From Sulfurospirillum halorespirans DSM 13726 (GTDB lineage Bacteria; Campylobacterota; Campylobacteria; Campylobacterales; Sulfurospirillaceae), in the NCBI RefSeq assembly GCF_001723605.1, contig NZ_CP017111.1, positions 2,852,001 through 2,916,000 of the forward strand: a stretch of 64,000 nt of DNA, in the 5' to 3' direction. Shown in pieces: positions 1-64,000 of this stretch. The position numbers were made by a program, and so were the translations under genes. The notes beneath the pieces are model-generated. The model was not told the DNA's origin, searched no databases, and saw only the letters and a list, made by a program, of their open reading frames with translations. Every line of letters begins with the position of its first letter. Positions within the stretch are counted from its first letter, which is position 1.

Positions 1-53
1 CTTAAATACCTTGGAGTAGAATGAATTTACTTTCAAACTATTAGGAGGAATTC

Positions 54-584
54 ATGGTTAAAAAACTTTCTTTCGCACTGATGGTAGCGACACTTCCCCT
101 TTCCCTCTTTGCGGCTGAAACCAAAGTAGCACTCAACCTTGCAACAGCAACTGGCGTTGGTGAAAAAATCGGCGAAGTTACTATTTCTGAGACAAAATAC
201 GGTCTGGTATTTACCCCTTCTATTAAAGGCGTTCCAGCAGGCATTCATGGTTTCCATGTCCATGCAAATCCTAGTTGTGAACCCTTAAAAGCAGCCGATG
301 GCAAAGTAACGCCCGCAGGAGCGGCAGGTGGGCACTTTGACCCAAAAGCGACCAATGCACACAAAGGTCCTTACAGTGATGATGGTCACTTAGGCGATCT
401 TCCTGCACTTTATGCCGATGCCAACGGTGACATCACAACACCTGTTCTTGCTCCAAGACTTACGTCACTGGATCAAATCAAAGAACATGCTTTGATGCTT
501 CATGCAGGTGGAGACAATCACTCTGACCATCCAGCAATGCTTGGCGGGGGTGGTGCTCGTGTCGCATGTGGTGTTATCAAATAA
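54..584 (+). CDS. sodC: Periplasmic Cu/Zn superoxide dismutase
   Basis: Dismutates superoxide to peroxide and oxygen, in the periplasm. The 176-residue protein starts with a clear signal peptide ([20 protein letters not shown], cleavage near AAE). Metal-site histidines sit in [14 protein letters not shown] and in GGHFDP; the [13 protein letters not shown] stretch supplies further ligands, and [11 protein letters not shown] precedes the C-terminal [12 protein letters not shown], which holds the arginine and second disulfide cysteine typical of the family. Length is normal for bacterial SodC. The ATG is preceded by AGGAGGAATTC. It is monocistronic, with its own terminator and a fresh promoter before the next gene. 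Confidence 0.96.
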
Positions 585-594
585 TTACACTCTC

Positions 595-630
595 AAAGAG
601 AGGAGAAAGCTCCTCTCTTTTCTCTCTTTT
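595..630 (+). terminator. Rho-independent terminator of sodC
   Basis: An 11-bp perfect stem (AAAGAGAGGAG at 595-605 with CTCCTCTCTTT at 610-620, 4-nt loop) begins 10 nt after the sodC stop and runs into a pyrimidine/T-rich tract to 630. Confidence 0.85.
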
Positions 631-761
631 ATTCCTCTTTTTGCCTCACAATAACAGTGTAAAATACTCAAACTTTTTTCGTCTTTAGTAGCTCTCTTAA
701 AAAAAGCTTTTCTACCAAAATAAGTTTTAAATTTTATACATTACTATATTGATAAACATAC

Positions 762-790
762 TTGACAATACCCTAGTAAAATGCTATTAT
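762..790 (+). promoter_or_regulatory. Sigma-70-type promoter of the sulfate assimilation operon
   Basis: TTGACA (762-767) and TATTAT (785-790) are separated by 17 bp. A strong AAAAAGGAGG ribosome site (801-810) follows before the ATG at 815. This is the only good promoter I see ahead of the run of tightly packed sulfur genes. Confidence 0.75.
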
Positions 791-814
791 TCTCCAAATT
801 AAAAAGGAGGCAAC

Positions 815-1042
815 ATGGTAGAGCACAAAAAACGTAGTATCGTTAAAGCGATCTCTTGGAGAACACTCGGAACGGTTGACACCATGTTGATCAGTTTTAT
901 CGTCACGGGAAGCCCACTTGCCGCCGTTTCTATCGGAGCGTTTGAGCTTCTCACCAAAACATTGCTATACTATTTTCATGAAAGAGCGTGGAATAAAATC
1001 GATTTTGGTCGCCAAAAAACACAACCAGAGTATCAAATATGA
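815..1042 (+). CDS. DUF2061 small membrane protein
   Basis: A 75-residue protein that fits the DUF2061 family (conserved KAISWRTLGTVDTM near the start and FELLTKTLLYYFHERAW near the end). Two hydrophobic segments (about residues 20-37 and 40-52) suggest a small inner-membrane protein. The function is not established. It is the first gene of the sulfur operon and its stop overlaps the cysH start (ATGA), so it is co-translated with APS reductase. A role tied to sulfate or sulfite handling is an inference from position only. Confidence 0.8.
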   Translation: MVEHKKRSIVKAISWRTLGTVDTMLISFIVTGSPLAAVSIGAFELLTKTLLYYFHERAWNKIDFGRQKTQPEYQI

Positions 1043-1734
1043 GCCAAACATACGAAATTAAGGTCGCAGAAGCGATTAACACACTTCAAGAACTCATTGG
1101 AGCCAAAGCTCTTAAAGTCACGTTGGCATTTAGCCATCAAAGTGAAGATGCCATCAACATCTCACTTGCGCAAAAAGCGGGCATTGAGTTTGATCTGTTT
1201 ACCCTTGAAACCCATAAGCTTTTTGATGAGTCATTAGCCTATGAAAAAGAGATCGAAACCTTTTTTGGCGTTGCGATCAAACGCTTTAGCGCAAGTGATG
1301 AACAGATCAAAGCATTGGAAGCAAAGGTCGGAGAGTTTGGCATTTTTGATAACATTGATCTGCGCAAAGAGTGTTGTCATGTACGTAAACTCATCCCTTT
1401 AGCACAGGCACTTAAGGGGTATGATGGCTGGATCAGCGGTATTCGCATCGCACAGTCGATTACAAGAAGCGATACAAAACTGGTAGAGTTTGACGGCAAA
1501 TTTGAACTCTTAAAGTTCAACCCACTCACCCATTTTAGCGATGAGGACGTGGAGCGTTATATGCACGAAAATGCCATTCCTCAAAATGCCTTATACGCCA
1601 AAGGCTTTAAAAGCATCGGCTGTAAGCCCTGTACACGCGCCATTAAAGAAGGCGAAGATATCAGAGCAGGCAGATGGTGGTGGGAAAACCCAGAACATAA
1701 AGAGTGCGGATTGCATCTGCATAAGGAGAAGTAA
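1039..1734 (+). CDS. cysH: Thioredoxin-dependent APS reductase (assimilatory)
   Basis: Reduces activated sulfate to sulfite with thioredoxin. The 231-residue protein has the PAPS-reductase fold and ends with the catalytic KECGLH motif. It carries ECCHVRK (near residue 112) and GCKPC (near 195), the CC...CxxC set that binds a [4Fe-4S] cluster. Those cysteines mark the family that uses adenylyl sulfate (APS) rather than PAPS. This agrees with the operon, which has CysD and CysN but no APS kinase. Start overlaps DUF2061 by 4 nt; cysD follows after 3 nt. Confidence 0.93.
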   Translation: MSQTYEIKVAEAINTLQELIGAKALKVTLAFSHQSEDAINISLAQKAGIEFDLFTLETHKLFDESLAYEKEIETFFGVAIKRFSASDEQIKALEAKVGEFGIFDNIDLRKECCHVRKLIPLAQALKGYDGWISGIRIAQSITRSDTKLVEFDGKFELLKFNPLTHFSDEDVERYMHENAIPQNALYAKGFKSIGCKPCTRAIKEGEDIRAGRWWWENPEHKECGLHLHKEK

Positions 1735-1737
1735 GTA

Positions 1738-2616
1738 ATGGATCATTTAGACAGACTCGAAGCCCAGAGTATCTACATTTTGCGAGAAGCGTACAGAAGC
1801 TTCCCAAACCTTGCCATGCTTTGGAGCATCGGCAAAGATAGCACGGTACTTTTGTGGCTCACACGAAAAGCATTTTTTGGGCATGTGCCGTATCCGCTCG
1901 TGCACATCGACACGGCGTTTAAAATTCCTGAGATGATCAAATACCGCGATGAAATCGCGATTCAATGGGACTTAAACTTAGTCGTTGGACAAAACAAAGA
2001 AGCGCTTGCAAAAGGTGAGACCTTTGTGAATGGACTTGATCGCCTCAGCTGCTGTAAAAAACTTAAAAGCGACGCGCTCAAAAATACGCTTGATGGAACA
2101 TGGGCACGCCGTAAATGGAATCCTTACAAAAAAGTATGGGAAGATGAGTTGAACGGCTCACCTTACACGGGTGTTATTGTCGGCGTTCGTGCAGATGAAG
2201 AAGGCAGTCGCTCCAAAGAGCGTGTTTTCTCAGCGCGTGATGAAAAAAGTGAGTGGGATGCCAGTACCCAACCACCAGAGCTTTGGAATCAGTACAAAAC
2301 CGATTTTGCACCAGGTACGCATGTGCGCATTCACCCACTTTTAGAGTGGACGGAGCTGAACATTTGGGAGTATATCGAGAGGGAAAATATTCCTATTATC
2401 AACCTCTATTTTGATCAAGGTAATGGCAAACGATACCGTTCTTTAGGATGTTTTCCATGTACGGCACCTGTCGATTCACAGGCTCGTAATCCAAAAGAGA
2501 TCATCGAAGAGCTCACCTCTGGTAAGTTTAAAGACATCGCGGAACGTTCAGGCCGAGCGCAAGATAAAGACGGTGGTGGCACACTTGAAGCACTAAGAAA
2601 AGAAGGATATATGTAA
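1738..2616 (+). CDS. cysD: Sulfate adenylyltransferase subunit 2
   Basis: Catalytic ATP pyrophosphatase subunit that makes APS from ATP and sulfate together with CysN. At 292 residues it is near the usual 300. Visible motifs are the P-loop-like [13 protein letters not shown] (about residues 29-41), [24 protein letters not shown], and the C-terminal [13 protein letters not shown]. The stop codon overlaps the cysN start by one base (TAATG), which implies translational coupling. Confidence 0.96.
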
Positions 2617-3989
2617 TGCAAAGACTCAATATTGTCATCACAGGACACGTCGACCACGGTAAGAGTACGCTCATTGGAAGGCTTCTTGCCGACACCGACT
2701 CATTGCCACAAGGAAAACTGGAGAGCGTGAAAAAGATGTGCGAAAACAACGCACGTCCGTTTGAGTACGCTTTCTTGCTTGACGCACTTGCCGATGAGCA
2801 GAAACAAGGCATTACCATCGACAGTGCACGCGTCTTTTTTCAAAGTAAAAAACGAGAGTACATCATCATCGATGCACCTGGTCACATCGAATTTTTGAAA
2901 AACATGATCAGTGGAGCGTCACGTGCTGAGGCGGCTTTGCTTCTCATTGACGCCAAAGAGGGTGTGGCTGAAAACTCCAAACGTCACGGTATGTTGCTCT
3001 CACTTTTAGGCATCAAACAAGTGGCGATTGTGGTCAATAAAATGGACTTGGTTAATTTTAGTGAAATCGCCTTTACGAAATTGAAAGTGGAATACAGCGA
3101 GTACCTCGCAACACTGGGCATTAAAAGCGACATTTTCATTCCTATCAGTGCGCGTGAAGGTGTGAACCTCATCGAGCATTCTGCCTCAACGCCATGGTAT
3201 AAAGGACCAACGGTTTTAGAAATTTTAGATAGTTTCAAAAGCGTGGAAGAAAAAGAGAATGATGACTTTAGAATGCCATTACAAGATGTGTACAAGTTTA
3301 CACGTGACAACGATGACCGTCGAATTTATGCGGGAACCGTGACTAGTGGTGAGCTCAATGTCGGTGATGAAGTGGTTTTTTACCCTTCACTCAAACGCTC
3401 CAAAGTCGCAAGCATCGAGAGTTTTAACACCGAAGTGAAAACGAGTGTCAAAGAAAGCGAAGCCATTGGGTTTACGCTTGAAACACAAATTTACGTGCGA
3501 AACGGTGACGTAGTAGCACGTGCAGACCAGAGTGCGCCTAGAGTTAGTAACCGATTTGAAGCGAATCTTTTTTGGTTGGGTGTAAAGCCACTAGAGCTTG
3601 ATAAACCGTATAAAATAAAGATCGGTTCGGCGCAAAGTACCATCTATCTTGAAGAGATCAAACGTGTCATCGATGGCGATACGCTAGATCGTGCCGATGA
3701 GCCAAGTGTGGGACGCCATGAAGCAGCATGTGTTATCTTTAGGGTACACGATCTTTTGGCGATGGAGCTTTTTGCGGAAAACCAAAAGCTAGGTCGTTTT
3801 GTCATCGTCGATGAGTTTGACATAGCAGGCGGTGGTATCATCACTGAAGTGTTAGAGCAGTACACAACGAGGCGCACAAAGTCTTTACATGTAAACTCTG
3901 TTTTGGTTGACAAAGCAGGCGAAAGTGCAGAGTTTGAAGAGGAGCTTTTTGCCCTACTTCGTAAACATTTCCCACATCAATTTAATTAA
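2616..3989 (+). CDS. cysN: Sulfate adenylyltransferase subunit 1 (GTPase)
   Basis: Regulatory GTPase of ATP sulfurylase, whose GTP hydrolysis drives APS formation by CysD. The 457-residue protein shows elongation-factor G motifs: [10 protein letters not shown] (residues 10-19), DAPGHIEF and NKMDLV, then EF-Tu-like beta-barrel domains. It stops there with no fused APS kinase (CysC) domain, matching the APS-type CysH upstream. One TTTACATGTAAA palindrome (3884-3895) lies in frame as Leu-His-Val. Confidence 0.95.
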
Positions 3990-3999
3990 GGAATAGAGA

Positions 4000-4206
4000 A
4001 TGAAATTAACCATTAACGGAGAAGCAAAAGAGATTAAGGACGGCGTAACGCTTCCAGAATTACTCATTATTGAAAATGTTGAACAACCCGACATGGTCTC
4101 GGTGCAACTCAATGACGAATTTGTAAGACAAGACGAACACAAAAGTATCACACTTAAAGAGGGCGATGAGATCAACTTTTTATACTTCATGGGAGGTGGC
4201 GCGTGA
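4000..4206 (+). CDS. hcyS: HcyS-like sulfur-carrier protein with capped C-terminus
   Basis: A 68-residue ubiquitin-fold sulfur carrier of the ThiS/MoaD type. It ends MGGGA, so the Gly-Gly needed for thiocarboxylate formation is blocked by a final alanine. This is the arrangement described for Wolinella succinogenes HcyS, whose terminal Ala is removed by the HcyD protease before HcyF adenylates the glycine. The neighbours fit: a ThiF-like enzyme, a JAMM protease, sulfite reductase and MetY. Its stop overlaps the next start (GTGA). It could instead serve thiamine synthesis, but no other thi gene is near. Confidence 0.88.
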   Translation: MKLTINGEAKEIKDGVTLPELLIIENVEQPDMVSVQLNDEFVRQDEHKSITLKEGDEINFLYFMGGGA

Positions 4207-5009
4207 AAGAGTTTAGCGATGAGGAATTAGAGCGTTATTCGCGCCACATCATCCTTCAAGATGTCGGCATAGAAGGTCAAGAGAAGATTGCTAATTCTAA
4301 GATTTTAGTGATCGGAGCAGGCGGACTTGGCTCTCCTGTAGCACTTTACTTAGCCGCAGCAGGTGTTGGAGAAATCGGCATCGTGGATGGTGATGTGGTT
4401 GATCTTTCAAACCTTCAACGTCAAGTCATTCACGCCACAGCCGACATCGGTGTACCAAAAGTTCTCTCGGCTAAAGCGAAAATGGAAGCGATCAACCCAA
4501 ATGTTAAAGTGACCGTGTATCAAAAGTTTTTGGATGCTTCCAACATTTTGGACATTATCAAAGGGTATGACTTTGTCATTGATGGAACCGACAATTTTTC
4601 GGCGAAATTTTTGATTAACGATGCGTGTATCTTGGCAAATGTACCTTATTCACACGGTGGCATTTTACGTTTTGGTGGACAAACGATGACCATTAAACCT
4701 CACGAGAGTGCATGTTACGCGTGTGTGTTTGATAGCCCTCCACCTGCGAATGCGATTCCTACATGTTCAAGTGCAGGTATTTTAGGAGCGGTTGCGGGTA
4801 TGCTTGGAACCATTCAAGCCGCAGAAGCACTCAAATACATCGTCGGTGTCGGTGAACCACTCTACAACAGACTCTTAACCTTTGATGCCAAAACGATGAA
4901 CTTTAGAAATGTGAATTTCAAAAAAAACCCAAAATGCCGCGTCTGTGGTGGAGAGGGAATTAAAGAGATACGCGACTACGAAGCCGTTGTATGTGAGGCA
5001 AAATTATGA
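4203..5009 (+). CDS. hcyF: HcyF-like ThiF/MoeB adenylyltransferase
   Basis: An E1-like enzyme expected to adenylate the C-terminal glycine of HcyS. The 268-residue protein opens with the family signature ELERYSRHIILQDVGIEGQE. It has the nucleotide loop VIGAGGLGSPVALYL, the DGDVVDLSNLQRQ segment, and zinc-type cysteine pairs CYACVF and CRVCGG. The start is GTG at 4203, overlapping hcyS by 4 nt; hcyD overlaps its stop by 4 nt. It resembles MoeB and ThiF, and the HcyF assignment rests on the operon. Confidence 0.9.
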   Translation: MKEFSDEELERYSRHIILQDVGIEGQEKIANSKILVIGAGGLGSPVALYLAAAGVGEIGIVDGDVVDLSNLQRQVIHATADIGVPKVLSAKAKMEAINPNVKVTVYQKFLDASNILDIIKGYDFVIDGTDNFSAKFLINDACILANVPYSHGGILRFGGQTMTIKPHESACYACVFDSPPPANAIPTCSSAGILGAVAGMLGTIQAAEALKYIVGVGEPLYNRLLTFDAKTMNFRNVNFKKNPKCRVCGGEGIKEIRDYEAVVCEAKL

Positions 5010-5401
5010 TAAAAATCCCACAAAGCGTGTACGATGAAATCGTCGCACACGCACTTAGAGATAACCCGATTGAAGCGTGTGGTTATCTTGCAGGCATCAA
5101 TGGCGAAGTGAAATACGCCATCCCTATGAAAAATACGGATGCAAGCAATGAACACTTCAGCTTTGATCCGCAAGAACAGTTTGATGCGTTTAAAAAGACG
5201 CAAAAAGAGGGGCTTAGACTTATTTCCGTCTATCACTCTCACCCAGAAACACCCGCTCGTCCGAGCGAAGAGGACATTCGTTTAGCATTTGATCCTAATG
5301 TCAGTTATATTATCGTCTCACTTGCAGGCGAGGTTCCTGATATGAAGTCATTTATTATTAAAAATAAAACGGTTGAAAAAGAAGAAATTAACATTATTTA
5401 A
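5006..5401 (+). CDS. hcyD: HcyD-like JAMM metalloprotease
   Basis: A 131-residue Mov34/MPN/PAD-1 protein with the zinc signature YHSHPETPARPSEED (HxH then SxxD, about residues 75-89) and an upstream glutamate in EACGYL (residues 23-28). In Wolinella the homologous HcyD clips the terminal Ala from HcyS to expose Gly-Gly; here HcyS ends GGGA, so substrate and protease sit side by side. Translation is coupled to hcyF by an ATGA overlap. Related enzymes (Mec+ of the CysO pathway) perform a different cleavage. Confidence 0.9.
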   Translation: MIKIPQSVYDEIVAHALRDNPIEACGYLAGINGEVKYAIPMKNTDASNEHFSFDPQEQFDAFKKTQKEGLRLISVYHSHPETPARPSEEDIRLAFDPNVSYIIVSLAGEVPDMKSFIIKNKTVEKEEINII

Positions 5402-5455
5402 AGTCCGTAAAGCGCGTTGTAAAATGTAAAACAGCTTACGAAACAACCTTCTATC

Positions 5456-5522
5456 GACACGGCTGAGGCACGATGGGAGCCCCGAAACGCTCCGCTTATT
5501 CGTCCCATCGGCTCAAAGTGTC
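5456..5522 (+). other. GC-rich stem-loop between hcyD and sulfite reductase
   Basis: The 196-bp gap 5402-5597 has no gene. GACAC (5456-5460) pairs with GTGTC (5518-5522) and CGATGGGA (5471-5478) with TCCCATCG (5503-5510), enclosing a GC-rich loop. Outside this, GTAAAGCGCG (5407-5416) can pair with CGCGTTTTAC (5541-5550). The gap ends with a TTTACATGTAAC motif and the ribosome site of the next gene. It could be an attenuator, processing site or small RNA. Confidence 0.5.
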
Positions 5523-5597
5523 TCTTTCAGGTCATTTCTTCGCGTTTTACTCTGAACTGCTTTACAGTTTTACATGTAACGATAAGGAGTTACGATT

Positions 5598-7880
5598 ATG
5601 AGTAGATATGAAATTCCCCAAATGGTCTATGAAGACCTTGAAGTTTTTAAAAAAAACCATGCCGAGTTTTTGGCTGGAACGCTTGATGAGCTTACCTTTA
5701 AAACAATGCGAGTCCCTTTTGGTGTGTATGAACAACGCGCGGCCAACACTTTTATGGTGCGTATCAAACTGGCTGGCGGCATCTTAACCCCCAAACAACT
5801 TTTAACGCTCTCCGACTTAGCTGAAAAGTACGCGCACGAGGCAATTCATATCACCACACGTGGTGGCGCACAGCTTCACTATGTCAAGATTGAAGACATC
5901 ATCGACATTATCACAACATTGCACAGCATCGACCTCAGTGGTCGTGGTGGCGGAGGCAATACCGTCCGTAACGTTATGGCTGACCCACTCGCAGGAACGG
6001 CTAAAGATGAGATTTTTGATGTCTCTCCGTATGCCCTTGCGATGACCTCTAAGATGCTAGAGCAAAAAGACTCGTTTGCACTTCCACGAAAGTTCAAAAT
6101 CACCTTTAGTGGCTCAGAAGCAGACCGTGGTTACGCCACGATTCACGATGTTGGCTTTATCGCTAAGATTCAAGATGGCGTGAAAGGCTTTAAACTCTTT
6201 ACCGCTGGTGGTATGGGTGCAAAATCACGCTTGGGAACACTGTTGCGTGACTTTGTGCCAGATACTGAAGTCTTTTTGTACTCTCAAGCGATCAAACAAG
6301 TGTTTGACAAATACGGTAACCGCAAAAACAAACATGCTGCACGCCTTCGCTTTTTATTTGAAGATCTTGGTCTCGAAGAGTTTAACAAACTCCTTGACGT
6401 GGAGCTTAAAGCGGTAAAAGCCAAAGGTGACTGGGAGATGCCAATCACTGAAATTGAGCGTGACTTCGGCGACACAACACATGAGCCTTTCGCTGTTCCT
6501 GAAAATATTAAAAAATGGTGGAACCGTTACGTGTACGCCCAAAAACAAGAAGGGCTTTACGGATGTAAAGTGCCTGTGCATTTAGGCGACATTCATTTCG
6601 AAAATGCACGCAACCTTGCCAATGCACTGCTTCCATTTGGTGAAGACGTGCTTCGTTTTACAGGCGATCAAAACCTTTACATCAGAAACCTAACAGCGCC
6701 TCAAATGGCAAGTTTGCACGACATCTTGCAAAATTTCTCGAAAGATGTGGCAAAACCAACGCTCTTTGGTGATATGGTCGCGTGTACCGGTGCAGCAACG
6801 TGTCAGCTGGGCATTGCTCGCCCTCGTGGTGCAGTCGATGCGATTCAAAAGCGTCTCAATAAACTCATTGATGAACGTGACTATGATGCTCTTCAAGGAT
6901 TTAAAATCCATTTATCGGGTTGTCCGAACAGTTGTGGAAAACACCTCATCGGCGATCTTGGATTTTTCGGAAAAGTTCAACGCAATGAGGGCTACTCCTA
7001 CCCTGCCTACAACGTCGTAGCAGGTTCACGCACCCATGGTGATGGCAGTGTGTACGCGCAAAAAGCGGGTGATGTTGCAGCCTTTCATGTTCCAGCTTTT
7101 GTGGAAGAAGTTTTGGATACGTGGCTTTTACATGTAAAGGCTTATAAGAGTTTTGCAGACTGGATTGATGATGGTGGTCTTGCTATCATCACAGAGATCA
7201 GCAAAAAATACGTCGATATTCCTTCGTTCAAAGAGGATAAAAACCCTTACTTTGACTATGACGCGGTGGAACTCTTCTCGCTAAAAGGTCGAGGAACAGG
7301 TGAGTGTAGTGCAGGTATGTATGACCTTATCGAAGCCGATAAAAAGGCACTTAAAGAAGCGTTAGAGAAAGAGGAAAAAGACTATGAGTTGATTCGTCTT
7401 TTAGCCGCTCGTATGCTTTTGGTGACACGTGGCGAAGATGCGCGTGATAAAGCAGGTGTTCTCAAAGCCTTTAAAACACTTTTTGTCGATACAACACTGC
7501 TCAATGCCTACTTTGGCACGATGCTAGAGGGTGATGCGGATGAAAAATCCATCGAGCTGGCAGAAGAAGTTATCAAGCTTTACGAGACAATGGACAATAC
7601 CCTGAAATTTGCGAAAGAAAAAGAGCTCGCAGCAGCGGCTACGCAGACCGAAGTAAAATCAGCCCATTTTAAAGACCTCAGCGGTGTGGCGTGCCCGATG
7701 AACTTTGTCAAAACAAAGATGGAACTCTCTAAAATCGGAAGTGGCGAAGTCTTGGAAATTTTACTCGATGATGGCGCACCGATTGACAACGTGCCAAAAT
7801 CGGTGGCAAGCGAAGGACACACCGTCGAAGCGACTACCAAAGAGGGTAATGGCTGGCGTGTAAGGATCGTGAAAAAATGA
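5598..7880 (+). CDS. Assimilatory sulfite reductase with C-terminal TusA-like domain
   Basis: A 760-residue nitrite/sulfite reductase-family protein expected to reduce sulfite to sulfide. The duplicated ferredoxin-like and sirohaem domains fill residues 1-560. Cluster cysteines lie in ACTGAATCQLG (about 395-405) and LSGCPNSCGKH (about 438-448). An alpha-helical linker follows (about 570-690), then a roughly 70-residue TusA/SirA-like domain with the signature GVACPMNFVKTK. That Cys-Pro motif carries persulfides in TusA. The fusion suggests that sulfur is handed on rather than released, perhaps to HcyS. The next gene, a sirohaem synthase, overlaps by 4 nt. The electron donor is not encoded here. 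Confidence 0.88.
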   Translation: MSRYEIPQMVYEDLEVFKKNHAEFLAGTLDELTFKTMRVPFGVYEQRAANTFMVRIKLAGGILTPKQLLTLSDLAEKYAHEAIHITTRGGAQLHYVKIEDIIDIITTLHSIDLSGRGGGGNTVRNVMADPLAGTAKDEIFDVSPYALAMTSKMLEQKDSFALPRKFKITFSGSEADRGYATIHDVGFIAKIQDGVKGFKLFTAGGMGAKSRLGTLLRDFVPDTEVFLYSQAIKQVFDKYGNRKNKHAARLRFLFEDLGLEEFNKLLDVELKAVKAKGDWEMPITEIERDFGDTTHEPFAVPENIKKWWNRYVYAQKQEGLYGCKVPVHLGDIHFENARNLANALLPFGEDVLRFTGDQNLYIRNLTAPQMASLHDILQNFSKDVAKPTLFGDMVACTGAATCQLGIARPRGAVDAIQKRLNKLIDERDYDALQGFKIHLSGCPNSCGKHLIGDLGFFGKVQRNEGYSYPAYNVVAGSRTHGDGSVYAQKAGDVAAFHVPAFVEEVLDTWLLHVKAYKSFADWIDDGGLAIITEISKKYVDIPSFKEDKNPYFDYDAVELFSLKGRGTGECSAGMYDLIEADKKALKEALEKEEKDYELIRLLAARMLLVTRGEDARDKAGVLKAFKTLFVDTTLLNAYFGTMLEGDADEKSIELAEEVIKLYETMDNTLKFAKEKELAAAATQTEVKSAHFKDLSGVACPMNFVKTKMELSKIGSGEVLEILLDDGAPIDNVPKSVASEGHTVEATTKEGNGWRVRIVKK

Positions 7881-9145
7881 GTACCTTAGGCATCGCACTC
7901 ACGCCAAAACGCACACTTTTGATTGGGGCGGGCAAAGTCGCCGCACAAAAAGCGCGCGTACTGGACAGTCTTGATTTTGCGTACGAAATCGTCGCAGCAT
8001 CAAAGCTCGATGCCTATTTTGAATCCAAAATCTTTACATGTAAAGCGTTTGAGGATGCTGATGCAGAGGGCTTTGAAGTGATTATTGACGCGACCGGCAA
8101 TGAGCAGGTGACCAAGCGTTTGGTTGCCCTAAAACCGCTTCATCATTTTTGGCTCAATGTTGTCGACGTCCCTGAACTCTGCGATTTTTACTTTAGTGCG
8201 CTGACACGCCGTGGAGACATTCAAGTTGCCGTGAGTAGTGGAGGCAGTTCGCCAACCTTGGCGCAAGTCATTCGTAATAAGATCGAAAAAATTTTACCGC
8301 GTGATCTGACCTCACTCATCGACAGACTGAAAAACGAGCGTAAAAAACCCGATCGTGATTTGGATAAACTCAAAGAGATTGCCAAAGCAGGTGTGGGAAA
8401 AGTGTTTCTTATCGGCTGTGGAACAGGCTATGTCGGAAACCTCACACTCGATGCACTAAATGCGTTTGAACTGCTCGATGTAGCATTAGTGGATGCGTTG
8501 GTCTCGCAGGAGATTCGCGCCCTGATTCCGCTTACATGTAAAGTCGTCGATGTGAGCAAAAAGAAGGGGTTCCACTCCAAAAGTCAAGATGAAATTAACG
8601 CACTTTTGGTCGAATACGCGAAGCAAGGGTTGGTTGTTGGACGCCTAAAAGGAGGCGATCCGCTTCTGTTTGGGCGTTTGGGTGAAGAGAAGCAGGTTTT
8701 GGCTCAGCACGGCATCTCCTTTGAGGTCATTAATGGCATTACGTCAGCCCTAAGATCATGTACCGTTTCAGGCATTGTGCCAACGATTCGTGACATTTCC
8801 AAAGGGGTGACCATAGTCTCGGCACACCTTCGAGAAACGCTTTTCAACGATGATTGGGTGGGCATTTTAAAACAACCGTTACACACGGTAATCGTTTTGA
8901 TGGCGCACAGTTTTGCGAAAAAAATCGAAGATGCCATTGCAAAACAAGAGATCGACCCCAACCTTCCTGCCGCGTTTGTCTCGAAGATTGACCTGCCCGA
9001 TCAGATTACCATAGTGGGAACTGTGGGAAAATTGGATAAAATGGCAACACTATGTGCCACACCCGCGGTTCTCATCATTGGTGAGTGTGTCGCAAAAGAG
9101 AACATTTTACCAGCCGAAAATAGCGGCAAAATCATTTACATGTAA
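7877..9145 (+). CDS. cysG: CysG-like sirohaem synthase (dehydrogenase/ferrochelatase plus uroporphyrinogen methyltransferase)
   Basis: A two-domain protein of 422 residues that should make sirohaem for the sulfite reductase upstream. The N-terminal part (1-150) is a precorrin-2 dehydrogenase type: LLIGAGKVAAQKARVL binds NAD, and a CysG-like SSGGSSPTLAQVIRNKIE follows. The C-terminal part (170-400) is a tetrapyrrole methylase with GRLKGGDPLLFGRLGEE. Its first SAM loop reads GCGTGY where GAGPGD is usual, a divergent form. Two palindromes lie in frame as Thr-Cys-Lys, and a third (9135-9146) supplies the end Tyr-Met-stop. Confidence 0.9.
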   Translation: MSTLGIALTPKRTLLIGAGKVAAQKARVLDSLDFAYEIVAASKLDAYFESKIFTCKAFEDADAEGFEVIIDATGNEQVTKRLVALKPLHHFWLNVVDVPELCDFYFSALTRRGDIQVAVSSGGSSPTLAQVIRNKIEKILPRDLTSLIDRLKNERKKPDRDLDKLKEIAKAGVGKVFLIGCGTGYVGNLTLDALNAFELLDVALVDALVSQEIRALIPLTCKVVDVSKKKGFHSKSQDEINALLVEYAKQGLVVGRLKGGDPLLFGRLGEEKQVLAQHGISFEVINGITSALRSCTVSGIVPTIRDISKGVTIVSAHLRETLFNDDWVGILKQPLHTVIVLMAHSFAKKIEDAIAKQEIDPNLPAAFVSKIDLPDQITIVGTVGKLDKMATLCATPAVLIIGECVAKENILPAENSGKIIYM

Positions 9146-9168
9146 AGGCTAATCAGCTGTCTAAAAAA

Positions 9169-9249
9169 AGCACCAACGGTGCGCGGGCTCGCTGCCGAAG
9201 CGAACTCAGCGTTAGCGTAGCGTGAGAAGCTTTGCTTTGAGCGCGTGTC
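9169..9249 (+). repeat. Intergenic repeat, copy 1 (about 80 bp)
   Basis: This copy aligns without gaps to the reverse strand of 37973-38054. The first 20 bases match at 19 positions (AGCACCAACGGTGCGCGGGC here), and a second block around GAAGCTTTGCTTT is also shared. It contains a GCACC/GGTGC hairpin at 9170-9181. It lies in the 155-bp gap between cysG and metY, inside an imperfect inverted repeat (AATCAGCT at 9151-9158, AGCTGATT at 9271-9278), so the gap RNA could fold as one long stem. Confidence 0.65.
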
Positions 9250-9300
9250 AAAACATAGGATTTTTTCGATAGCTGATTTACATTCAAAGAAGGATATTTT

Positions 9301-10521
9301 ATGGGATTTACCACCAAAGCATTGCATGCCAAACCTGCACACAAAGACCAACACGGCGCAATGCGCTTCCCTATCTACCAATGTTCAGCGTTTGAGTTTG
9401 AAAAATCAGAAGACCTTGAAGCTGTTTTCAAAGGTCAAAAGATGGGGCATGTCTACACACGCTCTTCCAACCCGTCCATCGAAGAGTTTGAACTCAAAGT
9501 CAAAGCGATCAGCGGTGCTTTTGGCGTGATTGCGACCGCAACAGGAATGGCGGCGATTGCGAACGCGCTTTTTGCACTGGTTAAAAGTGGCGATAACATC
9601 ATCACCACCCAGTACCTTTTTGGCAATACGCTTTCCTTGTTTCAAACACTCTTCAGTGATTTTGGCGTGGAAGTACGTTACGTGGATTTGAGCGATGTTG
9701 AGGCGATTCGTGCGAATATTGATGCTAAAACGCGTCTGCTTTTCTGTGAGAGTGTGAGCAATCCTCAACTGATTGTGCCTGATTTTAGCGCGATTAAAGC
9801 GGTGTTAAAAGAGAACAATGTACCTCTCATCGTCGATACAACGGCAACGCCTTGGAATATCTTTGATGCGAAAAAACACGGTGTCGACATTGAGATTATC
9901 TCCGCGACCAAATACATTTCGGGTGGCGGTCATGTTTTGGGCGGTTTGATCGTCGATAACGGTACCTTTAACTGGAAAAACCACGTAACGCTAGAGCCTT
10001 TTTTCAAAAAATTTGGTCCTTTTGCCTTTATGGCGCGCCTTCGTAAAGAGACCTTCCGAAATTTAGGCTCTTCGTTGACGGCGCAAAGTGCCTACTTGCT
10101 CTCCTTAGGTCTTGAAACGCTGGACTTAAGAGTGCAGAGAAGCTGTAAAAATGCCCTAGCTGTCGCAAAACATCTGCAAAGTAAAGCTGAGATTATCAGC
10201 GTTGAGTATCCGCTTTTGGAAAACTCGAACTATTTTGCCAACGCATCCAAACAGTTTAGTGGCGGTGGCGGCATTGTCAGCTTTAGCTTTAGCGATAAAG
10301 AGACAACCTATGCGTTTTTAAACCGTTTGAACATCATCAAACGAGGCACCAACGTCCAAGACAATAAATCATTGGCGATTGCAACGTACCATACGATTTA
10401 CGCCGAATATTCCGATGAGCAAAAAGCCGCTTACGGGCTAACCGAGGGCATGATTCGTCTCTCTGTGGGTATTGAAGATTTGGAAGATTTACTCGCCGAC
10501 ATCGACCAAGCATTAGCCTAA
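9301..10521 (+). CDS. metY: MetY-type O-acetylhomoserine sulfhydrylase
   Basis: A PLP enzyme of the Cys/Met metabolism family, 406 residues, expected to make homocysteine from an O-acyl homoserine. Visible features: YTRSSNPSIEEFE, VDTTATPWN, and the PLP lysine in SATKYISGGGHVLGG (near residue 205). In Wolinella the MetY partner takes sulfur from the HcyS thiocarboxylate instead of free sulfide, and the upstream hcyS-hcyF-hcyD trio points the same way. A ribosome site (AAGAAGG) precedes the ATG. Cystathionine-type activity cannot be excluded from sequence alone. Confidence 0.88.
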   Translation: MGFTTKALHAKPAHKDQHGAMRFPIYQCSAFEFEKSEDLEAVFKGQKMGHVYTRSSNPSIEEFELKVKAISGAFGVIATATGMAAIANALFALVKSGDNIITTQYLFGNTLSLFQTLFSDFGVEVRYVDLSDVEAIRANIDAKTRLLFCESVSNPQLIVPDFSAIKAVLKENNVPLIVDTTATPWNIFDAKKHGVDIEIISATKYISGGGHVLGGLIVDNGTFNWKNHVTLEPFFKKFGPFAFMARLRKETFRNLGSSLTAQSAYLLSLGLETLDLRVQRSCKNALAVAKHLQSKAEIISVEYPLLENSNYFANASKQFSGGGGIVSFSFSDKETTYAFLNRLNIIKRGTNVQDNKSLAIATYHTIYAEYSDEQKAAYGLTEGMIRLSVGIEDLEDLLADIDQALA

Positions 10522-10602
10522 TAAAACGTTTTGAATGGATTTAACCCTTTACCTTTACATGTAAAATTCACTCAAACACGATCATTTTAAAGTAACGAAA
10601 GT

Positions 10603-10728
10603 AAACATGGGGTAAAATTTCATCGCGCTGGTGTAGCTCAGTTGGTAGAGCAGTTGATCCGTAATCAACAGGTCGGGGGTTCGAGCCCCTTCACCAGCTC
10701 CAGCCTCTCACAGAATTTCCCCATGTTT
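10603..10728. repeat. Inverted repeat flanking the tRNA gene
   Basis: AAACATGGGG (10603-10612) and CCCCATGTTT (10719-10728) are perfect complements, continued by AAATT/AATTT with a 2-nt bulge. They enclose tRNA-Thr almost exactly, so the precursor transcript could close into one stem carrying the tRNA. This may be a processing stem. The rest of the 365-bp gap 10522-10886 holds two palindromes (10554, 10765) and a weak TTAGCCC/GGGCTAA pair near 10793-10822. Confidence 0.55.
10627..10702 (+). tRNA. tRNA-Thr (anticodon CGT)
   Basis: A full cloverleaf of 76 nt with encoded CCA. Acceptor GCTGGTG pairs with CACCAGC, D-stem GCTC with GAGC, anticodon stem GTTGA with TCAAC, T-stem GGGGG with CCCTT (two G-U pairs), T-loop TTCGAGC. 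The anticodon loop (10658-10664) reads TCCGTAA, giving anticodon CGT at 10660-10662. Position 33 is therefore C, not the near-universal T. Confidence 0.93.
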
Positions 10729-10886
10729 TGAATGCTAAACGTTTAACTCCCTTGCCTTGTTCGCTTTACATGTAAAGTAACGTTAAAAGTTTAGCCCTAA
10801 GCTCTAGGTGCCCATTTTGGGCTAACACGAAACGTAAAGACTTTTACTCTTTAGACGTCGAACCCTAAATAAAAGAGAATACATCT

Positions 10887-11906
10887 ATGAAAATTGCACT
10901 CCTTATGAGTGGCGGAATAGATTCTAGCTACTCCGCTTATTTGCTCAAAAACCAAGGCCATGAGGTCATTGGCATCTATCTCAAACTTCACGAAGATGAG
11001 AAAAAACATGCCATTAACATCGCCAACATCGAAAAAGTCAGCCATCATTTGGGTATAGAGACCCATGTGTTAGATGCCAAAGCCCTTTTTAAAGAGCATG
11101 TCTATGACTACTTTGTACGCTCGTATGAGCAAGGACTCACTCCCAATCCGTGTGCTTTTTGTAACCCCCGAATGAAATTTGGGTTTGCCTTTGAAAAAGC
11201 GATGGAGATGGGCTGCGAAAGAATTGCCACAGGGCATTATGCACGCATTGAAGAGGGGCATATTAAAGAGGCATTTGATATGTCAAAAGACCAAAGTTAT
11301 TTCCTTTTTGGTCTTAAAAAAGAGGTGATCGAGAAGATCATTTTCCCACTGGGGGGTATGCTGAAAAATGACATCAAACCTATTGCACTGAAAGAATTAC
11401 CATGGCTTGGTACACTTGAAACTTACAAAGAGTCTCAAGAGATCTGCTTCGTCACGGATACCTATATTGATATTTTAAAACAGCATCTCAATGTCGATCA
11501 AAAAGGCGTTATCAAAGATGTTGAAGGAAAGGTCATTGGTGAACATAAAGGCTACATGCACTACACCATCGGCAAACGAAAAGGTTTGACCATCAACGGA
11601 GCGCATGACCCTCACTTTGTTGTGAATATTGACGCAAAGACCAATACGGTGATCGCTGGAACCAAAGAAGATCTGTTACAAACCAAAGTCATCGCCGAGA
11701 ACTTCTCCTTGGGCGAAGATTTTAAAGAAGGCGAATACGGCGTGAAAGTACGTTACCGAAGTGCTAAGACCAAGGCGCATGTGAGTGTTGTTGATGGCAA
11801 GATTATTGCCGAGCTTCACGAGGGCGTTTACGGGCTCGCAAGCGGTCAAGCACTGGTTGTCTATCAAGATGACCTTGTGGTTGGCGGAGGCTGGATCGAA
11901 GCGTAA
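10887..11906 (+). CDS. mnmA: tRNA-specific 2-thiouridylase
   Basis: Inserts sulfur at the wobble uridine of tRNAs for Lys, Glu and Gln. The 339-residue protein has the PP-loop [13 protein letters not shown] (residues 5-17) and [13 protein letters not shown], which holds the first catalytic cysteine. [17 protein letters not shown], the second cysteine in SQEICFV and [10 protein letters not shown] follow. It is slightly shorter than E. coli MnmA. The intergenic space before it carries the tRNA gene; a hairpin terminator follows. Confidence 0.94.
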
Positions 11907-11911
11907 GTGGT

Positions 11912-11940
11912 ATGAAGAGCCTCAAAATGGGGCTCTTCAT
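11912..11940. terminator. Bidirectional terminator between mnmA and the cytochrome gene
   Basis: ATGAAGAGCC (11912-11921) pairs perfectly with GGCTCTTCAT (11931-11940) around a 9-nt loop, between convergent genes. The TTTACATGTAAA motif follows at once (11942), overlapping where a T-tract would sit. Confidence 0.65.
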
Positions 11941-11956
11941 CTTTACATGTAAAACG

Positions 11957-12664
11957 TTAATCTTCTTTTTTCCAAATATTGGCTAATACCAATACGCACA
12001 TAAGCAGTATCGAACCTACCATTAAACCGCCCATCGCAAAAATAAGATAGACGAGTTCTGGGATAAATTTTGAAAACCACCATGAAAAAATATCTAAAAA
12101 TGCTGCACCAAAAGAGCCGATAATCAGAACATTTTTGATACTCTCTTTATAGGTCGTATAGGCAAAAAGCAAGGAGATAATCACCAAGAACGTTGAAATC
12201 CCAAACATATGAATATGCGCCTGTTTTGACATCTTTGACCACGAATAGCCGGCATCCGTATGCGATACGATTTGCTCATAGGTATCAAATGGCATCGAAG
12301 GAATGGCTTTACTCATTTTAGAGGTTTTACTATGACAATTTGCACAATCTTGCTTGATAATCTGTGCCGCTTCTTCATAGAGTTTACCCTCTTTTTTAAC
12401 ACCCTCTTTGATCCAGTTATTCACCGTGTCAATGTCTTCATCTGCCGTGACATGCTCATACATGTTTCCTCGCATCGCTGCGACTAGGGTTGGCGTCGTA
12501 TATTTATTTTTAATCTGAGCAATCGTTGGAATATTCAGCCCTTTTTTTTGCCCAGAAAGCTCAAGTCCTAGTAAAATGACCGATGAAATGGTAGCCGTTA
12601 TAACAAAGAGCAAAAACAGCGATACCGCTGCCTTTGCTTGGAAATTAAACTGTTGAATGCTCAC
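11957..12664 (-). CDS. Membrane-bound monohaem cytochrome c, unknown role
   Basis: A 235-residue membrane protein. One TM segment lies near the N-terminus (about 12-34), then a periplasmic region with a c-type haem site CANCH (near residue 107), then about three to four TM helices (150-230). The charged end is KKED. The start appears to be GTG at 12664. It lies 11 nt downstream of the ethylbenzene-dehydrogenase-type haem protein, so the two probably form an electron-transfer pair. I do not recognise a named family. Confidence 0.75.
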   Translation of the reverse strand: MSIQQFNFQAKAAVSLFLLFVITATISSVILLGLELSGQKKGLNIPTIAQIKNKYTTPTLVAAMRGNMYEHVTADEDIDTVNNWIKEGVKKEGKLYEEAAQIIKQDCANCHSKTSKMSKAIPSMPFDTYEQIVSHTDAGYSWSKMSKQAHIHMFGISTFLVIISLLFAYTTYKESIKNVLIIGSFGAAFLDIFSWWFSKFIPELVYLIFAMGGLMVGSILLMCVLVLANIWKKED

Positions 12665-12675
12665 TGTCCCGCCTT

Positions 12676-13740
12676 TTATTTAAAAAGAAGCTCAATGCTT
12701 CCGTCGTGATACATATGGTTAATCGCCGAGTTATCAAAGACAGAGACGCCAAAGAAGTATGGTTTTTTCAAATCACTAAATTGAACATCTTGCTCTGCTG
12801 ATTTTGGATGGGTTGTTACTAAAGCTCTTTTCATAACAAGTGTCCATTTACCATTTGCCCAAGACGCATTGGTTTCGATGTCACCACGTGAACCACTTAG
12901 TTTACCCACGACAATACCGGGAACCATGTCACCCGCTTTAAAGGTATCGACAAAAGGAACTTTGTCTTCTTCGAGTATCCATGTTTTGGTTTTATCTGGG
13001 TTTTTGCTCATAAATTCTGGTGCTGTTTTATCTGCATTGACGTTCGCTTTATCGCCGCCACCCAGTTTTTCATCGCCGGAGCGTCCCCAGTCTTTACTCA
13101 CCTTTGGATCGGTATTGCTGTTGACATATTGATCATCGGTCATACCTGTTGAAAGTCCTGTTCGAACACTTTTCCAATGCCACATATCGATAGTCTCGCC
13201 TTCCGCACGGGTATATTTTCGACCCGGTGACGTGTCACTGATGCCATTGTTCAAGCCATCTTTTGCCATGTGACACGCGATAGCACACCCTTTTTTCTCA
13301 AAACCTTTAGTGTTGATGTTCCAAAAGAATGCCGCTTTATCTTCATAATAGGTATTTTCATGATTGGTTTCATCAACATCTTTCATTTTTTTCCACGTAC
13401 CATCGGCTTGTTTGATCCATGGTTCACGGTTCGTGCTCATGGTTGGATCATCGTATTGAAGTTTGATATAGATATTTTTATCATCATGCACCGACTTTAA
13501 AACGGCCGTTGTTTTGGTGATGCCCTTGTAGTTATTTGGCTTGTAAGGTGTTTCGCTCAAAGGAACGCTTACCTCTTTCGCTTTTGCCCAGATAGCATCA
13601 TTAGCATCCAATGTTGCAGGTGAGCCTTTAGCACTCTCTAACGTATACTCCGCCGCAAATACACTCGAAGATAATAACATCATGCTTGCCATAACAACCG
13701 ATAGCCCCGCAGTTGAAATTTTGTGTGAAAATCCCTTCAT
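12676..13740 (-). CDS. Ethylbenzene-dehydrogenase-type haem-binding periplasmic protein
   Basis: A 354-residue exported protein with a signal peptide ending AEYTLES. The body resembles the EB_dh / cytochrome c-552 DMSO-reductase-like haem-binding fold (ANDAIWAKAKEV, DDKNIYIKLQYDD and KAAFFWNI near the front; KWTLVMKRAL and PYFFGVSVFDN at the end). It carries CAIACHM (near residue 151), a C-x3-C-H spacing rather than the normal C-x2-C-H, so haem could be covalently held in an unusual way. It is co-oriented with the cytochrome gene and divergent from a two-component system that may control it. Confidence 0.72.
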   Translation of the reverse strand: MKGFSHKISTAGLSVVMASMMLLSSSVFAAEYTLESAKGSPATLDANDAIWAKAKEVSVPLSETPYKPNNYKGITKTTAVLKSVHDDKNIYIKLQYDDPTMSTNREPWIKQADGTWKKMKDVDETNHENTYYEDKAAFFWNINTKGFEKKGCAIACHMAKDGLNNGISDTSPGRKYTRAEGETIDMWHWKSVRTGLSTGMTDDQYVNSNTDPKVSKDWGRSGDEKLGGGDKANVNADKTAPEFMSKNPDKTKTWILEEDKVPFVDTFKAGDMVPGIVVGKLSGSRGDIETNASWANGKWTLVMKRALVTTHPKSAEQDVQFSDLKKPYFFGVSVFDNSAINHMYHDGSIELLFK

Positions 13741-13847
13741 AAAAACTCCTTTTTGATAATTGTGAACTGAAGTATCACATTGTTTTATTTCGTCAACATT
13801 AACGCTTTATTAATTTTTTTTAATATTTCTTTAGCTACGATGAAAAG

Positions 13848-14519
13848 ATGAAACTCTTAATCATCGAAGATGACCCAAAAATTATCGCTTTTGTTCAAAA
13901 AGGGCTCCAAGAAGAGGGCTTTATCATCGATACTGCCAGTGACGGTGAAGAAGGATTGTACCTTGCAGAACAGCATGCGTATGACCTTCTCATTATTGAT
14001 TGGATGTTGCCCAAACTGGATGGTTTAAAGATGTGTGAAAAGCTTCGTGAGAAAAAAAACCATACTCCCATTTTGATGCTCACCGCTAAAACCAGTGTGG
14101 AAGAGCGCATTACAGGGCTTGGTTGTGGAGCCGATGACTACTTGGTCAAACCTTTTGTCTTTGCTGAGTTAGTGGCACGCATACGCTCCTTACTTCGTCG
14201 CTCATCCTATAATTTCAACGAATGCTTGAGCCTTGATACCCTTGAAGTCAATGTCTTAAAAAGAGTCGTCACCCGTTCCAAAAAGCCGATTTCGCTGACA
14301 TCTAAAGAGTTTGATATTTTGGTGTACCTGCTGCTCAATCAAAATAATATCATCACCCACACCCAACTCCAAGAGAAAATTTGGGGCATCAATGAAGCAA
14401 CATCGAGCAATATCATTAACGTTTTTATTCACCATCTGCGCCATAAAATAGACAGCGAAGGCGAGAAACCTCTTATAAAAACCATTCGTGGTTCTGGCTA
14501 TAAAATAGAGTCGTGCTAG
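13848..14519 (+). CDS. OmpR/PhoB-family response regulator
   Basis: A DNA-binding response regulator of 223 residues. The receiver domain (1-118) shows the acidic pair in IIEDDPK, the phospho-acceptor aspartate in LLIIDWMLPKLDG and the conserved lysine in DDYLVKPF. The winged-helix output domain (about 130-221) has LTSKEFDILVYLLLNQ and KPLIKTIRGSGYKIE. The histidine kinase gene begins one base after its stop. The divergent position suggests it regulates the haem-protein pair on the other strand. Confidence 0.93.
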   Translation: MKLLIIEDDPKIIAFVQKGLQEEGFIIDTASDGEEGLYLAEQHAYDLLIIDWMLPKLDGLKMCEKLREKKNHTPILMLTAKTSVEERITGLGCGADDYLVKPFVFAELVARIRSLLRRSSYNFNECLSLDTLEVNVLKRVVTRSKKPISLTSKEFDILVYLLLNQNNIITHTQLQEKIWGINEATSSNIINVFIHHLRHKIDSEGEKPLIKTIRGSGYKIESC

Positions 14520-14520
14520 G

Positions 14521-15942
14521 ATGGAGATTATCCTCTTTGTGTACGGTCTCTCTTTTTTTATCTTAGGCGTTTTGGTTTTATTTGTCAGAACAACCGATAG
14601 CGCAATCTTTTTTGCACGAAAGATTTGGCTTTTAGGCATCTTTGCCATTTTGCATGCTTTTGTTGAGTGGATTTTTCTTTACATGTATCTTTATCCCCAG
14701 TACGAACCTCTTTTAAGCCCTCTAAAGTTTACTCTTCTGCTCTTCTCGTACCTCTTTTTATTTGAATTCTCCCGTTTTATCGTACGCGAAAGCTTTAAAA
14801 AGCAGAGCTCTAAGCTTCATTTTTTACACACACTTTATGCTGCGCCCGTTATTTACATCATCAGTCTCTCCAGCCTTTTATCCCTAATTCTTCTTCACCC
14901 ATCCCTAGATGATGCCATTGCCGCCATTCGCTATACCTATGGCTTTTTTGGCTCTCTGTTTTTAGGCGTTGGACTGTACTATTATGGAGAATCCCTGAAG
15001 AAAAGTGAATACGTAGAACGCCTCAAAATTTACTTTAAAATCCCAGGCGTTGCCTTTATTTGCTACGCGCTTTTAGCAGGAATTGCTGTCTCGCCGACCC
15101 ACTATTTTCCAGGGAACATCATCAACACCGTGTGGTTTTTAGACACCTTTGGCATTCCTGTGCAGTTTTTTCGAGCCCTGTGTGCTTTGGTCATTACGAT
15201 CTGCTCCATTAAAGCGTTGCAAATTTTTAGCGATGAAACGCATCTTAAAATGCTCCAATCGCTTCGGCAGATCAAACGCTTCTCGTCCGATGTCTCCCAT
15301 GAACTCAAAACGCCCTTAACGGCGATGAAAGGAGAACTCGAAGTCGCCCTTAAAGAGCCTCGCACAAACGAGGAGTACCAAAGTATTTTGTACTCCAATC
15401 TGGAAGAGGTCGATACCTTGCAAAGCATCGTCAAAAACCTTCTTATGCTCACGTATCTTGAAAAAGAGTCGCTTAAGAGTAAATTTACACAGCAAAATGT
15501 GGATGATGTGCTTCTTAAAGCCATCGAAGATCTCATCGTCATTGGATCTCAGAAAAATATCATCTTTGAGATAAGAGAGCTGGAGAACCTCATCGTTATC
15601 GGGGATGAAATTTTATTGAAAACGGTTTTTTCCAACCTCATTGAAAATGCGATCAAGTACAGCCCGTACCATACCACGATCTTTATTTCACTCACTGCTT
15701 TAAATCACATGGCGCATTTTCGTATTGAAGATGAAGGCAATGGCATTGATGAAGAGAAGCTTCACCTCATCTTTGAGCGCTTTTACCGTGCGGATGATTC
15801 GCGCTCAAAGCAGATCAAAGGGTTTGGACTGGGATTGTCCATCGTTCAGCAGATCGTTGATGTGCATGATGGCACCATCACGGTCAAAAACCGACACCCT
15901 CAAGGGCTTGAAATAAACGTAATGCTCCCGTTAGCTTTCTAA
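14521..15942 (+). CDS. Membrane histidine kinase
   Basis: Partner kinase of the preceding regulator, 473 residues. The N-terminal 220 residues are an unusually long all-helical membrane part with about seven hydrophobic segments and no obvious periplasmic sensor domain, so it may sense membrane or redox state. Then come the H-box VSHELKTPLTAMKGE (near residue 258), the N-box NLIENAIKYSP and the G-boxes IEDEGNGID and GFGLGLSIVQQI. Its last 12 bases overlap the convergent gene on the other strand. Confidence 0.92.
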   Translation: MEIILFVYGLSFFILGVLVLFVRTTDSAIFFARKIWLLGIFAILHAFVEWIFLYMYLYPQYEPLLSPLKFTLLLFSYLFLFEFSRFIVRESFKKQSSKLHFLHTLYAAPVIYIISLSSLLSLILLHPSLDDAIAAIRYTYGFFGSLFLGVGLYYYGESLKKSEYVERLKIYFKIPGVAFICYALLAGIAVSPTHYFPGNIINTVWFLDTFGIPVQFFRALCALVITICSIKALQIFSDETHLKMLQSLRQIKRFSSDVSHELKTPLTAMKGELEVALKEPRTNEEYQSILYSNLEEVDTLQSIVKNLLMLTYLEKESLKSKFTQQNVDDVLLKAIEDLIVIGSQKNIIFEIRELENLIVIGDEILLKTVFSNLIENAIKYSPYHTTIFISLTALNHMAHFRIEDEGNGIDEEKLHLIFERFYRADDSRSKQIKGFGLGLSIVQQIVDVHDGTITVKNRHPQGLEINVMLPLAF

Positions 15943-16374
15943 AAGCAGTTCAACCTCTTTAACCGCGTAAACCACGTAAAGATCACACTTACAGGCTTTG
16001 CAATTTCCCTCTTGAAATTTCTCACCTGCATCAGGAGAACCGAGCGAAAAGCCCAAAAGCGAAGCGCATTCACAGCTTCCAAATGCTTTTTCAAAATGCG
16101 CTTTAAATAACTGCACATTGTGGTAAAGCGGATCTTTGGGAGCGCTTACTTCTGTGCGTCCTTGCAAGAGTGAAAGTGCCATAACGCCGCCACTAAACGC
16201 ACCGCACAGCCCTCCTTCACTTCGTGCCATTCCACTGCCAAATCCTGAGGCAATCGCAGGAATAAGTGGAGAATCAATGCCATGCTTCTCAGCGATCGTT
16301 TTTAACACCGCTTCACTGCACACATACCCGTTTGAAAAATGCTCCAATGCTCTGTGCTCGATTGTTTCATTCAT
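15931..16374 (-). CDS. C_GCAxxG_C_C family putative redox protein
   Basis: A 147-residue protein of the C_GCAxxG_C_C family. Visible are the YVCSEAVL cysteine, GGLCGAFSGGVMAL (the GCAxxG-like core, reading LCGAFSGG) and a C-terminal cysteine group (GSCECASLLGF, CKACKCDL). The family is thought to be redox-active or metal-binding; no reaction is established. The 3' end overlaps the kinase gene by 12 bp in convergent orientation. Confidence 0.82.
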   Translation of the reverse strand: MNETIEHRALEHFSNGYVCSEAVLKTIAEKHGIDSPLIPAIASGFGSGMARSEGGLCGAFSGGVMALSLLQGRTEVSAPKDPLYHNVQLFKAHFEKAFGSCECASLLGFSLGSPDAGEKFQEGNCKACKCDLYVVYAVKEVELLLES

Positions 16375-16383
16375 TTTAACTCC

Positions 16384-17817
16384 TTACGCAACGATCACTT
16401 GATCTTTGCCAGCTTTTTTGGCTTCGTAGAGTGCCTGATCGACTTTATGCACCAATCCATCTTGGCTCTCCAAACTGGTGAGTTCGCCAAGCCCGATGCT
16501 GACAGTCAGTTTTTGTTGCAATATCTCTTGCAACAGGGCATCTTCTCTGATCGCATGGCAAATTTTTTGCGCGATCTCTAGTGCATTTTGGGATGGAACA
16601 TCCACCAGTAAAAGGGCAAACTCTTCGCCACCCCAGCGTGCGATGATGTCTGAGACTCTAAGCTCCGTGCGCAAAATCTCAGCCACTCGCATCAGGGTAT
16701 CATCGCCTACAAGATGCCCGAATGTGTCATTGACCTCTTTAAAATCATCAATATCAATGAGTAAAAGGGTGAGCCGATTGACCCCTTTTTTGTAGAGTTT
16801 ATAGCGTTTTTCAAACTGCTCGTTAAATTTTCTGCGATTGGCAAGCCCTGTGAGCGCGTCCTCATTGGCAAGTTGAACCAACTGATTTTGGTAAATATTG
16901 ATCGTGTAGATGATGATGAGTGTGACCAAAAGGGTGACCAAAAGCGAGATGGAAAGGTTGACGTAAAAGGTCTTTTTGAGATCACCAATGTACTCTTTTT
17001 TATTGATCTCGACAAAAAGATGCAGTTTGAGTTTTTCGATGTATTTGGTATTGAGCAGATACTCGCCCTCTTTCCCTTTGTACTCGAATTGACTCTTTTC
17101 ACCTTTAAAAACGCTCTCTTTGATCTCTTTAAGACCTTCGATAGTGTCGATGTTCCCTCGTTTGTTCAGCCCCTTCGCAAAAAGCGTTATTTCACCCTTT
17201 TCAGAGACAAAGTAGACATCGTATTTGTACTTGGTTTTAAAGGAGTTGAGCATCGTTTCGATGTTCATGATCTTCACGCCCACGCCTGTTGCACCGATTA
17301 TCTCATTTTTATAATTCATCACTTTGTAGTTGATAAACATGATCAGAGAATCACTGAGGTTAGCATTGTAGTCCAGATTGATTTCGTACGGCTCAGGCTG
17401 CGCCATAAAACGAAAATACCACGCATCGGCACTGTTCTCTTTGTTGACCACATCGATGAGACCGCGTGCATGGTAGTAGTTTTTGGTTTTATCCGAGACC
17501 AAAAAGGTGGTAAAAATATCGTATTTTTGCTGAATTTCGGTGAGATAGCGCACGATCCCGTTCATATCGGTTTCACCCTCAAGCAACCAATCGCGCAAAA
17601 AAGTGTCATGCGACATCAACGACGAAACTAAAAGCGGCTCGATCATGCGTTGCTGAATCTCGGTGTAGATATTATCCACCGAAAGCGGCAACGACGTGTT
17701 TTGCAACTGCGCTTGCGTGTCACGCACATTTTTCAGGTAATTGATGATGGAGCCTGTGATCGAGACGCCTAAAAGCAATCCCGCGATGATGAGTACAACT
17801 TTGGTTTTTAATCGCAT
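16384..17817 (-). CDS. Diguanylate cyclase with periplasmic Cache-type sensor
   Basis: Makes cyclic di-GMP. The 477-residue protein has an N-terminal TM (about 7-28), a periplasmic region to about 290 that looks like a double-Cache sensor (WYFRFM, NYKVMNYKNEIIGATGVGVKI), a second TM (about 290-312) and a GGDEF domain. The active-site motif is intact as RWGGEEFALLL. The inhibitory I-site RVSD sits five residues before it, so product inhibition is likely. AGGAGG precedes the ATG. The ligand is unknown. Confidence 0.92.
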   Translation of the reverse strand: MRLKTKVVLIIAGLLLGVSITGSIINYLKNVRDTQAQLQNTSLPLSVDNIYTEIQQRMIEPLLVSSLMSHDTFLRDWLLEGETDMNGIVRYLTEIQQKYDIFTTFLVSDKTKNYYHARGLIDVVNKENSADAWYFRFMAQPEPYEINLDYNANLSDSLIMFINYKVMNYKNEIIGATGVGVKIMNIETMLNSFKTKYKYDVYFVSEKGEITLFAKGLNKRGNIDTIEGLKEIKESVFKGEKSQFEYKGKEGEYLLNTKYIEKLKLHLFVEINKKEYIGDLKKTFYVNLSISLLVTLLVTLIIIYTINIYQNQLVQLANEDALTGLANRRKFNEQFEKRYKLYKKGVNRLTLLLIDIDDFKEVNDTFGHLVGDDTLMRVAEILRTELRVSDIIARWGGEEFALLLVDVPSQNALEIAQKICHAIREDALLQEILQQKLTVSIGLGELTSLESQDGLVHKVDQALYEAKKAGKDQVIVA

Positions 17818-17860
17818 GTAGCCTCCTAAGATGTGCGATTATAACACAAAATCAGCAACA

Positions 17861-18094
17861 TTATGAGCCTAAAAACGCTACGATTTCATCGACACTGAGA
17901 AGTTTTCCACTGCTTACAACCGTGCCATCTATCACCAAAGCAGGCGTTGATGTGACGCCGTACGCCATGATTTTCATGAGATCTTCGACTTTCTCAACCT
18001 GCGCAAATATCCCTTTTTTCGCCACCGCTTCTTTTACATGTAAGGTTAACGCTTGGCATTTTGAACAGCCAGTTCCTAGAATCTCTATTTTCAT
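17861..18094 (-). CDS. Small thioredoxin-like disulfide protein
   Basis: A 77-residue thioredoxin-fold protein of the TM0996/MTH895 type, with the active site GTGCSKCQAL (residues 7-16) and the cis-proline segment VTSTPALVIDG. It overlaps the rhodanese gene by 4 nt and lies in one gene run with an ArsP-like permease. Such small thioredoxins commonly sit beside PF03773 permeases, where they may reduce thiol-bound metalloids; that role is inferred. Confidence 0.85.
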   Translation of the reverse strand: MKIEILGTGCSKCQALTLHVKEAVAKKGIFAQVEKVEDLMKIMAYGVTSTPALVIDGTVVSSGKLLSVDEIVAFLGS

Positions 18095-18552
18095 TTTTTC
18101 TCCTTGTTTGCTCTGTATTCGTCTAAAAATTCTTTGGCATTGTCACCGCGCAAAAAGTCTGCCGTTTTTAGCAGCCCATCATTGAGGTATTTTGCGTTGT
18201 AGCCGTTTTGCACCAGAAAGAGGCGCGCGATGTTTGACCTGTCATTATGTGGGCAGGCTGTGATGATGAGCTTATCTTTGGGCAATTCATTTAGGCGTTT
18301 TTGTAGCTCGTTTAGCGGAATATTTATGGCAAAATTCATGTGCCAGACCTCAAACTCTTCACGAAACCTCACATCAACTAAAATCGCCTTGCCCTCTTCG
18401 ATCAGTACAAGCATATCGGGCGTTTTGATCTTCATCGTTTCGCGTTCTTTATAATCGAATTTTGAGAGATACTCCTCAAAACTCATGTTTTTCAGCTCTG
18501 CCGCATTGACTAAGCCTACCAATGCCAACACGGTAAAAATCATTTTTTTCAT
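18091..18552 (-). CDS. Exported rhodanese-domain protein
   Basis: A 153-residue single-domain rhodanese with a signal peptide (MKKMIFTVLALVGLVNAAE). The family pattern is seen in AILVDVRFREEFEVWHM and in the catalytic loop ITACPHNDRSNIARLF, where Cys begins the loop. Rhodaneses carry sulfur as persulfide. Its place between a permease and a small thioredoxin suggests periplasmic thiol or metalloid chemistry. Substrate unknown. Confidence 0.85.
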   Translation of the reverse strand: MKKMIFTVLALVGLVNAAELKNMSFEEYLSKFDYKERETMKIKTPDMLVLIEEGKAILVDVRFREEFEVWHMNFAINIPLNELQKRLNELPKDKLIITACPHNDRSNIARLFLVQNGYNAKYLNDGLLKTADFLRGDNAKEFLDEYRANKEKK

Positions 18553-18560
18553 TTTAACTC

Positions 18561-19526
18561 CTATAAAATCGCATTAAACAGATACCCAATTCCCATAATA
18601 CCCACCGCGACGATGCCAAAAAAGGTCGCAATGAGCTTTACATGTAAAATGCGCTTCAAGATCATCGCTTCAGGCAGACTCAAAGCCGTGATCGCCATCA
18701 TAAAGCTCAGCGCCGTGCCAAGAGGCATGCCTTTAGAGGTCAAAACCTCGATCAACGGCATGACGCCCGCAGCATTGGAGTACATCGGAACACCCAGTAA
18801 AACCGCCAAAGGCACACTGTACCACGCATCGCTTCCTGCATATTTCACGATGAATTCTGTCGGAACATAGCCATGAATAAACGCTCCAATACCCACACCA
18901 ATCATCACATACAGATAGATTTTTTGCAAAATATCCATCGTGTACGCCCATGACTCTTTCACCCTTTTTTGCATCGTCATCTTAATCTCGACATCTTCCA
19001 AATCGCCACTCATCGGCACAACAGGAATCAGCACGTATTTTTCCATACCCAGCTTACCCACGATAAACCCGCCAATGATGGCGACCAAAAGCCCAAATCC
19101 GATGTACAGTGCTGTGATTTTCCAGCCAAAAAGCCCAAACAGAAGTGCGATCGCCACTTCGTTATTCATCGGACTTGAGATCAAAAAGCTAAAGGTGATG
19201 CCAAGTGGAATCCGCGCTTGCATAAACCCTAAAAAAAGCGGTATCGCCGAACAGCTGCAAAACGGCGTGATGATGCCAAAAAGAGCCGCCAAGATATTGC
19301 CTGTAAACTCACTTTTACCTTGCAGATAAATCCTGACCTTATCGGTATTAAAATAGGTTCGCAAAAAACTTACCGCAAAAATAATCAGCACCAAAAGGAT
19401 GTAAATCTTCACCGTATCGAAGATAAAAAAGTGCAACGCTTGTGCTTTTTGCGTGCTCGCATCCAGTCCTAAAAGCCCGTATACCAGAGTATCAACCATT
19501 TTTTCCCACAGATCAAACATCTTCAT
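18561..19526 (-). CDS. ArsP-like permease (PF03773 family)
   Basis: A 321-residue inner-membrane permease with about eight TM segments. The conserved loop TPFCSCSAIPLFLGF and SSPMNNEVAIALL match the family that includes Campylobacter ArsP, an exporter of trivalent organoarsenicals. The paired cysteines of FCSCS are the proposed metalloid-binding thiols. Context supports arsenic: downstream thiol proteins, upstream CcdA, ArsC and ArsB. A second ATG two codons in has better ribosome-site spacing. Confidence 0.82.
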   Translation of the reverse strand: MKMFDLWEKMVDTLVYGLLGLDASTQKAQALHFFIFDTVKIYILLVLIIFAVSFLRTYFNTDKVRIYLQGKSEFTGNILAALFGIITPFCSCSAIPLFLGFMQARIPLGITFSFLISSPMNNEVAIALLFGLFGWKITALYIGFGLLVAIIGGFIVGKLGMEKYVLIPVVPMSGDLEDVEIKMTMQKRVKESWAYTMDILQKIYLYVMIGVGIGAFIHGYVPTEFIVKYAGSDAWYSVPLAVLLGVPMYSNAAGVMPLIEVLTSKGMPLGTALSFMMAITALSLPEAMILKRILHVKLIATFFGIVAVGIMGIGYLFNAIL

Positions 19527-19531
19527 ACTCC

Positions 19532-19972
19532 TTAAAAAATAACGTTTTGCGCTTTAAGCTTAGCGATCAATTGTTCATAATTCACAGCACCTATATGTCG
19601 ATCAGACTCCGTGCCCTTAGCATCGAGGTAAATTTGTGTTGGAATCATCTGTATTCTATAATCACGCGTCGCTGGTTGGTCATTGTAAACCTCTACAAAA
19701 TAGATCGCACTTTGCGGATACTCTTGTTTCGCGCGGTACAACAATTTTCCCATCTCCACACATGAAGCACAACTGGTAGAGCCAAACTCAACAAGCATCG
19801 GTGTTTTACCGATGTTAGGAGCGATCTGCGCGTACGGCGTTGCTTCTAACATCGCTGAAGCCTCTTGAGTCTTTTTCAAAGGCGACGCGATAGGCGTTTT
19901 GGATTCTACTTTTGCCTCACCACACCCGACTAAAAGAAGCGTTAAAACCACTAAAATAATCTTTTTTTTCAT
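19532..19972 (-). CDS. Thioredoxin-like lipoprotein
   Basis: A 146-residue lipoprotein with lipobox LLLVGCG (signal in MKKKIILVVLTLLLVGC) and a thioredoxin fold. The active site is SCASCVEMGKLL, a CASC motif, and the cis-proline is in QMIPTQIYLD. The open frame extends further upstream into ccdA, but the start at 19972 gives the signal sequence and has GGAAAAAAG just before it. CcdA, encoded immediately upstream, probably supplies its electrons. The partner substrate in the envelope is unknown. Confidence 0.85.
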   Translation of the reverse strand: MKKKIILVVLTLLLVGCGEAKVESKTPIASPLKKTQEASAMLEATPYAQIAPNIGKTPMLVEFGSTSCASCVEMGKLLYRAKQEYPQSAIYFVEVYNDQPATRDYRIQMIPTQIYLDAKGTESDRHIGAVNYEQLIAKLKAQNVIF

Positions 19973-19980
19973 CTTTTTTC

Positions 19981-20688
19981 CTAAAATACAAGATACGTTT
20001 GGTAGAGAAAATAAAAACCAATCCCCACCAAAATCACGATAAAAAAGCCATTGATAACGCGGCTCACCCTGCCTATTTTTTGACTTGAAACCACACTTTG
20101 TGTAAACCCAAGTGACGTTCCTGCCACCAAAAGCAACATGCCATGTCCTAGGGCAAATGCCAACACAAGCGCGTACGAATAAACCCAACCGCTTTGACTT
20201 GCAATGGTGATGATGGCAACCAACGGCGCCGACGCACAGGGTGTGCTCACCAGTCCAAAAATAAGCCCGATGATGACCGCACCCAAAAGTTTAAATCTCA
20301 AAAATTTGCGTGCCACTTTGTCTTTATCAAACCCTTGAATCCATCCAAGGGCATAAGCCACCACCGTAAATGTCGCAAGGGAAGCGAGCAGATACGCCCA
20401 AAAAGGCGCAAGGGAGAGCATCATGCCCATCTTGGAGACAAGCAGCATCAACAGTGAAAAGCTAATGACCAAACCTAAAACAAAAAGCAATGAGTATTGG
20501 TAAATAAAGACTTTTTTTTGCTTGGCGTTTAAATCTTGTGAAAGCCCCAAAACACTGCCTGCAAGCAGTGGCAAGGTAATGATGGAACACGGAGCCAAAG
20601 AGGTTAAAAGACCGATGCCAAACGAAGCAACAATCGCCCATGCCCCGAACTGCGAGGTCATTTCAATGAGTATCTGCTCCACATTCAT
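19981..20688 (-). CDS. ccdA: CcdA-type thiol electron transporter
   Basis: A 235-residue membrane protein of the CcdA/DsbD family with about six TM helices. The two redox cysteines lie in SLAPCSIITLPLLAG (near residue 33) and VSTPCASAPLVAI (near residue 152). It moves reducing power from cytoplasmic thioredoxin to the periplasm. Start overlaps the arsC stop (ATGA). Sitting between ArsC and a thioredoxin-like lipoprotein, it links arsenic and thiol functions here. Confidence 0.9.
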   Translation of the reverse strand: MNVEQILIEMTSQFGAWAIVASFGIGLLTSLAPCSIITLPLLAGSVLGLSQDLNAKQKKVFIYQYSLLFVLGLVISFSLLMLLVSKMGMMLSLAPFWAYLLASLATFTVVAYALGWIQGFDKDKVARKFLRFKLLGAVIIGLIFGLVSTPCASAPLVAIITIASQSGWVYSYALVLAFALGHGMLLLVAGTSLGFTQSVVSSQKIGRVSRVINGFFIVILVGIGFYFLYQTYLVF

Positions 20689-21083
20689 GAGAGTTTTTCT
20701 GCAATAATCGGCAAGAGTTCTGCTTCAATCGCTTTACATGTAAGAATAAAAGCCCCGTAATCTTTGCCATCAGGATCGGAAAACCCCACATGAATTTTAG
20801 GAATGGGTTTAGGGAACATCGGACAGGTTTCATTGGCATGATCGCACACGGTCACCACCAAATCAAAGTCAAGATGGATGACTTCATCCAATGCTTTAGA
20901 GTGATACGAATCATTCCAAATGCCCTCTTCTTCTAAAACTCTTTTCGCATAAGCATTCACTTTGCCACTGGCACGCACACCCGCACTGTAGGCTTCAATG
21001 CCTTCTAATTTGGCATTGACCAATGCCTCGGCGATGATGCTTCGACAACTATTTCCCGTACATAAAATCAACACTTTTTTCAT
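20685..21083 (-). CDS. arsC: Thioredoxin-coupled arsenate reductase
   Basis: Reduces arsenate to arsenite in the cytoplasm. The 132-residue protein has the low-molecular-weight phosphatase P-loop LCTGNSCRS (Cys near residue 8) and the redox pair in TVCDHANETCPMFP, matching the Cys10/Cys82/Cys89 relay of Staphylococcus-type ArsC. It is coupled to ccdA by overlap. A second enzyme of the same type lies at 22.5 kb. Confidence 0.92.
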   Translation of the reverse strand: MKKVLILCTGNSCRSIIAEALVNAKLEGIEAYSAGVRASGKVNAYAKRVLEEEGIWNDSYHSKALDEVIHLDFDLVVTVCDHANETCPMFPKPIPKIHVGFSDPDGKDYGAFILTCKAIEAELLPIIAEKLS

Positions 21084-21145
21084 TTTTTTCCTTTACATGT
21101 AACCATGGTAAAAAACGTCTAATCCTTGTGGACGCTCATTTCTTT

Positions 21146-22396
21146 TTAAAGCGTTAATAAAACCAACAACAGCACCGGTGGCGTGATGATAAGACCGAAC
21201 TTTGAGTACTGCCAAAAGCTTATTTTCACCCCTTTTTGAGCCAAAACATGCAACCATAAAAGCGTCGCCAAAGAGCCAAACGGCGTCATTTTAGGGCCTA
21301 AGTTACATCCGATGATGTTAGCGTAGGCTAACGCGGTATTGGGGATGTCGTGTAAGGCGATGTCCATGATCATGACAGTGGGCATATTGTTCATCACAGC
21401 ACTTAAGAAAGCTGAAATAAACCCTGTTCCGATAATGGCGATCGTGTCGCCTCTGGTATTTAAATCTTTGAGGATGATGGTCAAATGCTCGGTCAATCCT
21501 GCATTTTTAAGCCCGTACACCACGATGTAAAGCCCGATGCTAAACCAGACCACTTGCCACGGCGCCGAGGTGATGATACGCCTAGGATGCACCACTTTAA
21601 ACGCATTGGCAATGAGTAAAAAGAGCAGTGCTCCACCCAAAGCAAAGACCGAAATAGGCAGATGGTACGCATCGCCCACAAAATAGCTTCCCAAAAGCAG
21701 TGCTAAAAAGAGCCATGAGAGATAAAACAGTGGTTTGCTTTTAAGAACCTCATCGGGATGTTTCAGCAAGGAGAGATCCACACGTGCGACAATATCTTTG
21801 CGCAAAAAGAGCCATAAAAACACGATAGAGATGAGCGTGCTCGCCACATAAGGCACAAACATCACGCTTAAATACTCTGCAAAACCGATGTGAAAGTAGT
21901 TGGCGGTGACGATGTTCGTGAGGTTTGAAAAGACAAACGGAAGTGAAGCCGAATCGCTGATAAACCCACCCGCGAGCAAAAAGGCGATAATCGCTTTCGC
22001 TCCCAGCTTTAAAATGCGCATCTGTGCGAGCAAAATAGGTGTTAAGATCAGCGCGGCACCGTCATTAGCAAAGAGTGCCGAGATGAACGAGCCTAAGAGA
22101 ATAGAATAGACAAACATCAGATGACCATTGCCACCCGAGAGTTTTGCCATCTGTATCGCACACCACTCAAAAAAGCCGATCTCATCAAGTACCATGGAGA
22201 GGATAATAATCCCAATAAACGCCAAAGTAGCATCCCAAACGATGCTGGTGACCACAAGCACATCCGCAAAACTCACAACACCCACCACCAAGGCAATCAC
22301 AGCGCCTAAAACAGCGGTCGTGCCGATTTGCAAACCTTTGGGTTGCCAGATGACAAACACCAAGGTCGTTAAAAATAAAAGCGAGGCTAAAATCAT
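21146..22396 (-). CDS. arsB: ArsB/NhaD-family permease
   Basis: A 416-residue ion-transporter superfamily permease with about eleven TM helices, expected to export arsenite. Recognisable stretches include ALFANDGAALILTPILL, MNNMPTVMIMD and GPKMTPFGSLATLLWLHVL, typical of ArsB. Position next to ArsC supports arsenite over sodium or citrate as the substrate. The upstream gap (22397-22517) carries a strong ArsR-like inverted repeat. Confidence 0.88.
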   Translation of the reverse strand: MILASLLFLTTLVFVIWQPKGLQIGTTAVLGAVIALVVGVVSFADVLVVTSIVWDATLAFIGIIILSMVLDEIGFFEWCAIQMAKLSGGNGHLMFVYSILLGSFISALFANDGAALILTPILLAQMRILKLGAKAIIAFLLAGGFISDSASLPFVFSNLTNIVTANYFHIGFAEYLSVMFVPYVASTLISIVFLWLFLRKDIVARVDLSLLKHPDEVLKSKPLFYLSWLFLALLLGSYFVGDAYHLPISVFALGGALLFLLIANAFKVVHPRRIITSAPWQVVWFSIGLYIVVYGLKNAGLTEHLTIILKDLNTRGDTIAIIGTGFISAFLSAVMNNMPTVMIMDIALHDIPNTALAYANIIGCNLGPKMTPFGSLATLLWLHVLAQKGVKISFWQYSKFGLIITPPVLLLVLLTL

Positions 22397-22441
22397 GAAA
22401 TACCTTCGTCATTAAATCATTGCGACGAGTGTAACACAATG

Positions 22442-22477
22442 TCTCTTTAATATCAAGATATATTGATGTTAAAGAGA
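22442..22477. promoter_or_regulatory. ArsR-family-like operator upstream of arsB
   Basis: A 36-bp inverted repeat: arms 22442-22456 and 22463-22477 match at 14 of 15 positions around a 6-bp centre. The inner part reads ATCAA-N6-TTGAT, which resembles ArsR/SmtB-family binding sites. It lies 46 bp before the arsB start, on the path of the minus-strand ars genes. No arsR gene is in this window. Confidence 0.6.
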
Positions 22478-22517
22478 TGAATCATTCCAGAGCAAAAACG
22501 CATTTTAAATGATGCGT

Positions 22518-22949
22518 TTAGTAGTGCGTTTCAGCCATCTCAATAAACGCTAAAACCGCTGCTTTAATCTCTTCTTTGACCACTCTGGTTTGCGCTAAAT
22601 TCTCTTCATACGTTCCCATAAACTGACTAGGGTCTTTAAAACTCCAATGAATACGACTTGTTTGACCTGGGAAAATAGGACATCGTTCGCTATTGCCCTC
22701 ATCGCACACGGTGACGACATAATGAAATAATTTTCCATTTTTAAACAAATCAAACACCGATTGCGTTTGCTTGTTTGCGATATCAATCCCCTCTTCTTTA
22801 AGTATTTCAACCGCGAGAGGGTTTACAATGCCAGGCTCCAACCCTGCACTTTGAGCGTTAAATTTCTCTCCGCCGTATTTTCTAAGAAGCTCCTCCGCCA
22901 TTTGACTGCGCGCACTGTTGTGAATACATACAAATAAAACCTTGATCAT
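22518..22949 (-). CDS. arsC: Second thioredoxin-type arsenate reductase
   Basis: About 143 residues starting at MIKVLFVCIHNSARSQM. The P-loop CIHNSARS and the redox pair TVCDEGNSERCPIFPG show the same chemistry as the other ArsC, but the two proteins differ clearly and are paralogues, not a recent duplication. The open frame extends upstream to 23003, but AAGGAGAG directly before the double ATG at 22952/22949 fixes the start. It lies upstream of the operator and so may be controlled separately from arsB. Confidence 0.9.
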   Translation of the reverse strand: MIKVLFVCIHNSARSQMAEELLRKYGGEKFNAQSAGLEPGIVNPLAVEILKEEGIDIANKQTQSVFDLFKNGKLFHYVVTVCDEGNSERCPIFPGQTSRIHWSFKDPSQFMGTYEENLAQTRVVKEEIKAAVLAFIEMAETHY

Positions 22950-23246
22950 CATCTCTCCTTTTCCTTTTGCAAGTGCGCAAAGCTTACATAAGAAAATATA
23001 CAAAATGGTTACAACGCTTTGCCTGTGTAAAAATGTGACCTAAAAATGACGAAAAAAAGTTAAAACTCATTTTACATGTAAACAAAAGTAATACAGCCTA
23101 CACATAATTACGCACTCTTTGCTTACATGTAAACATAAAAAGCGTTTTAACATAACAAATATTTATAGTTTAACTTTTGATTTTTAGATTTTATTTATCT
23201 AAAACGCTCTAATCTAAGAAGGACAACATCCCGTAAGGAGAAACAT
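22950..23246. other. 297-bp intergenic region upstream of aioBA
   Basis: No gene seen. It holds two TTACATGTAA palindromes 51 bp apart (23071 and 23122) and an AT-rich inverted repeat (TTTTAGAT at 23182-23189 with ATCTAAAA at 23197-23204, 7-nt centre) that could be an operator for the arsenite oxidase genes. No sigma-54 site is visible. The aioB ribosome site AAGGAG ends the region. Confidence 0.5.
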
Positions 23247-23732
23247 ATGGAGATCGTAGAAGTACAACAAACGAGACGAGAATTTTTTAAATTCTCAGCT
23301 TTGGGACTTGGCGCAGTTGTGGCTACCCCAGCACTCATTGCAGGTGATGCACACCCTTCAATGTCTGTGTATGGTGGTTACACAAAAAATAGAGTTGGCT
23401 CCTTAGCGCAACTCAAAAAAGCGGGAGAACTTGATTTTTCCTACCCTGATGAGAGTGCATTGTGTAAAGCTGTGTATGTCAATAATGAGGTCAAAGCCTA
23501 CAGCATTATCTGCACCCATAAAGGCTGTCCAACGATCTACAACAAACAAAAAGCGATGTTTGAGTGCCCCTGTCATTTCACCAAATATGACGCAAAAAAT
23601 AACGGACAAATGGTTATTGGTCAGGCAACAGGAGCCCTTCCGCGTGTCCTTTTAGAGATCAGTGGCGATGACATCTTTGCTATTGGCGTCGATGGCCTTA
23701 TTTTTGGCCGTATTAACAACACTGTAGGTTAA
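23247..23732 (+). CDS. aioB: Arsenite oxidase small (Rieske) subunit
   Basis: A 161-residue Rieske [2Fe-2S] protein. A twin-arginine signal (TRREFFKFSALGLGAV) at the N-terminus should carry the folded heterodimer out through Tat. Ligands appear as CTHKGC (Cys and His plus a disulfide Cys) and CPCHF (disulfide Cys, then Cys and His), so the family's disulfide is present. It lies 10 nt before aioA. Electrons from arsenite would leave through this subunit, but no dedicated cytochrome is adjacent. It is slightly shorter than known AioB. Confidence 0.87.
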   Translation: MEIVEVQQTRREFFKFSALGLGAVVATPALIAGDAHPSMSVYGGYTKNRVGSLAQLKKAGELDFSYPDESALCKAVYVNNEVKAYSIICTHKGCPTIYNKQKAMFECPCHFTKYDAKNNGQMVIGQATGALPRVLLEISGDDIFAIGVDGLIFGRINNTVG

Positions 23733-23742
23733 GGAGAACACC

Positions 23743-26214
23743 ATGGCACTTACGTTAAACGATAGATTACCTATTCCTCATAAAAATGCGGAAGTCAAAA
23801 ATGTTACCTGTGAATTTTGCATCGTAGGATGTGGCTACAAATCTTATAAATGGCCTCTTGGAACCGAAGGAACATACAAAGACAATGCCCTTGGCATCGA
23901 TCTTTCACAACAGCAACCCACCTATGGTGACTGGTGCAGTGAACGAATGTTCAATACGATTACAGATCGTGATGGTAAAAAATACAACCTGATGGTCATC
24001 CCCGATAAAACGTGCGTCGTCAACGTCGGTCAAAACTCTGTGCGTGGCGGTATGATGGGGGTTTCAACCTTCAATGTAGCCAGCGCAACCAGAGACAGAC
24101 TCAAAGAGCCTCAAGTTTTTCGAGGTGGTATGCTGATGGAAAGCTCGTGGGAAGAAGCAACAACCATCATCGCAAAAGTGTATAAAAAAATCATCGATAA
24201 CGATGGCGCGGATGAAATCTCGCATAAAACCTTTGACCACGGTGGCGGTGGCGGTGGCTTTGAAAACACATGGGGTACTGGCAAGCTCTTTCACTCCGCC
24301 ATTGGCACCACATCGGCTTCGATTCACAACCGTCCTGCGTACAACTCTGAAGTGCATTCAAGCCGTGAAATGGGCGTGGGTGAGCTTAACAGCAGTTATT
24401 ATGACACGAGTATCTCCGATACGATGCTTGTCATTGGGTGCAATCCTTATGAGTGTCAAACGAACCTTTTCAACATTCACATGCAAGCCAATCTTGATGG
24501 CAGTACGCTTGAAGATAAAAAGAGAGAGTATGACAAAGGCGAGAGTCTGGGCAAAGGGAAAATCATCTTTATTGACCCTAGACGCACGGCGTCCATTACG
24601 AACTCGATTGCAATTGCAGGCAAAGAGAACGTACTTCATCTTCAGATCAAACCCGCTCAAGATATTACGCTCATGAACGCACTGGTGAGTTACATCATCG
24701 AGCAAGGTTGGGAAGCTAAAGAGTTCATCAAAAACCATACCGAAAACTTTGATGCGATGTACAAGGTCAATAAAGTCTCACTCGAATATGCCTCTTCAAT
24801 TACGAACATTAGCGTCGCTGACATCAAAAAAGCGGCGGAATGGATCGCTAAACCCAAACCAAGCGGTCACCGTCCTCGCAATGCAATTTACTATGAAAAA
24901 GGCATCATCTGGGGAATTAAGAATTACGAAAATGTTGCTTCCATCGTCAATTTAGCACTTCTTACGCACAGTGTGGGTCGTGTAGGAACGGGGGTCTGTC
25001 GCGCAGGTGGTCACCAAGAAGGCTACACGAGACCAGAGTATCATGGACCAAGCCGACAAAATCTTGCGGTCATTGATACCGACATTATCCAAGGCAAATA
25101 CCTTGTCTATTCAATCTGGGGAACCAACCCTTTTGGTCAGTCTATCGCGACACAACGCCTGAGAAATGCGGTAAATAAGCGCAGCCAAATCGTCAAAGAT
25201 GCGATCAACGGGTACCATGGAAACAACCTTGATGAACTCTGCGATATTATCTACAACGCATGTAAATCAGGCGGTCTTTTTGTCGTCGATATCGACATCT
25301 ACCCAACGCAATCGAGTGAGCGAGCCCACATTGTATTACCAGCGGCGACAACGATGGAGATGAACCTTACGTCCATGAGTGGTGAACGACGAATGCGTCT
25401 GTCTGAAAAAGTGATGGACGCACCAGGAACGGCTAAACCAGACTGTCTCATCGCAGCGGACATCGCCAATGCGCTTAAGGCAGAGTATCTTAAAGCTGGC
25501 AATAAAGAGATGGCAAAACGCTTTGAAGGCTTTGAGTGGAAAAATGAAGAAGATTCCTTCAAAGATGGTTTTGCAGGTCAAGGTTCAAAAATGGCAAGTC
25601 AAGGAGGTCCAACCGGAACGCTTGCTACGTATAAACTTCTGCGCGATGCGGGAAATAACGGCGTTCAACTCCCTATCGTCAAAGTGGACAATGGCAAACT
25701 TCTTGGCACACGCCTTCACTACACCGATGGTAAATTTGGTACGAAATCAGGTCGCGCAACGTTCTTACCAACACCACAACCTGCCATGCCAAAACAGGTC
25801 GCAAAACAGGTTAAACGGTACAAATACTGGGTCAATACCGGTCGTATCAACGAAGTCTGGCAGTCAAACTACCACACAGGTCGCCTTGAATTTACCGCCA
25901 AACGCTGGCCGATGGCGCCGCTTGAAGTCCATCCAAGTGATGCAAAAGAGCTTGGCATTACCAGTGGCGATATCGTTCAGCTAAATAACGACTATGGCTC
26001 CACACGCGCAATCGCGATTGTCACCGATGCGGTACGAAAAGGTGAAGTATTTGGTGCTTTTGGTTTCCAAAACTCCATCATTAACGATCTGTGTACCGAT
26101 TATGTCGATCCCGATACTAAAATTCCTTTCTACAAAGGAACAGCGGCCAATATCGTCAAAGTAGGACGAAGTGAGGGGCTTATCAAAGATATGACTTTCT
26201 TGGAACGCGCTTAA
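23743..26214 (+). CDS. aioA: Arsenite oxidase large (molybdopterin) subunit
   Basis: An 823-residue molybdenum oxidoreductase with no signal of its own, as in AioA exported with AioB. The N-terminal CEFCIVGCGYKSYKW (Cys-x2-Cys-x3-Cys, no fourth Cys) is the [3Fe-4S] site of arsenite oxidases. RVGTGVCRAGGHQEGYTRP and the VHSSREMGVGELNSSYYD region also look AioA-like. It would oxidise arsenite to arsenate in the periplasm. Length fits the family. Other molybdoenzymes usually show four cysteines here, which argues against formate dehydrogenase or nitrate reductase. Confidence 0.85.
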   Translation: MALTLNDRLPIPHKNAEVKNVTCEFCIVGCGYKSYKWPLGTEGTYKDNALGIDLSQQQPTYGDWCSERMFNTITDRDGKKYNLMVIPDKTCVVNVGQNSVRGGMMGVSTFNVASATRDRLKEPQVFRGGMLMESSWEEATTIIAKVYKKIIDNDGADEISHKTFDHGGGGGGFENTWGTGKLFHSAIGTTSASIHNRPAYNSEVHSSREMGVGELNSSYYDTSISDTMLVIGCNPYECQTNLFNIHMQANLDGSTLEDKKREYDKGESLGKGKIIFIDPRRTASITNSIAIAGKENVLHLQIKPAQDITLMNALVSYIIEQGWEAKEFIKNHTENFDAMYKVNKVSLEYASSITNISVADIKKAAEWIAKPKPSGHRPRNAIYYEKGIIWGIKNYENVASIVNLALLTHSVGRVGTGVCRAGGHQEGYTRPEYHGPSRQNLAVIDTDIIQGKYLVYSIWGTNPFGQSIATQRLRNAVNKRSQIVKDAINGYHGNNLDELCDIIYNACKSGGLFVVDIDIYPTQSSERAHIVLPAATTMEMNLTSMSGERRMRLSEKVMDAPGTAKPDCLIAADIANALKAEYLKAGNKEMAKRFEGFEWKNEEDSFKDGFAGQGSKMASQGGPTGTLATYKLLRDAGNNGVQLPIVKVDNGKLLGTRLHYTDGKFGTKSGRATFLPTPQPAMPKQVAKQVKRYKYWVNTGRINEVWQSNYHTGRLEFTAKRWPMAPLEVHPSDAKELGITSGDIVQLNNDYGSTRAIAIVTDAVRKGEVFGAFGFQNSIINDLCTDYVDPDTKIPFYKGTAANIVKVGRSEGLIKDMTFLERA

Positions 26215-26220
26215 AAGCTC

Positions 26221-26246
26221 TACGGAGTAGCTTAGGCTACTCCGTA
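26221..26246. terminator. Terminator between aioA and the outer-membrane protein gene
   Basis: A perfect 11-bp stem, TACGGAGTAGC (26221-26231) with GCTACTCCGTA (26236-26246), TTAG loop, AT-rich on both sides. It starts 6 nt after the aioA stop and ends 2 nt before the convergent gene's stop, so it likely works both ways. Confidence 0.85.
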
Positions 26247-26248
26247 AT

Positions 26249-27355
26249 TTAAAAATACCAATACAGCTTTGTCCATAGTGTATCTTGGACCAGTTTTGAG
26301 CCATATTCTGAGCCTATTTGACCATCGTTCATATTGTACGAAATATCCAAGAGCATATTGTTTTTGAAGCTATAGGTCGCGCCAAAAGAGTTTTGCATCG
26401 ACTTATCTTCAAGGTTGTAGATATTTTTATAGTACAGAGACCCATACAGCCAATCAAAGGGCTCTTTTTGTGAAAACTTGTTCATGAAATACTGATGGTC
26501 GTAAAAAGGTTCTGATTTACTGCTCTGATTTTTTTGGTAAAAATACTCGCTGGTAATACTGAGTTCAAACTCGGTTAAATACTTCAAACCCACCAAATAA
26601 GCATAATCATCCGCGCCCAGTGTTTTAGCAAACTCTCCATGCACTTCAATGTTCGTTTGAAGATTTTTAGAAAAATCTAGCCCTATTTTATCGCTCTGCT
26701 CGCTTCGATGATAATAGATAAGATCAATATCTGTATCATACGCCAGAAAATAGGCTTTAAACCCTACATTATTTTCCTTTTTTTGGCTAAAATCACTGTT
26801 CATATGGTCATTGCTTTGCATCACAATGAGATCAAATGAGACATTTCTCACATCCCCATCGTAGCTTTTATTGTACCGATAATTCGCCATCACATACCCC
26901 TCGCGCGACGCATCAGGGTCGTTTGGGTCTTTTTTGCGATCAAAAAATGCGATGGGGTTGACGAAGTAACCTTTACCCCATTTAGGCGCTTTTTTGCCGA
27001 CTTCAATAAGATTATTTTGATCAAACTTATACTGCACGAAGAGTTGCGCGATGGTGTAAGCATCACTGTACTCTCCATCAACATCGTTGTAATTCACCAT
27101 CACTTCAGAATCTAACTTGAGCGCATCTTGAAAATAGGCAAATTTCACATCCCCTTCACTCGCATACGTCTTCATGCTCTCTTTATTTTTGGTATGAAAC
27201 AGAGGCGAGTCTTCATTTAATCTTTGAAGCTTATTTTCACCTTTAAGGTAACCACTCAAAGTATAGGGTTTGACCTCGATGGCATCAAGGTCAAAATCGT
27301 AATCTCCTGCATTGCCTAAAACTGCTGCAAAAAGAATTACATGTAAAGGTTTCAT
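26249..27355 (-). CDS. Outer-membrane beta-barrel protein, unknown substrate
   Basis: A 368-residue exported protein with a short signal (MKPLHVILFAAVLGNAG) and a long run of alternating polar and aromatic strands. It ends LYWYF with a terminal phenylalanine, the usual outer-membrane assembly signal. It follows the LolA-like gene directly (no gap) and closes a minus-strand run that starts with the ArrX/S/R-like sensors. Likely an outer-membrane partner of the ABC module; the cargo cannot be told from sequence. Confidence 0.72.
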   Translation of the reverse strand: MKPLHVILFAAVLGNAGDYDFDLDAIEVKPYTLSGYLKGENKLQRLNEDSPLFHTKNKESMKTYASEGDVKFAYFQDALKLDSEVMVNYNDVDGEYSDAYTIAQLFVQYKFDQNNLIEVGKKAPKWGKGYFVNPIAFFDRKKDPNDPDASREGYVMANYRYNKSYDGDVRNVSFDLIVMQSNDHMNSDFSQKKENNVGFKAYFLAYDTDIDLIYYHRSEQSDKIGLDFSKNLQTNIEVHGEFAKTLGADDYAYLVGLKYLTEFELSITSEYFYQKNQSSKSEPFYDHQYFMNKFSQKEPFDWLYGSLYYKNIYNLEDKSMQNSFGATYSFKNNMLLDISYNMNDGQIGSEYGSKLVQDTLWTKLYWYF

Positions 27356-28072
27356 CTATTTTCTAAACTCTTGAACTTTGCCGATATTTTCAATGGTAAA
27401 GAGTTCATCAGAGACATTGCGCTCTGTTATCTTTCCATAAACCATGATGGATTTGTAGCCTTTATAAAGTGGCGAATCCGTCTCAATCACCGCAGGTCTT
27501 ACAATGCCCCCACCAAAGTCTTTCATCTCTTCATAGTAGAGCGTTTTTATAAGCATCCCCGTAGACGTATAACAGGCGATTTTTGTTGGTGTCACTGTTT
27601 TTTTATCCACATCCATCAACAATTTATCGTACGCAACCGTCTCATTTTTAGCTTTCAAATCTAAGACGATGATTGCCCCTTCATCTGTTTCACTTTTGAT
27701 GTCATACTCAGCCGAGAAATCGAGTTGCATAATATCGCTGTTGTTAAATACGCCTCCTACCACACTTTGCATCGAAGTGATACGAATAGGTTTACCGACC
27801 TCAGGCAAATAAAGCCACATATTTTCATCCAATCTCAGTGTACTTCTGCCTTTTTCACTATCGGGCTGTAAGAACAACGAAACAATTTTATCTTTGCCTT
27901 TTTTGATCTGATACAGCAAAAACTCTTTTTTGCTCCCATCTGGCTCGATGTTAATGAGTTTTTTATAGCTATCCGCAGAACTAGGACTGAGCTTTTTATC
28001 CACTTGTTCTAAAATGCTTTCCGCTCCAAAGAGTGCTAGCGTTGTAAGTAAAAAAAGTATGATCTTCTTCAT
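27356..28072 (-). CDS. LolA-like outer membrane lipoprotein-sorting protein
   Basis: A 238-residue periplasmic protein with a signal peptide (MKKIILFLLTTLALFGAES). It matches the LolA-like fold seen with MacB/LolE-type permeases: FLQPDSEKGRSTLRLDENMWLYLPEVGKPIRI is characteristic (given here in part: ENMWLYLPEVGKPIRI). It should carry a hydrophobic cargo from the ABC permease to the outer membrane. This is not the general lipoprotein carrier LolA by context, being embedded between a dedicated ABC transporter and a porin-like protein. Confidence 0.78.
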   Translation of the reverse strand: MKKIILFLLTTLALFGAESILEQVDKKLSPSSADSYKKLINIEPDGSKKEFLLYQIKKGKDKIVSLFLQPDSEKGRSTLRLDENMWLYLPEVGKPIRITSMQSVVGGVFNNSDIMQLDFSAEYDIKSETDEGAIIVLDLKAKNETVAYDKLLMDVDKKTVTPTKIACYTSTGMLIKTLYYEEMKDFGGGIVRPAVIETDSPLYKGYKSIMVYGKITERNVSDELFTIENIGKVQEFRK

Positions 28073-28081
28073 AGTACACTC

Positions 28082-29320
28082 CTAATAGGTACGTAAAGCT
28101 TCAACAGGATCAAGTCTTGAAGCTTTGATGGCGGGAGATATGGACGCGACGAGTGAGATAAAAATAACGATGATACTCACGCTAAGTATCTCATTTATCC
28201 CTAAACTCGGTGTTAAAATAAGACCGCTTTGTTGCCCAATGCTATAGGTAATTTTGACAATGTTGAGAAGATAAACAATTCCCAAAGATAAGATGCTTCC
28301 CACAACCGCCCCAAACACGCCTAGCATCAAGCCTTCACATAAAAAAAGTTTGACGATGGTCAAAGGCGGTGTGCCCATCGCTGCAATGGTTCCTATTTCT
28401 CTGACACGCTCAAACACACTCATGATCATCACATTGAGGATGGAGATAAGGACAATAGAGATAAGGATGATTTGAATCGAAATATTCATAACATCGATCA
28501 TCTTAATGATGTTGTAAAACGGAGAAAGTTGTTGCCATGTATGAATTTCTAATGCAGGTTTGCCCTCTTTGTTGAGCTTTTCTAAAATAGGTTGAAGTGA
28601 TTTTTCTGCATCTTTTAGCTTTTCTACATTTTTCAGTCTAATGACAATTTCGCTGACTTCGAGTTCATTATTCATACGAAGTGCCTTCTTCGCATCTTCG
28701 ATGTGAATGTACCCATCACGTCCTCCAGGGCCCATGACTTGCCCCACGATACCTGCAACTTTAAGGTTAATGCCATTGACGGAGCCATTTTTGTTATTGG
28801 CAACCAAGACGATGGTATCGCCTATTTTTACATCCATACCTTTAATCAGCAGTTCAGGAACGATGATTTCGCCTGGTTTAAAGGTACCATTCATATCCGA
28901 AATTCGACTTTCAAGGAGTGGCAACGTTGGAAATTCATCTTTAGGATTAATCGCATTCAGTCTGATGTTGGTCGTACTGGTGAAGTTTGAAAACATTGCA
29001 CCAAACTTTATGCGGTAAGAGTAACTCTGCACATAAGGGTTAGACGTTAACGTTGATTCGATAAATTCTAACATTTTGGCATTGAGGTTTTTATCGAGAG
29101 GGAGGTTATCGACAGAAGCCACATACCCTTTTTTGTGTATCTGAATATGCCCCATTAAAGAATCGGTAATCTGCCCAACCGTGTAACTTTTAAAGCTTCC
29201 TGACATCGCTGTGTAGATAAGCACAAAGATGACACCTATTGTAATAAGTGAAGCCGTTAAAAGCGTTCTTCGATAGTTTCGTTTGAGATTTCGATAGGAA
29301 ATTTTAAGGATATTGTTCAT
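28082..29320 (-). CDS. FtsX/LolE-type ABC permease
   Basis: A 412-residue permease with one N-terminal TM (about 20-40), a large periplasmic domain (about 45-270) and three C-terminal TMs (about 275-400), ending SRLDPVEALRTY. That layout is the MacB/LolC/E type, which extracts substrate from the membrane outer leaflet rather than pumping across it. VFERVREIGTIAAMGTP is the conserved coupling segment. The ATPase gene upstream overlaps its start by 4 nt. Confidence 0.87.
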   Translation of the reverse strand: MNNILKISYRNLKRNYRRTLLTASLITIGVIFVLIYTAMSGSFKSYTVGQITDSLMGHIQIHKKGYVASVDNLPLDKNLNAKMLEFIESTLTSNPYVQSYSYRIKFGAMFSNFTSTTNIRLNAINPKDEFPTLPLLESRISDMNGTFKPGEIIVPELLIKGMDVKIGDTIVLVANNKNGSVNGINLKVAGIVGQVMGPGGRDGYIHIEDAKKALRMNNELEVSEIVIRLKNVEKLKDAEKSLQPILEKLNKEGKPALEIHTWQQLSPFYNIIKMIDVMNISIQIILISIVLISILNVMIMSVFERVREIGTIAAMGTPPLTIVKLFLCEGLMLGVFGAVVGSILSLGIVYLLNIVKITYSIGQQSGLILTPSLGINEILSVSIIVIFISLVASISPAIKASRLDPVEALRTY

Positions 29321-30003
29321 TTGTTCATCCTTTGATCTGCTACAATTTCACCATCAACAAGGGTGATAAGTCTGTCCACATTCGAGACTATTTTTTCATC
29401 ATGGGTTGCAAACACAAACGTCGTTTGATGCTCTCTTTGAATTTTTTTCATCAGCTCAATAATCATATGAGCCGTTTTGGTATCAAGATTTGCCGTAGGT
29501 TCATCTGCAAAGACAATTTTTGGATTGGTCACGAGTGCTCTTGCTATGGCGACACGTTGCATCTGACCGCCTGAGATTTTATCGGGGGTTTTATCTTTAT
29601 GATCCAACATCCCAACCTCCTCAAGTAAGGTAAGTACACGCGATTTTCGTTCCTCTTCGGGAAGGTTTTGAATCATAATAAGAGGATATTCAATATTTTC
29701 ATACACACTTAGCACAGGAATCAGATTGAAACTTTGAAAGATAAAACCGATGTTTTCGCCCCTAAAATGTGCCATCTTTGTTCTGTTCATCCCCGTAATG
29801 GGTGAGCCATTGATGGTAATGTCACCCTTAGTTGGGGTATCAAGGCAACCGAGCATATTTAAAACCGTACTTTTCCCACTTCCGCTAGGGCCAACTAAAG
29901 AGATAAATTCCCCCTCGCTAATTTCTAAAGACAAATCTTTGATAACTTCTTGACGTATCTCGCCTGTCTGATAGACTTTTTTGAGATGATGCGCTGTGAT
30001 CAT
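29317..30003 (-). CDS. LolD-type ABC ATPase
   Basis: A 228-residue ATPase with Walker A GPSGSGKSTVLNMLG (about 38-52), Q-loop FQSFNL, signature SGGQMQRVAIARAL and Walker B KIVFADEPT with the H-loop ATHD. It matches the LolD/MacB branch and pairs with the permease next to it. AAAGGGGAAC precedes the ATG. The 57-bp gap to the arrR-like regulator has no terminator, so this module may be read from the sensor operon. Confidence 0.92.
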   Translation of the reverse strand: MITAHHLKKVYQTGEIRQEVIKDLSLEISEGEFISLVGPSGSGKSTVLNMLGCLDTPTKGDITINGSPITGMNRTKMAHFRGENIGFIFQSFNLIPVLSVYENIEYPLIMIQNLPEEERKSRVLTLLEEVGMLDHKDKTPDKISGGQMQRVAIARALVTNPKIVFADEPTANLDTKTAHMIIELMKKIQREHQTTFVFATHDEKIVSNVDRLITLVDGEIVADQRMNK

Positions 30004-30060
30004 ATCCGTTCCCCTTTATGACATTTGTGTAAAGTATAAGGCGACTATGTTAATGCGATG

Positions 30061-31443
30061 TTAATCACTATCATCTTGGTAAAGATTAAACGCTTTCAGC
30101 TGTTTTTTAAGTGTATTGCGTGAAATATCGAGTATGGTGGAAAGCTGTGTGATGTTTGGGCAGAGCGTAAAGCTTACATGTAAAAAGGTTTTTTGCATCA
30201 TCTGCTCTAATTCATGCGCTTTTTCAACACCTTCTTTCTCTAAAAAATCACGACAAAATTGCTCTAAATTTTGCTTCTCACACGGCAATGCGTCTTCAAA
30301 CTCTTTGATGTCATCCGCTTTGATCATCGCATCGCTGGCATTGAGACACGCACTGTAAATCGTATTGCGTAGCTCTCTAATGTTACCTCGCCAATGGTGT
30401 TGCATAAGCTTTTTGAGTGCCTCTTCAGAGATAGAGCTAATGGTCGTTTTAAGATCGCGGTTGGCTTTTGCGATAAAATGCTCACACAAAATAGGAATGT
30501 CTTGAATGCGCTCTTTAAGCGTTGGCATCGTGATGGTCAGCATGGAGAGACGAAAATAGAGATCTTCACGAAAGCTCTTTTGCTGGCTTTGCTCTTTGAG
30601 GTTGGCGTTGGTCGCACTGATGATACGCCCTTCAAACGTGATCTCTTTAGCACCTCCCACACGTCTAAACTTCTTCGTTTCTAAAAAACGTAGCAGTTTG
30701 CTTTGAAGCTCGATGTCAAGTTCTCCTATCTCGTCTAAAAAGAGCGTTCCTTCGCCTGTTTGCTCGGCGTACCCGATGTGCTGTTTATCGGCACTGGTGA
30801 ATGAGCCTTTCTCATGCCCAAACAGCTGACTCTCAAAAAGCTCTTTAGGAATGGACGCGCAATTCACAGCCACAAACGGATGTTCGCTATGAGCCGAGTT
30901 GGTATGAATCAAATTGGCGATAAGCTCTTTGCCTGTACCTGTTTCGCCGTAAATGAGCACGGAGAGGTCATTATTCGCCGCGATGCCTATCTTTTTATAG
31001 ATCTCTTTCATCGTCTCGTACGAACCTACAAACGCCTCTTCTCCTTGTTTTATAGGCTTTTTAGCACTTTTTTCTTTGCTGGAAGTGTCGGCATATTTCC
31101 CCACCAACGCCAAAAGTTGCACCTCATCAAAAGGCTTTTGTAAAATGTCTTTAATACCAATTTTAGACGCTTCGATCATATTGGTCGGCGTCGTATACGC
31201 CGTCATCAAGATGATAGGAAGATTCAGCCCAGCTTTTTTAAACTGCTTGATCAGATCAATGCCCGTAAGATTTTCGCCGAGCATCACATCGACGATTAAA
31301 AGCTCAACCCCTTGCTCTTCGATGATTAAAGAGAGTTCAAACTCTTCTCCGTTAAACTGCAACGGGGTATGGTGATTGCGTTGTAAAATTTTAGCAACCG
31401 AGTAGCGAATCTCTTGTTGGTCATCAATAATGGCAATTTTCAT
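30061..31443 (-). CDS. Sigma-54-dependent response regulator (ArrR-like)
   Basis: A 460-residue NtrC-type regulator. Receiver domain 1-118 (IIDDQQE, LLIVDVMLGENL with the acceptor Asp, DILQKPF). The AAA+ domain has Walker A GETGTGKELIANLIH and Walker B GTLFLDEIGEL. A C-terminal Fis helix-turn-helix (about 425-455, LDISRNTLKKQLKAF) follows. The sigma-54 contact loop reads GSFTSA instead of GAFTGA. It overlaps the kinase gene by 4 nt. The adjacent arrCAB operon has a strong sigma-54 promoter, its likely target. Organisation resembles the AioX/AioS/AioR and ArrX/ArrS/ArrR systems. Confidence 0.85.
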   Translation of the reverse strand: MKIAIIDDQQEIRYSVAKILQRNHHTPLQFNGEEFELSLIIEEQGVELLIVDVMLGENLTGIDLIKQFKKAGLNLPIILMTAYTTPTNMIEASKIGIKDILQKPFDEVQLLALVGKYADTSSKEKSAKKPIKQGEEAFVGSYETMKEIYKKIGIAANNDLSVLIYGETGTGKELIANLIHTNSAHSEHPFVAVNCASIPKELFESQLFGHEKGSFTSADKQHIGYAEQTGEGTLFLDEIGELDIELQSKLLRFLETKKFRRVGGAKEITFEGRIISATNANLKEQSQQKSFREDLYFRLSMLTITMPTLKERIQDIPILCEHFIAKANRDLKTTISSISEEALKKLMQHHWRGNIRELRNTIYSACLNASDAMIKADDIKEFEDALPCEKQNLEQFCRDFLEKEGVEKAHELEQMMQKTFLHVSFTLCPNITQLSTILDISRNTLKKQLKAFNLYQDDSD

Positions 31444-32807
31444 GCAACCTCTTCACAGGGGATATACAGACAAAATTGTGTCTGCTCGTTTTGACTTTCA
31501 AACTCGATGTAACCGTTGGAGAGATAGACGATTTTATAGATGCTAAAAAGCCCCAAACCAGAGCCCTCTTTTTTGGTGGTGTAAAAGGGTTTAAACAGAT
31601 TGGCTTTGGTTTTTTCATCCATATTTTCACCACTGTTTTTTACACACAGAACAGAAAAACCTGCTTGTTCTGCCCTCTTCCATGTCACCTCAATCGTGCT
31701 GAGTTGAAATGCCGCATCAATGGCGTTACTCAGTAAATTGATCACAATAATTTCAATGGCATTTGCCCCCATTTTGACCTTCAAATCTTCTTCAATAGCG
31801 CTTTGAATCCCTAAATGTTTTCTACTCAAAGAAGCGCGCAGAAGTGCAATAGACTCTTCAACAAAAACCTTTACATGTAAAGGTTTTTCGTACTTAAAAT
31901 CTGCGGGTTTTGCAAGAGCTAAAAAGTCCACCACCTGATGATCGATGCGTGCTAATGCGCCATGAATGATGGGCATATCTTCTTTGTCAGGCAGCTGAGC
32001 AGGAGAGAGCAGGAGTTTTAAGGGTTGCAATAAATTCTTCACTTCATGCGCAAACGAAGAGCCAATTTCACCCAAAATAATCAATGAGTGCGAAATACGA
32101 GCATTTTTCTCCTCTTTTTCAATAGAATCTCTGAGCTCACGCATCAACTGCGTCGTTTTTTCAATGATGCGTGTGATCTCGTCATTCTCTCTCCCTTGAT
32201 AAATAGTGATGTCATCCCAGCGCTTTTCAATCATCGCTGTTGCATTGTTCGAGAGTAGATCGAGCCTGCCAAGCAATCTTCCCATAAAGATATTGGCAAT
32301 AACTAAAGAGAGTAGCGCTACCATCATGAGAAGAACAAATTGCGCTAAAAAGGCATCTTGCAGCATGCTAAAAAGTGTTTGGTTTTTAACCTTAAGTACG
32401 AAAGAGCCAAAAAGGACACCATCTTCTTCAAAAGGGACAACATTATAGTGATCAAACTCTTTAAACGTATCGCCAATACGATAATTTTCCGTGTCCGTGT
32501 GGGCTACAATACTGTTAAGATTGTCGATAAAGCCTGAGCTTTCGATCATACTGCTAGAGCTGAGTGTTTTAAGAAATTTGTAAAGCTCCCATTGATTGTG
32601 CGTAAGGATAAACTCGCTCACAAAGGCTTTATTGGAGTTGATATTGGTCTTGATAAGCTCATCGATAATTTGATTGGTATGGTTTTTATGAATATCAATG
32701 TTGATAATAATCGAAACAGATGAGATCGCAAAAACGACCCAAAAAATAAGCGTTGCCAGCTTAACTTGAACGGAGAGTGCTAAGAGATAATCAATGACTC
32801 TTTTCAT
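31440..32807 (-). CDS. Membrane histidine kinase (ArrS-like)
   Basis: A 455-residue kinase. TM1 is at about 13-36, a short periplasmic sensor at 37-160 and TM2 at about 160-180. HAMP and coiled-coil follow, then the H-box SFAHEVKNLLQPLKLL (His near 256), the N-box NLLSNAIDAAF and the G-box GSGLGLFSIYKIV. It overlaps both neighbours by 4 nt, so sensor, kinase and regulator are co-translated. A 26-bp perfect palindrome built on TTTACATGTAAA lies inside it (31863-31888). Confidence 0.9.
   Translation of the reverse strand: MKRVIDYLLALSVQVKLATLIFWVVFAISSVSIIINIDIHKNHTNQIIDELIKTNINSNKAFVSEFILTHNQWELYKFLKTLSSSSMIESSGFIDNLNSIVAHTDTENYRIGDTFKEFDHYNVVPFEEDGVLFGSFVLKVKNQTLFSMLQDAFLAQFVLLMMVALLSLVIANIFMGRLLGRLDLLSNNATAMIEKRWDDITIYQGRENDEITRIIEKTTQLMRELRDSIEKEEKNARISHSLIILGEIGSSFAHEVKNLLQPLKLLLSPAQLPDKEDMPIIHGALARIDHQVVDFLALAKPADFKYEKPLHVKVFVEESIALLRASLSRKHLGIQSAIEEDLKVKMGANAIEIIVINLLSNAIDAAFQLSTIEVTWKRAEQAGFSVLCVKNSGENMDEKTKANLFKPFYTTKKEGSGLGLFSIYKIVYLSNGYIEFESQNEQTQFCLYIPCEEVA
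31863..31888. repeat. 26-bp perfect palindrome inside the ArrS-like kinase gene
   Basis: Extends the dispersed 12-mer: positions 31863-31888 are perfectly self-complementary, with TTTACATGTAAA at the centre (31870-31881) and AAAAACC / GGTTTTT flanks. It encodes Lys-Pro-Leu-His-Val-Lys-Val in the kinase frame. The longest palindrome I noticed in the window. Confidence 0.85.
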
Positions 32808-33676
32808 TGTCTTTGTTCAATCACTTCAAGCATCTTGGCTACATTGGAAAAATCTTGTCCTGAGGGAAGATCAAAACGATCAAGTGAGAGTTTTTCTAAA
32901 ATACTTTGACCGTACGCATCTTGGTGCATCGTAATGAAAGCATTTTGGAGTGCTTCAAACTTCTTTTGAGGCAATGAACTTCGCGTGACAATCGGAGAAT
33001 TGGTGTAAGGTCCCAAAATTTGCACGACTTTTAACTGTGCAATTTTGTCAGGATGCTTTTGTGCAAAACGGGTATACACGATACTATCCACACTTGCCCC
33101 ATCCACAAATCCATCAATCACCGCTTTGATAGACTCGCCATGCTCATAGGTATAAATGTAGGATTTAAAAAACGTTTTAGGGTCCATTCCGTGACTTAAC
33201 ATGTAATAACTTGGAGCCGTAGCTCCTGAGTTACTTTCAGGATCCGTAAATGCAAAAATTTTCCCTTTGAAATCTGCAAGGGAATCAACCGAAGTGCTTT
33301 TTTTTGCAATGATATAGGAGTAATACTGATCACTTCCATCAAAAATAGGAATAACTAAAATTTTTCCTGTGCCATCTTTGTCGAGTTTGGTATAACTGGA
33401 GTTACAAATATAAGCGACGTCGACTTTATTCTCTTTGATGAGTGTATTCATCTCCGCATACGTTTTTGTAAAACGTATTTGTATGTCAAAATCACTGATT
33501 TTATTCTCCAAATATTGTTCCCAATCCATGATATTTTTAAGATCATCTTTAAGTACGGTTCCCGTTAATCCCAAAACAATTTTTTCTTTGGCACAGAGTG
33601 AAAATGGTAACAACAGCAGCAAAAAAAGCATGGTAAATTTTTGATAAGTGCTGGTCAAAAATTGATCGTTTTTCAT
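32804..33676 (-). CDS. PhnD-like periplasmic binding protein (ArrX/AioX-like sensor)
   Basis: About 290 residues with a signal peptide (core MLFLLLLLPFSLCA) and the PhnD-type periplasmic oxyanion-binding fold (KIVLGLTGTVLKDDLKN, DVAYICNSSYTKLD, FTDPESNSGATAPSYYML). In AioX and ArrX such proteins bind arsenite or arsenate and feed the kinase; no ABC permease is adjacent, which fits sensing over uptake. The frame is open upstream to 33754, but that would cover the sigma-54 promoter; ATG at 33676 with GGAGT upstream is preferred. Confidence 0.83.
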   Translation of the reverse strand: MKNDQFLTSTYQKFTMLFLLLLLPFSLCAKEKIVLGLTGTVLKDDLKNIMDWEQYLENKISDFDIQIRFTKTYAEMNTLIKENKVDVAYICNSSYTKLDKDGTGKILVIPIFDGSDQYYSYIIAKKSTSVDSLADFKGKIFAFTDPESNSGATAPSYYMLSHGMDPKTFFKSYIYTYEHGESIKAVIDGFVDGASVDSIVYTRFAQKHPDKIAQLKVVQILGPYTNSPIVTRSSLPQKKFEALQNAFITMHQDAYGQSILEKLSLDRFDLPSGQDFSNVAKMLEVIEQRQ

Positions 33677-33730
33677 CTCTTGGAAACTCCTTTTTTCTCC
33701 GAAAGTCCCTATTTTAGGGCTTTTAAAAGT

Positions 33731-33746
33731 TGGCACGTTAATTGCA
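33731..33746 (+). promoter_or_regulatory. Sigma-54 (-24/-12) promoter of arrCAB
   Basis: TGGCAC (33731-33736), a 5-bp spacer and TTGCA (33742-33746) form a near-consensus sigma-54 promoter with the GG and GC pairs 10 bp apart, pointing at arrC 50 bp downstream. An NtrC-type regulator is encoded in the divergent operon. Confidence 0.85.
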
Positions 33747-33795
33747 GTAAGCACATTGTACTTGAAGAAAAGTTCAAAAAACTTTAAAGGAGTCC

Positions 33796-34635
33796 ATGAT
33801 GCATTTATTGTGGGATATACGGGTCTCGCTCGATCTGTTTTTAGGTGGTTTAGGGGTAGGTGCCTTCCTTATAGGGGCTGTACTTTACTATGTGGATGCA
33901 AAAGTTTACGATGGTTTTGTCAAAAAATCATTTGTGATTGCACCGCTTTTGGTGATAGCAGGATTGCTTCTGCTTCTGACAGAACTTGGTCGCCCGTTGA
34001 ACGTGATTAAAACGATTTATGCGATTAATCCAACGTCGTTTATGTCGATCGGTATCTTTTTACAAAGTGCATTTGTAGCAGTTGCGCTTCTTATCGCCTT
34101 TAAAGTACTGACCAGTGGTGTTGAATCACTCTGCTCAAAAATCGTTTATGCAGGTGCCATTCTTGCAGGACTTGTTGGCTTGTATCATGGATTCTTGCTC
34201 TCAGGCATCGCAAAAGAGCCTTGGAACAACGCTATTCCTGTGATTTTCTTTGTCTCGTCTATTCTTTCAGGTGCATCATTGATGGTTCTACTGAACTTAG
34301 GAAGCCTAGAAAGTCTTGTAACACGCTTTAAACTTCCCCTCATCATCAATATGGTTTTAACCCTAGAGTTAGCCGCTGTTTTTGCATGGGTTTACAATCT
34401 AGCCCTTACAACAGCCTCTTCTAAACATGCTTATGATGTTCTCATCAGTAGTTTTAGTATGGAGTTTTGGGTACTCAGTATCTTAATTGGTTTAATTGCG
34501 CCTTTAGCCATTTTTACATTGGTAATTTTAAATAAATTATCCCTCAAAGCAGTCGCCATTCCAACCTTTTCAATTATTGTTGTGGGAAGTTTTTTCCTCA
34601 AAAATTTAGTTGTTTATCTTGGTCAAGCAGTATAA
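33796..34635 (+). CDS. arrC: NrfD/PsrC-type membrane subunit of arsenate reductase
   Basis: A 279-residue polytopic protein with about eight TM helices, of the NrfD/PsrC quinol-interacting family (LLLLTELGRPLNVIKTIYAINPTSFMSIG is typical; the core is LTELGRPLNV). It would take electrons from menaquinol and pass them to ArrB. It comes first in the operon, ahead of arrA. AAAGGAGT precedes two adjacent ATGs (33796, 33799); the second has better spacing. Confidence 0.87.
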   Translation: MMHLLWDIRVSLDLFLGGLGVGAFLIGAVLYYVDAKVYDGFVKKSFVIAPLLVIAGLLLLLTELGRPLNVIKTIYAINPTSFMSIGIFLQSAFVAVALLIAFKVLTSGVESLCSKIVYAGAILAGLVGLYHGFLLSGIAKEPWNNAIPVIFFVSSILSGASLMVLLNLGSLESLVTRFKLPLIINMVLTLELAAVFAWVYNLALTTASSKHAYDVLISSFSMEFWVLSILIGLIAPLAIFTLVILNKLSLKAVAIPTFSIIVVGSFFLKNLVVYLGQAV

Positions 34636-34645
34636 GGAGTCAATG

Positions 34646-37204
34646 ATGAGTATTAACAGAAGAGATTTTCTCAAAACAACAGCAGGAAGCGCTGCAGTAG
34701 CTTCAACCCTTTCTATTTTCCCAGAAGTTGTCGAAGCCAAAATTGGAGAGCTCGCCTATGAGGGCGAATCAGGTAAATGGATGAGTTCAACCTGTCAAGG
34801 CTGTACCAGTTGGTGCAGTATTCAAGGACTCGTCGTTGATGGTAAGGTCATTAAAGTCAGAGGCAATCCAAACTCTCCAAGTGGTGGACGCATTTGTCCA
34901 CGTCCACATTTAGCATTGCAACAAGTGTACGATCCTGATCGTGTTAAAACACCTCTTAAACGTACCAATCCTAAAAAAGGAAGAGGCGTTGACCCTCAAT
35001 TTGTGCCTATTTCTTGGGATGAGGCCATTAACACCATCGCCGATAAAATTATGGAACTTATTAATGCAGGGGAAACACACAAATTTCTTTTAACACGTGG
35101 TCGTTACACAGGATTAAATGAAATTATGTATGGAACATTCCCAAAATTGATCGGTAGCCCAAATAACATCTCACACTCTGCTTTATGTGCTGATGCTGAA
35201 GAGTTTGGACGTGAACAGTCAGAAGGCTACCCAGCGTATGCTGACTTTGATCTTCAAAATACTCGTTATATTTTGGGTTGGAGTTCAGATATGGTTGCAT
35301 CAAATCGCCAAACACCATGGTTTATCAACCAATTTGGAAATGTTAAAGATAGAGCTAAAATCACGACGATAGATCCTCGTTTATCCGCTACTGGAGCCAA
35401 ATCTCACCGTTGGTTGCCTATTATTCCGGGAACTGATGGAGCACTTGCTATTGCTATTGCACATGTTATTCTTGTTGAAGGCAAATGGAACAGAGATTTT
35501 GTAGGCGATTTTGCTGATAAAGTGAACTATTTTGCTGTAGGGCAAGAAGTTCCAACTGAAATCATTGTTGAAGATAAAAAAATTCCTGTTGTCTTTAATG
35601 AAATTCATACCAATGGCGTTGTTGCATGGTGGAATTTAGAGCTGAAAGCTCGTACTCCTGAGTGGGCAGAACCCATCACAGGTATTAGCGCCAAAGAGAT
35701 TCGTGAAGTAGCACGCGAATTTGCAGAAGCAGGAAGTAGAGCAATCTCATGGACAAGTCCAGGTGCTTCTATGCAAATTAGAGGAGGTATCTCTTCCTTT
35801 GCTTGCCATGCACTCAATGGACTTGTAGGATCCGTTGATTCCGTTGGTGGTATCTTACAACAAGGTTCAGCACCAACGGCTAAAACGCCTGATGTCAAGC
35901 CTTATCTTGATCCTCGTTTTGCCGACAGTTTGAAAAAACAAAAAATTGATCAACGAGGAACCAAAGGGTTCCCAGCACTTGAGCATATGAAATCGGGTGG
36001 ATTTGTGTGTACGTCAAGAGTCGCACAAGCGATGCTTGATAAAGATCCATACGATATTAAAGTGGCTATTGGGTATTGGAATAACTGGGTCTTCTCTTCC
36101 ATGGGAACAAAGCAATGGGAAGAGGCCATGTCAAAATTACCATTTTTTGCCCATATTACGACCAATATCGCAGAGATGACGATGTTTGCAGATATTGTCT
36201 TACCCGCTAAAATGCATATGCTTGAGCGTTATGGATTTGCTAAAAATAAACAAAACTTGACAGCCTATCTTTCCATCCATCAACCGCTTATCAAGCCTTA
36301 TGGTGAAGCTAAAACGGATGAGACAGAAGTACCGTTCTTATTAGCACAAGCACTGGCTAAAAAAGGTTTTGATGCACCATTGCGCTATTATCAAGAAAAT
36401 TTCAAAGATCCTGAAACGGGTAAAACACCAGAGACACCTGAAGAGTTTGACCTCTTTGCAACAAAATTCTATACCAAACCTTGTTGGGATGGCAGTAGTA
36501 ATAGCAAAGGCGATACGATAAACAGCTGGGCTGAGTTACTTGAAAAAGGTATTTGGAAAACAAAACGCTACAAAATTGGCGAAAAAATCGGTCATTTTCA
36601 TACAGCAACCCATAAATTTGAGTTTTTTAGCGAAACACTTAAAGCGGGAATGCAAAATCATGCCGACAAGCATAAAATGACGCTTGATGAAGCCATTGAG
36701 GCTGCAAATTATACGGTTAAAGGTGAGCAATTCTTTGTACCACACTATGAACCAGCCGTACGCTATGGAGATGAGGCAACGTATCCATTCATCTTTATTG
36801 ACCACCGTTCACGTCTTAATCGAGAAGGAAGAAGTCAAAATACCCCTTGGTATTACAGTACCAAAAGCGTTGATCCAGGTGATGAAAATGAAAAAGATGT
36901 AACAAAGCTCAATCCGCTTGATGGTAAAAAATTAGGACTTAAAAACGGCGACAAAATACGCGTTAGTTCCATGTTTGGAACCATTGAAAGTGAAATCAAA
37001 CTTTGGGAAGGCATCCGTCCCGGAACCGTTGCTAAATGCTACGGTCAAGGTCACTGGGCATATGGTCGCGTAGGATCTGAGATCTTTGGATCAAAACCTC
37101 GTGGTGGGAATAACAATGATCTCTATTGTTATGACTGGGAACGCCTTAGTGGATCAAACCCACGACATGGTGGACATACCCGTGTAAAAATTGAAAAGAT
37201 ATAG
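34646..37204 (+). CDS. arrA: Respiratory arsenate reductase catalytic subunit
   Basis: An 852-residue molybdopterin enzyme with a Tat signal (NRRDFLKTTAGSAAVAST). The cluster site is STCQGCTSWC plus GGRICPRPHLALQQVYDPD. Then come RGRYTGLNEIMYG and NISHSALCADAEEFG, whose cysteine should bind molybdenum; both closely resemble what I recall of Shewanella ArrA. Polysulfide or thiosulfate reductases (PsrA, PhsA) are the nearest alternatives, but arsenic genes on both sides favour ArrA. AAGGAGT precedes ATGATG; the second ATG (34646) has better spacing. No TTACATGTAA motif lies in the gene. Confidence 0.87.
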   Translation: MSINRRDFLKTTAGSAAVASTLSIFPEVVEAKIGELAYEGESGKWMSSTCQGCTSWCSIQGLVVDGKVIKVRGNPNSPSGGRICPRPHLALQQVYDPDRVKTPLKRTNPKKGRGVDPQFVPISWDEAINTIADKIMELINAGETHKFLLTRGRYTGLNEIMYGTFPKLIGSPNNISHSALCADAEEFGREQSEGYPAYADFDLQNTRYILGWSSDMVASNRQTPWFINQFGNVKDRAKITTIDPRLSATGAKSHRWLPIIPGTDGALAIAIAHVILVEGKWNRDFVGDFADKVNYFAVGQEVPTEIIVEDKKIPVVFNEIHTNGVVAWWNLELKARTPEWAEPITGISAKEIREVAREFAEAGSRAISWTSPGASMQIRGGISSFACHALNGLVGSVDSVGGILQQGSAPTAKTPDVKPYLDPRFADSLKKQKIDQRGTKGFPALEHMKSGGFVCTSRVAQAMLDKDPYDIKVAIGYWNNWVFSSMGTKQWEEAMSKLPFFAHITTNIAEMTMFADIVLPAKMHMLERYGFAKNKQNLTAYLSIHQPLIKPYGEAKTDETEVPFLLAQALAKKGFDAPLRYYQENFKDPETGKTPETPEEFDLFATKFYTKPCWDGSSNSKGDTINSWAELLEKGIWKTKRYKIGEKIGHFHTATHKFEFFSETLKAGMQNHADKHKMTLDEAIEAANYTVKGEQFFVPHYEPAVRYGDEATYPFIFIDHRSRLNREGRSQNTPWYYSTKSVDPGDENEKDVTKLNPLDGKKLGLKNGDKIRVSSMFGTIESEIKLWEGIRPGTVAKCYGQGHWAYGRVGSEIFGSKPRGGNNNDLYCYDWERLSGSNPRHGGHTRVKIEKI

Positions 37205-37218
37205 GTAAAGGATAAACC

Positions 37219-37917
37219 ATGGCAAAAAAATATGGAATGATTATTGACCTCCATCGTTGTGTTGGATGCGGTGCATGCGATCTTGCATGTAAAAGTGAAA
37301 ATAACACACCTGTTGGGATTGATTGGGCGAGTCATAAGATCGAAACGTATGGCGTTTTTCCAAAAGTTACCTATACCCATACGCCAACCTTGTGTAACCA
37401 CTGTGAAGATGCACCTTGTGTAAGAGTGTGTCCAACACAAGCTATGCACAAAAATGAAGATGGCATGGTTATACACGATCCGAGCCTTTGTATCGGCTGT
37501 AAAAGCTGTATGCTGGCTGATCCTTATGGGGTTATCCACTTTAATACGCAACATGCTTTCTTGGATTATGCAACCGACGAAAGTAGCATTGTCAAAGGTG
37601 GAACTTTCTCGAAAAAAGAGCTTTCAGATAAAGCCAAAGCACCCTTCCCTAACTTTAATGCGGCACGTGGTGCAGATGGTTATGAAGCAGTACGTCGTAA
37701 AGGTGCCGTTGAGAAGTGTTCATTTTGTAACCACCGAGTTGCAAAAGGGCTCTCTCCTGCATGTGTGGTAGCTTGCCCTGCGGATGCGCGTATTTTTGGT
37801 GATCTCAATGATGAGAAAAGCAAAATTGCAACCACACTTAGAGCACACAAACCAATGGTGTTGCTTCCTGAAAAAGGTACAAACCCTAAAGTGTTCTATA
37901 TCAGAGAGTACAACTAA
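37219..37917 (+). CDS. arrB: Four-cluster ferredoxin subunit of arsenate reductase
   Basis: A 232-residue iron-sulfur protein with the four cysteine groups of the DmsB/NrfC family: CVGCGACDLACKSEN (about 14-28), CNHCEDAPCVRVCP (about 60-73), CIGCKSCMLADPYG (about 93-106) and CSFCNHRVAKGLSPACVVACP (core CSFC...CVVAC). In the third group the fourth cysteine is aspartate (codon GAT), so one cluster lacks a standard ligand. It follows arrA by 14 nt and ends at a strong terminator. Links ArrC to ArrA. Confidence 0.88.
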   Translation: MAKKYGMIIDLHRCVGCGACDLACKSENNTPVGIDWASHKIETYGVFPKVTYTHTPTLCNHCEDAPCVRVCPTQAMHKNEDGMVIHDPSLCIGCKSCMLADPYGVIHFNTQHAFLDYATDESSIVKGGTFSKKELSDKAKAPFPNFNAARGADGYEAVRRKGAVEKCSFCNHRVAKGLSPACVVACPADARIFGDLNDEKSKIATTLRAHKPMVLLPEKGTNPKVFYIREYN

Positions 37918-37945
37918 AAGAAGACCCTCTTTTGAGGGTCTTCTT
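37918..37945 (+). terminator. Terminator of the arrCAB operon
   Basis: A perfect 12-bp stem, AAGAAGACCCTC (37918-37929) with GAGGGTCTTCTT (37934-37945), TTTT loop, directly after the arrB stop and followed by AATTTAAT. Confidence 0.88.
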
Positions 37946-37972
37946 AATTTAATAGAGTTCTTGCAGACCTTT

Positions 37973-38054
37973 AAACACGTCATTAAAGCAAAGCTTCAAA
38001 GACTACGTTAACACTGGGTTTTCCTCGACGGAATGCCCGCGCACCTTTGGTGCT
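37973..38054 (-). repeat. Intergenic repeat, copy 2 (inverted)
   Basis: The reverse strand of this stretch aligns base for base to 9169-9249. Strongest blocks are 38035-38054 (19 of 20 identical) and AAAGCAAAGCTTC at 37985-37997. A GCACC/GGTGC hairpin is conserved. It lies in the 190-bp gap between arrB and the PstS-like gene; nothing else is seen there except an imperfect CTTCTTGCA/TGCGAGAAG stem near 38060-38087. Confidence 0.65.
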
Positions 38055-38107
38055 TTTACTTCTTGCAAAATGAATTCTGCGAGAAGTCTAATATAGGAGT
38101 TGCACTT

Positions 38108-38905
38108 ATGCGTCTAATTTTCTTATGTCTTGGCTTTTTTTTAACCCTTCATAGCGCGGAACTCTCTTACGTAGGTTCATCAACTATTGGGAAAACTGTT
38201 TTACCAGAATTTGCAAAACAGTTTTCAAAAAATTATGGGCATACCTTTTCGCGTATTGAAAACCCTGGTTCTGGGCAAGGGGTTGATGCGCTTTTAAAAG
38301 ATAAAACCGAACTGGCAGGTATTTCACGTGCCATTGAAACCAAAGAGAGAGCCTTAGGTCTTCGCTTTTTTATCATAGGTTACGATGCTATTGGTGTGGT
38401 TGTTCATAAGAACAACCCTGTAAAAAATCTCAGCATGGAACAGCTCAAAGATATTTTTTCAGGCAAAATCAAAAACTGGAGTGACGTAGGTGGTATCAAT
38501 GAACCTATCATTGTGGTCATAGAAACGCTTGCCGACAAACGCGCCACACAAATTGTTTTTACAGAGATTGTTTTTGATACAAAAGTTTTAGTGGGAACCT
38601 ACAGTAAGGATGCCATCGAAGTCGACGCTCCCATCGATGAAGTCAATTATGTCAAAAATCATCCCAATGCGATCACCGCAGCGAGTATGGTTTTTGTGAA
38701 AAACACACCTGAAGTTCAGGCATTGAGTATCAATGATGTCGAAGCGATTGATAGAAACATTGCCGATGGCTCTTACCCTATTTCAAGACCGTTAGTGCTC
38801 GTAACCAAAGAGAACCTTTCAACGGCTTTAGTGCAATTTCTAAACTATGTTTACACCAAAGAGGCACAAGCGATTGTTGCTAAAACCTTTGTCGCCGTAC
38901 GATAG
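38108..38905 (+). CDS. PstS-like periplasmic oxyanion-binding protein
   Basis: 265 residues with a signal peptide ([18 protein letters not shown]) and a phosphate-binding PBP fold: [17 protein letters not shown] (phosphate-loop-like), [23 protein letters not shown] and [19 protein letters not shown] 38108 follows AGGAGTTGC; an earlier in-frame ATG (38033) would cut into the repeat and lacks a signal. No pst permease is near; instead a chemoreceptor follows after 8 nt. It may bind phosphate or arsenate for taxis or signalling. Confidence 0.85.
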
Positions 38906-38913
38906 GAGTTGAT

Positions 38914-40608
38914 ATGAACCACTTTAAATTAACCATACACGCTAAAATTTTTACGTTAATGTTTCTCTTTTTTCTTTTTTTTGTAGGCTATGCTTCCTAC
39001 CTCTCTTTCTCTTTTTTTAGTATGGAGAGCCAAATGGAAAGCAGACTGGACTCTGTTTCATCCAAGACAGCGCATCAAAGCAATGAACTCTCAAACCTCG
39101 ATACCTTGCAAAAAGAAATAACTTTACTCTTAGAAGCAAAAGCACTCTTTGAGTCTATGGAGAAAGCACAAAAAAACTATGCCTCTTTACACGATGGTGC
39201 GTATTGGCTTGATTTTAACGCACTCTATTCCACGCTTGAAAAAGCGCTCAATCATGCTTTATTTACGACACTTTCGTCCACGTTGAAGGCTGAATTTGAG
39301 GGATTAAAAGAGGATTTTGAGAGTATGGATAAGCTCATTGTTTCTTTTAATGATGAGCGCGCCAAACAAATTTCGCTGATCTCACTTTCCCCAAAAATTG
39401 ACCGTTTTAAAGCGCTGATTGATAAAGCAATGAGCCAAAGAGAAGCGATACGCCAAAATGTCATTGCCTCAGCCATTGAAACACAAATCCTCACACTTGA
39501 AGGGGTGAAAGAACTCAAAGTTGCCAATGATACGATGCACCGTAAAATGGTCATTGTCAATATTTTTGGAGGCGTTATCGCGCTGGTGATGCTCTGTTTA
39601 GCGACCTATTTACCGATGATTCTTTCCAAGCAACTCAAACACTTTAGAGAAGCGTTTCAAGTACTTTCCGATGGAGATTTTAGACATAAACTCACCTTTA
39701 GTGGCACCGATGAAGTCGCAGAACTAGGCCCTTTATACAATAGCATCGTGGAAAATCTAAGTCAAAAAATTCATTTTATTGTGGCAAAAGCGAAGGAGCT
39801 TGATCATATTGCTACGGTAGTTAGCCAAATTGTGACAACGCTTGAAAAAACAGCAGAACACGTCGCAACGCACACGCAAAAAATCAATGAAACCAATCAG
39901 AATTTCAGTGCCATTTCCCAACAAATTAGGCTCATTACCAGTGCTACCATGGAAGACGCCCAAACGCTTCTTAGCAATAATGCACAGGTTAGCAGTACCG
40001 TGCAAGTCTCTATTGACGATCTTAAAATGGCGGCACATGCCACAAGTGAAATTCAACAAACGACGGAGTCACTCGCCATTGCAACCGAACAAATCAGTCA
40101 AATTCTTTTGGCGATTGAAGATATCTCAGATCAAACGAATCTTTTAGCCCTTAATGCTGCCATTGAAGCGGCGCGTGCAGGGGAACATGGGCGTGGGTTT
40201 GCGGTTGTCGCAGATGAAGTACGTCACCTTGCCGAGATGTCACATCAAGCAACAGGGAACATCGAGCACATTGTTGCCAATGTCCATGGTAAAGCTTTGG
40301 AAGTCAAAGGGCAGATTGAGCGCAGTGCGCAAAGCTTGCAAGAGGTTATTTCACAAACTCAAATTGCGCTTGGCTCTTTTGATGGCATTAGCCATGCGAT
40401 TGTGGCACTCAATCAAGAACTCAACACCGTAGAGCATGAGACCAATACACAACAAAAAGAGAGCCAGCAGATCCATAAAGTCACCACAGAACTCACAGCA
40501 CAAACACACTCAATGGGAGAAATTTCTAATGAGCTTTTATCGTTTTCCAAACAGCTAAAAATAACGGCAGACACGCTTCAAGCAAACATGCAAGAGTTTA
40601 AGCTTTAA
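38914..40608 (+). CDS. Methyl-accepting chemotaxis protein
   Basis: A 564-residue chemoreceptor. TM1 is at about 11-31, a helical periplasmic domain at 32-205 and TM2 at about 211-231, then HAMP ([16 protein letters not shown]) and a signalling domain whose tip is [20 protein letters not shown]. Because it is co-transcribed with a PstS-like binding protein, the sensor domain may read the liganded binding protein, as Tar reads maltose-binding protein. A phosphate/arsenate taxis role is inferred from the neighbours. Confidence 0.9.
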
Positions 40609-40660
40609 GTTTTTCATGAGAGCTAAATATCTTTACATGTAAAGCATGAACCTAAAAGCC

Positions 40661-41668
40661 TTATGTGCCTAAAAGGGAGCTGTAACGCGTCTCTTCCATG
40701 GCACGTCCAGCACCTAGGATGATGTTGTGCAGAGGATTTTCCACAAGATTGACCTGTATCTCTAATTTCTCACTGAGGTAGCGATCGAGCCCTTGAAGCA
40801 TCGAAGAGCCGCCCGTGAGCAAGATGCCTTGATCGTAAATATCTTGCGCAAAAGAAGGCGGGAGCTCTGAGAGTAGCGAATGGGTGAGTGCTACCATTTT
40901 ATCGGCAAGGGGCATGATGGCACGGTGCACATCGGTAGAGCTGACCACAAAACTTTCAGGAAGTCTTGAGACGAGATTTTTTATATTGATCTTCATCGTT
41001 TTTTCTTCGTTTTCAAACAAATTTCCAAGCTCTTTTTTCAAACGCTCTGCATCATTATGCGAGACAAGAATACGTTTATGCGCTTTAAAATACTCGATAA
41101 TCGCCTCATCAAGGTCATTGCCCGCAAGGCGAAGCGACTTACTCATCACAATGCCATTGCATGAAAGCAGCGAAATATCGCTCACGCCCGCACCAATATC
41201 AAGCACTAAAACACCTTTGGGTAGCTCAATGGACTGCATGGAACCAAGAGCTGCAGAAAAAGGGTCTTTGATGAGCATCACCTCACGCGCACCCCCATCT
41301 TTGCATGCTTCCATCACCGCACTTCGCTCCATAGACGTCAGATCACTCGGAACACTCACCACGATGGTTGGCTTGAAAAAACGACGTTGTGCAATGCGTG
41401 AAATAACCTCTTTGATGTAAGCTTTCGCCACGGTCAAATTGGCAATCGCACCTCTGGAGAGTGGGTGCATCACTTCAATGTATTTGGGGTTTTTGCCCCA
41501 CATACGCCTTGAAGAAGCACCGCCATCAAAAAATGAGTTTCGGTTATTATCAAAGGCAATGGACGTTGGCTCATCTAAAATGATTCCACGACTGGGTTGA
41601 TACACCAGTGTATTATTGGTGCCAAGATCAATGGCAAAGGCGTTGGAAGATCGAAGTATTGCAAACAT
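40661..41668 (-). CDS. MreB/Mbl-type actin-like protein (paralogue)
   Basis: A 335-residue actin-fold ATPase: IDLGTNNTLVYQPSRGI (phosphate 1), VLDIGAGVSDISLLS (phosphate 2) and ILLTGGSSMLQGL (adenosine). It fits MreB but is not beside mreC or mreD; instead it follows terC with a 1-nt overlap. It may be a second MreB for shape or an accessory filament. The first residues (MFAILRSSNAFAID) lack a clear amphipathic membrane helix. Confidence 0.83.
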   Translation of the reverse strand: MFAILRSSNAFAIDLGTNNTLVYQPSRGIILDEPTSIAFDNNRNSFFDGGASSRRMWGKNPKYIEVMHPLSRGAIANLTVAKAYIKEVISRIAQRRFFKPTIVVSVPSDLTSMERSAVMEACKDGGAREVMLIKDPFSAALGSMQSIELPKGVLVLDIGAGVSDISLLSCNGIVMSKSLRLAGNDLDEAIIEYFKAHKRILVSHNDAERLKKELGNLFENEEKTMKINIKNLVSRLPESFVVSSTDVHRAIMPLADKMVALTHSLLSELPPSFAQDIYDQGILLTGGSSMLQGLDRYLSEKLEIQVNLVENPLHNIILGAGRAMEETRYSSLLGT

Positions 41669-42411
41669 TATGACTCTTTGGGTGCGACTGATTTTTTAGC
41701 TTTTTTCTTACGACTGTAGATGTTAATCGACTCAACCGCAAGGGAGAATGCCATCGCAAAGTAGACATACGCTTTTGAGATATGAAGTCCAAGTCCTTCC
41801 GCAATCAGCGTCACACCAACTAAGATCAAAAACGAAAGCGCTAAGATTTTGATCGTAGGATTCACATCGATAAAATGCGAGATGCCTTTACTAGCGAACA
41901 TCATCACCCCAACAGCAATGACAACGGCTAAAATCATAACGATGATGTCATTTGCCATACCCACAGCAGTAATGACAGAATCAAGAGAGAAAACGATGTC
42001 TAAGATCGCGATCTGAATGAGTGTATTGAAAAAACCGCGTGAGCCTTTTTTAAGCTCTTTTTCCTCTTCGCCTGCCTCTTCAATATCTTGGTGAATCTCT
42101 GTCGTTGACTTTGCAAGCAGGAAAAGTCCTCCGATAATTAAGATCAGATCGCGCCCTGAAATATCTTGCCCTAAAATGGTGAGAAGCGGTGTTGTGAGCT
42201 TCATAATCCAAAAGAGTGATAGTAAAAGCATAATGCGGGTGATCATCGCAAGGGCGAGTCCAAAAATGCGCCCCTTATCTCTTTGATGCGCCGGTAAACG
42301 CCCTACTAAAATCGCAATAAAAATAATATTGTCGATGCCAAGTACAATTTCCAAAGCCGTCAAGGTCAATAACGCCATAAGCGCTTCGAGGGTAAACAAC
42401 GATTCTAACAT
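41668..42411 (-). CDS. TerC-family membrane protein
   Basis: A 247-residue protein with about seven TM helices and the acidic intramembrane motifs of TerC (ALEIVLGIDNIIFIAIL and LDIVFSLDSVITAVGM). Family members export or handle metals such as manganese and are linked to tellurite resistance. A basic tail (YSRKKKAKKSV) faces the cytoplasm. The mreB-like gene is translationally coupled. Substrate is not fixed by sequence. Confidence 0.88.
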   Translation of the reverse strand: MLESLFTLEALMALLTLTALEIVLGIDNIIFIAILVGRLPAHQRDKGRIFGLALAMITRIMLLLSLFWIMKLTTPLLTILGQDISGRDLILIIGGLFLLAKSTTEIHQDIEEAGEEEKELKKGSRGFFNTLIQIAILDIVFSLDSVITAVGMANDIIVMILAVVIAVGVMMFASKGISHFIDVNPTIKILALSFLILVGVTLIAEGLGLHISKAYVYFAMAFSLAVESINIYSRKKKAKKSVAPKES

Positions 42412-42481
42412 TTCATTCTTTCCTGATTTTTGTTTATTTCATTGTACCGACTTTTGGGTATAACTCTTCTTAGTAGCTAAT

Positions 42482-42633
42482 GTTACGCCGTATGCGTAAC
42501 GGTATCTTCACCAATGAGTAAAACCCATTGGTGAAGGTCAGGGATAATCCCCGACACCCCCTAAAGCTTCATAAAACACGTTTTATGAGAACTAAAAGGT
42601 GAGACGTTGCGCTCTTTTGAAAAAGTGCGTAAC
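42482..42633. other. Multi-hairpin structured intergenic region
   Basis: The 293-bp gap 42412-42704 has no gene. It contains five short helices in a row: GTTACGC/GCGTAAC (42482-42500), CTTCACCAATG/CATTGGTGAAG (42506-42536), GTCAGGG/CCCCGAC with one mismatch (42537-42555), TCATAAAA/TTTTATGA (42569-42588) and GTTGCGC/GCGTAAC with one G-U (42606-42633). The first arm can also pair with the last, closing the whole. It may be a structured RNA leader or small RNA ahead of mqnA. Confidence 0.5.
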
Positions 42634-42669
42634 ATCCACTACTCAATCCTCTTGTTAAGCTAGCTGCGT

Positions 42670-42675
42670 TATAAT
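42670..42675 (+). promoter_or_regulatory. Probable -10 box for mqnA
   Basis: TATAAT lies 29 bp before the mqnA start with no good -35. If used, transcription would begin after the structured region, which would then be a separate transcript or inert DNA. Confidence 0.4.
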
Positions 42676-42704
42676 TTGTCTATTGCTATCAAAGGAGTTT
42701 TTAG

Positions 42705-43361
42705 ATGATTTTTGGAAAGATAGATTATATCAATCTTCTTCCGTTTCATGTTTTCTTAAAAAAGTCTTCTCTACCCAATGCTTTTAAACGCTCATGTGAA
42801 CATCAAAAATCCGTTCCCTCCGCCATTAATCGCAAATTTAGAAAACGTGCTGTGGATGCTGCTTTTATCTCAAGTATTGAGAGTAAACGCACAGGGATTA
42901 AACGCCTAAATATCGGCATTGTGGCGCAAAAAAATGTTAAAAGTGTCATCATCAAAGAAGGTGCTACCAAAAGTGATCCTGCTTCCGCGACATCGAACAA
43001 GCTAGCACGTGTCCTTGGGTTACAAGGCGAAGTGTTCATAGGCGATCGTGCACTGAAGCTCTATTTGGAATCGCCCAAAACTTACATCGATCTTGCGCAA
43101 ACATGGCATGACACATATCATCTGCCGTTTGTTTTTGCCCGTTTTTGTGTCAATGCGCGTCAAAGTTTTTACAAACGACTCTCGACTCAATTTGTACGAC
43201 ACAGGGTTAAAATTCCCAATTACATTCTCTCCAAGTACGCCAAAGAGCGTGGGATAACAGAGAAAAACATTAAAGAATATCTCAAACTGATTAGCTATAC
43301 TATTGGAAGAAAAGAGCAAAAAGCACTCTTTATGTTTTTGAAAAAAGCCAAACGCCTTTAA
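42705..43361 (+). CDS. mqnA: MqnA-like chorismate dehydratase (futalosine pathway)
   Basis: A 218-residue protein of the MqnA/MqnD periplasmic-binding-like fold. It opens IFGKIDYINLLPFHVFL and has VPSAINRKFRKRAVDAAFISSIE, typical of MqnA (core DAAFISSIES). MqnA dehydrates chorismate to start menaquinone synthesis by the futalosine route used in Campylobacterota. It is shorter than many MqnA (about 270). AAAGGAGT precedes the ATG. Confidence 0.8.
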   Translation: MIFGKIDYINLLPFHVFLKKSSLPNAFKRSCEHQKSVPSAINRKFRKRAVDAAFISSIESKRTGIKRLNIGIVAQKNVKSVIIKEGATKSDPASATSNKLARVLGLQGEVFIGDRALKLYLESPKTYIDLAQTWHDTYHLPFVFARFCVNARQSFYKRLSTQFVRHRVKIPNYILSKYAKERGITEKNIKEYLKLISYTIGRKEQKALFMFLKKAKRL

Positions 43362-43395
43362 GCCTTCATCGTAAAATCCCCAAAGGAGTTGCCTG

Positions 43396-44757
43396 ATGTC
43401 TGTGAAAAGTGATATTGAGAAAGTTTTAAAATCCACGATCCAAAGTACCCCGGGACAAACAGAGTTCTACCAAGCCGTTGAGGAGGTTTTGATCTCCCTT
43501 GAACCCCTCTTGCACGCTGAACCAAAATACGATCAGTACAACATTTTAGAGCGCATTGTCATCCCAGAGCGCCAAATTCTATTTCGCGTCGTCTGGATAG
43601 ATGACCAAGGCAAAATTCAAACCAACATCGGCTACCGTGTGCAGTTTAACTCTGCCATTGGACCTTACAAAGGCGGTCTTCGTTTTCACCCGAGCGTCAA
43701 TCTTGGCATCATCAAGTTTCTAGGCTTTGAGCAGATTTTTAAAAATTCCCTCACAGGTCTTGCCATCGGAGGGGCAAAAGGTGGAAGTAATTTTGACCCA
43801 AAAGGCAAAAGTGAAGGCGAAATCATGCGCTTTTGCCAATCGTTTATGGTCGAACTCTCCAAACACATCGGTGAAACTAAAGACATTCCTGCGGGTGATA
43901 TTGGTGTGGGTGGGCGTGAAATTGGCTATATGTTTGGTGAATACAAACGTCTTACGAGTCGTTTTGAAGGTGTACTAACGGGCAAAGGGCTCAACTGGGG
44001 CGGATCACTCGCTCGCACCGAAGCGACGGGGTATGGCTCGGTCTATTTTGCAGAAAACATTCTCAATAAAGCAGGCGACTCACTCAAAGGTAAAATCTGC
44101 ACCGTCTCAGGTGCTGGCAACGTTGCACTTTACACGATTCAAAAACTCTATGAGATGGGCGCACTTCCCGTTACATGTAGCGATTCAAAAGGGATGATTT
44201 ACGATAAAAATGGCATCGATTTTACAGCGCTTAAAGCGATCAAAGAGGTGGCGCGTAAAGACCTGAGCGAGTACATCAAAATTCGCCCTAATGCCGTCTA
44301 CATTCCCCTCTCCGACTACCCACAAGGCACCAATGCTGTGTGGAGTATCCCTTGTTTTGGGGCTTTCCCCAGTGCAACGCAAAATGAACTCAACCTTACC
44401 GACATCCAAATTCTCTACAAAAATGGGTGTCGTTTGGTCAATGAGGGTGCGAACATGCCCAGCACACCCGGCGCGATCGACTTTATGATCTCTCACAAGA
44501 TGTTTTATGGTCCTGCCAAAGCGGCGAATGCGGGAGGTGTTGCAACCAGTCAACTAGAGATGAGCCAAAATGCCAGCATGCAAAAATGGACTTTCCCTGA
44601 GGTGGATAGCAAACTTCACACCATTATGAGATCTATCTTTGATCTTGCCTACGCTACCTCGAAAGAGTTTGGAAATGAGGGAAATTTGATGCTAGGAGCC
44701 AACATCGCAGGTTTCAGGAAAGTAGCCGACTCCATGATCGACCAAGGCGCGGTGTAG
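43396..44757 (+). CDS. gdhA: Glutamate dehydrogenase (hexameric, NADP type)
   Basis: Joins ammonia and 2-oxoglutarate to give glutamate. The 453-residue protein shows YKGGLRFHPSVNLGIIKFLGFEQ (core GGLRFHPSV), GGAKGGSNFDPKGKS with the catalytic lysine, and the nucleotide loop VSGAGNVALYTIQKL. Length and KGKS motif fit the small hexameric bacterial enzymes. A hairpin terminator overlaps the end of the gene. Confidence 0.95.
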   Translation: MSVKSDIEKVLKSTIQSTPGQTEFYQAVEEVLISLEPLLHAEPKYDQYNILERIVIPERQILFRVVWIDDQGKIQTNIGYRVQFNSAIGPYKGGLRFHPSVNLGIIKFLGFEQIFKNSLTGLAIGGAKGGSNFDPKGKSEGEIMRFCQSFMVELSKHIGETKDIPAGDIGVGGREIGYMFGEYKRLTSRFEGVLTGKGLNWGGSLARTEATGYGSVYFAENILNKAGDSLKGKICTVSGAGNVALYTIQKLYEMGALPVTCSDSKGMIYDKNGIDFTALKAIKEVARKDLSEYIKIRPNAVYIPLSDYPQGTNAVWSIPCFGAFPSATQNELNLTDIQILYKNGCRLVNEGANMPSTPGAIDFMISHKMFYGPAKAANAGGVATSQLEMSQNASMQKWTFPEVDSKLHTIMRSIFDLAYATSKEFGNEGNLMLGANIAGFRKVADSMIDQGAV

Positions 44758-44758
44758 T

Positions 44759-44779
44759 AAAACGGGCTTTGCCCGTTTT
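44759..44779. terminator. Terminator between gdhA and upp
   Basis: AAAACGGGC (44759-44767) pairs with GCCCGTTTT (44771-44779), 3-nt loop, between convergent genes; the T-run leads straight into a TTTACATGTAAC motif. Confidence 0.82.
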
Positions 44780-44804
44780 ACATGTAACGATTTAAAACGT
44801 GTTT

Positions 44805-45437
44805 TTAGGCGCCCAAAGTATTAAAAACTCTATCTCCCGCGTCTCCAAGACCCGGAACGATGTAGCCATTTTCATTGAGTCCATCATCAACACACGCGGT
44901 AAAGACAGGAACGTCTGGGTGAATTTCACCAAAACGTTTTAAGCCCTCCGGTGCTGAAACCAAGGCGAGAAAGCGAATATCTTTCACCCCTTTGCTTTTG
45001 AGAAAATTCACCGCATCAATCGCTGTTCCACCCGTGGCAAACATCGGATCGATGATAATCGCGGTGCGTTCAACATGATCCGCAGGAAGTTTCGCATAGT
45101 AAAACTCTGCTTCAAGCGTTTTTTCGTTACGTTGAAAACCCAAAAAGCCCACACTCGCATCGGGAATCAGTTTAAAAACACTGTCCAACATACCAAGCGC
45201 AGCACGAAGAATGGGGCAGATCATAATCTTGACATCCAATTTATGTGTGTTTGCCACCGCAACAGGAGTCTGAACCTTCACGTCTCTTAGGGGCAAATCT
45301 CTCGTTGCCTCAAAGAGCATCAAATAAGAGATTTCGTCCACCAAAAGTCGAAACTGAAAGGGCTCTGTTTTTTCATCTCTTAAGATCGAAAGTTTGTGCT
45401 CGATGAGAGGATGTTTGATGACGTGAACATTTTTCAC
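44805..45437 (-). CDS. upp: Uracil phosphoribosyltransferase
   Basis: Salvages uracil to UMP. The 210-residue protein shows the PRPP loop IIDPMFATGGTAIDAV (about 125-140), CPILRAALGM and the uracil site VPGLGDAGDR at the end. The malic enzyme stop lies directly before its start, making a gltX-malic enzyme-upp gene run. Confidence 0.95.
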   Translation of the reverse strand: MKNVHVIKHPLIEHKLSILRDEKTEPFQFRLLVDEISYLMLFEATRDLPLRDVKVQTPVAVANTHKLDVKIMICPILRAALGMLDSVFKLIPDASVGFLGFQRNEKTLEAEFYYAKLPADHVERTAIIIDPMFATGGTAIDAVNFLKSKGVKDIRFLALVSAPEGLKRFGEIHPDVPVFTACVDDGLNENGYIVPGLGDAGDRVFNTLGA

Positions 45438-46715
45438 TTATTTTTGCTCCGCGTCGATGATTGCTTGAAGTTTTGCACGGTATGCTTTGATATCAAAATC
45501 TTTTACACGCGCAACACCATCTTTAATCGCCGCTTCTGCAACCGCAGCTGAAATCCACACAAAAACTCTTCGATCAAACGGTTTTGGAATAATGTAATTG
45601 ATACCAAATTTAAGCTCTTCACCATTGTACGCCGCTTTGACATAATCAGGCACATCTTCTTTGGCTAGTTTTGCCATTGCAACCGCTGCTGCCATTTTCA
45701 TGCCTTCGGTGACTTTCGTTGCTTTCACATCAAGCGCACCTCTAAAGATGAAAGGGAAACCTAAAACGTTGTTGACTTGGTTTGGATAATCGCTTCTTCC
45801 TGTTCCCATCATCACGTCATCTCGTACCGCATGAACCTCTTCTGGCAAGATTTCCGGTGTTGGGTTCGCAAGGGCGAAAATGATTGGGTAGGGATTCATC
45901 GATTTGACCATCTCTTTACTGACAACACCCGGTGCGGAAAGACCGAGGAACATATCTGCACCATTCATCGCATCTTCCAATGTTCGATCGCTTGTCTCTA
46001 GGGCAAACTCTGCTTTGTAGCTGTTAAGATCTGTTCTACCAGAATGAATAACACCTTTGGTATCGATCATCACGATTTTTTTAGCACCTAAAAGTTTATA
46101 CATTTTGGCACATGCAATACCAGCAGCACCCGCACCAGATACGACAATTTTCATCTCTTCGATTTTTTTACCACTGATTTCAAGGGCGTTAATAAGACCT
46201 GCAGAGGTGATCATCGCTGTTCCATGTTGGTCATCGTGCATCACAGGAATGTTCACAGCCTCTTGAAGTTTTCGCTCAATCTCAAAACATTTAGGTGCTT
46301 TAATATCTTCAAGGTTAATGCCACCAAAGGTTGGAGCCAACGCTTTACAGATCGCTACGATTTTATCGGCGTCATGTTCATCAAGTTCAATATCAAAAGC
46401 ATCAACATCCGCAAATTTTTTGAAAAGAACGGATTTGCCTTCCATAACAGGCTTGCCAGCAACAGCGCCAATATCGCCAAGTCCAAGCACCGCGGTTCCA
46501 TCGGTAATGACCGCAACAAGATTTCCCTTGTTGGTGTAGGTATAGGCTAATTCGTTATCTTTTTCAATCTCTAAACATGGATGGGCAACACCCGGAGTAT
46601 AGGCCATAGAAAGGTCTCTGGCTGTATCACAACGTGTTTTAACACTGATCTCTATTTTTCCACCGACATGGTATGCTAAAGATTCCTCTTTCGTTACTTT
46701 TCCTTTATGACTCAC
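45438..46715 (-). CDS. Malic enzyme
   Basis: Decarboxylates malate to pyruvate with NAD(P) reduction. The 425-residue protein matches the short bacterial type without a phosphotransacetylase domain. It shows [11 protein letters not shown], the acid pair in [14 protein letters not shown] (core DDQHGTA), the nucleotide loop [16 protein letters not shown] and [10 protein letters not shown]. The start overlaps gltX by 11 nt. NAD or NADP preference is not clear. Confidence 0.93.
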
Positions 46716-48108
46716 CAGAACTCCTTTTAAATAAAATTAATGTTTCGATTCTTTTAACCACGTCTTCATATCCAATAATTTCCAAAACATCAAAAATGGA
46801 AGGACTGACCGAACTTCCTACCATCGCAATCCGAATCGCTTGCGCCAAATCTTTCAGCTTTAAACCACGATCTTCTAAAAATGCTTTGGTAAATGTTTCA
46901 AATTCACTCGCTATTAAAAGCGATTTTTCGCCGTTTAATGCTACCAAATAGTGCTCTAAAACAGCTAATCCATCGGCTGTTAAGAACTTTTCAACTGCTT
47001 TCTCATCGTAACACATTGGTGGCTCTAAAATCTGCTTTACAAGGCTTGCAAACTCAACCAAGGTCTTTGCACGATCACGAAGTGCGTCAATTAGTAACTC
47101 TTTCTTTACATATAAGGAAATATCGACATCAAAAAAGCGCAATTCAGAGATAATTCGCTCATAACTGGCTTGTTTAATGTAGTGTGCATTCAGCCAAACC
47201 AACTTCTCTTGGTTATACGCCGAAGCTGATTTATTGATATGGGAAGGATCAAAGAGTGTTTGCATTTGCTCAAAAGAGAAAATCTCCTGATCGCCATGAC
47301 TCCAGCCCAAACGAATCAGAAAATTCAGCAATGCTTCTGGCAGGTAACCTTCGCGTTTATACTCCATCACATCCACTGCACCATCGCGCTTGGAGAGCTT
47401 TTTACCTTGAGGATTTAAGATCATCGGGACATGGTAAAATTTGGGAATGTCAAAACCAAGTGCCTCGTATAAAATGATCTGTTTCGGTGTATTGGAGAGA
47501 TGATCATCGCCACGAATAACTTCATTCACACCCATAAGCGCATCATCAATCACAACGACAAAGTTATACGTTGGCGTGCCATCACTGCGTGCAATGATAA
47601 AATCATCCAACATATCGCTCGCATTAAAATTCACTTCGCCTTTGACACCATCAACAAAGGAAACCACACCCGTCGTTGGCGCTTTAATGCGAATGACAGG
47701 CTCAACACCAACGGGTGGTGTGCCTGTAAAATCACGGTATCTACCATCGTAATGTGGGCGCTCTTTGCGTGCGGATTGCGCCTCACGAAGGGCATCAAGA
47801 TCTTCTTTACTCATATAACATTTGTACGCTTTTCCCGCATCTAAAAGCTTTTGAACATAGCTTTTGTACAGATCAAAACGCTCAGACTGATAGACAATCT
47901 CGCCTTCATGCGCCAATCCCACCCATTTAAACGCTTCTACAATGGCATCTGCGGCCTCTTTGGAGTTTCGCGCAAGGTCTGTATCTTCAATGCGAAATAA
48001 AAATTTTCCATTGTTTCTTTTTGCCCAAAGATAGCTGTAAAGGGCGGTTCTAAGCCCTCCAATATGCAAATATCCCGTAGGGCTCGGGGCAAAACGTGTC
48101 ACTATCAT
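46705..48108 (-). CDS. gltX: Glutamyl-tRNA synthetase
   Basis: Class I synthetase of 467 residues with [18 protein letters not shown] (HIGH-like HIGG), RIEDTD and the KMSKS-type KLSKRDGA. Campylobacterota usually have two GltX proteins, one charging tRNA-Gln with glutamate; sequence alone does not tell which this is. The 200-bp gap to the divergent surA-like gene has no other feature I can support. Confidence 0.94.
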
Positions 48109-48308
48109 GACTCTACCTTCACTATAATTTGATGAATTATGTATAAATTATGTATCATTTTGTTACGTGATCAACAAAAATTCTACGAGAGCGGACGCAA
48201 AAACACTTTTTTAATTTCTTTTGTCTAAAAACATGTTATCATTCGTAGCTCTTATTTTTAATACAGACACGATTATATAGCTATTTTTCTTAAAACAAAG
48301 GACTATTG

Positions 48309-49163
48309 ATGAAGATAAAACTAAAAGTGTTAACTTTGGTAACGTTGAGTGCTACCCTTCTTTTTTCACCTGCAAATGCAGGAACCATTGATGGCGTTTC
48401 AGTCATTATTAACAAAGAACCCATCACACTTTATGATGTTTTCAAATACTCACAACGCTTTAATATCTCTAAAAAAGAGTCTTTGGATATTTTGGTAAGA
48501 CAAAAACTCGAAGAGTCTGAGATCAAAAAACAAACGATTACTGTTGATAGTTTTGAAGTCGATCAGTACATCGAAAACTTGGCAATCAGCAATAACATGA
48601 GTCAATACGACTTTCTTAATATGATTCGCTCAAAAAACATTGATGTCTCTGAGTACAAAGAAGATCTTAAAAAGAAATTGCAACGCGATAAACTCTACAA
48701 AAAAATCGTCAATACCAAAATGCAACAAATGGGTGATGGTGAGCTTCAAGCCTATTACAATGAAAACCTCAATGAATTTTCACAAGCCAGTGCGTTTGAT
48801 GTAACGATCTATACCAGTGCAAATCAACAAAGCCTTGCAGCGATTCAAAACAACCCCATGAGTGCCGTTAATGATGTCGAACTTAAAGAGGGGAAACTTG
48901 AAGCGAGTAAAACCGATCCAAAATTGGCAGCCCTGCTTAACAAAACGGCCATTGGTAAATTTTCGCCTGTTGTCAAATCCGATGCAAATAACTACGCGAT
49001 GTTTTTTGTGAAAGAGAAACACAATGTTCAAAGTGTCTCATTTGCGGATGCTAAAAATTATATCTATTCAAAGTTGAGTGAAGGTAAAGAGCAAAAAGCG
49101 ATTGAAGAATTTTTTGAAAAACTCAAATCTTCTGCCAATATTCAAGTCGTTAGAGCACCCTAA
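48309..49163 (+). CDS. SurA/PpiC-type periplasmic chaperone-peptidyl-prolyl isomerase
   Basis: 284 residues with a signal peptide (cleavage after ANA) and a SurA-like N-terminal helical chaperone domain (SVIINKEPITLYDVFKY, LDILVRQKLEESEI). A shortened rotamase-like domain follows (about 155-255). Family members help outer-membrane proteins fold. An ATG at 48309 follows AAAGGACTATTG; the TTG one codon earlier is less likely. The divergent gltX shares its promoter region. Confidence 0.83.
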   Translation: MKIKLKVLTLVTLSATLLFSPANAGTIDGVSVIINKEPITLYDVFKYSQRFNISKKESLDILVRQKLEESEIKKQTITVDSFEVDQYIENLAISNNMSQYDFLNMIRSKNIDVSEYKEDLKKKLQRDKLYKKIVNTKMQQMGDGELQAYYNENLNEFSQASAFDVTIYTSANQQSLAAIQNNPMSAVNDVELKEGKLEASKTDPKLAALLNKTAIGKFSPVVKSDANNYAMFFVKEKHNVQSVSFADAKNYIYSKLSEGKEQKAIEEFFEKLKSSANIQVVRAP

Positions 49164-49186
49164 AACGCTTCTAAACGTTTACATGT

Positions 49187-49226
49187 AAAAAGGGGGTTGA
49201 GCTATTTTAAGCTCAACCCCCTTTTT
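49187..49226. terminator. Bidirectional terminator between the SurA-like gene and accC
   Basis: GGGGGTTGAGCT (49192-49203) pairs perfectly with AGCTCAACCCCC (49210-49221), 6-nt loop, flanked by A5 and T7, between convergent genes. Confidence 0.93.
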
Positions 49227-49239
49227 TTATGGCTCATTT

Positions 49240-50571
49240 TTAATAACGTGAGAGGTAATTCGTATCGAAATTATTCTCGATAAAATCTTCATTGTCCATC
49301 ATATTTAAGTGAAAATCACGAACCGTTTTAATGCCTTCGATTTGTAACTCACTCAAGGCTTGTTTCATTTTCGCAATAGCGCGCGTGCGGTTCTCACCCC
49401 ACACAATAAGTTTTCCAATCATGGAGTCATAATTGGGTGGAACAATGTAGCCTTGATACGCATGCGAGTCCATACGCACATTGCGACCGCCGGGGATAAT
49501 GTACTTTGTAATTTTACCTGGGCTTGGAATGAATTTGACAGGATCTTCCGCCGTAATTCGACATTCAATCGAGTGACCTTTAAACGTAAGTGCACTTTGG
49601 TCAAAGAGTTTTTCACCCTCTGCCACACGAATCATCCACTCGATGATGTCAATTCCACTGACCATTTCACTCACACAGTGCTCGACTTGAAGTCTTGTGT
49701 TCATCTCCATAAAGTAGAAGTTTTTATCGGCATCTAAAAGGAACTCAAATGTACCGGCATTTTCGTAGCCAATGTATTTGGTCGCTTTAACCGCAACTTC
49801 ATGAAGGCGTGCTCTTGTTTTGGCATCCAGCGCAATCGCAGGAGACTCTTCGATCAGTTTTTGATGACGTCGCTGCATCGAACAGTCGCGTTCACCAATG
49901 TGCACGACATTGCCAAACGAGTCACCAATGACTTGCACTTCGATGTGGCGAGGATTTTTGATGTATTTTTCCATATAAAGCGCGCCATCGCCAAACGCAC
50001 TGAGCGCTTCACTTTCCGCGGCAAGAAACGATTTTTCCAAATCCTCCATCTTCTCAACCACACGCATACCACGTCCGCCACCGCCCGCACTGGCTTTCAC
50101 AATGACAGGAAGTCCGATCTGCTCAGCCAATTTTTTAGCATCTTCGACACTCTCAAGGATGCCTTCGCTCCCAAGAATAACCGGCACACCTGCTTTTTTC
50201 ATCACATCTTTGGCTTTGGATTTATCGCTCATCAAAACCATAGAGTCAACCGAAGGACCGATAAATTTGATGTTGTGGTGTTGGCACACTTCGACAAAGG
50301 TTTGGTTCTCACTTAAAAAACCATACCCTGGGAAGATCGCGTCACACCCACTGATTTCAGCCGCGCTGATGATAGAAGGAATGCTAAGATAACTCTCCGA
50401 TGATTTTGGCCCACCAATGCAAATACTCGCATCGGCATGTTGAAGATAGAGCGCATCTTTGTCCGCCGTGGAATAAACCGCAATCGCTTGCTTGCCCATC
50501 TCTTTGATGGTTCTTATTGCGCGAAGGGCGATCTCACCACGATTGGCAACAAGAATTTTCTCAATCTTCAT
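49240..50571 (-). CDS. accC: Biotin carboxylase of acetyl-CoA carboxylase
   Basis: Carboxylates biotin on AccB for fatty-acid synthesis. The 443-residue ATP-grasp protein has KILVANRGEIALRAIRT, the glycine-rich ATP lid GGGGRGMRVV, HIGERDCSMQRRHQK and EMNTRLQVEH. The accB stop lies at its start (one-base overlap), as in most accBC operons. Confidence 0.96.
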   Translation of the reverse strand: MKIEKILVANRGEIALRAIRTIKEMGKQAIAVYSTADKDALYLQHADASICIGGPKSSESYLSIPSIISAAEISGCDAIFPGYGFLSENQTFVEVCQHHNIKFIGPSVDSMVLMSDKSKAKDVMKKAGVPVILGSEGILESVEDAKKLAEQIGLPVIVKASAGGGGRGMRVVEKMEDLEKSFLAAESEALSAFGDGALYMEKYIKNPRHIEVQVIGDSFGNVVHIGERDCSMQRRHQKLIEESPAIALDAKTRARLHEVAVKATKYIGYENAGTFEFLLDADKNFYFMEMNTRLQVEHCVSEMVSGIDIIEWMIRVAEGEKLFDQSALTFKGHSIECRITAEDPVKFIPSPGKITKYIIPGGRNVRMDSHAYQGYIVPPNYDSMIGKLIVWGENRTRAIAKMKQALSELQIEGIKTVRDFHLNMMDNEDFIENNFDTNYLSRY

Positions 50572-51038
50572 TACACTTTCTCCACCGCAAAGATTGGCAT
50601 ATCGTACTCTACTGGCTGACCATCTTCAACAAGGATTTCTAAAATTTTACAGTCAAACTCTGCTTCGATTTCATTCATAATCTTCATCGCTTCGATAATG
50701 CCGATAGGCTGACCTTTACGAATGACATCGCCCACTTTTGCAAATGGAGCCGCACCTGGAGCTGGAGATTTGTAGAATGTTCCGACCATGGGTGATTTGA
50801 TGCTAAGCCCAGCAGGAGCTACATTGATACTTGCTTCGCCACCGCTTTGTGCGACAGGGGCGACAGCAGCTACTTGAGCAACGCTTGGAGCTTGCATAAC
50901 AGGCGCTGCTGCATACGCAACAGGACCATCAAAACCTTTTTGAAGTTCAATGCTAAAATCACCCTCTTTGATTTTCAATTTTGTAATATCGCTTTTATCA
51001 AAAATACGTATTAACTCTCTAATCTCACTTTTGTCCAT
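50571..51038 (-). CDS. accB: Biotin carboxyl carrier protein
   Basis: 155 residues: an N-terminal helical region, an Ala/Pro-rich linker (about 50-75) and a biotinyl domain with the target lysine in IIEAMKIMNEIEAE (near residue 122). Carries CO2-biotin between AccC and the carboxyltransferase. It is divergent from dcd. Confidence 0.95.
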   Translation of the reverse strand: MDKSEIRELIRIFDKSDITKLKIKEGDFSIELQKGFDGPVAYAAAPVMQAPSVAQVAAVAPVAQSGGEASINVAPAGLSIKSPMVGTFYKSPAPGAAPFAKVGDVIRKGQPIGIIEAMKIMNEIEAEFDCKILEILVEDGQPVEYDMPIFAVEKV

Positions 51039-51087
51039 TCGGTTTCTCCTAAATATTTGCCATTTTTTGGCATGACATAAAATGTGT

Positions 51088-51093
51088 TATAAT
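51088..51093 (+). promoter_or_regulatory. Probable -10 box for dcd
   Basis: TATAAT lies 37 bp before the dcd start, with a weak TTGGCA 15 bp upstream. The accB-dcd gap (51039-51129) must hold promoters for both directions. Confidence 0.4.
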
Positions 51094-51129
51094 ACCACAC
51101 TAAATATATACGATCACTTAAGGGAAGTT

Positions 51130-51690
51130 ATGGGTTTAAAAGCAGACAGTTGGATACGAGAAAAATCGCTCAAAGAGCGTATGATAGAGCCTTTTTGCGA
51201 AGAGCAAGTGGGCAAAGATGTCGTCAGTTATGGTGTGAGCAGTTACGGGTATGACATCCGCGTGGGACGTGAATTCAAGATCTTCACCAATGTCAATTCC
51301 ACCGTGGTTGACCCGAAAGAATTTGACGATAAAAATGTCATAGATTTTGAAGGTGACATCTGCATTGTCCCCCCAAACTCGTTTGCTTTAGCACGTACGG
51401 TTGAGTACTTTAGAATCCCAAAAAACGTCCTAGCCATTTGTCTAGGGAAAAGCACCTATGCACGTTGTGGCATCATCGTGAATGTAACACCTTTTGAGCC
51501 AGAGTTTGAAGGTCACATCACCATCGAAATTTCAAACACGACACCACTCCCCGCCAAAATTTATGCCAACGAAGGTATCGCGCAAGTCCTCTTCTTAGAG
51601 GGTGACACCGCGTGTGAAACCACCTACAAAGATAAACACGGTAAGTACCAAGGACAAACAGGTATTACCTTACCACGCATTTTAAAATAA
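51130..51690 (+). CDS. dcd: dCTP deaminase
   Basis: Deaminates dCTP to dUTP. The 186-residue length is right for Dcd. Motifs: [50 protein letters not shown] (core KSTYARCGI) with the catalytic glutamate in [10 protein letters not shown], and [13 protein letters not shown] at the end. ATG 51130 follows AGGGAAG and gives the family's length. Confidence 0.95.
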
Positions 51691-51696
51691 CCGCTG

Positions 51697-52335
51697 ATGG
51701 CTTTACATGTAAAGGCTTTAGAGCACAACAATTCAGAAGAGTTTGATGGCTTTTACGCCATCTACTCTACTTCGTTTCCCCTTTGTGAACAAAAATCTCG
51801 CGAAGCACTTTTAGCGATGCAACACGCCTCTTTTTACACGATCTATCTTGCTTACAATGACGAAAAAATTGTTGGATTTTGCATTATGTACCATCCGCAC
51901 GATGACAATTTTTTCTTGCTTGAATACATGGCGGTTGATGAGCGTCTTCGTGGCATAGGACTAGGCTCCACGCTTTTACAAAGTAGCATTGAACAGCTTT
52001 TCAAAACGCATGGCACACGCGCACTTTTGATCGAAATCGACTCACCTGAAAAAAGTTCAGTAGAGCAAGAAATTCGTGAAAAAAGAGAAGCCTTTTACCG
52101 TCGTTTGGGTGCATTAAAAATTGATCCGTTTGATTATATCCTTCCCTCTCAAACCAGTGAGCTTGCTCCTCCAATGGAACTTTTGGTGTACCATCCAACT
52201 CTGCGTGAAATTTCGAAAGAGACCTTGCAAACATGGCTTGAAAAGCTCTATGTTGATGTGTATGGATGCTCCAAAACAGACCCACGTATTGCGCACATGT
52301 TAGTACATGTACCACCGATTTTAACCCTTATGTAA
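51697..52335 (+). CDS. GNAT-family acetyltransferase
   Basis: A 212-residue protein with a GNAT core: FLLEYMAVDERLRGIGLGSTLLQ holds the acetyl-CoA loop (RGIGLGS, about 88-94). Substrate unknown. It begins 6 nt after dcd, and its codons 2-6 are formed by a TTTACATGTAAA palindrome (Ala-Leu-His-Val-Lys). A membrane-protein gene follows after 11 nt. Confidence 0.85.
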   Translation: MALHVKALEHNNSEEFDGFYAIYSTSFPLCEQKSREALLAMQHASFYTIYLAYNDEKIVGFCIMYHPHDDNFFLLEYMAVDERLRGIGLGSTLLQSSIEQLFKTHGTRALLIEIDSPEKSSVEQEIREKREAFYRRLGALKIDPFDYILPSQTSELAPPMELLVYHPTLREISKETLQTWLEKLYVDVYGCSKTDPRIAHMLVHVPPILTLM

Positions 52336-52346
52336 AAGGATTTTTG

Positions 52347-52802
52347 ATGGAGATTTTTTTAAGCGACCAATACGAAACCCTCTGGACAGCAATTAGCTCC
52401 ATTATGGGCGTTATCGCAACGACTTTGGCTATTTTTGCGCTCCTTTATTCGATGCGAACCTATCGTAAAACGATGCAAATCGTCCACTACGGTGAGATCG
52501 ATAAAATGTACTTCGAGATTCTCAAAGAAGCCCTTGCCAAACCTCACTTGGTCCAAAAAAACAGTGAACGAAGTGCCGAACAAGAGGTGGAGTATGACAT
52601 CTACGCATTTATTATCTGGAATTTTTTAGAGTCGATCTATGATCGCTGTATGCTCGATCATGATCTACAAAAAACATGGTTTCCCATCATCCAAGCCGAA
52701 CGAAAGATCCACCTTTCTTGGATTCAAGAGAACGAGAACAGAGCAAAATTCAAAGTAGAATTTTTGAGCTTTATTGATGAGGGGAAGTTTGAAGTAGCGT
52801 AA
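52347..52802 (+). CDS. Small membrane-anchored protein, unknown
   Basis: 151 residues. One TM segment at about 15-38 (TAISSIMGVIATTLAIFALL) and a helical cytoplasmic part rich in charged and aromatic residues. It is not recognised with confidence; it recalls DUF4760-like proteins. ATG 52347 gives a Met-Glu-Ile start just ahead of the TM; an earlier in-frame start would overlap the GNAT gene by 70 nt. Confidence 0.7.
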   Translation: MEIFLSDQYETLWTAISSIMGVIATTLAIFALLYSMRTYRKTMQIVHYGEIDKMYFEILKEALAKPHLVQKNSERSAEQEVEYDIYAFIIWNFLESIYDRCMLDHDLQKTWFPIIQAERKIHLSWIQENENRAKFKVEFLSFIDEGKFEVA

Positions 52803-52804
52803 GG

Positions 52805-53977
52805 CTACTTCTCAACCCGGAGCAACAACCCATTCAAATAAAACGACGCACTTGCATTGATAAGGCACGGATGGTCGCTGTCTTGTTGCATCTGCTCTAG
52901 CAAAATGTATTGCACTTTAAGATCGTGGGAGACTTCCATGGCGATCTCTAAAAGTTCTTTTTTGCCAACGTGAAAGGAGCAGGAGAAGAGTGCGATTAAA
53001 CCGCCATCTTTGACCGCTTTGGTGGACTCCATCAAGAGATGTTTGAAGCCTCGTTTGGCGCCACTGGCTTGCTCTTTGGTTTTGGCGAAGGATGGTGGAT
53101 CAATAACGATCAGATCGAAACTGTTTTTATATTTTTTCTCTTTCATAAACGTAAACGCATCGGCAGTATAGGTTTCGTAATTTTCCATTGCATTGGCAAG
53201 TAAATTGACTTTGGTTTGCTCTATCGCTGATTCAGAGATGTCCACAAAGACGGTATTTTTTGCACCTTTGGAGAGTGCGTAGATGCCAAATCCACCGGCA
53301 TTACAGCAGATGTCAAGCACCGTGTCTCCTACTTTGATGTAGCTGGCGCAGATGGCTCTGTTTTTGCGCTGGTCGAGGTAAAAGCCTGTTTTTTGGGCAT
53401 CTTCGATGTCGACTAAAAAATTGAGCCCATTTTCACTCAAAGTAAACTCTTTATTGGGAGTTCCAAAAAGTGTGCCATTTTTACTCTCCAAACCTTCGAT
53501 TTCGCGGGAGTGAACATCTGATTTTTCGACGATCCATGAAGGATTCACGAGCTGTTTGAGTGTGCTGAGGATGAGTTCGCGAAAGACTTCCATGCCTGCG
53601 GTGTTGATCTGAAGGGAGAGTGTGTCGCCGTATTTGTCGACGATCAGTCCTGGTAAAAAGTCTGCTTCGGAGTGGATGAGACGTACGGCATTGGTTTGAG
53701 ACAAAAGTGCCTCACGTTTGGCAATGGCTCTTTTGATGCGGTTGTGAAAAAACTTTTTGCCGATCTCTTCTTTGCCAAAACTCAAAATTCGTGCGAAAAT
53801 GGCGCATTTGGGATTGACATATGCGGTTCCTAAAAAACCGTCTTTTTTGGAAAAAAGTGCGACTATTTCGCCACTTTGAAACTCTTCAGCGCTTGAGTCG
53901 ATTTCGTTGGCGTACACCCATGGGGTAAAGCGTCTGATTTTGGGAACAACGGAGTGTTTTACGTATACTTTATTCAA
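52805..53977 (-). CDS. RlmI-type rRNA cytosine methyltransferase
   Basis: 390 residues: an N-terminal PUA-like RNA-binding domain (1-75), a middle domain, and a SAM methyltransferase with VLDICCNAGGFGIYAL (SAM loop, near 225), DLIVIDPPSFAK (catalytic site) and FSCSFHVGKKEL with the catalytic Cys. Fits the RlmI/RlmK class that methylates 23S rRNA. The hydrolase gene upstream overlaps its start by 8 nt. Confidence 0.88.
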   Translation of the reverse strand: MNKVYVKHSVVPKIRRFTPWVYANEIDSSAEEFQSGEIVALFSKKDGFLGTAYVNPKCAIFARILSFGKEEIGKKFFHNRIKRAIAKREALLSQTNAVRLIHSEADFLPGLIVDKYGDTLSLQINTAGMEVFRELILSTLKQLVNPSWIVEKSDVHSREIEGLESKNGTLFGTPNKEFTLSENGLNFLVDIEDAQKTGFYLDQRKNRAICASYIKVGDTVLDICCNAGGFGIYALSKGAKNTVFVDISESAIEQTKVNLLANAMENYETYTADAFTFMKEKKYKNSFDLIVIDPPSFAKTKEQASGAKRGFKHLLMESTKAVKDGGLIALFSCSFHVGKKELLEIAMEVSHDLKVQYILLEQMQQDSDHPCLINASASFYLNGLLLRVEK

Positions 53978-54752
53978 TGATTTTTCCTAATATAGTTTGT
54001 AACTCTTTGGTAAAGGCAGGATATTCGAGCACGCTCTCGTGCGTTGTGTTAAATAACGTTACATGTAAAGGTTTGGTTGGCATCGCTTCTAAGAGTTTTT
54101 CAAGATGATACCTCGGAATGAGCAGATCATTTTCAACTTCGATGACAGCAATTTTTGCTTTGACCAAAGGGAGGTAATTCACACTTTCAAATTTGTTTTT
54201 AAGCAAAAGATCGATCGGGAAGAAGGGATACTTGAGTTTGGCTAAAGAGAGGATCGAATCATACGGTGTGATTAAAACCAAGCCATCCACAACGCGTTTA
54301 CTGGCAAGATACGTCGCAACGCCTGTGCCTAAACTTCGCCCTATCACAACCACTTTGCGACCCTTGGCGTAGGTGTCATAAATCTTCAAAGCGTCTTCAA
54401 AAAACGCTTGCTCGCTAGGCTCGCCTGTGCTTTCAACATACCCTCGGTAGTTAAAGGCAACCACGTCATAGCCTTGTAACGCTTTTACATGTAAGACAAA
54501 ATGCGTTGCGTCATCGGCATTTCCACCAAAGTAGAGAATCAGCCCTGCATCGCTTTGCGCATCGGTGCGAAGCACGCCATCTAACACTGCGCCATCGCTT
54601 ACATGTAAAGTGAGTGGCGCAATGTTTTCACCACTAACTTTGGGGTGCTTTTCAATCAATTGAGAAGGAAAAAGCTGATCGTTCTGTGTAAAATAGAGAT
54701 ACCCCATCGCTACCAAATAAAATCCGATCACCCCAAATAAGAGTTTTTTCAT
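53970..54752 (-). CDS. Membrane-anchored alpha/beta hydrolase
   Basis: 260 residues with an N-terminal hydrophobic anchor (LLFGVIGFYLVAMGYLYF) and an alpha/beta-hydrolase core: YRGYVESTGEPSE, the nucleophile elbow GRSLGTG (Ser near residue 145), a late Asp (ENDLLIP) and HES near the end. Substrate unknown. Three TTACATGTAA motifs fall inside it, all read as Leu-His-Val. Overlaps both neighbours. Confidence 0.86.
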   Translation of the reverse strand: MKKLLFGVIGFYLVAMGYLYFTQNDQLFPSQLIEKHPKVSGENIAPLTLHVSDGAVLDGVLRTDAQSDAGLILYFGGNADDATHFVLHVKALQGYDVVAFNYRGYVESTGEPSEQAFFEDALKIYDTYAKGRKVVVIGRSLGTGVATYLASKRVVDGLVLITPYDSILSLAKLKYPFFPIDLLLKNKFESVNYLPLVKAKIAVIEVENDLLIPRYHLEKLLEAMPTKPLHVTLFNTTHESVLEYPAFTKELQTILGKIIE

Positions 54753-55336
54753 CGTTCTTCCTTCTTCAAAAACACCGTAAAATCGCCATCCATATAGCCC
54801 TCATACATTTCCACATCGTACACAAAATCACTCACGTGCGCTTCGATTTCTTCGGGCAAAAAGTAGTTAAAATGCCCCTGTGTTTCTTCACCTCTGAGCA
54901 GGTTAAAGACAAATCCTTTTTTTGAAACTTCGTAACAACGGCGGATAAACAAAAAGGTCTCAGAACGGTTCAAAATATTCATCGAACCACTAGCGATGTA
55001 AAAGTCCGCGCATTCTAACTCATCGTTTAAAATATCTTTATGCACACACGTCTGCTTGGTGCGTTTATGCGCCACAAAAAGGGCCTCTTCAAGCATATCG
55101 TAGCCTGTGTATTTTCTAGGCAACGCGCCTTTTTGCTGCAAAAAAAGATACAAATCGCCAAAACCACACCCCGCATCAATAACGCTACTGGAGGGCAAAT
55201 GTTCCCCCAAAAGCTCATGAATCACTTCAAAACGGGTGTGTTGCGACTGTTTGGAGTTCCAGTTAAGTCCACGTGCCGTACAGCCATAACGCTTTATGGC
55301 ATTTTCATAAAATGTTTTATTGTTAATTCGTGGCAT
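54749..55336 (-). CDS. Class I SAM-dependent methyltransferase
   Basis: 195 residues with the SAM loop SVIDAGCGFGDLYLFLQ (about 56-72), YTGYDMLEEAL and DFYIASGSMNIL. Substrate unknown. It overlaps the hydrolase gene by 4 nt and likely shares its transcript. The N-terminal WNSKQSQHTRFEVI looks family-specific. Confidence 0.84.
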   Translation of the reverse strand: MPRINNKTFYENAIKRYGCTARGLNWNSKQSQHTRFEVIHELLGEHLPSSSVIDAGCGFGDLYLFLQQKGALPRKYTGYDMLEEALFVAHKRTKQTCVHKDILNDELECADFYIASGSMNILNRSETFLFIRRCYEVSKKGFVFNLLRGEETQGHFNYFLPEEIEAHVSDFVYDVEMYEGYMDGDFTVFLKKEER

Positions 55337-55366
55337 AAAAGGAGGCTAAAAAAGAAGGGGACACTT

Positions 55367-56086
55367 TTAGCTTAAAAGTGTCGAAACGCTTTGTTGCATC
55401 ATGCTATTTTGATGTACTTGTGCGAGAACTGAGCTGGTTAGTTTGATCTCATCGCTTTTTAATGAGGCAATTTTTTGATCGAGTGGAGTTTCAGAAATCT
55501 GTGAATTCGCACTGCTTAAATTGGTAATGGCAGTGAGTGAATTGGTAATAGAACTGCTGGCAGAATTGATCTGCGTGCTTGTCGTTTGGCTTAAAGTACT
55601 AAGATTTTCTCTAAAGTTAGCGATGCCTTCTTGATCATCTACTGAGAGTTCACTCAGTCCACTCACATCGAGCCCATAGTTACTGGAAAGTAAATTTTGT
55701 CCATTGTAGGTGCTCTGTTCTGCAATGTCTTGCATGGAGCTGCTAATCGCGTCAAACTCCTCTTGAATCATCGCTTTTTGATCGCTACTTAAGGAAGCAT
55801 TATTGTAACTCACAGAGAGTTCATTGAGCTTATCCGTTCCCGCACTAATCGCTTGCAATGAAGAGTCTGCAATCTGGTACATGCTGATCGTCTCATTGGC
55901 ATTTTGAACATTTTGCGTCAATGAAGAAATTTGAGAACTCAGCGCATCGGAGATGATAAGATTGGCACTGTCTTTGCCACTGAGTTCTTGAACGGCTGCA
56001 ATTTTTTCTAATGTAGTATCGGTGTTGGTTTTATTGTCAGAAATAAGGTTTAAAATCTGACTATTGGAACTGCTTGAAATAGTCAT
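55367..56086 (-). CDS. flaC: FlaC-like short flagellin-family protein
   Basis: 239 residues with flagellin D0/D1-type ends but no variable middle domain. The stretch IAAVQELSGKDSANLIISDAL, a QIADSSLQAISAGTDKLNELS-like segment (core LQAISAGTDKLNELS) and YNGQNLLSS closely resemble Campylobacter FlaC, a protein secreted by the flagellar apparatus rather than built into the main filament. ATG 56086 follows AAGGAGCCTGTG; the frame is open further upstream but overlaps the promoter. It stands beside the pseudaminic acid genes used to glycosylate flagellin. Confidence 0.85.
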   Translation of the reverse strand: MTISSSSNSQILNLISDNKTNTDTTLEKIAAVQELSGKDSANLIISDALSSQISSLTQNVQNANETISMYQIADSSLQAISAGTDKLNELSVSYNNASLSSDQKAMIQEEFDAISSSMQDIAEQSTYNGQNLLSSNYGLDVSGLSELSVDDQEGIANFRENLSTLSQTTSTQINSASSSITNSLTAITNLSSANSQISETPLDQKIASLKSDEIKLTSSVLAQVHQNSMMQQSVSTLLS

Positions 56087-56114
56087 CACAGGCTCCTTGT
56101 TTAAAGATGTCTTT

Positions 56115-56144
56115 ATTATACTACTCCTATGATACACTTGTCAA
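56115..56144 (-). promoter_or_regulatory. Sigma-70-type promoter of flaC
   Basis: On the minus strand TTGACA (56144-56139) and TATAAT (56120-56115) are 18 bp apart, 29 bp before the flaC ATG. This is a housekeeping promoter; I see no sigma-28 (CGATWT) site. Confidence 0.7.
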
Positions 56145-56161
56145 ATAAGAAGCGGAATTAA

Positions 56162-58304
<2,143 letters not shown>

Positions 58305-58308
<4 letters not shown>

Positions 58309-59003
58309 ACATCGCCATCATCCCCGCACGTGGCGGAAGCAAGCGCATTCCTCGCAAAAATATCAAAGACTTTTGTGGGAAACCTTTGATCGCCTATAGC
58401 ATTGAAGCAGCACTTCAAAGTGGGCTTTTTGACAAAATTATCGTTAGTACCGATGATGAAGAGATCGCAACGGTTGCTAAACAGTATGGCGCCGAAGTTC
58501 CTTTCCTGCGTCCTCGTGAACTTAGCGATGACTTTACAGGTACGATTCCTGTCATCAAACATGCTATTGAAGCTACATGTAAAGATCAAACGCTGTTAAA
58601 AGCAGTCTGTTGCATCTATGCAACCGCTCCTTTTGTACAACCTTACTACATTCAAGAAGCCTATGCAAAGCTCAAAAGCACTCAAAGTGCCTACGCTTTT
58701 AGCGCGACAACCTATGCTTTTCCTATCCAGCGAGCTATCAAGCTCACACACGATCATGTGGAGATGTTTGATTCTAAACACTTCTCAACCAGAAGCCAAG
58801 ACCTAGAAGAAGCGTACCACGATGCAGGGCAGTTTTACTGGGGAACGCCAGAAGCGTGGATGGAAGAAAAAATCATCTTTGCGCCACATTCAACAGCCGT
58901 GCTACTGCCTCGGCACTTGGTTCAGGACATCGATACAGGTGAAGACTGGGTACAAGCGGAACTGATGTACAAAGCACTCCATGAAAACACTCTTCAGAGC
59001 TGA
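58305..59003 (+). CDS. pseF: Pseudaminic acid cytidylyltransferase
   Basis: Last step: makes CMP-pseudaminic acid. About 232 residues with IIPARGGSKRIPRKNIKDF at the N-terminus. I choose GTG 58305 (Met-Asn-Ile-Ala...), with AAAGGA at proper spacing, over ATG 58296, because the family begins MNIAIIPARGGS and the ATG touches its own ribosome site. It overlaps pseC by 4 nt (GTGA) and pseG by 23 nt. Confidence 0.92.
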
Positions 59004-59844
59004 TAGTTCAAGCACTATCGGGCTTGGACACATTATGCGTGACCTTGTGTTAGCGCAAGAGTTAGAGGGTGAAATCATCTTTGCTTGCCAAGCGCTTCAA
59101 GGGGCTATGATTGAGCGCATTCCCTATGAAGTTCGCATCTTAAAAACCAATGATGCTGATGAACTCATTGCCCTTATAAAATCTTTACATGTAAACGTAC
59201 TCGTGATTGATCATTACAGCATTGATGCCCATTTTGAGCGACAGATTAAAGAGACAACAGGCATTACGATCCTCAGTTTTGATGACACATACACACCTCA
59301 TTACTGTGATAGCCTGCTCAATCCTAATCTCTACGCCGATGCTTCGCGTTATGAAAATCTCGTACCAAAGGGATGTAAACTTCGCTTGAGTACACCACTC
59401 ATTCGTGAAGAATTTAAAGAAGAAAAAAAACAAGAACGTGAAAAAATTTACGATGTGCTCATTGCCATGGGAGGAAGTGACGCGAGCAATCTAACGCTAG
59501 AGATTCTCAAAACCCTTCCAAAATCGTTACATGTAAGCATCCTAACCACCACGGCGAATGCCCATCTTCCTGAGCTTAAAAATTATGTCAAAACAGTGCC
59601 CAACATCGCTTTACATGTAAACTCAAACGAAGTGGCAAAAATCATGCATCAAAGCAAATTGGCTATTGTAACACCTAGTGGCATGGTACAAGAGGTTCTT
59701 TTTATGGCGTTGCCGTTCATTGCGATTAAAGTTGCTGTGAATCAAGACGATATGTTTGCATATCTTAAACAGCAGGGATACGCTGTTTTAAAGGAGTGGA
59801 ATGCCTCTTCATTTACGCAACTTTACCACACTTACGCACGCTGA
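58981..59844 (+). CDS. pseG: UDP-sugar hydrolase of pseudaminic acid synthesis
   Basis: Removes UDP from the diacetamido sugar. 287 residues of the GT28-like fold: FRADSSSTIGLGHIMRDL at the start, VIDHYSID, IAMGGSDASNLTLEIL and TPSGMVQEVLFM. Three TTACATGTAA-type motifs occur within it, each read as Leu-His-Val. Overlaps pseF and pseH. Confidence 0.93.
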   Translation: MKTLFRADSSSTIGLGHIMRDLVLAQELEGEIIFACQALQGAMIERIPYEVRILKTNDADELIALIKSLHVNVLVIDHYSIDAHFERQIKETTGITILSFDDTYTPHYCDSLLNPNLYADASRYENLVPKGCKLRLSTPLIREEFKEEKKQEREKIYDVLIAMGGSDASNLTLEILKTLPKSLHVSILTTTANAHLPELKNYVKTVPNIALHVNSNEVAKIMHQSKLAIVTPSGMVQEVLFMALPFIAIKVAVNQDDMFAYLKQQGYAVLKEWNASSFTQLYHTYAR

Positions 59845-60274
59845 GAGCGATATGGTTTTGCGCTGGCGTAACACAGAAAAGGTGCGTACGTTTATGTACA
59901 ATCCCACACTGATTAGTGAAGAGGAGCATGCTTCTTTTCTTGCTTCACTTCGCGAACGAGACGATAAACGTTACTTTCTTCTTTTAAGAGATACCGAGCC
60001 TATCGGGGTTATTGATATGACCCAAATAGGTCAAGATTCTGCCATGATAGGGCTTTATGCCAATCCTGAGTGCAATGAAAAAGGGATTGGGTTGCTTTTG
60101 ATGCAAAGCTTGATTTCATACGGATTTGAGCAATTGCACCTCAAAACACTTTACGCAGAAGTTTTTGAACATAATGCCAGAGCCAAAGCACTTTATGAAA
60201 AATGTGGATTTTGCGAAATAAACCGTAAACAGGTGAATGAGAAAAAAGTTATTTGTATGGAGTTACGGGCATGA
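59801..60274 (+). CDS. pseH: N-acetyltransferase of pseudaminic acid synthesis
   Basis: Acetylates the 4-amino sugar. 157-residue GNAT protein with VLRWRNTEKVRTFMYNPTLI (core RWRNTEKVR), the loop NEKGIGLLLM and FEHNARAKALYEKCGF. The start overlaps pseG by 44 nt; a later start is possible but the N-terminal LRNFTTL strand belongs to the fold. Its stop overlaps the pseI start. Confidence 0.9.
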   Translation: MPLHLRNFTTLTHAESDMVLRWRNTEKVRTFMYNPTLISEEEHASFLASLRERDDKRYFLLLRDTEPIGVIDMTQIGQDSAMIGLYANPECNEKGIGLLLMQSLISYGFEQLHLKTLYAEVFEHNARAKALYEKCGFCEINRKQVNEKKVICMELRA

Positions 60275-61332
60275 AGATCGGTCATTTTGATTTGAAAGGT
60301 ACGCAAACCCTGATTATTGCAGAATTATCCGCAAACCATGGACACAATTTAGCTATTGCAAAACAAACGATACAAGCAGCTAAAAAAGCAGGGGCGAATG
60401 CTATCAAATTTCAAACCTACACAGCAGATACCTTAACACTAAACTGTAACAAAGAGGACTTCATCGTCAAAGGTGGCACACTCTGGGACAATCAAACCCT
60501 TTACGCCCTCTACCAAGAAGCGTACACACCGTGGGAGTGGCACGAAGAACTTTTTGCCTGTGCAAAAGAGGAAGGATTACTCTGCTTTTCAACGCCCTTT
60601 GATAAAAGTGCTGTGGACTTTTTAGAGCGCTTTAACCCGCCAGCCTATAAAGTAGCGAGCTTTGAAGTGACCGATTATGAGCTTGTGCGCTATATCGCTT
60701 CCAAACAAAGACCTATCATTATCTCCACAGGAATTGCAACATTGAACGAGATCGAAGATGTGGTTGCTATCTGTAAACAAGAAGGCAACCACAACATTAT
60801 CTTACTGCAATGCACCTCCTCTTACCCAGCACCGTTAGAGAGCGCAAACCTTTTAACACTTCCCGATTTGAGTAAACGTTTTGACGTTATTGCAGGATTT
60901 TCAGACCATACATTGGGCATCACCGCACCCATTGCAGCCGTGGCACTGGGCGCAAAAGTGATCGAAAAACATTTTATTTTAGATAAAAATATTGGCGGAG
61001 CCGATGCGAGTTTTTCCCTTGATGCTGCCGAATTTAGTACGATGGTTCAAGCCGTACGTGACACCGAAAAACTCTTAGGTCAACCCACCTACGCCATCGA
61101 TGAGAAGCGCATTAAAGGAAGGCAATTTGCACGAAGTCTGTATGTTACCAAAGATATTAAAAAAGGTGAACCCTTCACGGAAGAGAATATCCGCGCTATT
61201 CGCCCAGGATACGGATTGCACCCTAAATATTGGCATGAGATTTTAGGCAAATGTGCTCACAGTGATTTGAGCTTTGGCGATCGACTGAAAGAAGAGAATA
61301 TTACCTCATTCTCTTGTGAAAAAAAACTATAA
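60271..61332 (+). CDS. pseI: Pseudaminic acid synthase
   Basis: Condenses the hydrolysed sugar with phosphoenolpyruvate. About 353 residues. NeuB-type barrel: IIAELSANHGHN, IKFQTYTADTLT, STPFDKSAVDFLERF and GFSDHTLG. A C-terminal SAF domain (about 285-345, ARSLYVTKDIKKGE) follows. ATG 60271 overlaps the pseH stop by 4 nt. With pseB, C, F, G and H this completes the pathway within 5.2 kb. Confidence 0.94.
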   Translation: MKIGHFDLKGTQTLIIAELSANHGHNLAIAKQTIQAAKKAGANAIKFQTYTADTLTLNCNKEDFIVKGGTLWDNQTLYALYQEAYTPWEWHEELFACAKEEGLLCFSTPFDKSAVDFLERFNPPAYKVASFEVTDYELVRYIASKQRPIIISTGIATLNEIEDVVAICKQEGNHNIILLQCTSSYPAPLESANLLTLPDLSKRFDVIAGFSDHTLGITAPIAAVALGAKVIEKHFILDKNIGGADASFSLDAAEFSTMVQAVRDTEKLLGQPTYAIDEKRIKGRQFARSLYVTKDIKKGEPFTEENIRAIRPGYGLHPKYWHEILGKCAHSDLSFGDRLKEENITSFSCEKKL

Positions 61333-61362
61333 AAATCACGATCATAAGAGAAGATACGTAAC

Positions 61363-62421
61363 ATGAAAATACTCGTAACAGGTTCAGCTGGTTTTATAGG
61401 ATTTCACCTGAGCAAACAACTTTTAGAAAGAGGCGATTGTGTCATAGGGCTGGATAATATCAACGATTATTATGACGTTGATTTAAAATATGCGAGGCTT
61501 CATGAACTGGGTATTGAAAAAGAGGCAATTAGCACGACACTCACTCCTTCAAAACGCTATGCAAAGCACTCTTTTATCCAAGCAGATTTAGAAGATCAAG
61601 CTATTTTACACCAACTCTTTCACGATGAAAAGTTCGATGCCGTATGCCATCTTGCGGCACAAGCGGGGGTTCGTTACTCTTTGGAAAATCCCCATATTTA
61701 TATCCGATCGAATGTGACAGGTTTTCTTACGATTCTTGAATGCTGTCGCCACCATCAGATTAAAAATCTCTCATTTGCCAGCAGTTCTAGTGTTTATGGG
61801 CTTAATAGCGCTCAACCTTTTTCAACAAGCGATTCTACGGATCATCCTGTGAGCATTTATGCCGCAACCAAAAAAGCAGCGGAAATGATGGCGCATACGT
61901 ATGCTCATCTTTATGGTATTCGCATAACAGGGCTTCGATTTTTTACCGTTTATGGACCATGGGGAAGACCCGATATGTCTCCTTTTCTTTTTGCTGATGC
62001 TATTCTTCGAGGTCGGCCTATTTCTGTTTTTAATGAGGGAAAGATGAGTCGAGATTTTACCTATATTGATGATATTATCGAGGGAATCATCCATGTTATC
62101 GATTCTCCTGCAAAAGAATCTTCCCATTTTGATCCGCAGCACCCTGATCCTTCTATCTCAAGTGCTCCTTACAAGCTATACAATATTGGGAACAACCAAC
62201 CTATTCCCCTTCTCTCTTTTATCGAAATACTTGAAAAAACGATTGGTAAAAAAGCGCATAAAAACTTTATGCCGATGCAAGATGGCGATGTCGTATCAAC
62301 CTATGCCAACATCGATGATTTGGGCAAAGACTTTAACTATAAACCGCATACCAATCTTGAAGAAGGTATCCAAAACTTTGTACACTGGTATCGACAGTTT
62401 TACGCTATTGAGCCTATTTAA
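61363..62421 (+). CDS. NAD-dependent epimerase (UDP-glucuronate 4-epimerase type)
   Basis: 352-residue extended SDR: ILVTGSAGFIGFHLSKQLLE (NAD loop), GLDNINDYYDVDLK (typical of UDP-glucuronate 4-epimerases), HLAAQAGVRYSLENP, the catalytic YAATK and FTVYGPWGRPDM. It probably makes UDP-galacturonate for surface glycans. Spacing of 30 bp from pseI suggests co-transcription. Confidence 0.88.
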   Translation: MKILVTGSAGFIGFHLSKQLLERGDCVIGLDNINDYYDVDLKYARLHELGIEKEAISTTLTPSKRYAKHSFIQADLEDQAILHQLFHDEKFDAVCHLAAQAGVRYSLENPHIYIRSNVTGFLTILECCRHHQIKNLSFASSSSVYGLNSAQPFSTSDSTDHPVSIYAATKKAAEMMAHTYAHLYGIRITGLRFFTVYGPWGRPDMSPFLFADAILRGRPISVFNEGKMSRDFTYIDDIIEGIIHVIDSPAKESSHFDPQHPDPSISSAPYKLYNIGNNQPIPLLSFIEILEKTIGKKAHKNFMPMQDGDVVSTYANIDDLGKDFNYKPHTNLEEGIQNFVHWYRQFYAIEPI

Positions 62422-63482
62422 ACTAAGATTGCATCGACGATACCATCGATATTAAGGCTCATTGCACCAAAAACGCTCTGCGCTCTTTCATCATAACGCT
62501 GACCCAACATTCGCCCCACCGTCTCTAAAAGCTCTTCTTTGGTATTGACCCATTCCATTAATCCTTGATCGATCTGGTATTTGTCATAATGGCTAACAAA
62601 GCTGCGTGTTGAGATAGTTGGTGTTCCAAAATAGCATGCTTCCGTATTTAACGTTCCACCACCGCCAATAAACAGATCGGCATAAGCCAAAAGATGCTGA
62701 ATCTCAACCTTCTCTTCTAAAACCGTTACAAAGGGAAACTGCTCTTTGAGGTAACGACTCTCATACCGAGGGATAATAACGATATTTGCCCCTGTTTGTT
62801 CAGCAATAGTGTGCATTGCATCGTACAAAATAGGGTACTGTTTATCAACATAGCTCGCCTTATACTCCTCTTCTCGAATCACGATCAATGGCTTTTTAAG
62901 ATCAAGTTTATAAGGATGGAGGATGGCTTCAACACTCTTCATGGAGGGTTTAAAATCTTTGAGCCAGATGAATGGATCAATAAACTGATACGAAAAGATC
63001 TGCTCATCATCGAGTGAAAAACGACGAAAGATGTCATCGGGGACCACAAAGGGCTTGATCACACGGTTAGAAAGAGGGAGTGTGAGTCTGGCTTGTGGAA
63101 GCGCTTTTTTAAAGTTCTCTTTATGGTCGGATAGAGGGATGTCATAGAAGTTGATTACCGGAATTCCCAAGCCAAAGGCGACACGATTGGCATCGACAGA
63201 ACATAGACTTACAAGGCGGTTGATATTATAAATGCTGACAAACTCCATGAGTGCCTTTTGCCTTTCAATGGAAGCATGCAACTTGTCTTTTAAACATGCC
63301 CCTCCAAACTCACCACGATTGGTAAAAGCAATATTGTGTAGTTTTAAAAGCTCTACGACTTCACTATACCCCTGACCTTCACGAGCGGTAATCAGTGTCT
63401 TACGACCTCTTTTTTCGATATGTTTAATAATAGGAATAAAAAAAAGTACCGACTTTGGTGTCACTAAATCAAACCAGATCAT
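62418..63482 (-). CDS. DUF354-family protein (glycosyltransferase-like fold)
   Basis: 354 residues. The start MIWFDLVTPKSVLFFIPI and the pattern LITAREGQGYSEVVELL, DLFIGGGGTLNTEACYFGTP and ISTRSFVSHYDKYQID (cores shown) are typical of DUF354, a GT-B-like family found in polysaccharide loci; activity is not established. It converges on the epimerase with a 4-nt overlap at its 3' end and overlaps the methyltransferase by 14 nt. Confidence 0.82.
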   Translation of the reverse strand: MIWFDLVTPKSVLFFIPIIKHIEKRGRKTLITAREGQGYSEVVELLKLHNIAFTNRGEFGGACLKDKLHASIERQKALMEFVSIYNINRLVSLCSVDANRVAFGLGIPVINFYDIPLSDHKENFKKALPQARLTLPLSNRVIKPFVVPDDIFRRFSLDDEQIFSYQFIDPFIWLKDFKPSMKSVEAILHPYKLDLKKPLIVIREEEYKASYVDKQYPILYDAMHTIAEQTGANIVIIPRYESRYLKEQFPFVTVLEEKVEIQHLLAYADLFIGGGGTLNTEACYFGTPTISTRSFVSHYDKYQIDQGLMEWVNTKEELLETVGRMLGQRYDERAQSVFGAMSLNIDGIVDAILV

Positions 63483-64000
63483 CCATCTCTCCTTTTACAA
63501 AGCAGATTCCCAATTTTTTCATGTCCACACAGCGCTCAAAAAATGAATCGCTGCCAATTTTATCCCATGCCTCTCTCATCCCCTCAGACCATGAAATATC
63601 ATCAAATACAACGACCGCTTTGGGGCTCAAATAGGGCTTTAACATCTCCAAATACTGTAAGGTCGCCTCTTTATCGTGATGCCCGTCGATAAAAGCCAAA
63701 TCAATCTGCAAGAAAGCTTCTAAAAGAGCTGGTAACACATCTTGAAAACGCCCAACATACTGCGTAATGTTCTCACACCCTGCCTCTTCGATATTTTCCT
63801 GCGCAAGCTTTGCCACATTGGCATCACCTTCGATGGTATAAACCATCGACTCGCGGCATCCTTTTGCCATATAAATCGCTGAGAAACCGCAACAGGTTCC
63901 AAGCTCTAAAACTTTTTGAGGACGATGCTTTTGCACCAAAGCGTAAAGCCTCTGCGCCCACTCTCCTTTAAGTCCAATCGATGAGAGCTGTGCAATCGTT
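63469..64000 (-). CDS. Class I methyltransferase, 5' end beyond the window
   Basis: At least 177 codons are open to the window edge on the minus strand, so the true start is outside. Reading from the edge: TIAQLSSIGLKGEWAQ, then the SAM loop KVLELGTCCGFSAIYMA, IDLAFIDGHHDKEAT and VVFDDISWSEGM. This fits the Methyltransf_24 / O-methyltransferase type often found in glycan loci. Substrate unknown. Confidence 0.82.
   Translation of the reverse strand, partial: TIAQLSSIGLKGEWAQRLYALVQKHRPQKVLELGTCCGFSAIYMAKGCRESMVYTIEGDANVAKLAQENIEEAGCENITQYVGRFQDVLPALLEAFLQIDLAFIDGHHDKEATLQYLEMLKPYLSPKAVVVFDDISWSEGMREAWDKIGSDSFFERCVDMKKLGICFVKGEMDDLV

Follow-up and report, generated by a model that had tools for sequence, protein, structure and literature searches.

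A dispersed intergenic repeat of Sulfurospirillum with a single-strand-constrained hairpin core and IS5-type ends

The window considered here is a 64,000-nucleotide stretch of the Sulfurospirillum halorespirans DSM 13726 genome (contig NZ_CP017111.1, positions 2,852,001 to 2,916,000), and contains two copies of a repeat, termed F1, that lie 28.8 kb apart in opposite orientation and share 78% identity across a 73-base alignment (E 2e-10 with the whole genome searched). Searching the window with a covariance model of the family (R1), built from 30 sequences that include both of these copies, recovered copy one at 9164–9259 on the forward strand (94.6 bits, E 6.8e-19; a 96-position model span with its core at approximately 9167–9251) and copy two, whose model span is 37964–38059 on the reverse strand (103.7 bits, E 6.9e-21), and nothing beyond these at E < 0.3. 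A first-pass annotation had described two copies about 29 kb apart, in opposite orientation and with shared sequence blocks, and the alignment agrees with it, both of the named blocks being present.

Copy one contains hairpin 1 (GCACC-AAC-GGTGC, 9170–9182; helix 1, with 93.3% of cells paired across aligned copies) and hairpin 2 (GGGC[stem]GCCGA[stem]ACTC, 9185–9207; helix 2, 88.3% paired, with two-sided changes at 5 of its 8 pairs), followed by a mini-hairpin, GC-GTTA-GC (9209–9216; helix 3), that is 100% paired and displays C-G/U-A covariation. A CGTAG tag, recognised by its sequence pattern at 9216–9220, forms the foot of hairpin 3 (H3, 9220–9244), which the covariance model places around a TTT loop and which has two mismatched pairs in this copy. 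Copy two is, judged by its ends and length, a complete 136-bp MITE form at 37954–38089 on the reverse strand (AGACTTCTCGCAGAA...GCAAGAACTCT), with the ends AGACTTCT...AACTCT, and is flanked by a 3-bp target duplication, ATT, at 38090–38092 on the left and 37951–37953 on the right, in element orientation. These IS-type ends are absent from copy one, which is instead bordered by a left outer arm, AATCAGCTGTCTA (9151–9163), and a right outer arm, TCGATAGCTGATT (9266–9278), that pair with each other. Pairing of 9151–9158 (AATCAGCT) with 9271–9278 (AGCTGATT) had been noted previously and reaches further, to AATCAGCTGTCTA against AATCAGCTATCGA, but comparison of the locus between genomes assigns these arms, and with them the long inverted repeat around copy one, to a separate local hairpin of F5 type, outside F1. 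The right arm also flanks F5 in G018.

Searching with the copy-one locus hit 23 of the 24 genomes. In G014, G024, G027 and G029 the match was due solely to F1 copies elsewhere, and these four were excluded; a second match in G023, with no right flank, was dropped, leaving 19 genomes. At this site five genomes carry F1 (G000, which is the present genome, G017, G023, G015 and G016), five carry F5, three carry F5 inverted, and six have no element, five of them cleanly. F5 is a hairpin element unrelated to F1, and the right arm that borders F1 in G017 matches the one bordering F5 in G018 (GGGTTTTTTCGATAGCTGATTTACATTC), so that the outer arms belong to F5, which F1 either replaced or entered. All 13 hits to F5 in the searched loci fall within this sulphur-assimilation region, and the window has a copy at 5441–5538 on the reverse strand, a long structured hairpin upstream of a sulphite/nitrite reductase gene. 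Separately, a TTTACATGTAAA palindrome (at most one mismatch) occurs at 29 places in the window, against 0.38 expected, in both coding and intergenic DNA (for example 9135–9146, 10554–10565 and 10765–10776), and may be a motif for DNA uptake, methylation or a regulator.

The repeat is not confined to the two window copies: a blastn search with 9140–9290 against the whole genome (one contig of 3,029,840 bases) gave 41 places, and the covariance model found 71 at E ≤ 1. Forty-six of the latter reach at least 66 bits and are regarded here as strong copies. Ten of the weaker hits were inspected: one was a lone hairpin 3, one a truncated array unit, and eight belonged to a second repeat family, F2, which has the 3' half in common with F1, a different 5' half, and mostly no IS-type ends. 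F1 is present in all 24 genomes of the genus, at 6–76 matches each, and in 6 of 20 genomes from other genera of the host's family (30 of 44 in the family as a whole). Scanning named genomes with a sequence pattern yielded 83 loci, almost all of them from Sulfurospirillum or Campylobacterales, together with an Arcobacter and a Sulfurovum MAG, and no match to F1 was found in plasmid, phage and viral collections. With a simple ORF caller, all of the 46 strong copies fall between genes, except one that is overlapped by a short called frame, and at 119 independent sites across the genus no overlap of a copy with a called frame exceeds 40 bases. The interval at 992–1923 kb of the host contig, 31% of the genome, holds just 2 of the 46 strong copies (a post hoc observation, binomial 1e-5). 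Searches of the open-licence literature listed no description of F1 or of Sulfurospirillum repeats; according to a passage of PMC7755780, several strains of Sulfurospirillum have an additional 106 bp upstream of cbiB, which might be a related element.

The F1 core of approximately 85 bp consists of three hairpins and the mini-hairpin. Across 30 aligned copies, 94.2% of the 780 cells of a 26-pair structure are paired, and two-sided changes occur at 12 pairs and in 58 cells, as against 18.1 cells in shuffled alignments (0 of 500 shuffles as high) and 2–6 cells in a control with the partners slid. Both further copies and covariation, two of the signs by which the first-pass annotation proposed its repeat family be judged, are thus in evidence. 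RNAalifold favours an alternative in which UGCGY pairs with RCGUA in place of hairpin 1, so the 5' part may switch between folds, and the folding of single copies shows a moderate gain over shuffled sequence (z of −0.95 for the window copy and −2.0 to −4.5 for seven others, plus strand). Hairpin 3 is the clearest part of the fold, with CGTAG, a 10-bp stem of freely varying sequence, a short loop and CGTG. Written as CGTAG-N7-AGCNNNGCT-N7-CGTG, this module of about 29 nt gives 66 pattern hits in the genome versus 6 in the reversed control, and its roughly 60 copies are intergenic and lie nearly always within F1 or F2; in the copies from the Arcobacter and the Sulfurovum MAG the H3 sequence differs throughout, with pairing, by eye, still possible.

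The stems of H3 also indicate which form of the nucleic acid is constrained. Among 119 distinct H3 hairpins of F1 and F2 there are 1148 Watson–Crick cells, 110 G.T, 12 A.C and 39 others, and removing the commonest wobble pair leaves 69 G.T against 12 A.C; the cells are non-independent, and the excess of G.T is seen at most pairs, pair 8 excepted (3 to 5). Since a cruciform, or a protein reading duplex DNA, would be blind to strand, this bias points to a single strand as the constrained form, and the F1 core is constrained as a single strand, whether ssDNA or RNA, and not as a cruciform.

Such a constraint raises the possibility of a structured RNA family, with the host selecting for an sRNA or UTR element and recombination spreading it, with which the G.U-tolerant covariation on one strand and the conserved loops accord. 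The same is true of retention in place, which exceeds that of the coding flanks: in 56 orthologous pairs the mean identity is 93.9% for the core, 89.5% for the flanks, and 84.0 and 87.0% for the adjacent 40 bp, and in the eight most diverged pairs 91.3% for the core, 79.0% for the flanks and 72.0% for adjacent DNA, the core value being biased upward as both members had to match the core pattern. Unrelated copies average 83.6% identity. H3 stems lie outside that pattern, and of 46 one-sided changes in 51 orthologous pairs, 36 leave the base pair intact, as do 13 two-sided changes, with the pair broken by 15. Orientation to genes is less accommodating. In the present genome 29 of the 46 copies are co-oriented with the upstream gene, but among the 119 independent sites 62 are co-oriented with the upstream gene and 62 with the downstream gene, a random arrangement that speaks against an mRNA element. 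An Rfam covariance-model search of six loci (E ≤ 2) gave nothing for F1, F2, F3 or F5, and only a tRNA and a spurious microRNA match on an F3-type element; copy number ranges widely between genomes (6–76), and presence or absence differs between close species. A structured RNA is judged an unlikely explanation. The annotation's proposal of a mobile or RNA-coding family that no gene explains can be retained in its first part, a dispersed, non-genic repeat whose mobility is supported by many copies, differences in presence between close species and 3-bp duplications; its RNA-coding part, in spite of the one-stranded structure, fits poorly with the random orientation and the Rfam result.

The ends carried by many copies provide a second line of evidence. 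Of 180 distinct copies, a set that includes some mutual orthologues and whose counts hold at the search stringency used, 84 have a left IS-type end, 106 a right, 67 both and 57 neither, and the modal end-to-end length of the MITE form is 136 bp. Target duplications, a check suggested in the first-pass annotation, were found not only as ATT at copy two, but as identical 3-bp flanks in 42 of the 67 two-ended copies (mean 19.0 and maximum 29 in 10,000 shuffles), mostly AAT or ATT, and also AAA, AGT, AAG, ATA and TAT; the match extends over 4 bp in only 1 of the 67. The terminal repeats of F1 (AGASTTCTTGCA...) correspond to IS ends (AGACTTCTTKCATAACC), and using the F1 ends as a query located four 907-bp elements in the genome (L299–L302), whose own ends are AGACTTCTTTCATAACC and which have AAT on both sides in four of four cases. 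The element encodes a split transposase in two overlapping reading frames, 153 and 154 aa long, which match HTH_Tnp_4 and DDE_Tnp_4; the best NCBIfam model is that of the IS5 family, each half falling under the model cut-off. Among six loci examined, a relative in G003 has the ends AGACTTCTTGCATAACC and unequal 3-bp flanks (ACT and AAT), and no such ends were seen in relatives in G015, G016, G017, G022 and G033 (62–63% identity). The transposase was found in 6 of the 24 Sulfurospirillum genomes and in 7 of the 44 that represent the family. Other elements of 48 to 267 bp share these ends and differ inside, and among these MITE-like elements, those of 166 and 266/267 bp (L284, L285, L268 and L289) have a common GAGTCATAGC..GCTATGGCGATG hairpin.

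Like IS5-family MITEs, F1 can occur as a short non-autonomous element with IS terminal repeats, a 3-bp duplication and, in the present genome, an autonomous partner. Were it a plain IS5-derived MITE, with incidental hairpins, and copies without terminal repeats that have simply decayed, its ends, modal length and duplications would be expected, as would further elements that share the ends but enclose a different interior. The interior of F1, however, is structurally constrained and unrelated to the IS, with no alignment to the interior of the 907-bp element beyond short chance words, and many copies lack ends altogether. In these end-less copies the core is conserved, and compensatory changes, the one-strand wobble bias and the preservation of the pair in most one-sided H3 changes between orthologues are all difficult to reconcile with incidental hairpins. 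F2, moreover, has the same 3' half mostly without these ends, and F1 forms head-to-tail arrays, with a period mostly of 91–102 bp, that are also without them. A plain IS5-derived MITE is viewed as quite improbable.

Comparison with the close relative G017 illustrates how sites differ between genomes. Twenty-four of the 46 copies were placed among 48 G017 loci, with flanks mostly 91–98% identical, and of these sites 14 have an insert of the same size, 8 are apparently empty and 2 are different. The empty G017 sites corresponding to 319072 and 1961599 are clean and associated with a 3-bp duplication; several of the other present/absent differences lack the marks of a clean insertion and may reflect deletion in G017. 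Such differences at copies without IS ends were not taken as insertions: at 462068 another genome (L146) has the element together with extra flank, so G017 probably lost it. At 498991 and 2959643 of the host contig F1 occupies the intergenic site at which G017 has F2, and at 2711002 G017 has a third type; at 2959643 the F2 5' hairpin still precedes F1. A more speculative reading, held to be improbable, is that the intergenic hairpins of Sulfurospirillum form an exchangeable set, in which cores (F1, F2, F5 and others) swap or invert at one site between shared arms, the F1 core being a single-strand-selected replicator and the IS5 ends one of several vehicles.

The 3' half of F1 bears comparison with REP sequences. 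Passages of PMC3733652 describe GTAG repeats with stems of 6–13 bp, loops often of 2–3 bp, complementary stem changes and frequent GT pairs, and a passage of PMC8266576 describes recognition of GTAG hairpins as ssDNA. F1 shares with the GTAG-REP/TnpA-REP (RAYT) systems treated there the tag at the hairpin foot, the perfect or near-perfect stem, the 3-nt loop, the complementary stem changes, the intergenic location and the arrays. Such REPs are units of 20–50 nt in high copy, and the roughly 29-nt module here is mostly embedded in F1 or F2. F1 differs in that H3 forms part of a conserved 85-bp core that has further hairpins upstream, in having tens of copies and not hundreds, and in the absence of any copy beside a Y1 gene, where flanking copies would be expected of a RAYT. 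The arrays, too, are head-to-tail, with a usual spacing of 91–102 bp, unlike BIMEs, in which paired REPs are in inverse orientation; REP dimers are usually head-head or tail-tail according to the part of PMC3733652 that deals with them. Structured intergenic repeats of 100–150 bp and modular make-up, of the ERIC, Correia and BOX types, occur in other taxa, and F1 resembles these by description.

The genome has a single Y1_Tnp gene, encoding a REP-type transposase (L031:1462–2220), next to a gene that, from its start, we take to be gyrA. A single orthologue, at least 69% identical, is conserved in 22 of the 24 Sulfurospirillum genomes, and the protein scores 77.4 bits against the NCBIfam model REP_Tyr_transpos (cut-off 80). 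Were the F1 core a GTAG-tagged REP moved as ssDNA by this enzyme, with the IS5 ends added later, the CGTAG tag beneath a paired stem of variable sequence, the one-strand constraint, the lack of gene-orientation bias and the arrays would be explained. Several observations weaken the Y1 protein as the obvious mobiliser: the R1 model found no F1 near 30 Y1 loci, the gene is flanked by inverted repeats of its own (GGGGTCAGGGCTAAACTTTTAAC; ends GGGGTCAGG...), and in the g4 genomes Y1 orthologues are present with F1 in 0 of 6. Its motifs, NHYH and YIENNP, resemble those of subclass 2.1, which is listed with “no” for hairpins in the relevant part of PMC6006769. A link between Y1 and F1 is put forward as a hypothesis, and movement of the core by this enzyme is considered possible, though doubtful.

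We class F1 neither as an established REP nor as an ordinary MITE: it carries both the tag of the former and the ends of the latter, but no REPs flank the transposase gene and its interior does not derive from the IS. The interpretation thought probable, with some reservation, is that of a composite mobile intergenic repeat, combining a REP-like core, structured as a single strand, with IS5-type MITE ends. The 3' half common to F1 and F2 (mini-hairpin, CGTAG tag, a stem that varies yet is nearly always paired, and CGTG) resembles a GTAG-tagged REP module, and many copies additionally possess outer palindromes bearing IS5-family ends and 3-bp target duplications. These ends and duplications suggest that the 136-bp form was moved in trans as a MITE by an IS5 transposase or a close relative, the IS5 transposase being the putative mover, and the one-strand constraint may reflect recognition of ssDNA by a REP-type Y1 enzyme, a role as RNA appearing less likely. 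Copies without ends may be eroded MITEs, or may have arisen as arrays grew and copies recombined into other hairpin elements. Set against the composite interpretation are the numbers of two-ended and end-less copies (67 and 57 of 180), and the restriction of the IS to 6 of the 24 Sulfurospirillum genomes, which implies that the mover is missing from most hosts today.

As a composite, F1 would unite two kinds of repeat usually treated apart, the REP-like palindromes structured as single strands, and the MITEs of a DDE insertion sequence. With two complete genomes of approximately 95% identity, in which copies are present, absent or swapped, it renders the spread of REP-like palindromes directly testable, and it may account for many of the small intergenic indels that distinguish Sulfurospirillum strains.
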